Source: Candidatus Doudnabacteria bacterium (GTDB lineage Bacteria > Patescibacteriota > JABMPQ01 > JAGQLO01). From it: a stretch of 32,632 nt of DNA. The DNA lies in contig JAGQLO010000003.1 in assembly GCA_020429185.1 (NCBI GenBank), positions 1 through 32,632 on the forward strand, written 5' to 3'. A model generated the notes under the pieces. It had not been told where the DNA came from. It did not search any database and saw only the letters and a list, made by a program, of their open reading frames with translations. A program made the position numbers and the translations under genes. Positions 1-32,632 of this stretch are shown one piece after another; the first letter of the stretch is position 1; each line of letters begins with the position of its first letter.

Positions 1-97
1 TACCCCCGCACCCAAGGGATTCCCCTTAGATCAGACTTCTGTTATTGTCAGGACTACTCTCCCGCCAGTAACCGAAGTCTGTTATCGTGTGGGGGTC
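1..97. other. Foldable element or tandem promoter region upstream of the tRNA genes
   Basis: Nested inverted repeats are visible. Bases 2-11 (ACCCCCGCAC) pair with 88-97 (GTGTGGGGGT) with one G-T wobble. Bases 33-40 (CAGACTTC) pair with 74-81 (GAAGTCTG). A small hairpin forms at 14-18/23-27. The same stretch also holds two copies of TCTGTTATYGT (38-48 and 78-88). Each gives an extended -10 (TG-T-TATTGT and TG-T-TATCGT), so tandem promoters for the tRNA genes starting at 105 are an equally good reading. The window edge may cut the element. Confidence 0.3.
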
Positions 98-104
98 GAC
101 ACAT

Positions 105-181
105 GGCGGCGTAGCTCAGCTGGTTAGAGCAACGGGATCATAACCCGTGTGTCGGGGGTTCAAGTCCCTCCGCCGCTACCA
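105..181 (+). tRNA. tRNA-Met (anticodon CAT), elongator type
   Basis: A full cloverleaf can be drawn. The acceptor arm GGCGGCG pairs with CGCCGCT, with G1-U72 as a wobble. The D stem is GCTC/GAGC, the anticodon stem is ACGGG/CCCGT around loop ATCATAA (anticodon CAT), and the T loop is TTCAAGT. The discriminator is A and CCA is encoded (179-181). The C11-G24 D-stem pair and close likeness to the Bacillus elongator tRNA-Met favour an elongator. However, the three G-C pairs at the base of the anticodon stem are also an initiator hallmark, so the initiator role is not fully excluded. An Ile tRNA with modified CAT is a further alternative. Confidence 0.93.
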
Positions 182-214
182 GTCAGTTTCCGCCGGACAA
201 TTAGTGCCAATCGT

Positions 215-290
215 GGGGGCGTAGCTCAGTTGGCAGAGCGCGGGCTTGTCAGGCCTGAGGTCGCGGGTTCGAGCCCCGTCGTCCCCGCCA
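215..290 (+). tRNA. tRNA-Asp (anticodon GTC)
   Basis: The cloverleaf has acceptor GGGGGCG/CGTCCCC with one G-U pair, D stem GCTC/GAGC, and anticodon stem CGGGC/GCCTG around loop TTGTCAG (anticodon GTC). The T arm is GCGGG-TTCGAGC-CCCGT. The discriminator is G, as expected for Asp, and CCA is encoded at 288-290. It lies 33 bases after tRNA-Met and is probably cotranscribed with it, ending at the hairpin starting at 299. Confidence 0.96.
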
Positions 291-298
291 GTACAATA

Positions 299-325
299 GG
301 CACCCGAAAGGGTGTCTTTGTGTTT
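299..325 (+). terminator. Intrinsic terminator of the tRNA-Met/tRNA-Asp unit
   Basis: The stem GGCACCC/GGGTGTC (299-305/310-316) has a GAAA tetraloop. It is followed by a T-rich run (TTTGTGTTTTTT) on the plus strand, nine bases after the tRNA-Asp CCA end. Confidence 0.8.
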
Positions 326-345
326 TTTCTATCCTCCTTTTTTTG

Positions 346-375
346 TAACAAAACAGGGCTCGTGAGAGCCCTGTT
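346..375 (-). terminator. Intrinsic terminator of the 1539-residue secreted protein gene
   Basis: A 10-bp perfect stem, AACAGGGCTC/GAGCCCTGTT (352-361/366-375), has a four-base loop. Read on the minus strand it is followed by TTTTGTT. It lies about 40 bases past the stop codon at 417. Confidence 0.8.
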
Positions 376-416
376 CGTATGTAGGTAGCTAGCTACCCGT
401 AGACGTCCCCTGCGCC

Positions 417-3400
417 TTAGAGCGCTCCTGATGCGACGTTCGTTCCCACACGCAGGTGTGACGGGTATGGGAAGAAGTTCATCAGTTCACTTGCATCTTC
501 TGCAGAGAACACACGCACGTGTGGTCCTCCTCCCACTCCTGGAGCCGTGATGATCTCCAGAGATCCATCGAGGTTCATGTCCCCTCCTGCCACCTTTGTA
601 CCTGTGCGCAGACGGGAGTCGAAGGCCATGAAACTAGAGAGGAGGTTCGCGTTCTTATCGTAGACGTGCACCTGTGGCCCACATCCTTGGCCTGCACCAA
701 CAATGATCTCATCGGCTCCGTCTCCATTGAGGTCACCGCTTGTTGGGAAGGCTCCACAGCGCAAGCTGCTTGGGAAGGCGAAGAAGGTTGAAACCTTGTT
801 CGTGTTTTCGTCGTAGACCTGTACCTGTGGTCCATATCCTTCTGCTGGCGATACGAGGATTCGGTCCTTGTTGTCTCCTTCCGTGTCGGCAGATCCGAGA
901 TGGAGACCCATTCGAAGCGATCCAGAGTATGGGAAGAAGGTCGACAGAAGGTTTGCATTCTCATCAAAGACCTTCACTTGCGGTCCACCAGCGCTTGCTG
1001 GAGCAACGATGATCGAGTCTCGACCATCTCCGTTTGTGTCGGCTGTTGCGACTGTCACACCACCACGGAACCCAGCTGGGAACGCCATGAAGCTTGAGAG
1101 AAGGTCACCGTCCTTCGTGAAGACCTTCACGTGTGGACCACCATTCCCTGCTGGAGCCGTTACGATTTCGATTGTGCCGTCTCCATTTAGGTCACCTGTT
1201 GCCACATTCACACCCGTTCGCAGGCTCGAGTCATAGGCAAAGAACGAGGAATTCTTGTTCGTTTCCTTGTCATAGACGTGAACCTGTGGACCAGATCCAA
1301 CACCAGAACCTGTCACAATTTTGTATGGAACAGTGTTTCCAGACTGGATCGATCCAACCGACGACGTCATGGCGAAGGTCGTAAAGTGGTTCGTCTGCTG
1401 CGTAATCGTGTTGTTGTCCAAGTCCTGCGTCAAACCGTTCGGGAACTTCCACGTGCTTGTTTGCTCGTCGAAATACTTCGGTACAAGCGATTCTTCTGTT
1501 ACACCAAGCTCCTGAAGCTGCTCGTCTGTGTACACGAAGGTGATGGTCACGTCCGAGTTAAAGTTTGTGATCTCGTTCTGACTTGAGTCGTACGCAGTCA
1601 ATTCGTATCCGATTCCAAACACCTGGTTCGATGCGTCACGGAACACGTTTACCGTTGGCTGTGCGGTCACCGTTACATTCTCCTGCTCTTCAGACAGCGC
1701 ACCACCAGGAATGTTAATGGTTGTCCCGTTGTCGAGTGTAATTACCTGCGTTTCCGAAGCATCGAAGGTCTTCGTTACTGCGGGTGGAATGTCGAATGAC
1801 GAAGTCGAGAGTTCGAAGTCCTGAGACTTAGAGGTGTCGCTTGAAGAGATGTTGATGATCACTTCATCTGAGCGCAGGAAGTCTGTTCCGTTAAATGAAT
1901 CAGCTCCACAGTGCCAGATACCTTCTGCGTAGTTCACGGAGTAGTTTCCATTGAAGTCCACTTCCCCTCCCGTAAATCCACCACGCTCGTTCCAGCAGTG
2001 AACGAATCCGAACGGCATTGTGGATCCGTTGAAGGTCACCTCACCTGTCATCGCTCCAAGCGCTTCTCGCAACTTCATGTTTACGGTCGCACTTGTTGAA
2101 CCGTCACGCATGTCGACATCCACGAATGCTGGTGGCAGCAATGTGCTCTCTGGCGGAAGACCAGCTCCTACTTCCCAGAGTTCGTTCGTTACCACATCGA
2201 TCGTGAACGTTCCATCTTCTTCTGTTTCATTTCCTGTAAAGAGTTGGTTTTCGAAGAAGTCCTTGTCGAGACCTCCAGACTCATCCAATCCCTTTCCATT
2301 GTGAGCAAAGACGAAAGCACTTACCCCTTCTCCATCAGGACCGGTCATCGTTCCTGTGATCTGTGCGTTTGCTCTGACGGCTCGAATGTTCAAGTCGAGA
2401 CTTGCGTTTCGTGCCACTTCCACCTCGCTGAACTGGTGCTGCTCAAGGAAACCGTTACCAGGTTCGATGAAAAATCCTTGGTTGTACGTCTTTCCACCAA
2501 GTACCGTCAGCTCATAGGTACAGTCGGAGCGGATTGGTGATCCATTCCATCCAGCGCCCGGAGCTTCAAGGAAGACGTCACCAAAGAATCCGAATTGTCC
2601 TTGTGACACACATGATTCAACGGCATTTCCATTCTGGTCAACAAGCTTACCGGATACTGTGGCATCCTTTAGGGCCACACGAATGTTCTTACTCACTGTC
2701 GTGTCAGCAAGGACTGCCACGCGTTGTTCACCAAGCGATGCATAACGCGACTCTGGCGGAGTGTGCATCCCCAGCGTGTACGAACTTGCAATCTTCGAAG
2801 GCACCTTGATACTGAATCGACCGCTCTGACAGTTCACTGGACCACCGTAGTTTGGCCCTCCATGGAAGCCTTCTGCACCTGTTGCGTTCGTTGCTGGCAC
2901 GGCAAATGCCCAGGCACACATTCCAACCGTGTTTCCGTCTTCATCCACCAAGCTTCCCTGGATCGTTGCGTCTGCTTCGATCAGTTCAATTGTTCCTACA
3001 TCTACGCGGTCTTCTTCTCCTTGAACATCAACATCGATCGGAGGACCACTGTAAACGAAGCTCGAGTTTTGTCCCTGGTCGATGTCGAGTCCCTTCCGAC
3101 CCGTCGACGTTGGGATTTCGAAACGTCCTGCTGAGTCTGTTGTGGCGTTTGAGAAACCGCCTCCAGGTCCGTGACCGAAGAGGTTGAGTCGAATTCCTTC
3201 AAGTGCAGTTCCCTCTTCGTTTGTGACTGTACCGAAGACGCGCGCCTTGTTTTCACGAGCTCGAATGTCCCCAATATTGTTTGTACCCTGTCGCACTTCA
3301 ATCTGTCGCTCAGGGAATGTGAATTGACCACTGTCCGTGAAGATTCCAAGACGATAGGTTCCCTTTGTTGTTGGGATTTCGAAGCGTCCGTCTGGGTTCA

Positions 3401-5036
3401 ATGGAGCTCCTGTTCCACCCGCTTCACTAAAGAGGTCCACAAATCCTTGTCCGTACGGCGTCCCATTTGGAAGGATTGCACGACCTGTTACAACAGCGTT
3501 TGTTGTTACCACCTTCAGTGCAACGCTCTTTGTTTCTTGGTTATTGTTTGAACTGAATGTCACCTGTTCTCCAAATCCTCGGAAGACCCAGCTAGGCGTT
3601 GCACCAAAGTCTGCTGGACTCACTCGAACTTCCCATGTTCCACCACCAACCGCGAGTGGCGAAGTAAGACATCCGTTATTTCCGACACGACCTTCTACGA
3701 AGGAACCACCACCCGCCTGAAACGCTTCTACTCGAGCATCCGTTACCGCCTGTCCGTTCTCCCGCTTCACACATGCGTTTATAAACTTCACCGCCTGTTG
3801 GTACTGCAAGTTCACCGTTTGTTTGCTTCCAGAAGCCGTTACTGTTCGTGGACTTGGTGCCACGAGTCCCGCACCCTCTTCTCCCCATGGAATACGGAGC
3901 TCCAATACATACTGAGTTCCAGCAATCAGACCGCCGAGGTTATATCGTCCGTTTTGGTCTGTCTGGGTAAACGCGTGCGATGACCAGTCTTCTGTGTGAA
4001 TCTCAACAGGTGCATTTGCCATCGCCTGACCTTCTGGGTTTTTCACCACACCACTGAACTGCGCTGTTGTAAGCTTAATCGTTCCAGCGTTGGTTACTCC
4101 AGAGCTTCCTACGACAACCGTCTTTTCTGTGGAATTTGTGTATTCTCCTCCAAATACCTGTGCCTGAATCTGGTATGTTCCCGCTGGAACCCCTCCAAGT
4201 ACGAACGTTCCGTTACAGTTTGCATTTACGAATTTGTCGAACGAGCGATCTTGCTTGAAGATCTGCACACTCACCTGCAACTGCCCCTCTTCGCCTACGA
4301 GTGCGCGACGCTCCGGCTCTCCACCCTGTGAACACACGTCAGGCGCGTTCAACACGGTTCCATCAGGTCGGGTAACCGTTCCCGTAAGGTTTGGTGACAC
4401 CAATGCCACATTCCCAAGGTTTGTTGTGCCACTCGCTGCCACGGTTACTTCTCGCTCGGAAGCTGCAAGCGATGAGCCTTGTGGTGGGCGTGCCTCTAAC
4501 AAGTACGTTCCTGCTGGAACCGCCCCAAACTTGAAGGTTCCATCGTCGCCCACATTTGAAAACAGGTTCACGGTAAAGTCGCGCGTACGCAAATCTACCG
4601 TTCCCCCGCCTACGACTGCCCCCTGAGGGGTAACGATTGTTCCGGTCACATTTGGCACCACCAGCGAAATAGATCCAACATCCTTGTTTCCATTCACGCT
4701 CACAAGAACAGGAGCTGGGGGCGCAAAGTTGCCATTTCCCCCGTAGTTGATTTCGATTTTGAACTTTCCGAGCGACTCCACGCCCACACTAAACGTTCCA
4801 TCTTGTTGTACAGGCCCACTCCCTCCACCAGGACCACCTTGCTCAGGATCAATACGGACTCCACAAGAAGTACAAACTGCTCCCCCAGGAAGAATAACCC
4901 TTCCTGAAACAGTGGCTACCGCCACCGCCTCTGCGGTTTGGGTAAACATGGCTGGAACGCTAACTACTACCGCTAACGCGAGCGTAGAAAGTCCGGTTAG
5001 AACGTAGGTTAGGCGGCGTCGTGCGCGCTTCGTCAT
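417..5036 (-). CDS. Giant secreted protein: Ig-like/carboxypeptidase-regulatory repeats plus FG-GAP propeller
   Basis: This 1539-residue protein is predicted to be exported. Residues 1-37 are an Arg-rich n-region, a hydrophobic core and an AEA-like signal peptidase site. From about residue 40 to 1080 there are tandem units of roughly 80-110 residues. They open with V-S/T-G-x-V-x-x-P-x-G and contain D/N-G-x-F-x-h-x-x-V-x-x-G-T-Y, the pattern of carboxypeptidase-regulatory-like (prealbumin/SdrD-B-like) beta-sandwiches. Residues about 1080-1230 form a different beta-rich domain with a NIPGGAL motif, vaguely ZU5-like. Residues about 1234-1539 are six FG-GAP-type blades with GPQVxVYD strands and calcium-loop motifs such as DLNGDGTIE. 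One blade (DTEGDNKDR) is degenerate. The first strand YKIVTG would complete the truncated last blade, suggesting closure of the propeller. No C-terminal membrane or LPXTG anchor is seen. A surface adhesion or matrix role is inferred only. The start is the ATG preceding the signal peptide; no Shine-Dalgarno site precedes it. Confidence 0.85.
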   Translation of the reverse strand: MTKRARRRLTYVLTGLSTLALAVVVSVPAMFTQTAEAVAVATVSGRVILPGGAVCTSCGVRIDPEQGGPGGGSGPVQQDGTFSVGVESLGKFKIEINYGGNGNFAPPAPVLVSVNGNKDVGSISLVVPNVTGTIVTPQGAVVGGGTVDLRTRDFTVNLFSNVGDDGTFKFGAVPAGTYLLEARPPQGSSLAASEREVTVAASGTTNLGNVALVSPNLTGTVTRPDGTVLNAPDVCSQGGEPERRALVGEEGQLQVSVQIFKQDRSFDKFVNANCNGTFVLGGVPAGTYQIQAQVFGGEYTNSTEKTVVVGSSGVTNAGTIKLTTAQFSGVVKNPEGQAMANAPVEIHTEDWSSHAFTQTDQNGRYNLGGLIAGTQYVLELRIPWGEEGAGLVAPSPRTVTASGSKQTVNLQYQQAVKFINACVKRENGQAVTDARVEAFQAGGGSFVEGRVGNNGCLTSPLAVGGGTWEVRVSPADFGATPSWVFRGFGEQVTFSSNNNQETKSVALKVVTTNAVVTGRAILPNGTPYGQGFVDLFSEAGGTGAPLNPDGRFEIPTTKGTYRLGIFTDSGQFTFPERQIEVRQGTNNIGDIRARENKARVFGTVTNEEGTALEGIRLNLFGHGPGGGFSNATTDSAGRFEIPTSTGRKGLDIDQGQNSSFVYSGPPIDVDVQGEEDRVDVGTIELIEADATIQGSLVDEDGNTVGMCAWAFAVPATNATGAEGFHGGPNYGGPVNCQSGRFSIKVPSKIASSYTLGMHTPPESRYASLGEQRVAVLADTTVSKNIRVALKDATVSGKLVDQNGNAVESCVSQGQFGFFGDVFLEAPGAGWNGSPIRSDCTYELTVLGGKTYNQGFFIEPGNGFLEQHQFSEVEVARNASLDLNIRAVRANAQITGTMTGPDGEGVSAFVFAHNGKGLDESGGLDKDFFENQLFTGNETEEDGTFTIDVVTNELWEVGAGLPPESTLLPPAFVDVDMRDGSTSATVNMKLREALGAMTGEVTFNGSTMPFGFVHCWNERGGFTGGEVDFNGNYSVNYAEGIWHCGADSFNGTDFLRSDEVIINISSSDTSKSQDFELSTSSFDIPPAVTKTFDASETQVITLDNGTTINIPGGALSEEQENVTVTAQPTVNVFRDASNQVFGIGYELTAYDSSQNEITNFNSDVTITFVYTDEQLQELGVTEESLVPKYFDEQTSTWKFPNGLTQDLDNNTITQQTNHFTTFAMTSSVGSIQSGNTVPYKIVTGSGVGSGPQVHVYDKETNKNSSFFAYDSSLRTGVNVATGDLNGDGTIEIVTAPAGNGGPHVKVFTKDGDLLSSFMAFPAGFRGGVTVATADTNGDGRDSIIVAPASAGGPQVKVFDENANLLSTFFPYSGSLRMGLHLGSADTEGDNKDRILVSPAEGYGPQVQVYDENTNKVSTFFAFPSSLRCGAFPTSGDLNGDGADEIIVGAGQGCGPQVHVYDKNANLLSSFMAFDSRLRTGTKVAGGDMNLDGSLEIITAPGVGGGPHVRVFSAEDASELMNFFPYPSHLRVGTNVASGAL

Positions 5037-5050
5037 AACGACGTGTGTTT

Positions 5051-5082
5051 AAAAAACACCGGCCTCATGCGTTGAGCCCGGT
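5051..5082 (-). terminator. Intrinsic terminator or attenuator just ahead of the 1539-residue protein gene
   Basis: On the minus strand the hairpin arms ACCGGGCTC and GAGGCCGGT (5074-5082/5058-5066, one mismatch, seven-base loop) are followed by GTTTTTT. The T run ends only 14 bases before the ATG at 5036. A good promoter lies upstream at 5211-5239, so transcripts from it must cross this terminator to reach the gene. That makes it a candidate attenuator rather than a simple end-of-operon signal. Readthrough control by the small ORF at 5172-5065 is a possible mechanism. Confidence 0.6.
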
Positions 5083-5172
5083 GAATATTGGTTGAACAAA
5101 TGGAAGAGAAACAAAAACACAGATGCCATTGGCACCCATTCCGGATTGGAACGTGCGTGTTTGTGTGTTCAT
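5065..5172 (-). CDS. Possible 35-codon leader peptide in front of the 1539-residue protein gene
   Basis: An ATG at 5172 opens a 35-residue frame beginning MNTQTRTFQSG and ending TGLNA. Its TGA stop falls inside the loop of the terminator hairpin at 5058-5082, so a ribosome finishing it would sit on the 5' arm of the hairpin. An AAGGAG stretch lies about 16 bases upstream of the ATG, which is farther than usual for a Shine-Dalgarno site. There is no homology evidence. The call rests only on the position of start, stop and hairpin, and it may be chance. Confidence 0.25.
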   Translation of the reverse strand: MNTQTRTFQSGMGANGICVFVSLPFVQPIFTGLNA

Positions 5173-5210
5173 GTCTACGTGTTTGAATCTCCTTCACGTA
5201 CGATGCACCT

Positions 5211-5239
5211 AGTATACATGAAAACATGCCCAAAATCAA
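5211..5239 (-). promoter_or_regulatory. Sigma-70-type promoter for the 1539-residue protein gene
   Basis: TTGATT (5239-5234), a 17-base spacer and TATACT (5216-5211) are read on the minus strand. The predicted start near 5204 gives a leader of about 170 bases containing the small ORF and the terminator-like hairpin. Confidence 0.7.
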
Positions 5240-5286
5240 AACACCTTGGCAGAAGGATTTCTCACTCTTATCCACACTACTTGGAT

Positions 5287-5313
5287 ACAAAAACTACTCG
5301 ATCTCTAAGATCG
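5287..5313 (-). terminator. Weak terminator at the end of the yqeY operon
   Basis: CGATCT/AGATCG (5299-5313) form a short stem with a three-base loop at the end of the coding region. After the TAG stop (5294) comes TTTTTG on the minus strand. The stem is short and offset from the T run, so it would terminate weakly. Confidence 0.35.
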
Positions 5314-5929
5314 TCAACCACTCCGTTTCAGACACTGCATTACGGTGCCGATACTCTACACGAAGATGTTCCGCATCCTCATACACGAGATACGCAAGTT
5401 GCCCTTCTTTTTTTTCATCTCTGTCGAATGACTGATATCCGTCGAGATTATCTTTGATCGCCCCCTCCTCGAGGAGTGCAACGGAGTATTCTCTTTCTTG
5501 ATCATCAACAAGCACGAGCTCCGCAAGTGGAACAAGTGTTCGTGATGATCCAGAGATATTCTGTACACGCAGCGAGAGCAGCAGAAAGGCATTTCCCTCC
5601 CCTGCTTGCACAGAGCCAAGCTCAGTTTTTCGCTCTACATCTGTCAACTGCAGTGAAAAGAGATTGTTTTGCACGATCTCAGATCCCGTTGCTTCTGTGA
5701 TCTGCTCCCCAGAAAACGTTGAGGCTGTTGATTCCTCTTCTTTGAGCTCTTCTTCAGAGGGTAGTACTCCCTGCGCGCTCTCTACCACTGGTGCGGCGCT
5801 TTGCTGCACAAACTGCTCTTGCTGTTCCTGAAACCCTGCGCGCAACAAAATCACAACAGCGACACCAACAGCAATACCAACACCCACGACCGATAGAATA
5901 AGTGTGGTTTTTTGGCTTTTCTCAGACAT
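5294..5929 (-). CDS. Membrane-anchored protein with DUF4352-like domain
   Basis: The protein has 211 residues. Residues about 9-29 are one hydrophobic segment following a short Lys-containing N-terminus, so it is anchored with the bulk outside. Residues 35-85 are Gln/Glu/Ser-rich and probably a flexible linker. Residues about 90-211 look like the DUF4352 (telokin-like Ig) fold: an NNLFSLQLTDVE start, a central LLSLRVQNISGSSRTLVPLAELVLVD strand pair, and a late AYLVYEDAEHLRVEYR strand. Such domains are common in bacterial lipoproteins of unknown role. It is the last gene of an operon, one base after the phosphodiesterase stop. I do not recognise a specific function. Confidence 0.7.
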   Translation of the reverse strand: MSEKSQKTTLILSVVGVGIAVGVAVVILLRAGFQEQQEQFVQQSAAPVVESAQGVLPSEEELKEEESTASTFSGEQITEATGSEIVQNNLFSLQLTDVERKTELGSVQAGEGNAFLLLSLRVQNISGSSRTLVPLAELVLVDDQEREYSVALLEEGAIKDNLDGYQSFDRDEKKEGQLAYLVYEDAEHLRVEYRHRNAVSETEWLTILEIE

Positions 5930-5930
5930 T

Positions 5931-6680
5931 TTATGCTTGCGTTGTCGTTTCCTCGTCTGCTTGTTTGGACAATGTCTCTACAACTGTTCGTGCCACATCG
6001 ACCCGATTTGTGACAAGGCCATCAACTCCCATGCGCAATGCCCTTCGAACCCACCACTTCCAAGTAGGTGTCCAGGCGATCGCTTTTAGACCAGCTTCAT
6101 GAATCCGTTGCACATGTGCTTTCGTGAGAAAGACGTCATTCGCATGAATTGCATCTAGATCCAGCGACTTGGCAAAGGCGATGTGCTTTTTCCAGACCGT
6201 CCAACGCAGGTATCCCAACGTAACTGTCTTCGACTTGGCTCGAGCTTTTCGGAGCACCTCTTCGTCAAATGAACAGATCAATACATCGTCTAGAATGCCG
6301 TGTGATGCAAGTAGTTCGAGCACATCGTCTACGGCCTCCGGAATGTCTTTAATCTCAACAAAAAACTTCACCTTGTCTTTGTACGTCGACACTACCTCTT
6401 CCAATGTCGGAATACCCGCCTCTCCGAGAATGCGTAGTTTCCGCACTTCTTTCAGAGAAAAATGGTGCACCATTCCGGATCCCCATGTGAGTCGGTCGAT
6501 GTCGGTATCGTGAAATACAATCAGTTGTCTATCTCGAGTCATCTGAACGTCAAACTCCACGATTTTTGTTCCCTGTTCAATCGCTTTGTCGAACGAGGCC
6601 ATCGTGTTCTCAAATGCAAACGCAGACGCACCTCTGTGCGCCACTAACAACGGCTTTTCTTCATCGAGAATGCGCCCCAT
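5931..6680 (-). CDS. Glycerophosphodiester phosphodiesterase (UgpQ/GDPD family)
   Basis: The enzyme has 249 residues, the usual size for a soluble single-domain GDPD. It hydrolyses glycerophosphodiesters, released from lipid headgroups, to glycerol-3-phosphate and an alcohol. The family signature is intact: HRG at 15-17, ENT at 24-26, the metal ligands EFD (E42, D44), and the general acid/base HD at 57-58. There is also FVEIKD with the conserved Glu/Lys pair near 112-116, and a final DGLVTNR strand. No signal peptide is seen, so it is cytosolic. It lies between yqeY (11-base gap upstream) and the DUF4352-like gene (one-base gap). In an organism with limited lipid synthesis it could recycle host-derived lipid headgroups; this is inference. 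Confidence 0.9.
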   Translation of the reverse strand: MGRILDEEKPLLVAHRGASAFAFENTMASFDKAIEQGTKIVEFDVQMTRDRQLIVFHDTDIDRLTWGSGMVHHFSLKEVRKLRILGEAGIPTLEEVVSTYKDKVKFFVEIKDIPEAVDDVLELLASHGILDDVLICSFDEEVLRKARAKSKTVTLGYLRWTVWKKHIAFAKSLDLDAIHANDVFLTKAHVQRIHEAGLKAIAWTPTWKWWVRRALRMGVDGLVTNRVDVARTVVETLSKQADEETTTQA

Positions 6681-6691
6681 GACAAACGGAC

Positions 6692-7141
6692 TTAGTTTGA
6701 AAGCGCCTCTTCTACGAGCTGCTTGATAAAGCTTCCGTCTGCACGCCCTTGCACTTTCTTCATGACAGGGCCCATTACCTTTCCCATATCCCCTGAAGAG
6801 CTTGCTCCTGTTTCCGCTACAACTTCTTGTACGATTGCACGTACTGCGTCTTCCGAGAGCTCCTCTGGAAGATATCGCTTCAGCACCGTGATTTCCTCTT
6901 CTTCTTTGACTGCCGATTCTTCCCGCCCACCCTGACGAAACGACTCTGCTGAGTCTTTTCGCTGCTTAATAGCCGACGAAAGAAGCTTTGTTACATCGTC
7001 GTCTGTTAGTTCACCCTTCTTTGCAATTGCCTGATTTCGAAGCGATGCCTGAACCATCCGCAACACAGATACCTCATCTGCGTTTTTCGCTTTCATTGCG
7101 GTTTTCAGGTCGTCTTTGATCTGTTCCTCAAGGGATGCCAT
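6692..7141 (-). CDS. yqeY: GatB/YqeY domain protein
   Basis: This 149-residue, mostly helical protein has the YqeY pattern: N-terminal MASLEEQIKDDLKTAMKAKN, then VLRMVQASLRNQAI, KQRKDSAESFRQGGR, VLKRYLPEELS, and GDMGKVMGPVMKKVQGRADG near the C-terminus. The domain matches the tRNA-binding tail of the amidotransferase subunit GatB but is free-standing here. Its precise role is unclear; it is thought to relate to tRNA or aminoacylation. It is first in the operon behind a recognisable promoter. gatA and gatC are in the same window, but gatB is not seen. Confidence 0.92.
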   Translation of the reverse strand: MASLEEQIKDDLKTAMKAKNADEVSVLRMVQASLRNQAIAKKGELTDDDVTKLLSSAIKQRKDSAESFRQGGREESAVKEEEEITVLKRYLPEELSEDAVRAIVQEVVAETGASSSGDMGKVMGPVMKKVQGRADGSFIKQLVEEALSN

Positions 7142-7177
7142 ACGTGTTCTTTGGAATTACATTCAGCTTTCACGCTC

Positions 7178-7205
7178 AGCATAGCGCTTGAAGCTGCTTC
7201 TGCAA
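7178..7205 (-). promoter_or_regulatory. Promoter of the yqeY operon
   Basis: TTGCAG (7205-7200), a 16-base spacer and TATGCT (7183-7178) are read on the minus strand, about 37 bases before the yqeY ATG. It sits directly after the terminator of the CHAP lipoprotein gene. Confidence 0.6.
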
Positions 7206-7211
7206 TGCCAA

Positions 7212-7243
7212 CACAAAAAATCAGAGGGGCGGTGGGGCCCCTG
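7212..7243 (-). terminator. Intrinsic terminator of the CHAP lipoprotein gene
   Basis: On the minus strand a GC-rich hairpin, CAGGGGCCC/GCCCCTCTG with a small bulge (7222-7243), is followed by ATTTTTTGTG. It starts about 20 bases after the stop codon at 7263. Confidence 0.75.
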
Positions 7244-7262
7244 TATGAGTCCGAAAGTGCAG

Positions 7263-8198
7263 CTACTCGCGAAGATGCAGAGTGACGTCCACGGCTACAT
7301 AGTTGTCGAGATTAGCGGTTCCGGAGCCACCGCGTCGGATGGGGTGACGAGCGATGATCTCCTCGTCGGCACCTCCCCACGTGACGTAGTTCGAGTCCAC
7401 AACGTCGATTCCGGTTGCACTATGTCCCTCACGACCTTCCAAGACTCGCACGACCACAGCAACGTGACCATTCGAAGTCTTCGTGAACAGAACATCGCCC
7501 GGTCGCGCCTGACTTGCCGGTTTCGTGAAGGAACGCCTTCCGTTGAAATCGTTCCGAACTTGCGTATAGCTCGGGAGCATGCGCTCCGGCACGCCGGGCA
7601 ACTGGAATCGGACTCCGCTCCGATAGAGCACGAGCTCTGCGAAGTAGAGACACTGACCTCCACGACCACGACCACCAAAAAACCCGTAGTTTCCGACGTT
7701 GTCGTAGAAGCTGTTCCCACCCATACGCTTGAACGGACCACCGTAGCAACCAAGGTTGCATGCACCGTTTGAGGTCCAGAGCGATGAGCAGCACCCCAAG
7801 TGCAGAACTCCACGGCGATACGCGTTCCAGTCACTCGCCAAGTAGTTCCAGTCGCTCACGGTCATACCATTGAGCTTCGGAACTCCTGATCCACCATCAT
7901 GTGCCCGGCTGAGCGCGTAGAATGCTTCCAGCTTGATCGCCGTTCGAGGATCCCGATGAAGGCGCTTCTCCACAAACTCTGACCCCTCTTCGTCTTGCTC
8001 AATGCAGATGTTGTCATCTGGCATCTCACAGATCCGAATCTCGTCATCCCACTCGACATCATTGTCGCCTGGATGATGATAGACAGTGATCCGTTCATCC
8101 TGATCAGCCTCATACCCGGATGCTCCCTCCTGGGGATTCCCGCATCCGAGTGCGAAGCTCATCACGAGCACGTAAGACAAGCGGCTCGAATTCTTCAT
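7263..8198 (-). CDS. Cysteine-rich lipoprotein with CHAP-type hydrolase domain
   Basis: The protein has 311 residues. The N-terminus MKNSSRLSYVLVMSFALGC fits a lipoprotein signal peptide with lipid-modified Cys19. Residues 20-130 are acidic and unfamiliar. A Cys-rich patch (CC at 136-137, C147, C151) precedes a C-terminal domain resembling CHAP amidases/endopeptidases. The putative nucleophile is C183 in GGQCLYFAE, followed by RPGDVLF, then H245 in GHVAVVV, and D268/N270 in VDSNY. CHAP enzymes cut peptidoglycan cross-links, or in some cases glutathionylspermidine. The start has a clear Shine-Dalgarno site (AGGAG, seven bases before ATG), which most neighbours lack. The gene stands alone between terminators and is flanked upstream by a palindrome-rich stretch. 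It is probably an acquired cell-wall hydrolase acting outside the cell, possibly on another organism's wall. Confidence 0.65.
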   Translation of the reverse strand: MKNSSRLSYVLVMSFALGCGNPQEGASGYEADQDERITVYHHPGDNDVEWDDEIRICEMPDDNICIEQDEEGSEFVEKRLHRDPRTAIKLEAFYALSRAHDGGSGVPKLNGMTVSDWNYLASDWNAYRRGVLHLGCCSSLWTSNGACNLGCYGGPFKRMGGNSFYDNVGNYGFFGGRGRGGQCLYFAELVLYRSGVRFQLPGVPERMLPSYTQVRNDFNGRRSFTKPASQARPGDVLFTKTSNGHVAVVVRVLEGREGHSATGIDVVDSNYVTWGGADEEIIARHPIRRGGSGTANLDNYVAVDVTLHLRE

Positions 8199-8730
8199 CT
8201 CTTTCTCCTATGTCCAAGGTACAGACCTCTCTTGACCGGCTATGATCCCACCATCATAGCCGGTCGCGAGCTTTATGAGAGGTCCGAGGTGAGGATTGCC
8301 TGCCCTATCAAACAGTCCCCACTTCGGACATCTCATGTATCAAACCGAACCTAGCCAAACATCATCATCGTCTGCACGCCTATCGGCACTATTCAGGGGA
8401 TAGACAGTGGGACGAGATGTCCCACTGTCATTTGGAGACCACGTGCGCTCCCCTGCGAGGATGCTTCCCACACATTCCCCTCCTCCGCATGCGCTCGTAG
8501 CTGGCAGCGATCTCTGCAATTGAGATGCCATCAACCCGTTCCGTGACGGATTCAACGCAGCAGTGAGATTGGCTCCGTGGGGGTGCCTATGCGTAAGTTT
8601 GCATAGGCGAGCGGAGCAACCCCCACGGAAACAACCTCGTCGACCCCATATCCATTTCTTCCCATCGTTCATATGAGGTGGCTCGTTTTTTTATTAGGTG
8701 GCTCACTTCTGATTTAAGGGGTAACAACGC
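8199..8730. other. Non-coding stretch with a cluster of inverted repeats
   Basis: No convincing gene is seen over about 530 bases. The stretch holds at least five strong inverted repeats. (1) 8234-8246/8253-8265 has 13 perfect pairs, enclosed by 8224-8231/8277-8284 with 8 pairs. (2) 8282-8294/8317-8329 has 13 positions with one mismatch and one wobble. (3) 8403-8413/8419-8429 has 11 perfect pairs. (4) 8502-8506/8526-8530 encloses 8511-8514/8522-8525. (5) 8574-8584/8619-8629 has 11 perfect pairs and encloses 8585-8592/8601-8608 with 8 perfect pairs. None carries a following T run, so they are not ordinary terminators. They could be a structured RNA, the long leader of the CHAP gene, or recombination sites. 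Confidence 0.55.
8676..8704 (+). repeat. Direct repeat AGGTGGCTC, two copies 20 bases apart
   Basis: AGGTGGCTC occurs at 8676-8684 and 8696-8704, exactly two helical turns apart. It lies just beyond the 3' terminator of the histidine kinase gene. The core AGGTGGC also occurs twice at 11807-11824, at the other end of the same signalling module. Confidence 0.5.
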
Positions 8731-8755
8731 AAAAAGAGCCAGTCAAGGCTCTTTT
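8731..8755 (-). terminator. Intrinsic terminator of the histidine kinase operon
   Basis: AAAAGAGCC/GGCTCTTTT form a nine-pair stem around a six-base loop (8732-8740/8747-8755). On the minus strand it is followed by TTTTTGCG. It lies 22 bases past the kinase stop codon. Confidence 0.8.
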
Positions 8756-8776
8756 CGACCGTTACATGTGGATATC

Positions 8777-10726
8777 TTAAGCAGTCTCCTCTGCTTTCGC
8801 GGTCTCAGCTCTGAGAGGTATCTCCACAAAGAATGACGATCCCCTTCCTACCCCATCAGACTCTACCCACACACGGCCACCATGTGCCTCAACAATCTTC
8901 TTGATGATAAACAGCCCAAGACCGGAGCCATTTGCATTTATCTTGGCGCCCCCACCAGCTCGTACGAACTTCCCGAACAATTGCTGCGCATCTGCCTCAT
9001 CGAGTCCGATCCCTGTGTCTCGCACCTCAATCTTGAAGACTTTTCTTGTGGCAGAAGGGATGATCGTGATTCCTCCTTCTTTCGTGTACTTCGAAGCATT
9101 ATCGACGAGATTCAGAACAACCTGACGCATCTTTTCTTCGTCGATAACAGGATTTGGAAGCTTTCGATTTGGCTTTTCTACACTCAATGTGAGGCCCTTG
9201 CGCTCTGCCTCTTGGCCTAGCGTTCGAACAACGTCTTCGATCATTGCCATCATGTCTGTTGGTGCCTTTTCTAGATTCAGGCGACCAGCTTCAATGCGAG
9301 ACACATTCAGGAACATGTCGATCAGCTTCACAAGACGCTCTACATTCAGCAGATTCATGTCGACAATCTCCTGTTGCTTTGTCTCCAGCTTTCCAAAGTC
9401 CCCTTCTGCCAACATCGACAGGTAGCCTTTTATGCCACTAATAGGTGTTCGCAACTGATGAGACGTAATCGAAAGGAAGTTGGATTTCGTTTCGTCGAGA
9501 CGCTTTAGGTATTCATTCTTTTCTTCCAACTCTTCCGCTTTTTCTTCAATGATCTTATACAAACGTGCATTCTCGATCGCAAGACCCATGTTGTTTGCAA
9601 ATGCCATCATGAGGTCGCGCTCACGATCAGTAATAGTATGCGGGTTTCGGTTTGCGAAGAACACAAAGGCTCCCACAACTTCCCCTCGTACTACCATTGG
9701 CACAGAGATAATCGTACCTACATTCATCGCCTTTTGCGCCGCTCGTGCAGCACGCTTTGGCACGTACGGAGCTACAAACTCTTCTAGCTCGTCGCTCATC
9801 TGAATCTCCCGCGTCACAATCGAACGCCCGATCAGCGTACTTGGATTTGCTAAATCAAGTTGCTGCGTAAACTCGTTGAGCGGTTTTCCAATGATATCGA
9901 GCGCTTTTTCTGTAATCGGAACACGTGTGATTGTTCTTGGAACAACCTTGCTCGATTTCATGTCGTAGTCCACGATCAAGCCCGCGACAAACTCAAGGTG
10001 CTTGAGCTTCTCTGGAACCGCATTCACAATATTCTGTGCTACCTCGTTTGGCTCAAGCGAGCGAATGGCTTGCTGCGTAACGGTAAGAAGTGAACCGAGA
10101 TCCTTCGTTTTTGCGTCGAGCTCCTCTACCTGGTCCTGAACGCGTGAGTAGAGGCGGGCATTATAGATAGCAATAGATATCTGGTCGGAAAAAAGCTGCA
10201 TTAGTTTGTTTTCCTCTTCTGACAGTGAAGATTTTTTTACATGAAACATCCAAGCACCTATTGTCTTTGAACCGTATTTTAAGGGATATGAAATCGTGAG
10301 TTTCATTCTTGTCATCCTCTGTATTACATCTGCAGTTCTAGCCGAAACAGTCGGAACAATAAAGTCACTCAACTGCACACTTCGAAAACTTTTACCCTCC
10401 GCAACAGTTCTTCCGATCAGGTTTTCCGGATCGATAATTGGTGTAGTGTGCTCAGTAATCGGTTTGTCTAATTTTTCAACTGCTCGCTTAATCAACCGGG
10501 TATTAGAAACTGTATGACTGTAGACTGTGCCGCTCTTTTGGTTGGCTAAGAATAAAGTTCCACCAAGATATCCAAAAAGCTCCACGATGCTATCGACAAT
10601 TTTCTGGGTCACCTCCTCAAGATTCAAATCAACAACAATTGTCTCATTCACTTCCTTAAGTGTCGCAATCTGCCTCTTTAGCCACTCATTTTCTGTTTGC
10701 AAATTCTTGACTTCTATTTTTTCCAT
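8777..10726 (-). CDS. GAF-GAF sensor histidine kinase (soluble)
   Basis: The protein has about 649 residues from the ATG at 10726. A TTG three codons upstream overlaps the preceding stop and is the alternative start. An N-terminal coiled coil leads into two GAF domains (about residues 35-195 and 222-390), each followed by a helix ending in ARLY. A coiled-coil linker follows, then a HisKA domain with phospho-acceptor His423 in TSHQLRTP. The HATPase domain shows the N box (NLVDNASKYT), G1 (DTGIGL), F box (FGKFV) and G2 (GSGLGL). No membrane segment is seen, so it senses cytoplasmic signals through the GAF domains. No receiver or response regulator is adjacent; the nearest is the pilus-operon regulator at 26148. 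It is coupled to the upstream all-helical protein gene and divergent from a GAF-RHH regulator whose GAF resembles its first GAF. The first third of the gene is visibly more AT-rich than the rest. Confidence 0.88.
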   Translation of the reverse strand: MEKIEVKNLQTENEWLKRQIATLKEVNETIVVDLNLEEVTQKIVDSIVELFGYLGGTLFLANQKSGTVYSHTVSNTRLIKRAVEKLDKPITEHTTPIIDPENLIGRTVAEGKSFRSVQLSDFIVPTVSARTADVIQRMTRMKLTISYPLKYGSKTIGAWMFHVKKSSLSEEENKLMQLFSDQISIAIYNARLYSRVQDQVEELDAKTKDLGSLLTVTQQAIRSLEPNEVAQNIVNAVPEKLKHLEFVAGLIVDYDMKSSKVVPRTITRVPITEKALDIIGKPLNEFTQQLDLANPSTLIGRSIVTREIQMSDELEEFVAPYVPKRAARAAQKAMNVGTIISVPMVVRGEVVGAFVFFANRNPHTITDRERDLMMAFANNMGLAIENARLYKIIEEKAEELEEKNEYLKRLDETKSNFLSITSHQLRTPISGIKGYLSMLAEGDFGKLETKQQEIVDMNLLNVERLVKLIDMFLNVSRIEAGRLNLEKAPTDMMAMIEDVVRTLGQEAERKGLTLSVEKPNRKLPNPVIDEEKMRQVVLNLVDNASKYTKEGGITIIPSATRKVFKIEVRDTGIGLDEADAQQLFGKFVRAGGGAKINANGSGLGLFIIKKIVEAHGGRVWVESDGVGRGSSFFVEIPLRAETAKAEETA

Positions 10727-10731
10727 CCGTT

Positions 10732-11787
10732 TCAAACGTGTGATAACTCTCTCTCAAATTTTACATCAGCTCGATCAATCAATCGAGCATAATGCTTTTC
10801 AGTCATTAACCTCAATACAAATCTGTGAAAATCTGCGTCTCCCCTCATTTTCCCCACTAAGCTAGATTCATATTTTTCAACCTCCTCCCAGCCCCAAGCA
10901 ACAACTCTTCCAACTCCCTGGAGTATATGATCACAAGTCATACCGCTAGCGTTGTATTTTGCTTCACATTTCCCCAGATAGACAAACAGTAAGTTGTTGT
11001 CATCGCAGTAGATATCTCTTTTCACCCTCAGCATTGAATCGAGTGCAATATTCACAGCAGAAAGGGCACTATAAACTTTTCTCAATTCAATCATTTCAGC
11101 ACTTCTCATCACCTCAACTCCAATCAGGAAGTAAGCGTAGAGAGGCGTATTCCAAGAGAAGAACAATTCCACGAGATCAATGTCCTGTAGCTTTTTTTCT
11201 TCGGAAAACTTCCTAATCAAATCCAATCTGTCCCCGGAAGGTGCTACGGTTACCTCTTGTGATGCGATGTACTTATCTAGAACAACACATATTTCTCGAC
11301 GCACCTCTGGCTTCAATTGAAGCTTTTTGTGGGCTCTTTGAGAGCTTTCATATAAATTCGCGAGAAATTTTTCTGAGACTCGAATATGAGTCGCAAGTTT
11401 TCGAATATCTTCTGATCGAAATTCCCGACAACCACTCAGTCCGTATAGAAAACTATGTACTACTTTCACTCTCCCTGACTGAGAAGAAGTTTGATAAGTA
11501 TCCCTATCGTCAATTATCCAATCTGCAATATCACAAAATCCCTGGATTAGGTCTATTAGCCTTTGTGCAGAACTCAACCTCTCCCTATCCACTCTCCCCA
11601 ATGCGAATATTGCTGCCCCCAATCGGTTTGGCCTGCGCCTAAAAAGCCTGTTTTGAATATCCTTATCAGCGAAACCCATAGCTATAGATTCCGCTTCGGT
11701 TAATCCGAAACCAAACATCTCTACTATTTCGCTGTAGCCATCCGCCAAATACTTAGTACTATCTATACTTGACACATCTACTTTCAT
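10732..11787 (-). CDS. Unidentified all-helical protein with Asp-rich motifs, possibly class I isoprenoid-synthase-like
   Basis: The protein has 351 residues from the ATG at 11787; an ATG ten codons further upstream is possible but less likely. It is predicted mostly helical, with no signal peptide. Two acidic motifs stand out. The first is CDIADWIIDDRDTYQ near residue 90. The second, about 155 residues later, is VNIALDSMLRVKRDI followed by YCDDNNLLFVYL. Their order, spacing and the LDxxxxxKRDxxxxDxNL layout recall the two metal-binding helices of class I terpenoid synthases, especially the DUF2600/YtpB type. The resemblance is by eye and weak, so the function is not assigned. Its stop sits five bases before the kinase ATG, so the two are translationally coupled. 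The gene is AT-richer than its surroundings. The start region carries an AGG four bases upstream, a poor Shine-Dalgarno site. Confidence 0.6.
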   Translation of the reverse strand: MKVDVSSIDSTKYLADGYSEIVEMFGFGLTEAESIAMGFADKDIQNRLFRRRPNRLGAAIFALGRVDRERLSSAQRLIDLIQGFCDIADWIIDDRDTYQTSSQSGRVKVVHSFLYGLSGCREFRSEDIRKLATHIRVSEKFLANLYESSQRAHKKLQLKPEVRREICVVLDKYIASQEVTVAPSGDRLDLIRKFSEEKKLQDIDLVELFFSWNTPLYAYFLIGVEVMRSAEMIELRKVYSALSAVNIALDSMLRVKRDIYCDDNNLLFVYLGKCEAKYNASGMTCDHILQGVGRVVAWGWEEVEKYESSLVGKMRGDADFHRFVLRLMTEKHYARLIDRADVKFERELSHV

Positions 11788-11806
11788 TATGTACCTGTTT
11801 GTATGG

Positions 11807-11824
11807 AGGTGGCACAAAGGTGGC
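11807..11824 (+). promoter_or_regulatory. Tandem AGGTGGC boxes in the divergent promoter region (candidate operator)
   Basis: AGGTGGC occurs at 11807-11813 and again at 11818-11824. The 11-base period places both on one face of the helix. The site lies between the starts of the helical-protein/kinase operon (11787, minus) and the GAF-RHH regulator (11865, plus). Ribbon-helix-helix dimers often bind short tandem boxes with about one-turn spacing, so autoregulation by the neighbouring RHH protein is a reasonable guess. Confidence 0.4.
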
Positions 11825-11864
11825 CCTTAAAATTAGTGTACTAGAAGCACGATTGTTTTTACAT

Positions 11865-12683
11865 ATGACTACAAACAGTAACGAAAAATCTCTTGTTGCT
11901 TTTCTTTCTGAAACGCGCTCAAGAATTAAAGTTGGCAGCTCAATTCATGAATTAGCAAAATCTACTCTTGGCTTGATGTCGCAAGAATTGGGCTTTATCG
12001 GAGGCTCAATCTATTTCTTCAATCCAGATACGCAAACGCTACACCACCTATTGTACGAAAGCAGAAAGTCATCAAGGCTTATTCATAGACTTCTAGATCC
12101 TCAATTGAACCGCTTAACCTGTAAATTAGGTACCAACCCCGAGAGTGGCATAGAGGCATGTATTAATGCTAAGCGGAGAATGATTTCTCCGAGCATTGAG
12201 CACGTGGCCCAAGGCTTTCTGCCGGATTCAGTCCTCCGAAGTATCCAAAAGAGCTCTAGACTTCACAGCCTTCTTCTAAATCCGATACTCCAAGGAAATG
12301 ACGTGGTAGGCCTGTTGATTGTGGGTCATAACAAGGACTTTTCTCAAAGTGACCTCCAGGCAATCGATATCATCAGCGAACAACTTGCCCAACCTTTTAG
12401 CTCGATGATTGAGCAAACAAGATTACTCAATCAACTCGGTGATTCCTTAACGAACACAAACCTAGAGCCCGAAAAGCCCACCATTAAGTTCACACTGCGA
12501 GTCACTCCGTCTATGCACCGAGAGCTCGAGCGCTGTGCAGCTCAGAAGGGCATTTCGAAGGCAGATGTTATGAGACACGCGGCAGCTGAGTATCTAGAGC
12601 AACAAAATGAACCCGTGGAGCTAGGCTCGGGGTTAAAGGACGATTCACCCCAGAATGACACTCCTGAAAATGTGTTCGTCTGA
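11865..12683 (+). CDS. GAF-domain regulator with C-terminal ribbon-helix-helix DNA-binding domain
   Basis: The protein has 272 residues from the ATG at 11865. An in-frame ATG 32 codons upstream would overlap the divergent gene and is less likely. Residues about 23-190 form a GAF domain (LGFIGGSIYFFNPDTQTLH, then LLLNPILQGNDVVGLLIVGH, and a terminal helix ending in QTRLLNQL). It resembles the first GAF of the kinase at 8777-10726, including a shared SxRLIxR segment. Residues about 206-247 fit a CopG/Arc-type ribbon-helix-helix: strand IKFTLRVTP, helix SMHRELERCAAQKG, turn IS, helix KADVMRHAAAEYLEQ. The tail (248-272) is acidic and disordered. It is likely a one-component transcription factor whose DNA binding responds to a GAF ligand, divergent from the kinase operon it may control. 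A GAF-RHH fusion is an unusual architecture. Confidence 0.75.
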   Translation: MTTNSNEKSLVAFLSETRSRIKVGSSIHELAKSTLGLMSQELGFIGGSIYFFNPDTQTLHHLLYESRKSSRLIHRLLDPQLNRLTCKLGTNPESGIEACINAKRRMISPSIEHVAQGFLPDSVLRSIQKSSRLHSLLLNPILQGNDVVGLLIVGHNKDFSQSDLQAIDIISEQLAQPFSSMIEQTRLLNQLGDSLTNTNLEPEKPTIKFTLRVTPSMHRELERCAAQKGISKADVMRHAAAEYLEQQNEPVELGSGLKDDSPQNDTPENVFV

Positions 12684-12696
12684 TGTATTGCTCAAC

Positions 12697-12726
12697 ACAA
12701 AACAGCTCCGCTCGGAGCTGTTTTGT
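12697..12726. terminator. Bidirectional intrinsic terminator between convergent genes
   Basis: ACAAAACAGCTCC/GGAGCTGTTTTGT give 13 perfect pairs with a four-base loop. Both flanks supply T runs (TTTTGT) on each strand. It serves the GAF-RHH gene on the plus strand and the NHL-repeat gene, which stops at 12755, on the minus strand. Confidence 0.85.
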
Positions 12727-12754
12727 CACTAAAGGAGGTTGAGACCCTAGAGTT

Positions 12755-15700
12755 CTATTCTCCGAGATCAACGTCGAAGACTTTAATCTCGGGTAGTCCC
12801 TCTGCTGTTGGAATCGTGATCACCTCGTCTTTTCCGTCTCCGTCTACATCCCCCATCGCAATGTTGGCACCACCCTGGTACGAACCTCGGTACGCCAGGA
12901 AGGTGTCGAGGAGTTCGTCACGACGGTTGTAGATCTTTACCCACGCCTGTCCATTTGTTCGCTGTGCAGCAGCGTATTCCAGTTCTCCGTCTCCGTTAAT
13001 GTCTCCTCCAGCAATCGACAATCCTCCGCGGAAGTCTGGGTGGAACGCGTAGAATCCTGGATTAATACGCTCTACCTGACCTGGCACCACGCGGAAGGTT
13101 TGGATCTGTGGCGCGCCGTTTTCTGGTGCTGTAATGATCTCGTCTTTTCCGTCGCCATTCATGTCGGCGGTAGCAATGTTTACTCCACCGCGGAATGCCT
13201 CTCCGTAGGCGAAGAAGTTAGCAATGATGTTTCCGGAAGGTTCGTGAATCGTCACCTGTGGACCACCACCACGCGATGCCGCCACCAACAACTCCTTGTT
13301 ACCCGTACCATTGATTTCACCACACGCCACATTTGTTCCCCCTTGGAACTTTTGGTCGAGCGCGAAGAACCCAGAGGAGACTGTGATGTTTCCCGTGCTA
13401 TCGAGCACACGAATATGTGGACGTCCCGGAGGGCCTGCCGACACGATCAGTTCATCGCGTGCGTCTCCGTTCAAATCACATGGCGCCAACCGAACACCTG
13501 ACTTTAGGGTTTCAGCAAAGGCAAAGAAGTTCCCCTTGTTGTCCCCATACTGGTCAAACAACCGCACCTGAGGAGACAATCCAGGACCTGTTCCCTGCAC
13601 GATCTCATCTGCAATGCCACCCACCATGTTTCCCGCAGCAACTGTGAAGTTTCCTCGTAGGTTGTCATAGCCGAAGAAGGTTCGTGTCGCATCTCGTGGC
13701 GCCGTGTCTTCCGGAGGGAGCGACCCGTCTGCATTCAGCACAATGAATCCCCCTTCGAGCGTACTCGATTGACCATCAACATTTGTAACCTTTACGTCGT
13801 GATACCCAGGAGGCAGCTTTCCAAATGGAATCTGTACGTCTACACGACTCGACGACACCACCGATGTGCTTGTAGATGTAAGCCCACCAAACGAAGACAC
13901 CGCTCCGTGTGCGAATCCAGATCCATTAATAGATAGGAACTTCGTGTCAGTTGGTGACCCCCCTACGTTATAACGATCACGCGGACTCACGCTTGTTACC
14001 GATGGAGCTGCATCGAAGAATGGAGCCTCGCCCGGAATCGAAATACCACGAATCAGGTCATTGAAGTAGTCCGCTACGTACAACACTGACCCCTGTGTAT
14101 CGACCAACATTCCCTTCGGGTCATTAAACTTCGCGCTCGCTGCCGCACCATTTAGGAATCCTTGCGTTCCAGATCCCGCAATTGTTCGAACAGAAGCCGT
14201 GTCTGGATCGATGAACCGAACGCGGTTCGATCCTGCTTCGGTGAGGTAGAGATTTCCGTCTGCGCCCGTTTCAATATGTGCAGGAAGCGAAAGTACTGCC
14301 AATGTTCCCAGACCATCTCGGTACCCACGTGTTCCAGACCCCGCAAGTGTTGTCACAGACTGTGTTGCGATCACGATCTTTCGAATACGGTCGTTGTTCT
14401 GGTCTGTCACGTACAAGGTGGTTCCATCATTGCTAATTGCAAGACCAACTGGCTTGTTGAACTCCGCCACAGAACCCACTCCATCTGCGTACCCAGCTTC
14501 CCCCGAGCCCGCCACTAAGCTTGTCGCCCCAGTTGAAAGATTCACAGAACGAATGCGATTGTTTCCTGTGTCAGTCACATACGCAGTACTTCCGTCCACA
14601 GAGAGCACAATCGATGTTGGGTTGTCGAAGAGTGCCGTTGTACGCGATCCCTCTCGGTATCCATTACATGATTCAGAACAGTTGATCTCCCCCGTTCCAG
14701 ACACGAGCGACGCAACAGGCGTACTATCTAGATTCGTAATCTTTCGTATACGGTTATTCCAGTGGTCGACCACGTACAGTGTTTCGTTGTCGTTGCTAAC
14801 AGCAATTCCCGTGATCGTTGAAAAGGCGACGTCATCTGCGTCTGTTCCTTCGATATAGTTGTCGACACTTCGCCCAATCACGTGAGAAGACGACTTCGTC
14901 ACCATGTTGATCTTGCGAATCTTGTTATTCACCGCCAGATACATTGTTTGACGATCAGACGTAAACGCCATGTCATAGGGACGACCAAACATGGTATCTG
15001 ATTGCAAGCCGACGCGATCATTGAAAAAGTCTGAATTTACAACAAGCTCGTTGTCACCTGAAGGGTCGGAAATGCTGAACCGGTTAATGCGGGACTCTTT
15101 ACTCAATGCATACAAACTTCCACTGTAGACTTCGACATCACGTACACGCCGCATCGTTTTGCCGAGCGTTTCAATAAATACGGTCGTCACTTCCTGTGTG
15201 TCTATATTGATCGCGCGTAATTTTTCGAGTGCTACTGTTGTGTCTTCAGCAACGTACAGCACGTTTCCGGAAAGACTCATTCCATATGGATTTTTAAATC
15301 CCGCCTGAGAACCTGTTCCGTCACTACTATCACCTGCACCGCCTGCAAGTGTGCTCCGCGCTCCACTTGAACGATTGATACTCAGAATACGATTGCGTCC
15401 CGTCTCTGCGACGAACAACCTATTACCACTGTGCGACATTTTTGTGGGGCGTGATAATCCAGATGCGAGCGTTGAAAGATTTTGACCGTTTAATGAGGCT
15501 GTTTTAATCGTTCCACTCCCCGTATCTGCAATGTAGAGGGTATTGTTCACGACGTAGACTCCTTCAGGATTGTCGAGACCCTGAACAATTGTGGTAACCG
15601 ATCCTCCGGAAATCTTACGGATGGCATCGTTATACGTGTCTGCAACATATATATCTCCACTGCTATCTATCGCGACGTCATACGGCCAAGCAAACTCCGT

Positions 15701-16006
15701 TGCACCCGTTGCTCCATTCACCTGTCCGTAGCCACCCGTACCAGCAACCGTTGAAAGTCGATCGTTTTGTGAGTCGTACTTTCGAATCACGTTGTTGTAC
15801 GTATCTGCAATGTAAAACGACCCATCTCCATCTCCCACCATTCCTTGTGGGAAATCAAAATACGCCTCGCTAGTCGAGGAACTGTCTAAATACACGCGAG
15901 ATCTGAACGTTGTGACATCGCCGTATGTTCCATGCGCAACTACTGGAAGTAATGCGGCAACAAATGCGCCGAGTACGGCAAAGCGGAAGGATCGGGAAAC
16001 AGACAT
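12755..16006 (-). CDS. Secreted NHL-repeat / IPT (TIG) / FG-GAP protein
   Basis: The protein has about 1083 residues from the ATG at 16006. An upstream in-frame ATG at 16105 lies before the promoter and is rejected. MSVSRSFRFAVLGAFVAAL plus a VVAHG segment is a signal peptide. Residues about 30-660 contain repeated NHL strands of the form P-x-x-V/I-A-x-D-x-x-G-x-L/I-Y-V-A-D-x-x-N-x-R-I-R-K, enough for two beta-propellers. Residues about 670-755 are an IPT/TIG Ig-like domain (PSVTSVSP at its start, GGFIVL at its end). Residues about 770-1083 are FG-GAP blades with calcium loops (DMNGDGKDE, DINGDGELE, DVDGDGKDE), homologous to the C-terminus of the 1539-residue protein. No cell-wall anchor is visible. 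It may bind polysaccharide or protein at the surface; the role is unknown. It is a single-gene unit with its own promoter and a shared terminator. Confidence 0.85.
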   Translation of the reverse strand: MSVSRSFRFAVLGAFVAALLPVVAHGTYGDVTTFRSRVYLDSSSTSEAYFDFPQGMVGDGDGSFYIADTYNNVIRKYDSQNDRLSTVAGTGGYGQVNGATGATEFAWPYDVAIDSSGDIYVADTYNDAIRKISGGSVTTIVQGLDNPEGVYVVNNTLYIADTGSGTIKTASLNGQNLSTLASGLSRPTKMSHSGNRLFVAETGRNRILSINRSSGARSTLAGGAGDSSDGTGSQAGFKNPYGMSLSGNVLYVAEDTTVALEKLRAINIDTQEVTTVFIETLGKTMRRVRDVEVYSGSLYALSKESRINRFSISDPSGDNELVVNSDFFNDRVGLQSDTMFGRPYDMAFTSDRQTMYLAVNNKIRKINMVTKSSSHVIGRSVDNYIEGTDADDVAFSTITGIAVSNDNETLYVVDHWNNRIRKITNLDSTPVASLVSGTGEINCSESCNGYREGSRTTALFDNPTSIVLSVDGSTAYVTDTGNNRIRSVNLSTGATSLVAGSGEAGYADGVGSVAEFNKPVGLAISNDGTTLYVTDQNNDRIRKIVIATQSVTTLAGSGTRGYRDGLGTLAVLSLPAHIETGADGNLYLTEAGSNRVRFIDPDTASVRTIAGSGTQGFLNGAAASAKFNDPKGMLVDTQGSVLYVADYFNDLIRGISIPGEAPFFDAAPSVTSVSPRDRYNVGGSPTDTKFLSINGSGFAHGAVSSFGGLTSTSTSVVSSSRVDVQIPFGKLPPGYHDVKVTNVDGQSSTLEGGFIVLNADGSLPPEDTAPRDATRTFFGYDNLRGNFTVAAGNMVGGIADEIVQGTGPGLSPQVRLFDQYGDNKGNFFAFAETLKSGVRLAPCDLNGDARDELIVSAGPPGRPHIRVLDSTGNITVSSGFFALDQKFQGGTNVACGEINGTGNKELLVAASRGGGPQVTIHEPSGNIIANFFAYGEAFRGGVNIATADMNGDGKDEIITAPENGAPQIQTFRVVPGQVERINPGFYAFHPDFRGGLSIAGGDINGDGELEYAAAQRTNGQAWVKIYNRRDELLDTFLAYRGSYQGGANIAMGDVDGDGKDEVITIPTAEGLPEIKVFDVDLGE

Positions 16007-16051
16007 CGGATTGTGTTTATGTTTGTGTGTGCAGGAACCACATCGTGAATG

Positions 16052-16080
16052 ATTATAGCCTAAATTAAGCCATTTTTCAA
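16052..16080 (-). promoter_or_regulatory. Consensus sigma-70 promoter of the NHL-repeat protein gene
   Basis: TTGAAA (16080-16075), a 17-base spacer and a perfect TATAAT (16057-16052) are read on the minus strand. The start near 16045 gives a leader of about 39 bases, rich in ACA and without a Shine-Dalgarno site. Its position fixes the start codon at 16006. Confidence 0.85.
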
Positions 16081-16085
16081 GACCT

Positions 16086-16119
16086 AAAAACGGCACCCTG
16101 TCCACAGAGTGCCGTTTTT
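16086..16119 (-). terminator. Intrinsic terminator of the gatC-gatA-cyclophilin-glpX operon
   Basis: AAAAACGGCAC/GTGCCGTTTTT (16086-16096/16109-16119) form a strong stem with a 12-base loop that can pair further (CTG/CAG). T runs flank both sides. It lies about 15 bases past the glpX stop. Confidence 0.85.
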
Positions 16120-16133
16120 TTGTGCGTTTCGCT

Positions 16134-17138
16134 CTATAGCTGGAATGTCACTTCGTCCTTATTTGTTACATGTGTCGTATCAAGGAAGCGCATCCCCTGC
16201 ATGTGTGTCGAGAGAATAATCGTATGCGTACGCATTCCCCCGCCAAACGCTCGGACCCCCTTAAGAACGGTTCCGTCTGTTACTCCTGTCGCCGCAAAGT
16301 GAATATCTTCTCCTGGCGCCAGTTCTTCTGCTGAATAAATTCGTGTGTCATCGAGTCCAGCCTCTTCCACCATCTTTTGGGTCTGTTCGCTGTACCCCTT
16401 AAAGCGTCCTTCCATGTGTCCACCCAGACACTTGGCACACGCTGCCTTAATCACGCCTTCAGGAGCCGCGGATGTTCCCATGAGCGCGTGGACACCATCA
16501 CCACGAATCATTGCCGCAATTGCCTGAATAAGTGTTCCGTCTGTGATCAGTTTTACACGCGCTCCCGCTTGGCGGATTTCACCAATCATCTGTTCTGAAC
16601 GATCTCGATCGAGAATAGAAATGGTGAGGTCTGTTACGTTTCGATTGTACGCCTTTGCGAGAGCTTTCACATTTTCCTCCGTTGTCTGCCCAAGCGAAAC
16701 CTGTCCTTTTGCTTCTTTACCGGCCACAATCAAATCCATGTAACAGTCAGGCGCTCCAAAAAGACCACCCTTTTCTGCCGTGGCCATCATGGTAATCGAC
16801 TCAGGCCATCCGTTCGCGCACAAGTTCGTTCCTTCGAGTGGATCTACGGCAATATCGACTTCCTGGCCACCCGCTCCAAGCTCTTCTCCTTTATACAGCA
16901 TCGGAGCTTCGTCTCGCTCCCCCTCTCCAATCACGACCGTTCCTGAAAGAGGCAACCGACCAAGCTCTTCTCGCATAGCCTCGGTTGCGAGTCGGTCTGC
17001 TTCATTTTTCTCGCCATGTCCCACGAGTCGCGCAGAAGCGATTGCCGCTGCTTCCGTAACACGCGAGAGCATAAGTGGATAGGCGTGTGTTCCTACCTGA
17101 GAGACATCAGCATGTTCTTGTGTAGGAGCCGTTGCCAT
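16134..17138 (-). CDS. glpX: Fructose-1,6-bisphosphatase class II (GlpX family)
   Basis: The enzyme has 334 residues, the normal GlpX length. It removes the 1-phosphate from fructose-1,6-bisphosphate in gluconeogenesis; some homologues also act on sedoheptulose-1,7-bisphosphate. The Li-sensitive phosphatase signature is present: an E-D-R-like KNEADRLATEAMR, the metal site IGEGERDEAPMLY, and DIAVDPLEGTN, followed by MATAEKGGLF. The C-terminal FAATGVTDGTVLKGVR segment is typical. It is cytosolic and is the last gene of the gatC operon, three bases after the cyclophilin stop. Its pairing with amidotransferase genes looks like simple operon packing rather than a pathway link. Confidence 0.95.
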   Translation of the reverse strand: MATAPTQEHADVSQVGTHAYPLMLSRVTEAAAIASARLVGHGEKNEADRLATEAMREELGRLPLSGTVVIGEGERDEAPMLYKGEELGAGGQEVDIAVDPLEGTNLCANGWPESITMMATAEKGGLFGAPDCYMDLIVAGKEAKGQVSLGQTTEENVKALAKAYNRNVTDLTISILDRDRSEQMIGEIRQAGARVKLITDGTLIQAIAAMIRGDGVHALMGTSAAPEGVIKAACAKCLGGHMEGRFKGYSEQTQKMVEEAGLDDTRIYSAEELAPGEDIHFAATGVTDGTVLKGVRAFGGGMRTHTIILSTHMQGMRFLDTTHVTNKDEVTFQL

Positions 17139-17141
17139 AGA

Positions 17142-17900
17142 CTATTCAGCTACCGTGATGCTTGTGATGGTGTCACCCTGCTCGATCGATCGTACAACAT
17201 CCATTCCCTCTGTGACCTCACCAAACACCGTGTGCTTTCCGTCGAGGTGTGGTTGTGGTGCTTCTGTGATAATGAAGAACTGGCTTCCGTTCGTGTTTGG
17301 TCCGCTGTTTGCCATAGAGATTGCTCCTGGCACGTTTGGCAGTGATGTGAGGTCGTCTCGGTAGCTGTACCCCTGCGCTTCATATGCAGCGATAACATTT
17401 GCTGGAACACCGAGCGATGCTGCATTGATTTCATCTTCAAACTGATACCCAGGACCACCTGTTCCTGCGAGAGGATGGTTTGGATTGCCTTGTGTTTGTG
17501 GGTCTCCTCCCTGAATCATGAATGAGGAAATAACCCGGTGAAAGGCCGTATCTGTGTACGTTCCTTCGTTTGCGAGCTTTACGAAGTTCTCAACGGTCTT
17601 CGGGGCAACGTTTGGATAGAGCACGAGTGTAATGTCTCCTTTTGACGTGCTCATGGTGAGCGTTACAACTTCGCTCTTTGCTTCTTCTACAGACATAGTT
17701 GTTGCTGATGCATTAGATGTTGTTTCCATTCCTTCTTCTAGTGTTGTCTCTTCGGTTGTCTCGGGCTCTGTTACACGATCGAGGCCGAACTCCACCACAA
17801 CAATCACCACAGCGATAAGTGCGAGTAAGATCACCCACATCCATGGGTTACTCCCTCTCACTTGTGCTTTGTGGTTCACACCCTCTTTTTTAGCTGCCAT
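17142..17900 (-). CDS. Membrane-anchored cyclophilin-type peptidyl-prolyl isomerase
   Basis: The protein has 252 residues. A short basic N-terminus and one hydrophobic helix (about 19-38) anchor it with the catalytic domain outside. A Thr/Glu-rich linker (42-78) follows. Residues about 80-252 are a cyclophilin: [15 protein letters not shown] contains the catalytic Arg and the Phe/Met/Gln pocket, [15 protein letters not shown] is the second active-site strand, and [11 protein letters not shown] the third. An insertion of about 30 residues ([19 protein letters not shown] and following) sits before the second motif, as in several bacterial secreted cyclophilins. It probably helps fold exported proteins such as the large repeat proteins in this window. 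It is cotranscribed between gatA and glpX. Confidence 0.93.
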
Positions 17901-17905
17901 ATCTG

Positions 17906-19447
17906 TTAGTTAGCGAGTGGATCTGCAAGACGTGCGCGCCACTCAGCGTTTTGAGTTGCCGTCTCAAAGGCCTCTGCCGCTTTCAGCATGCGAAGTTCTT
18001 CGAGTTGTGGAGCCATAAACTGAATACCGACAGGCATTGCCGGCCCATCTTCTACTTCTGCAAATCCTGCAGGAACAGACACAGCTGGCATACCCGCGAG
18101 CGAGCTTGCATACGTTACGAAGTCGTCGGCCGTGTATCCGTAGGTCGGGTCGTTTGCTGCTGCTCCAATGATGTCGGCAATAGCGGGCGCTGACGAACCC
18201 AATAGCAGGTCTACCTCTTGGAAGACTTGGTCCATTTCGCGAATAATCTTAGTTCGCACCTGTGCGGCACGCTTGTAGTACGCGTCGTAGTACCCAGCGG
18301 AGAGTGCATAGGTTCCTGTCATCACTCGACGCTTCGCTTCCGTCCCTAATCCGTTTCCGCGCGACACCATGTACACGTCTTCGAGCGTTTCAACTTCCTC
18401 TGGCCAGCTTGTCTCTGCGGATGTTCCGTAGTGAATGCCGTCGTAGCGAGACAAGTTAGAAGACACCTCGGAAGGGCACAAAATGGCATAGACCGCGTCG
18501 GCAACCTTCGCTGAAGGAATAGACACTTCCTTTACTGTTGCCCCGAGTTTTTCTAGTTCTTTCACCGCTTCTTGTAGTGGCTTTTCCATGTTCTCAGGAA
18601 GACGCCCAAGCCATCCTTCTTTTGGAATTCCTAGACGCATTCCTGCCAGAGATACCCCCTCTGCACGCCACTCTGCCAACGCATGCACAATGTTTCCGAG
18701 TGGTGGAATGACTCCCGTTGCATCTTTGTCGTCCTTCCCTGCCATCACCTGAAGAATCAGCGCAGCATCTTCGACGGTGCGTGCCATCGGACCTACACAG
18801 TCGAGCGAAGATGCCATAGAGATCACGCCAAAGCGACTCACACGACCATACGTTGGTTTGATTCCAACAATACCTGTGAGTCCTGAAGGTTGTCTGATTG
18901 ATCCACTTGTTTCCGTGCCAATTGCCGCAACACATTCAAGTGCACTCACGGCTGCTGCTGATCCTCCAGAAGATCCTCCTGGGTGACGCCGAAGGTCGTG
19001 TGGATTGTGCGACGGTCCAAAATCACTCGTTTCCGTTGAAGACCCATGTGCAAAGGCATCCAGGTTCGTCTTTCCTAAGATGATGGCACCGTGCTCACGA
19101 AGCTTTGCAACAGCTGTGGCGTCATGTGGCGGCACGTACTCTTTTAGAATGTTTGAGGATGCAGTGGTCTTCAATCCCTTTGTACAAAGCAAGTCCTTAA
19201 GCGCAATAGGAATACCTCCCAGTAGCCCAATATCATCCCCTGCCGCAAGCTTGGCGTCGATCGCATCTGCCTGCTTATAGGCACCTTCTTCGTCGACAGC
19301 GAGATAGGCTTTCACCTTTCCATCTACCTCTTTGATGCGATCGAGGTAAGCCTGTGTAACTTCACGTGCCGTAAGTTCTCCAGATGCATAGCGCTGTTGT
19401 AGCTGCGCAATTGTGAACTCTAAAATCGTTGTGGTTGATTCAGTCAT
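17906..19447 (-). CDS. gatA: Asp-tRNA(Asn)/Glu-tRNA(Gln) amidotransferase subunit A
   Basis: The protein has 513 residues, slightly longer than the common 480-490. It is the glutaminase subunit that releases ammonia for amidation of mischarged Glu-tRNA(Gln) or Asp-tRNA(Asn). The amidase-signature triad is intact: Lys84 in IALKDLL, cis-Ser159 in [11 protein letters not shown], and nucleophile Ser183 in [13 protein letters not shown]. The spacing matches characterised GatA proteins. A tRNA-dependent pathway implies that Gln- and/or Asn-tRNA synthetase is missing. gatC ends three bases upstream, but gatB is not in the window, so it must be encoded elsewhere. Confidence 0.97.
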
Positions 19448-19450
19448 ACA

Positions 19451-19735
19451 CTACTTCACTGCTCGCACTTCAATTGTATCCGTGTCGCGACGTGGCGCCT
19501 GGTTTAGAATGGCTTCACGGTCTTCACACGTCTCAGATACATCATGACGCGCAATGTTTGTGAGGCCTGTCACTTGTGCTGTTGGCGGCACGCCTTCAAC
19601 GTCTTCCTCTTGAAGACGTTCGACAAATGTCAGAATCTCAGCCAAATCCTCGCGGAGTGGTTCGATTTCCTCTTGTGTTAGCCGAATACGCGCCAACTTT
19701 GCAATGCGCTCGACTTCTTCTCGTTCAAGTTTCAT
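19451..19735 (-). CDS. gatC: Amidotransferase subunit C
   Basis: The protein has 94 residues, the standard GatC size. MKLEREEVERIAKLARIRL is the typical first helix. LREDLAEILTFVERLQEEDVEGVPPTAQ and a DVSETCEDREAILNQAP tail follow. GatC wraps around GatA and GatB and stabilises the complex. It is first in the operon. The promoter at 19744-19771 leaves almost no leader, so the mRNA is probably leaderless or nearly so. Confidence 0.95.
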   Translation of the reverse strand: MKLEREEVERIAKLARIRLTQEEIEPLREDLAEILTFVERLQEEDVEGVPPTAQVTGLTNIARHDVSETCEDREAILNQAPRRDTDTIEVRAVK

Positions 19736-19743
19736 ATGTGCTT

Positions 19744-19771
19744 AGTGTACGCGGTTTTTGTGAGGGTGCAA
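19744..19771 (-). promoter_or_regulatory. Promoter of the gatC operon, giving a leaderless or near-leaderless mRNA
   Basis: TTGCAC (19771-19766), a 16-base spacer and TACACT (19749-19744) are read on the minus strand. Only eight bases separate the -10 from the gatC ATG, so transcription should begin at or within a few bases of the start codon. Confidence 0.65.
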
Positions 19772-19794
19772 TTGCAGAAACTGATCCACACCCC

Positions 19795-20072
19795 ATCTCG
19801 TACGAAACGTCAAAAACTGGTATTACTTATCTGTGGTTTCTCGCATCCCGCGCGTTTTGCGCGGACTGCACCTTCCCTACATTCCGTCTCGTGAGCGTTC
19901 GCGCCGGCGGGCCTGTGTCGTCAACAGTCGCAGCGCCACGAACGAGACAGGGCGGGTCCCCTTCTGGATGATCAAAGGTGGGGACGGGCGTTCTTTTGCC
20001 CACCGCTGCTGAGAGTCGCCTCCAAAACCTGTGGCGACCTCTCACGGGATGCGTACTCGTTTCGCCAGAGAT
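19795..20072. ncRNA. Candidate structured RNA of unknown family (multi-branched fold)
   Basis: No gene is seen in 19736-20148. Nested long-range pairing closes the region. ATCTC (19795-19799) pairs with GAGAT (20068-20072). After a symmetrical 3x3 internal loop, CGAAACG (19803-19809) pairs with CGTTTCG (20058-20064). Inside, CGCATCCCG (19842-19850) pairs with CGGGATGCG (20045-20053). Within that lie five hairpins in series: 19848-19853/19859-19864, 19886-19892/19942-19948, 19956-19961/19980-19985, 19986-19989/19998-20001, and 20011-20020/20033-20043 (10 pairs, one bulge). The strand is uncertain. The plus strand ends in a strong terminator (20105-20141), which favours plus, but no clear plus promoter was found. 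RNase P, tmRNA, SRP and T-box signature sequences were sought and not seen. Confidence 0.5.
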
Positions 20073-20104
20073 CGACCGTAAGACTGAGGCTCTGTGTGAA
20101 ACAC

Positions 20105-20141
20105 AAAAAGCGACCATGCTGTTCTCGGCAGGTCGCTTTTT
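20105..20141. terminator. Bidirectional terminator after ligA
   Basis: AAAAAGCGACC/GGTCGCTTTTT form an 11-pair stem around a 15-base loop, with T runs on both strands. It lies eight bases after the ligA stop on the minus strand. On the plus strand it could end the candidate RNA at 19795-20072. Confidence 0.85.
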
Positions 20142-20148
20142 GGTTGTT

Positions 20149-22173
20149 CTATCGACCAATTCGCTTGAGAAATGCTTGTTCTGAAATTGTCTCGACGCCT
20201 AGCTCCTGTGCCTTTTTTGCCTTTGATCCAGCATTTTCTCCAAGAACCACAAGGTCGGTTTTTGCGCTTACTGAAGCCGAAGCCGTTCCTCCCTCTCTTC
20301 GGACTATTTCCTTGGCTTCGTCGCGTGAGAGTGTCTCAAGTGTTCCAGTAAATACAACCGTCATGCCCGCAAACTTTCCTCCAGCTACTGCTTTCTCGAA
20401 TGGCTCTACCGTCACACCATGTTCCGCAAATGCATTCAGAAGCTCCACTGTTTCCGGTCGTGCAAAGTAGGCTGAAATACTGCGCGCCACAACGCCGCCA
20501 ATGTTTTCTGTGTGTACAAGCTCGCTTTCTGTTGCTGCGGCAATCGCCTCTAGCGAACCAAATGCTTCCGCAAGATCGCGAGCTGTTTGTTCTCCAACGT
20601 GACGTATCGAAAGTCCCACCAAGAAGCGCGCAAGAGGAATAGTGGTGCATGATTGCACTGCACGCACAAGATTCTCTGCTGCCACATCGGCAAACCGCTC
20701 GAGCGGAGTGAGCTGTTCCACGGTAAGCGTATAGAGATCTACTGGTGTTTTCACAAGACCTTCGGAAACAAGTTGCTCCAGAATCTGCGGTCCAAGACCG
20801 TCAATGTCGACTGCCTTTTTCGAAACGAAGTGTGAAAGTTCCTCTAGATGACGTGCCGGACAATTGAGATTCGTGCACTCGTGTCGTGCGTTATCAGGAT
20901 CACGCGCGACCTTCTGACCGCACGCCGGGCAACTCGTTGGGAATGTAATACGCTTGGCGTTCTTTGGTCGTAGATTCAGCAATGGTTCAACCACTTCTGG
21001 AATCACCTCCCCCGCTCGTTGCACAATCACTGTGTCACCGATGCGTACGTCCTTCCGTTCAATTTCATCTTGGTTGTGCAGGGTCGCATGCTTCACGATT
21101 GCTCCAGATACTTCTACGGGTTTGAGAATCGCGACAGGAGTTATGGCGCCCGTACGCCCAACCTGAAACTTCACATCTTCGAGAATGGTCGTCGCCTGTT
21201 CTGCTGGATACTTGTACGCTATCGCGCCACGAGGAGCTTTTCCCACGATTCCCAAGCGTTCAAATATCTCCACCTCATTTACCTGAACCGTTAAGCCATC
21301 TGCCGCGAGTGGTTCTGATTGGTGCTTGCTTTGTTCGCGACGATAGATCGCCTCTACCTCCTGCAGAGTCGTCGCAACTTCACCCACTGGAGCATCTTTG
21401 AATCCAAGTGCGACGGCGAGTTGATGTGCTTCTTCATGACGCTCGAATGTATGACCTTCAATCAAGACATTCCATGCATAAAAGTCGAGCTTTCTCTCTG
21501 CCGAGAGTGTTGGATCCAGTTGCCGTAACGCCCCCGCAGCTGCGTTACGCGGATTCATCAGCACTGGCTCTCCCGCCTGTTCTAGCTGCGTATTTAACTC
21601 AGCAAATGTACTACGAGCCATAATGGCCTCTCCTCGTACCTCAATACGCTTTGGCAGGGACGTAAACTGTCCTGGCAGATCCTCTACCCGTAGGCGCAGT
21701 GGGATGGCGTCGATGGTTTTGAGGTTTTGCGTAATATTCTCCCCTACCCGACCATTTCCACGGGTCGCGCCTCGCACAAACACTCCATCTTCGTACAACA
21801 ACGATACCGCGAGTCCGTCGAGCTTTGACTCCACGAAATACGTCCAGGACTTCTCTTGTTTCAGAAATCGTTCCATCCGCTGCTCCCATCCTTCAAGCTC
21901 TGAGATCTCGAACGCATCGGTAAGTGAAAGCATGCGCTCTCCGTGCTCTACTTTTTCGAACTTCTCGAGCGGTTGTCCCCCTACACGCTGTGTTGGTGAG
22001 TCAGGTGTAATGAACTCTGGATACGCATTCTCTAGCTCTTGTAGCTCATGCTTCAGCGAGTCGAGCGCTGCATCTGAAATCTCAGGCGCATCAAGCACGT
22101 GATAGAGGTAGCGATGACGCGCCACCTCTGTGCGCAACTGTTCTATGCGTTGTTTCGCTTCTTGTTTCGTCAT
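20149..22173 (-). CDS. ligA: NAD-dependent DNA ligase
   Basis: The enzyme has 674 residues, full length for LigA. It seals nicks in DNA using NAD+, in replication and repair. Domain order is visible: the N-terminal Ia domain with the YHVLDAPEISDAALDSL helix; adenylation motif KLDG with Lys117; RGEAIM and KYPAEQ nucleotidyltransferase motifs; and an OB fold. A C4 zinc finger (CPACG, CTNLNCP) follows, then helix-hairpin-helix repeats (IDGLGPQ, IRHVGEQTA, ENIGGVVA). The C-terminal BRCT domain holds FTGTLETLSRDEAKEIV and EGG. The gene is divergent from a metallophosphoesterase with about 20 bases between the two starts. Confidence 0.98.
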   Translation of the reverse strand: MTKQEAKQRIEQLRTEVARHRYLYHVLDAPEISDAALDSLKHELQELENAYPEFITPDSPTQRVGGQPLEKFEKVEHGERMLSLTDAFEISELEGWEQRMERFLKQEKSWTYFVESKLDGLAVSLLYEDGVFVRGATRGNGRVGENITQNLKTIDAIPLRLRVEDLPGQFTSLPKRIEVRGEAIMARSTFAELNTQLEQAGEPVLMNPRNAAAGALRQLDPTLSAERKLDFYAWNVLIEGHTFERHEEAHQLAVALGFKDAPVGEVATTLQEVEAIYRREQSKHQSEPLAADGLTVQVNEVEIFERLGIVGKAPRGAIAYKYPAEQATTILEDVKFQVGRTGAITPVAILKPVEVSGAIVKHATLHNQDEIERKDVRIGDTVIVQRAGEVIPEVVEPLLNLRPKNAKRITFPTSCPACGQKVARDPDNARHECTNLNCPARHLEELSHFVSKKAVDIDGLGPQILEQLVSEGLVKTPVDLYTLTVEQLTPLERFADVAAENLVRAVQSCTTIPLARFLVGLSIRHVGEQTARDLAEAFGSLEAIAAATESELVHTENIGGVVARSISAYFARPETVELLNAFAEHGVTVEPFEKAVAGGKFAGMTVVFTGTLETLSRDEAKEIVRREGGTASASVSAKTDLVVLGENAGSKAKKAQELGVETISEQAFLKRIGR

Positions 22174-22175
22174 TC

Positions 22176-22184
22176 TGGTATGCT
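22176..22184 (+). promoter_or_regulatory. Extended -10 promoter of the metallophosphoesterase gene
   Basis: TGG-TATGCT gives an extended -10 with no good -35. Nine bases separate it from the ATG at 22194, so the mRNA would be leaderless or nearly so. It lies in the 20-base gap between divergent starts. Confidence 0.45.
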
Positions 22185-22193
22185 CATCGTCCT

Positions 22194-23120
22194 ATGAAAC
22201 GTCGATTTGCCTTTAGCACTGTTGTCATCGCCGCACTTCTCCTTGCTGTACTTGGAATTCGCTACAAGCTTCAGCAGGCAGAAGAAGAGCTTCTTGCCGA
22301 GTCATCCATTACTCTTCCCAGCTTAGAACGCGCAGAAGAGCGTTCTGCCACTTCTGGAGCCGTCTTCTCGCTAGGTGTGGTTTCAGACACAGAACGGTCT
22401 TCTGGAGGCATTTCCGATACATTCCGCGCTATCGAGGAAGACATGCGCTCAAAAGGTCTCACAACAGCCCTTCACCTTGGAGACGGCGCTCACCGCGCAA
22501 ACAAGGAAGACCTTGCTGCCTGGAGCACGTTTGTGACGGAAAGCTCACTAACGTGGTTTATCGTACCTGGAAACCACGACCTCCTCCAGCCCCACTCTGC
22601 ATCTGGTCGTGACTACACCACCCAACCCTTCTTACAGACATTCGGCGCCCTTTCCAGCGTAGAACGTCCGCACGAAGATCTTGTCATTATTCGGCTCAAC
22701 AACGCCGATAACACCATTGGGTTCCCCGAACAGGACCGGATTCTCCTTGAAGACACATTAGATGAGGTTGCCGCAGAGCCAAGTCCGCCAACCGTCCTTA
22801 TCGCAATGCATCGTCCAGTCCAAGTCCCTCTGGCAGATGCGTATGGACTTTCAGATGGAACAGCTGGAGCTGCTGACGAGTCGTACGACCAGTTTGTACG
22901 CGTTCTTGAGGGTGCGCCTCGCAACCTCACGATTCAGATTGTTGCGGGTCATGTTCACAGCACCTTTGGCTACGAACTCGCAGGTTACCCTGTTCTTGTT
23001 ACGGGCGGCGGAGGCTCTGCCTCAAACACCACAGGACTTCTCCCCTCCTTTCCGCACTGGTATCTTCTTGCACTTCAAGAAGATGGTTCATTCGAGACGC
23101 TACTTCAACGTATTGAATAA
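22194..23120 (+). CDS. Membrane-anchored calcineurin-like metallophosphoesterase
   Basis: The protein has 308 residues. One N-terminal hydrophobic helix (about 7-22) acts as signal anchor. The metallophosphoesterase motifs are in order: D65 in VVSDTE, GDG at 96-98, GNHD at 126-129, MHRP near residue 205, and AGHVHS. The first motif is D-x-E rather than the usual D-x-H, which could alter metal binding. Members hydrolyse phosphate mono- or diesters; the substrate cannot be predicted. The C-terminal part VTGGGGSASN followed by an HWYLL strand is common in secreted purple-acid-phosphatase-like enzymes. It is convergent with the prepilin peptidase gene, and the two stop codons abut. Confidence 0.85.
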   Translation: MKRRFAFSTVVIAALLLAVLGIRYKLQQAEEELLAESSITLPSLERAEERSATSGAVFSLGVVSDTERSSGGISDTFRAIEEDMRSKGLTTALHLGDGAHRANKEDLAAWSTFVTESSLTWFIVPGNHDLLQPHSASGRDYTTQPFLQTFGALSSVERPHEDLVIIRLNNADNTIGFPEQDRILLEDTLDEVAAEPSPPTVLIAMHRPVQVPLADAYGLSDGTAGAADESYDQFVRVLEGAPRNLTIQIVAGHVHSTFGYELAGYPVLVTGGGGSASNTTGLLPSFPHWYLLALQEDGSFETLLQRIE

Positions 23121-23957
23121 CTACCCAAGCCCGATGAGCCCCAGATACCAATCCGCGATTGGCTCACCCACAAACCAGGTCGCAACTGTGGCTGCCGTCA
23201 GAAATGTTCCAAATGCAATACGTCCACCCCAGGACTTCTTTTTGAATAGGAGAAGTATACTTCCTACAAACGCCCCCGAAACGAACGCCAAGAACAACGC
23301 AACAAGAATTCCGGGCCAACCGACTAAGAGCCCCATATACGCGCCAAGTTTCACGTCACCGAACCCGATCCACTTCCCTTTCGATACAATAAACAACAAC
23401 AAAAAGAATCCTCCTCCCGCAAGTGCTGCTGCATAGGGATACCACCACGGACCATTGAGGAGTGGATGTGTCCATGCTGTGGCCGCAGCGACCACTAAAA
23501 GTGGCAACAACACAACATCGGGTAGCAGCTGATGCTTTCCATCGTAGACAAACAGCACCACGAGGCCCGCAACATGCACCAATGCGAGAACAAAAAAGAG
23601 CGTCGGAGCAATCCACTCTGTTGCCAGGCCAGCAATAAGCCCAAGCAGAACCTCTGCTAACTGTAACTTCGTATCAAACAACCAAAACACACCCACAAAG
23701 AGCAACCCGGTCGCTAGTTCTACTAATGGATACTGAGCTGAAATCGGTTCCTTACATTTGAAGCATCTTGCGCGCAGCACAATATAGGAAACAACTGGCA
23801 GAAGTTGCCATGCCTGCAGCTCAACCTCGCAGTGCGGACATTTTGAGCGACCACGCACAACCGTCTCGCGGGTAGCGAGACGGTTAACAACAACATTGAG
23901 AAAGCTTCCAATGACAAGGCCAATCAGAAGCAGTGGAATGGCCCAGAGAAGGCCCAT
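23121..23957 (-). CDS. pilD: Prepilin peptidase (type IV leader peptidase/N-methyltransferase)
   Basis: This is a 278-residue polytopic membrane protein. It cleaves the leader of type IV prepilins after the Gly before Phe, and in full-length forms N-methylates the new terminus. The N-terminal domain opens with GSFLNVVVNRL and has the cytoplasmic zinc pair C40-x-x-C43 and C65-x-x-C68. The aspartyl protease residues are D139 in FVYDGKHQLLPD and D201 in GFGDVKLGAYMG. It is the last gene of the pilus operon, so its substrate is almost certainly the pilin at 24554. Confidence 0.94.
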   Translation of the reverse strand: MGLLWAIPLLLIGLVIGSFLNVVVNRLATRETVVRGRSKCPHCEVELQAWQLLPVVSYIVLRARCFKCKEPISAQYPLVELATGLLFVGVFWLFDTKLQLAEVLLGLIAGLATEWIAPTLFFVLALVHVAGLVVLFVYDGKHQLLPDVVLLPLLVVAAATAWTHPLLNGPWWYPYAAALAGGGFFLLLFIVSKGKWIGFGDVKLGAYMGLLVGWPGILVALFLAFVSGAFVGSILLLFKKKSWGGRIAFGTFLTAATVATWFVGEPIADWYLGLIGLG

Positions 23958-23962
23958 GCAGA

Positions 23963-24475
23963 CTAGTTAGGACGCTTGTCTTCCGAAGCGTTTGTTGTGG
24001 TGTCGAGATCGTCCAAGTTCAGGTCTTTGAAAAGAGCCTCAAGCTCTGCTTCCACTTCGTTAAGCTCTGCCTGTTCTTCCTCTGTCAGTCCTGAACTGTA
24101 ATCGTAGTCTGATCCGTTGAGCGTTCCAGTAGTGGTTTGAAGTTCGTTTGCCTCTTCCACAATGTTTTCAAACTCACGTGCTGCTTTTCGGAGTCCAAAG
24201 AACGCCACAACACCAAAAATGAGAGCCAGAACCAAACACCCTCCCAAGATTCCGAAGATGATCTTTCCTGCCTTTCCTTTTTTCTCAGCTGCTGGCATTC
24301 CTGCCTGCTGAGGCATTGCACTTCCTGGTTGAGGAATTGCTGTAGGAGGTGCAGTTTGCGCTACTCCCTCAGTTCCAACTGGACCAGCTGCTGGTTGCAC
24401 TGGTTGTTCTGGCTTCTGCTGCCGCTCTGGGTCAGCAGGCTTTCCATTGTGTTCAGGCATGTTGTTGTTCTCCAT
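23963..24475 (-). CDS. Single-span membrane protein with disordered N-terminus, unknown function
   Basis: The protein has 170 residues from the ATG at 24475; in-frame starts at 24487, 24508 and a GTG at 24529 are possible. Residues 1-65 are rich in Pro, Gln and Ala and probably disordered. Residues about 72-95 are a single hydrophobic helix. The C-terminal 75 residues are acidic and helical (FENIVEEANELQ, EEEQAELNEVEAELEALFKDL), suggesting a short coiled coil outside or inside the membrane. It lies in the pilus operon between the pilin and the prepilin peptidase, so a pilus-related role is plausible. I do not recognise a family. Confidence 0.65.
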   Translation of the reverse strand: MENNNMPEHNGKPADPERQQKPEQPVQPAAGPVGTEGVAQTAPPTAIPQPGSAMPQQAGMPAAEKKGKAGKIIFGILGGCLVLALIFGVVAFFGLRKAAREFENIVEEANELQTTTGTLNGSDYDYSSGLTEEEQAELNEVEAELEALFKDLNLDDLDTTTNASEDKRPN

Positions 24476-24553
24476 ATACAGAGACATAAGTTGAATTCTC
24501 TTCTCCATTGGGAGGGCGAACGATGTCACCCTACCCGAGCAGCAGAGAATGGC

Positions 24554-24994
24554 CTACGGAAGGGCACATGCTCCGGCAGCGTCAGTTCGACAACCACCTT
24601 GGTCACATTCGAAGATTCCAGCGGATGCTTCGAGTGTTGCACAGACAGACCACGTTGGAGGAGGTCCAGCGGCAGCACCGAAGCTACCGGCAGCAACTCC
24701 GTTTGCGTGATACGCCGTACCCGTTGAAGGGTCAACAGCGTCCGCATCTGTGAGGTTTGCCGCCTGAAGCGCAGCCTGGTCTGCAGCGTAGAGCGTAGCT
24801 CCACCACCACAAGCCGTGTCGTCTCCACAGAGTTCCTGTGCGAGTCGGAGTGCGTTCAAGTCAGCTTCACGTCGAGCGTCTCGAGCTCGTTCACGTGCCG
24901 TGTTCAACGCAACGAGAACAATAGCTGCCAAAATTCCGATGATGGCGATAACGACGAGAAGCTCAATAAGTGTAAATCCTTTTTGGTTTTTCAT
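24554..24994 (-). CDS. Type IV pilin (prepilin)
   Basis: The protein has 146 residues from the ATG at 24994. The Shine-Dalgarno-like AAAGGGGG eight bases upstream decides this start over the GTG three codons earlier. The class III leader MKNQKG is cleaved before Phe, followed by FTLIELLVVIAIIGILAAI with the conserved Glu5. The N-terminal helix continues through RARDARREADLNALRLAQ. The C-terminal globular part is short and Gly/Ala-rich, with several Cys residues (CGDDTAC, CATL, CDQGGC, C at the end) that could form disulfides. It is probably the major pilin, processed by the prepilin peptidase encoded downstream. Confidence 0.93.
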   Translation of the reverse strand: MKNQKGFTLIELLVVIAIIGILAAIVLVALNTARERARDARREADLNALRLAQELCGDDTACGGGATLYAADQAALQAANLTDADAVDPSTGTAYHANGVAAGSFGAAAGPPPTWSVCATLEASAGIFECDQGGCRTDAAGACALP

Positions 24995-25042
24995 GTTGTG
25001 CACCCCCTTTCGTTTTATGATGTGCTCAGTTCAAGCGAGGCG

Positions 25043-25051
25043 AGTATAGCA
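25043..25051 (-). promoter_or_regulatory. Extended -10 promoter for the pilin gene
   Basis: TGC-TATACT is read on the minus strand (25051-25043) with no clear -35. It gives a leader of about 40 bases with a Shine-Dalgarno site. An internal promoter would allow the pilin to be made in excess over PilT and PilM. Confidence 0.55.
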
Positions 25052-25087
25052 AAAGCCCACCAATAAGCGGGATTCTTATCCCCACGC

Positions 25088-26140
25088 TTAGAGAAGATTT
25101 GCGAGTTGCTGTTTGTCGAGCGCGTACGCGTATGCCGTTTCTTCTGAAATTTCTCCGGAGGCCACAAGATGCGCCAACGAAACTTCCAATGTGCGCATCC
25201 CCTCTTCGCCACTCGTCTGGATCACATTCTTGATCTGGTACGCCTTTCCTTCACGAATCAAGTTTCGAACTGCAGGAGTAATCTTCAGTACTTCTACCGC
25301 TACCGCACGCCCACCGTTAATCTTTGGAACAAGACGTTGTGACACGATTCCCATCAATGACTCCGCAAGCTGGATACGCACCTGTTGCTGCTGATGCGGA
25401 GGAAACACGTCGATCATACGATCAATCGTCTGTGAGGCATCGTTTGTGTGTAGTGTAGAAAAGATCAGGTGACCGGTTTCTGCCAGCGTGATTGCCGCCT
25501 GGATTGTCTCAAGGTCACGCATCTCACCCACAACTACGACATCTGGGTCTTGTCGCAGAGCCATCTTGAGCGCCTGCGGAAATGAACGAGTGTCTTCGCC
25601 CACCTCACGCTGATTCACCATCGATTTCTTTGGCTCGAAAAGATACTCGATCGGATCTTCAATGGTAATAATGTGATCCGCACGATTGGCATTGATGTGC
25701 TCGATCATGGCAGCAATCGTGGTTGTCTTTCCATGACCAGCAGGCCCTACCGCGAGAACCATTCCTTGTTTGTTACTTGCGAATTCACGCAGTTCTTCAG
25801 GAAGTCCAAGCTCCTCAATTGTCATCACCTTTGCCGGGATCAGTCGCAGTGCCGCTGCCAATTTTCCTTTGTACTCGTATACGTTTACACGAAAACGAGC
25901 CTTCCCTTCATAGTCATACGAAAAGTCGACAGAATGAGACTCTTTCAGCTCCGTTTGCTTGTCTTCTGGAATCAACTCCTTGAGAATTGCATCCATCTCT
26001 GCCTCGGAAAGCGTCCCGTCACTCACTGTGAGCAACTCGTCATCTACACGAATATCAACCGCTTGCCCTACTGAAAAGTGCAAGTCTGAGGCGCTTCGCT
26101 CAATCACTTGCTCGATGTAGGTTTTGAGTGTTTCTGCCAT
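25088..26140 (-). CDS. pilT: Type IV pilus retraction ATPase PilT
   Basis: The protein has 350 residues, the typical PilT length. It is a hexameric AAA-like motor that depolymerises pili, driving twitching and DNA uptake. Visible features are an N-terminal SASDLHFSVG and YEGKARFRVN domain, Walker A GPAGHGKT (132-139), the Asp box (ITIEDPIEYLF), Walker B VVGEMRDLETIQ, and the His box FSTLHTNDA. The PilT-specific late motif is kept in altered form (AYAYALDKQQL). The dedicated extension ATPase PilB and PilC are not in this window. The response regulator lies seven bases upstream. Confidence 0.95.
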   Translation of the reverse strand: MAETLKTYIEQVIERSASDLHFSVGQAVDIRVDDELLTVSDGTLSEAEMDAILKELIPEDKQTELKESHSVDFSYDYEGKARFRVNVYEYKGKLAAALRLIPAKVMTIEELGLPEELREFASNKQGMVLAVGPAGHGKTTTIAAMIEHINANRADHIITIEDPIEYLFEPKKSMVNQREVGEDTRSFPQALKMALRQDPDVVVVGEMRDLETIQAAITLAETGHLIFSTLHTNDASQTIDRMIDVFPPHQQQQVRIQLAESLMGIVSQRLVPKINGGRAVAVEVLKITPAVRNLIREGKAYQIKNVIQTSGEEGMRTLEVSLAHLVASGEISEETAYAYALDKQQLANLL

Positions 26141-26147
26141 AGAGATT

Positions 26148-26540
26148 CTACTTACCCAGCGCCGTACTAATCTTTTGCATCACCTCTTGTGGCGTGAAGT
26201 GCGCCTTAATCAGATAGTCTACGGCGCCGAGCTCAAGTCCTTTTTCAATGTCTTCTTTTTGACCCAGGTTTGTAAGCAGAATGACTGGCGTGTCTTTCAG
26301 CTGTTCATCTTGTTTTAGTGCTGTCAGCACCTCAAATCCGTCCATCTCAGGGAGTAGAATGTCGAGCAGAATCAATGCCGGCTTGTCTTTCTTTGCCGTT
26401 TCCAAGCCAAGCGCACCGTCACTTGCCTGCAATACTCCGTAGTTTGCGAGCTCTAATTTCGTCACGTACATCGAGAGCAAAAATGGATCGTCCTCAACGA
26501 TCAAGATTTTTTCTCCGTTTCCCTTTGCTTCATCAGTCAT
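26148..26540 (-). CDS. Single-domain response regulator (CheY-like receiver)
   Basis: The protein has 130 residues and consists only of a receiver domain. Acidic pocket E16-D17-D18, phospho-acceptor Asp60 in LLDILLPEMDG, Thr90 in LLTN and Lys112 in LIKA are all present. It has no output domain, so it must act by protein-protein contact. Its place between pilM and pilT suggests control of pilus motors, as with PilG/PilH-type regulators. It has a possible promoter of its own at 26578-26583. Confidence 0.92.
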   Translation of the reverse strand: MTDEAKGNGEKILIVEDDPFLLSMYVTKLELANYGVLQASDGALGLETAKKDKPALILLDILLPEMDGFEVLTALKQDEQLKDTPVILLTNLGQKEDIEKGLELGAVDYLIKAHFTPQEVMQKISTALGK

Positions 26541-26577
26541 AGTGCCTGGTAGTTCTTGTTCGTGTTAATGCAGAATG

Positions 26578-26583
26578 AGTATA
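26578..26583 (-). promoter_or_regulatory. Possible internal -10 box before the response regulator
   Basis: TATACT on the minus strand lies in the 57-base gap after pilM, about 38 bases before the response regulator ATG. No matching -35 or extended -10 was found. Confidence 0.35.
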
Positions 26584-26597
26584 GCGTACTTCGTCAA

Positions 26598-27653
26598 CTA
26601 GTAGATCTCTTTCATCGAAAGACCGATTGCCACTCCCAAATCTGGCCCCACACCTTGCAACAACGTGTCGAGTTCAGGCGGATGAATCACGCGCGCAAAC
26701 GGATTTCCCACCACGGTCGGAATGCGTGTTCGTTCCGCCAAGAAGGCCGCAAGACCAGGCAACTTCGCTGCCCCTCCCGCCAACACAATACGCTCTACAC
26801 GCTTTCCGCCCTGCTGTTCAAATGCTGTTGTCACACTCTGCAACTCACTCAAAATCATTTTAAGAACCGGTCGCAGTTCCGCAGGAACATTGGATGCATT
26901 TCCGTCCCCAAGTCCTACGTCTTTCTTAAACTGTTCAGCCTGTTCGTGGCTTACCTGAAGGCTTTTTGCGATTGCCTGCGTCATGGCAAATCCACCCAGA
27001 TCGAATGTACGCGTAAAGCGTGGCATACCTCCATCAACGATAATCACATCTGTTGCTGTTTCTCCGAGGTCGATGATCACAGCAGAGGCTCTATCGCGCC
27101 CCACCAGAGAGCGCGTGAGTGCCATAGCCTCTGTTTCCAACGACGCCAGCTCTAATCCTGCCTGCTCGAAAATACTGCTGTAGCGAGCCACAAGCTGTTG
27201 TGGCGCCGCAGTTAAGAGTACGCGCGTTGTCTCTGCTGAGGCTTGTGTTGCTGCAGATGGCGGCAAAATATCTTCAATGATCTCCCAGTCGAGCACCATA
27301 TCGTTGATATTTCCTGGCACATACTTCTGTGCTTCTTGTTCTACAGCTGCTTCGAGCTGCGACTTTGCCATGCGAGGCAAGCGAATTTCTTGCGAAAAAA
27401 CTGAGAATCCAGGTAGAGATGCGTACACCTTTTTTGCCTTCATTCCTGCTTTTTGTGTAATAGCCTGCAGTGTTGACGTGATTTCATTCACGATACTGTC
27501 AGAAGATTCGCGCACTAAATCACGTGGCAATCGTGCCATTCCATAGGTAGAAAGCTCAGCCTTCCCCCCTTTTGCCTTTTTCAGCTCTACTACCTTTAGC
27601 TTTGATGTTCCAACATCGACACCGAGCGTTCGCCCGGAAGAAAAAAGTCCCAT
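26598..27653 (-). CDS. pilM: Type IV pilus assembly protein PilM
   Basis: The protein has 351 residues with an actin-like ATPase fold. Phosphate-1 motif GVDVGTSKLKVVEL is at the N-terminus. LPRMAKSQLEAAVEQEAQKYVP is the family-typical segment that follows. Phosphate-2 is VIIDLGETATDVIIVDGG, and the adenosine motif is IVLAGGAAKLPGL. PilM is the cytoplasmic ring protein that recruits PilN/PilO; neither is encoded next to it here, unlike the usual pilMNOPQ cluster. It is ten bases downstream of recX. Confidence 0.94.
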   Translation of the reverse strand: MGLFSSGRTLGVDVGTSKLKVVELKKAKGGKAELSTYGMARLPRDLVRESSDSIVNEITSTLQAITQKAGMKAKKVYASLPGFSVFSQEIRLPRMAKSQLEAAVEQEAQKYVPGNINDMVLDWEIIEDILPPSAATQASAETTRVLLTAAPQQLVARYSSIFEQAGLELASLETEAMALTRSLVGRDRASAVIIDLGETATDVIIVDGGMPRFTRTFDLGGFAMTQAIAKSLQVSHEQAEQFKKDVGLGDGNASNVPAELRPVLKMILSELQSVTTAFEQQGGKRVERIVLAGGAAKLPGLAAFLAERTRIPTVVGNPFARVIHPPELDTLLQGVGPDLGVAIGLSMKEIY

Positions 27654-27663
27654 GTGTTCAGTT

Positions 27664-28152
27664 CTATTCGTACTCGTTCCCAGCGATCATACCCTCATCG
27701 CGGATAATTTCCCAGATAAGCTGTGTCGGAAACCCACGCGAGCCCAGGAATCGCCCGAGTGCTTCTGGCGTGTTTTTCCCTCTTGCGGCTAATATACCGG
27801 CTTTTTTAGAAACCAATTCAGCCGCCAATTCCTGCTCGCGCTCCGCCGGATAGCGCCTGTCGAGCGCATCTTGCAATACGTCTTCTGCGATCCCCTTCTG
27901 TTTTAACTTCTGTAAGAGCAAAAACCTTCCAATTGGCCTTCTTCGAAGCGTGGATTCAATAAACTCACTCGCAAACGAGGCATCATCTAGATACCGGCGC
28001 TCTCGGAGCTCTCGGATCACTTGCTCAACAATCTCTGTATCGTCCTCTTTTTTGAGAAGCTTTTCTGTTAGTTCTGCGACTGAATGACTGCGGATTCCGA
28101 GGATTCTGTATGCGCGATCTAGTGTTTTGATGTACGCGTCGTTTTTAGCCAT
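27664..28152 (-). CDS. recX: Regulatory protein RecX
   Basis: The protein has 162 residues from the ATG at 28152; an in-frame ATG 14 codons upstream lies within the promoter and is rejected. It shows the three-helix RecX repeats: ALRILGIR-like YRILGIRSHSVAELTEKL, VIRELRERRYLDDASFASEFIES, and RRPIGRFLLLQKLKQKGI, with GRFLGSRGFPTQLIWEII at the end. RecX caps RecA filaments and limits recombination. Here it heads the pilus operon, which links it loosely to DNA uptake. The leader is almost absent. Confidence 0.88.
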   Translation of the reverse strand: MAKNDAYIKTLDRAYRILGIRSHSVAELTEKLLKKEDDTEIVEQVIRELRERRYLDDASFASEFIESTLRRRPIGRFLLLQKLKQKGIAEDVLQDALDRRYPAEREQELAAELVSKKAGILAARGKNTPEALGRFLGSRGFPTQLIWEIIRDEGMIAGNEYE

Positions 28153-28158
28153 AGGACT

Positions 28159-28187
28159 ACAATACTCCCGGGGTTGAATAACAACAA
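28159..28187 (-). promoter_or_regulatory. Promoter of the recX-pil operon
   Basis: TTGTTG (28187-28182), a 17-base spacer and TATTGT (28164-28159) are read on the minus strand. Only six bases separate the -10 from the recX ATG, pointing to a leaderless message. Confidence 0.55.
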
Positions 28188-28228
28188 TGTTCACATTATC
28201 CCCATGGTTACGGGAAGAATGTCCACAT
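28186..28228. promoter_or_regulatory. Two ATGT-N2-ACAT boxes in the recX/clpC divergent region (candidate operators)
   Basis: AATGTTCACAT (28186-28196) and AATGTCCACAT (28218-28228) differ by one base, are each nearly palindromic, and are 32 bases apart (about three helical turns). The first touches the recX -35. The second ends nine bases before the clpC -35. A dimeric regulator acting on both genes would fit. Confidence 0.4.
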
Positions 28229-28236
28229 GGGTTGCA

Positions 28237-28265
28237 TTGAAAAGCCTTGTCATTTTTGCTACACT
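28237..28265 (+). promoter_or_regulatory. Promoter of clpC
   Basis: TTGAAA (28237-28242), a 17-base spacer and TACACT (28260-28265). The start near 28272 gives a leader of about 70 bases, rich in ACA/CCA and without a Shine-Dalgarno site. Confidence 0.75.
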
Positions 28266-28342
28266 GTGTCCTGTAGGCGGTTGAGAGCTCCCAAATCTAG
28301 AGCAATCAGCCACATACACAAACACACAACTCATCCACCCAA

Positions 28343-30967
28343 ATGTCAGAGCTGCCCCCATTGTTCGAGCTGTTTTCTTCGCGACTTCAAGCGGCAATCG
28401 CAAACGCCTGCGAGGTCTCACTGAAGACAGATGCGAAGTCTCTCGACTCACGCCACATTCTCTACGGACTCCTCACCGAGCGCGGAAGCGTGTCGGCGGA
28501 CGTTCTGACACGTGCTGGACTAAACAAAGACGCATTTGGCTTCCAACTCCCCTCTGAGCAGGAGGAAGATATTGACCCGAACGATCTGCAGTCGATTTTG
28601 GCCGCTCTTGAGTCGCAGCCGAACCAAGAGGCCGTACAGGAGCAGCTCGCTACGATGACCGAAGAGGCAAAAGAGGTGCTTCTGAAGAGCATGATCTTGT
28701 CTGAGTCGCACGGACACCCATTTGTTGGAACAGAGCACGTACTCGCCGCAGTGATCGAAACAAAGGAAAGTGCAGGATTGAAGCTTCTGAACGAAGCACA
28801 AATTAGCGAACCCTTCCTTCGTGAGCAGCTCGAAGACGTGCTTGAGGGAGGCAAGGCGTTTACTGAGATTGCCAATATGTATAAGGATGCTGGAGCAGAC
28901 AATTCAACTCCCCACGACCAGATGGGCATGGCGCCAACCGCCGCTCCTGCAGGTTCAGCGAATTTGATGGAATTCTGCCTCGACCTTACCTCCCCAGAGC
29001 AGGTTGCAAAGACAGACCCATTGGTAGGACGTGACGAAGAGCTCGAGCGCATGGTGAATATCTTGTCGCGTCGCAGCAAGAACAACCCAATGATCATTGG
29101 AGAGCCTGGAACAGGTAAAACAGCGCTCGTTCGTGGCCTTGCCTCACGCATTGCCGAAGACAAGGTGCCAGAAGTCCTCAAGGGAAAGCGCATCTTGGAA
29201 CTTGACCTAGCAAAGGTGATCGCTGGAACCATGTTCCGCGGTGAATTCGAAGGACGATTGAAGCAGCTGCTCGACGAAGTTGCTGCTGACGAGAACATCG
29301 TGCTGTTCATCGACGAAATTCACACGATCATGGGTCTTGGAAATGCTTCAGGATCTATGGATATGGCGTCGGTTCTGAAACCCGTCATTACCTCATCGGA
29401 CATTCAGCTTGTTGGTGCTACCACATTTGCTGAGTACAAGAAGCATATCGAGAAGGATCCTGCGATGGAGCGTCGTTTCCAGCCGATTAAGGTAGAAGAA
29501 CCAGCAGAAGCAGACGCAGTACAGATTCTGAAGGGTTTGAAGAAGAAGTACGAAGAGTTTCACCAGCTTTGCATTCCTGACGACGCGATTGAGGCCGCTG
29601 TAAGACTCTCAAGTCGTTATGTCCAAGACCGCTTCTTGCCTGACAAAGCCATCGACGTGATCGATGAGGCTGCAAGCCAGATCAAGATTATGGAGCTCGA
29701 ACGTGGTGTCTCAAAGCTTGTTCAGAGCATTGAGGCAAAAGCTGAAACGCTGAAGGAACGCAAGCGTCGTGCAGTTGAAGCTGGAGACTACGACAAGGCG
29801 CTCGTACTCAAGGAGAAGGAACGTATCATGTTAGAAGAACTCAACCGTCTTCGCAGCGGCGGAGACAAGAAGGACCGAAAGCAATGGTCGTCACTCTCTG
29901 TCGAACATATTGCGAAGGTCGTGTCGAAATCAACAGGGATCCCTGTCGACAACATGATCGACGCAGAAAAGAAGAAGCTTGCGAAGCTTGAAGAAACGTT
30001 GAAAGAGCATGTGATTGGCCAGGACGAAGCAGTTGAAGCTGTGAGCAAAGTTGTAAAGCGTGCTCGCGCTGGTATCTCGAGCCCGAACCGACCGCTTGGA
30101 TCATTCCTCTTCCTGGGACCAACAGGAGTTGGAAAGACAGAGCTAGCGAAGGTCTTGGCCCGCGAGGTCTTTGGCAACGAAAAAGCCATGATCCGCGTCG
30201 ACATGTCTGAGTTCGGTGAGAAGTTCAATGTTTCGAAGATGATCGGTTCCCCAGCGGGATACGTCGGCTTCGAAGAAGGTGGAAACCTCACTGAACAGGT
30301 TCGCCGTAAGCCCTACTCAGTCATCTTGTTCGACGAGATTGAAAAGGCGCACCCAGATATCTTCAACATCCTCTTGCAGGTATTGGATGACGGTCACCTC
30401 ACAGATGCCGCCGGAAAGAAGGTGAGCTTCAAGAACACGATCATCATCATGACCTCAAACAATGGTGTGACTGCTGTCGCGAACAACAAGTCACTCGGAT
30501 TCGGTGAAGAGGAAGCTACTGAAGGTGTTGCGGACATGCAGTATGAGAACTACAAAGCTGGGGTCTTGGCAGAGCTTCGAAAGACCTTTAAGCCTGAGTT
30601 CATCAACCGTATCGACCGAACGCTGGTGTTCCGCCCACTCTCTGAGAAAGCGATTCACCGCATCATTGACTTGCAACTTGACGAGTTGAATACACGACTC
30701 GAAGAACAGGGACTGAAGTTGGCCGTTGGAAAAGCAGCTCGCGCAGAACTTGCTCGTGAAGGGTTCGACCCTGAATACGGAGCACGTCCATTGCGTCGCG
30801 TGATCCAGGAACGTATTGAAGATCAGTTGGCCGACCTTCTGATCGAGGGCAAAGTTGCCGCTGGATCCGTGATCAACGTCATGAAGCGCAAAGCTGGCCT
30901 GGTTCTGCAGCCAAAGCAGAGCTCAGGAAGTGGTGTCGGTGCTGCCGCGGGGGCGTCAGCAGCGTAA
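28343..30967 (+). CDS. clpC: ATP-dependent Clp protease ATP-binding subunit ClpC
   Basis: The protein has 874 residues and is a double-ring AAA+ unfoldase. A Clp N-domain (about 5-165) is followed by a linker. D1 has Walker A GEPGTGKT (253-260) and Walker B VLFIDEIH. A UVR motif lies in the middle domain (RRAVEAGDYDKALVLKEKE), which is the ClpC rather than ClpB/ClpA pattern. D2 has Walker A GPTGVGKT (about 592-599) and VILFDEIEKAHPD. A SLGFG loop near residue 718 matches the LGF/IGF loop used to dock on ClpP, so it probably feeds a ClpP protease not encoded here. The tail is Ser/Gly/Ala-rich. It is a single-gene unit divergent from recX, with its own promoter and terminator. Confidence 0.95.
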   Translation: MSELPPLFELFSSRLQAAIANACEVSLKTDAKSLDSRHILYGLLTERGSVSADVLTRAGLNKDAFGFQLPSEQEEDIDPNDLQSILAALESQPNQEAVQEQLATMTEEAKEVLLKSMILSESHGHPFVGTEHVLAAVIETKESAGLKLLNEAQISEPFLREQLEDVLEGGKAFTEIANMYKDAGADNSTPHDQMGMAPTAAPAGSANLMEFCLDLTSPEQVAKTDPLVGRDEELERMVNILSRRSKNNPMIIGEPGTGKTALVRGLASRIAEDKVPEVLKGKRILELDLAKVIAGTMFRGEFEGRLKQLLDEVAADENIVLFIDEIHTIMGLGNASGSMDMASVLKPVITSSDIQLVGATTFAEYKKHIEKDPAMERRFQPIKVEEPAEADAVQILKGLKKKYEEFHQLCIPDDAIEAAVRLSSRYVQDRFLPDKAIDVIDEAASQIKIMELERGVSKLVQSIEAKAETLKERKRRAVEAGDYDKALVLKEKERIMLEELNRLRSGGDKKDRKQWSSLSVEHIAKVVSKSTGIPVDNMIDAEKKKLAKLEETLKEHVIGQDEAVEAVSKVVKRARAGISSPNRPLGSFLFLGPTGVGKTELAKVLAREVFGNEKAMIRVDMSEFGEKFNVSKMIGSPAGYVGFEEGGNLTEQVRRKPYSVILFDEIEKAHPDIFNILLQVLDDGHLTDAAGKKVSFKNTIIIMTSNNGVTAVANNKSLGFGEEEATEGVADMQYENYKAGVLAELRKTFKPEFINRIDRTLVFRPLSEKAIHRIIDLQLDELNTRLEEQGLKLAVGKAARAELAREGFDPEYGARPLRRVIQERIEDQLADLLIEGKVAAGSVINVMKRKAGLVLQPKQSSGSGVGAAAGASAA

Positions 30968-31047
30968 TGAGTGTGTAAGTCGCTAGGGATAGCGCAAAGA
31001 TAGTCATCCACATTGACCAGCTGAATCAGCCTGGTACCCGTGGATCG

Positions 31048-31083
31048 AAGATGCGGAGCACCTGCTCCGCATCTTTCGTTTTA
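31048..31083 (+). terminator. Intrinsic terminator of clpC
   Basis: AAGATGCGGAGCA/TGCTCCGCATCTT form 13 perfect pairs with a two-base tip, followed by TCGTTTT. It lies about 80 bases past the clpC stop and 20 bases before comF, so comF expression needs readthrough or a promoter I could not identify. Confidence 0.8.
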
Positions 31084-31102
31084 GGCTTCTAACTCGCACG
31101 CT

Positions 31103-31741
31103 ATGACGCGCCTCCGTGAACTTCTTTTGAACACGATGTTTCCCGTGGCTTGTCTTTCTTGCGGAGCTTGGCACCAATGGATGTGCCCGGCACACCTTGA
31201 TCAAGCCATTCCTGCCAGCGTTGTCATTGAGGGATTCGACGGCGTTCTCTCTACAGGTTCGTATGCGGATCCAGATCTTCAGCACCTTGTTACGCAACTG
31301 AAGTTTTCTGGCTATCGCGAATGTGCACGTCTTCTCGGTATTCGTATGGCCACGCAGTTGCGTCACCAATTGCGCCTTTGCGACCTACAGCACACCATTC
31401 TCGTGCCATTGCCGCTTTCTCGATGGAGGCTCAATCAACGTGGTTTTAATCAATCTGCCCTTCTTGCGCGCACGATTGGTCAAGAATTAGGACTCCAAGT
31501 TGAAGAACATGCTCTCACTCGATCGCATCGTCGAGCTCAGTCTAACCTCGCACACCGTTATCGTGCCCAAAACAGTCAGAATGTGTTTTCACTCCGATCT
31601 TCCGGCGGTTTCGCCAGTAAAACGCTGATTCTTGTCGATGACGTTGTCACCACAGGTTCAACCCTTCGTTCCTGCGCAGAAGCCATTCGCGCCTCTGTGA
31701 AGCCTGCTCGGTTGTTCGCCGTTGTGGCAGCGCATGGGTAA
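31103..31741 (+). CDS. comF: ComF family phosphoribosyltransferase-like protein
   Basis: The protein has 212 residues, typical for ComF. An N-terminal zinc-binding motif (C17-x-x-C20 and C28) is followed by the central LVPLPLSRWRLNQRGFNQSALLA segment. The PRPP-binding loop LILVDDVVTTGST sits near the C-terminus. ComF proteins are needed for import of single-stranded DNA during natural transformation. With PilT, PilM, pilin and prepilin peptidase in the same window, a pilus-dependent DNA uptake role is likely. No Shine-Dalgarno site is seen before the ATG. Confidence 0.93.
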   Translation: MTRLRELLLNTMFPVACLSCGAWHQWMCPAHLDQAIPASVVIEGFDGVLSTGSYADPDLQHLVTQLKFSGYRECARLLGIRMATQLRHQLRLCDLQHTILVPLPLSRWRLNQRGFNQSALLARTIGQELGLQVEEHALTRSHRRAQSNLAHRYRAQNSQNVFSLRSSGGFASKTLILVDDVVTTGSTLRSCAEAIRASVKPARLFAVVAAHG

Positions 31742-31746
31742 GATTT

Positions 31747-31783
31747 GCAAAAGAAAGAGGCCGCCCATGTTTGTGAGGCGGCC
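31747..31783 (-). terminator. Intrinsic terminator of the GC-rich lipoprotein gene
   Basis: GGCCGCC/GGCGGCC (31759-31765/31777-31783) form a stem with an 11-base loop. On the minus strand it is followed by TCTTTCTTTTGC. It lies about 57 bases past the stop at 31840. Confidence 0.65.
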
Positions 31784-31839
31784 AGTGGACCGATGTACCG
31801 CGGTCCGACGGTTGCGACACAAGTGCCGCAAAGAGAGGG

Positions 31840-32376
31840 TCATCGGCAGACGTTGTCGCCGTCGCCGTGGGACGACACGACGAGCGACCCGCCCGAGAAC
31901 TCGATCTCGCCGCGGAACACGCCCTGGGGATCAAGGCGGACCTCGAACTCCCAATCGTGATCCCGCTGCTCGATCGACATCCCGGTGATGTCGACCTTGA
32001 CGGTCTTGCCGACGTCATCGGCGCCGACGGTGACGTGGACGCAGCAGCGGCCGTAGCCGCGACCAGTCTCACACACCATCAGCTCGGCCTCTTGAAACTG
32101 CTCGTCGTCGGTCGGCGCGAACGCCTCGACGTCGAGCTCGATGTTCCAAGAGGCCCCGCCGGGCCCTCTCGAGGTGTAGTGGTCCGGCTTGTCCAGCCGG
32201 ACCTGCGCGTAGCACAGTCCGCGGTTCTGCCGCGACACCATGAACGCGCTGCCCGAGAGGTTCGACGCACGACCACCGCTGCAGTGCGTGATCGCGTCGT
32301 CGAAGCCGACGTCTCTCTCTTGCTCGCACCCGACCAGGCCGGACACGAGGACGAACAAGGCCAGTGCGCAGCGCAT
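31840..32376 (-). CDS. GC-rich lipoprotein of unknown function, probably acquired
   Basis: The protein has 178 residues. MRCALALFVLVSGLVGC is a lipoprotein signal peptide with lipid-modified Cys17. The mature part is predicted beta-rich, with strands such as CYAQVRLDKPDHYT, ASWNIELDVEAF and WEFEVRLDPQGVF. It has several Cys residues (C32, a CC pair in GRCCVHV, and one before the terminal Arg) that may form disulfides. No family is recognised. The gene is strikingly richer in G+C than everything around it. It also has a strong Shine-Dalgarno site (AGGAGG, four to five bases before ATG) and a near-consensus promoter, unlike most neighbours. These point to recent transfer from a GC-rich donor. 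Confidence 0.75.
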   Translation of the reverse strand: MRCALALFVLVSGLVGCEQERDVGFDDAITHCSGGRASNLSGSAFMVSRQNRGLCYAQVRLDKPDHYTSRGPGGASWNIELDVEAFAPTDDEQFQEAELMVCETGRGYGRCCVHVTVGADDVGKTVKVDITGMSIEQRDHDWEFEVRLDPQGVFRGEIEFSGGSLVVSSHGDGDNVCR

Positions 32377-32410
32377 GGTCCCTCCTCAAAAGTTACAGGT
32401 TTCTTATTTT

Positions 32411-32438
32411 ATTATGTCATAATCATTGCTTTTGTCAA
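32411..32438 (-). promoter_or_regulatory. Strong promoter of the GC-rich lipoprotein gene
   Basis: TTGACA (32438-32433), a 16-base spacer and CATAAT (32416-32411) with an upstream TGA (extended -10) are read on the minus strand. The leader is about 28 bases and includes the AGGAGG site. Confidence 0.8.
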
Positions 32439-32468
32439 TGTATCCTTTTGTGGCTTAACTATGCCCCC

Positions 32469-32496
32469 TTTTCAACATGCATGAATGGGGTATGAT
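32469..32496 (+). promoter_or_regulatory. Probable promoter of tRNA-Ser
   Basis: TATGAT at 32491-32496 lies 25 bases before the tRNA. A weak -35 (TTTTCA, 32469-32474) sits 16 bases upstream. Confidence 0.45.
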
Positions 32497-32521
32497 GCTC
32501 GCGTTAGTTACAACCCCGTAC

Positions 32522-32613
32522 GGAGAGGTACCCAAGTGGCTCAAGGGGATTCCTTGCTAAGGAATTAGGTCGGATTTCCCGGCGCGTGGGTTCGAATCCC
32601 ACCCTCTCCGCCA
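32522..32613 (+). tRNA. tRNA-Ser (anticodon GCT)
   Basis: This is a class II tRNA with a long variable arm. The acceptor GGAGAGG/CCTCTCC, anticodon stem ATTCC/GGAAT around loop TTGCTAA (anticodon GCT), variable arm, T arm GTGGG-TTCGAAT-CCCAC, discriminator G and encoded CCA (32611-32613) are all present. It reads AGC/AGT serine codons. Confidence 0.96.
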
Positions 32614-32632
32614 GCACAAAACACCGCAGACG

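Follow-up and report, generated by a model that had tools for sequence, protein, structure and literature searches.

What occupies the gap between gatC and ligA in this bacterial genome, and does it encode a structured RNA? The window analyzed here is the whole 32,632-nucleotide stretch of DNA (contig C33:1-32632) from a 0.91 Mb genome of 44 contigs with a GC content of 50.6%. The top matches of ligA have at most 50% identity and come mostly from genomes labeled 'Candidatus Parcubacteria' or 'Patescibacteria group', which points to the Patescibacteria. Two open reading frames overlap the gap, 19827-20159 on the minus strand and 19576-19971 on the plus strand. A protein-coding gene was rejected, as neither frame has a Pfam match. 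The outermost pairing arms within the gap resemble 15-bp imperfect terminal inverted repeats. A mobile element was also rejected, since the gap sequence is present in a single copy in the genome, and no target-site duplication was seen.

Table 1 Features of the ligA-gatC gap and its surroundings (positions in the window).
Feature	Position	Strand	Basis or remark
gatC	19451-19735	-	GatC PF02686 (Pfam)
Gene-free gap between gatC (-) and ligA (-)	19736-20148		413 nt; ORFs and Pfam
Predicted gatC promoter TTGCAC-16-TACACT	19771-19744	-	Score 8.25, above shuffled median 6.2, below 95% point 8.9
Candidate structured RNA core	19795-20072	+ favored, strand unproven	MFE -112.5 kcal/mol, z -2.9
Outer closing helix, 5' arm	19795-19809	+	Inverted repeat I3
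Inner 9-pair helix, 5' arm	19842-19850	+	Inverted repeat I8, 9/9 pairs
Hairpin 1, GCGC stem, five-base loop	19850-19862	+	MFE
Long branched hairpin GUCUCGU...ACGAGAC	19884-19951	+	MFE; inverted repeat I1
Three-way element, GCGG closing two hairpins (GUCCCC/GGGGAC, GGGC/GCCC)	19952-20006	+	MFE
Hairpin UGAGAGUCGCC...GGCGACCUCUCA	20010-20044	+	MFE
Inner 9-pair helix, 3' arm	20045-20053	+	Inverted repeat I8
Outer closing helix, 3' arm	20058-20072	+	Inverted repeat I3
Intrinsic terminator, bidirectional	20104-20142	both	Inverted repeat I4, 100%; U-runs on both strands
ligA, NAD-dependent ligase	20149-22173	-	Pfam

The core of the gap is predicted to fold into a multibranched structure closed by two long-range helices. 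The outer helix forms 12 of 15 possible pairs, arranged as five and seven pairs around a 3x3 loop. The inner helix is nested within the outer one, and the MFE structure of 19795-20072 contains both helices together with the hairpins inside them. The layout described in the first-pass annotation, with its 5+7 closing helix, 3x3 loop, inner nine-pair helix and nested hairpins, is present among the inverted repeats and in the MFE structure. The minus strand of the core folds to a similar MFE of -112.3, with a z of -2.95. The outer helix has a mean probability above 0.9 when the core is folded alone. With longer flanks added, its probability is 0.0-0.26 on the plus strand and varies from 0 to 0.78 on the minus strand, where it reaches 0.4-0.78 in several contexts.

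It is a substantial possibility that the gap encodes no functional RNA and is a GC-rich, lineage-specific spacer, perhaps the remnant of a decayed insertion or gene, in which a genuine bidirectional terminator is accompanied by chance pairing picked for its orderly look. The nested long-range helices argue against such a spacer. A pair of this kind occurs in two of 2000 dinucleotide shuffles of the gap, five of 2000 random genome windows, and two of 165 intergenic windows, including that of the gap 19736-20148 itself, although these counts are post hoc, with the criterion taken from the find itself. The core is also richer in GC than is usual for non-coding sequence in this genome: its GC content is 58.6%, compared to 48.5 +/- 4.5% in 149 clearly non-coding windows, which is 2.3 SD above their mean and matched by one of the 149. 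The lack of a protein family for the overlapping reading frames and of a second copy in the genome likewise speaks against the remnant of a gene or insertion.

The folding energy, in contrast, is what a spacer of this genome may have. We surveyed 485 windows from 194 predicted spacers, some of which are in fact coding because the crude gene caller used for the survey misses GC-rich genes. A z at the level of the core (-2.86 or lower) was found in 112 of the 485 windows, and in 31 of the 243 that are free of terminators (13%). The reference RNAs of the same genome have lower values, -5.0 for rnpB and -4.0 for tmRNA, versus -2.9 for the core. The fold of rnpB is strand-asymmetric (-5.0 sense versus -1.7 antisense), whereas that of the core is equal on both strands. 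The window 19868-20148 has a z of -5.6, ranks ninth of 485 and is level with the tmRNA windows (-5.3), largely because it includes the terminator. The core fold is ordinary among the spacers of this genome, and its orderly nesting is only moderately unusual there. The first-pass annotation considered the layout very unlikely to arise by chance; the nested helices are indeed rare in shuffles, but the claim was overstated, since the z of the core is common and the outer helix is sensitive to flanking sequence. Taken together, the fold, helix rarity and GC content are suggestive of a real RNA, but not conclusive.

Two other regions of the genome are notable. The spacer at 8172-8451 of the window, located between a CHAP-domain ORF (7263-8198) and a GAF/histidine-kinase ORF (8777-10735), folds much more strongly than the ligA-gatC core (z -7.1 on the plus strand and -6.4 on the minus strand). 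It contains the long hairpins GACCGGCTATGAT..ATCATAGCCGGTC and GACAGTGGGAC..GTCCCACTGTC, with CCGTGGGGGT..ACCCCCACGG just beyond it, has no Rfam match, and is single-copy in the genome. At ~2830-3450 of locus L126 (G000:C21) lies a GC-rich (~64%), apparently coding island that escaped a gene caller based on the codon usage of the remaining genome. The island reads like a methyltransferase-type ORF beginning ATGGCGACTCTTCAGGAAGTG and is perhaps foreign.

The terminator stem downstream of the core is a perfect 12-mer (20104-20115/20131-20142). It ends ligA on the minus strand and would end any plus-strand transcript of the gap. The strong plus-strand terminator reported by the first-pass annotation is thus present; however, because it is bidirectional and positioned directly behind ligA, it gives no strand information, and the strand cannot be assigned from it. 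Promoters were scored using a model trained on the regions upstream of the tRNA, rnpB and tmRNA genes of the same genome, for which the best hits in shuffled sequences have a median of 6.2 and a 95% point of 8.9. The predicted gatC promoter is credible because of its exact placement before gatC. It would start transcription almost at the ATG, which implies a nearly leaderless gatC mRNA. Since this promoter is downstream of the structure, the structured region lies upstream of it and is probably not a gatC leader. The model identified no promoter in the gap fitting either end of the candidate RNA on either strand. The best plus-strand site of the genome's usual type has a score of 4.4, below the shuffled median, and is misplaced.

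Transcription of the structure from the minus strand, either as a separate RNA from ~20074, just past the ligA terminator, or as the 5' leader of gatCA, is improbable. The core folds equally well on this strand, the outer helix is better held in several of the flanked contexts, and a weak site, TTTTTG-17-CAGTCT at 20109-20081, would start a transcript at ~20074. The score of this site is, however, only 3.5, again below the shuffled median, and the better promoter is the one directly before the gatC start, downstream of the structure. Furthermore, the stretch from the core to gatC yielded no terminator on the minus strand.

BLAST identified no homologues of the region in the 58 nearest genomes or in 380 genomes of the phylum. 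The sole match (L105, E 0.008, 36 bases) is located inside an apparent DNA topoisomerase I gene and was rejected as chance. A single-sequence covariance model (R1) detected no homologue in the 380 genomes, 35 ligA loci, or the genome itself, with a best score of ~12 bits, which is at chance level. The searches also gave no homologue among 80 ligA loci, no similar sequence in phages and plasmids, and no match of two exact 20-mers from the region to viral contigs. The ligA-gatC gaps of six same-order genomes and of ligA loci from GTDB vary in length and content, and none contains anything similar. They measure ~90 bp in G006, 225 bp in G004 and 1026 bp in G003, where the gap is filled by an unrelated membrane-protein-like ORF. 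The comparison of gaps proposed in the first-pass annotation yielded no homologous gap, and the candidate is represented by a single sequence.

The lack of homologues and promoter, the absence of the region from same-order relatives, and the equal fold of the two strands fit the reading of the gap as a spacer. A genuine lineage-specific RNA would, however, also be expected to go undetected beyond the family, because a single-sequence model reaches near relatives only and the searched set contains no same-family genomes. For the proposed new RNA family, these searches of a set without same-family genomes provided no members, and the label is unproven. It is doubtful that the region encodes a large structured RNA of a new class, restricted to a single family of Patescibacteria, unrelated to the families in Rfam, and transcribed independently between ligA and gatC.

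The inspected loci contain two other known or candidate RNA elements. The ligA-gatC gap of G004 (L015 1563-1788) encodes a different small candidate RNA with a promoter-like site TTGACA-17-TAATAT, an 11-pair hairpin GGTGGGCTCGG..CCGAGTCCACC, and a terminator. This candidate has no Rfam match and resembles nothing among the loci compared. A Paceibacterota contig with both ligA and gatA has a group I intron (RF00028, 70 bits) at L089 12720-12949.

The Rfam search of both strands of the gap with cmscan, at gathering score and at E up to 10, produced chance-level matches only, in agreement with the first-pass annotation, which had found no signature of RNase P, tmRNA, SRP or T-box RNAs. The genome encodes its rnpB at G000:C11:61818-62250 (208.6 bits, covariance model) and its tmRNA at G000:C4:17644-18046 (99.4 bits), both outside the gap. 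Within the gap, ARAGORN and cmscan were negative for a tmRNA with a tRNA-like domain and tag ORF, and no covariance-model match to an RNase P RNA with the P4/CR core was obtained at E up to 10. Matches of the minus strand to T-box or other Rfam leaders of gatCA are at chance level, far below gathering scores. 6S RNA has no covariance-model match in the gap or the genome. The small and large SRP RNAs (RF00169, RF01854) were found in neither the gap nor the whole genome. Nor was the Ffh M domain, which binds SRP RNA, found in the genome, so one would not expect the gap to hide a cryptic SRP RNA. A literature search on structured RNAs in this bacterial group provided nothing useful. The size and multibranched form of the candidate would suit a highly diverged RNase P, tmRNA, SRP RNA, 6S, group I intron or T-box. 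Such an origin is very improbable, given that no Rfam match to these families was found on either strand, that rnpB and tmRNA are on other contigs, that SRP RNA and the M domain were not found, and that the candidate is unlike the long hairpin of 6S.

The SRP searches extend beyond this genome. This genome and 19 related Patescibacteria gave no match to SRP RNA (RF00169, RF01854) and no SRP54 M domain (PF02978) scoring above the cut-off, and the M domain is present in 14 of 14 control genomes. Judged from these searches for SRP RNA and the M domain, the SRP appears to have been lost, or to have diverged extremely, across the lineage.

We narrowly favor, over an incidental or decayed spacer, the interpretation that the gap encodes an orphan, lineage-restricted, stand-alone plus-strand structured ncRNA of ~280-360 nt, to which we assign a probability of about 0.4. 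The rare nested helices, high GC content of the core, reading frames without Pfam matches, strong fold of 19868-20148, a terminator that closes the plus strand, and gatC's own promoter, which argues against a leader, are consistent with such an RNA. The absence of homologues in the collections searched and of the region in same-order relatives, the lack of a usual-type plus-strand promoter, the ordinary, strand-symmetric core fold, and the loss of the outer helix with flanks count against it. From the sequence, we infer transcription, its strand and 5' end, and any function as follows. The plus-strand transcript would begin within the spacer, pointing away from the gatC promoter, and stop at the bidirectional terminator common to it and the convergent ligA. 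Its four or five hairpins would form a multibranch domain held by the outer and inner long-range helices. We speculate that the RNA acts in trans or as a scaffold. If it is real, a reduced Patescibacteria genome would carry a large RNA that belongs to no established class, and a free-standing RNA of 300 nt in such a genome would probably do something important. For now, the case is mainly a measure of how much trust the folding of one sequence deserves.

The candidate RNA shares features with several known bacterial RNAs. It resembles RNase P RNA (RF00010) in size class and in having long-range closing helices around several hairpins, and tmRNA (RF00023) in being a stand-alone structured RNA with a comparable fold z once the terminator is included; however, the gap matches neither family, and the genome has both genes elsewhere. 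The large form of bacterial SRP RNA is similar in length, but SRP RNA is rod-like, whereas the candidate is multibranched and has no match to RF00169 or RF01854. 6S RNA is a single long hairpin, unlike the candidate. The bacterial orphan ncRNAs of the OLE, ROOL, GOLLD and raiA type are large, multibranched and located in gaps. In contrast to the candidate, which is one sequence without an Rfam match, these RNAs are defined by many covarying homologues.
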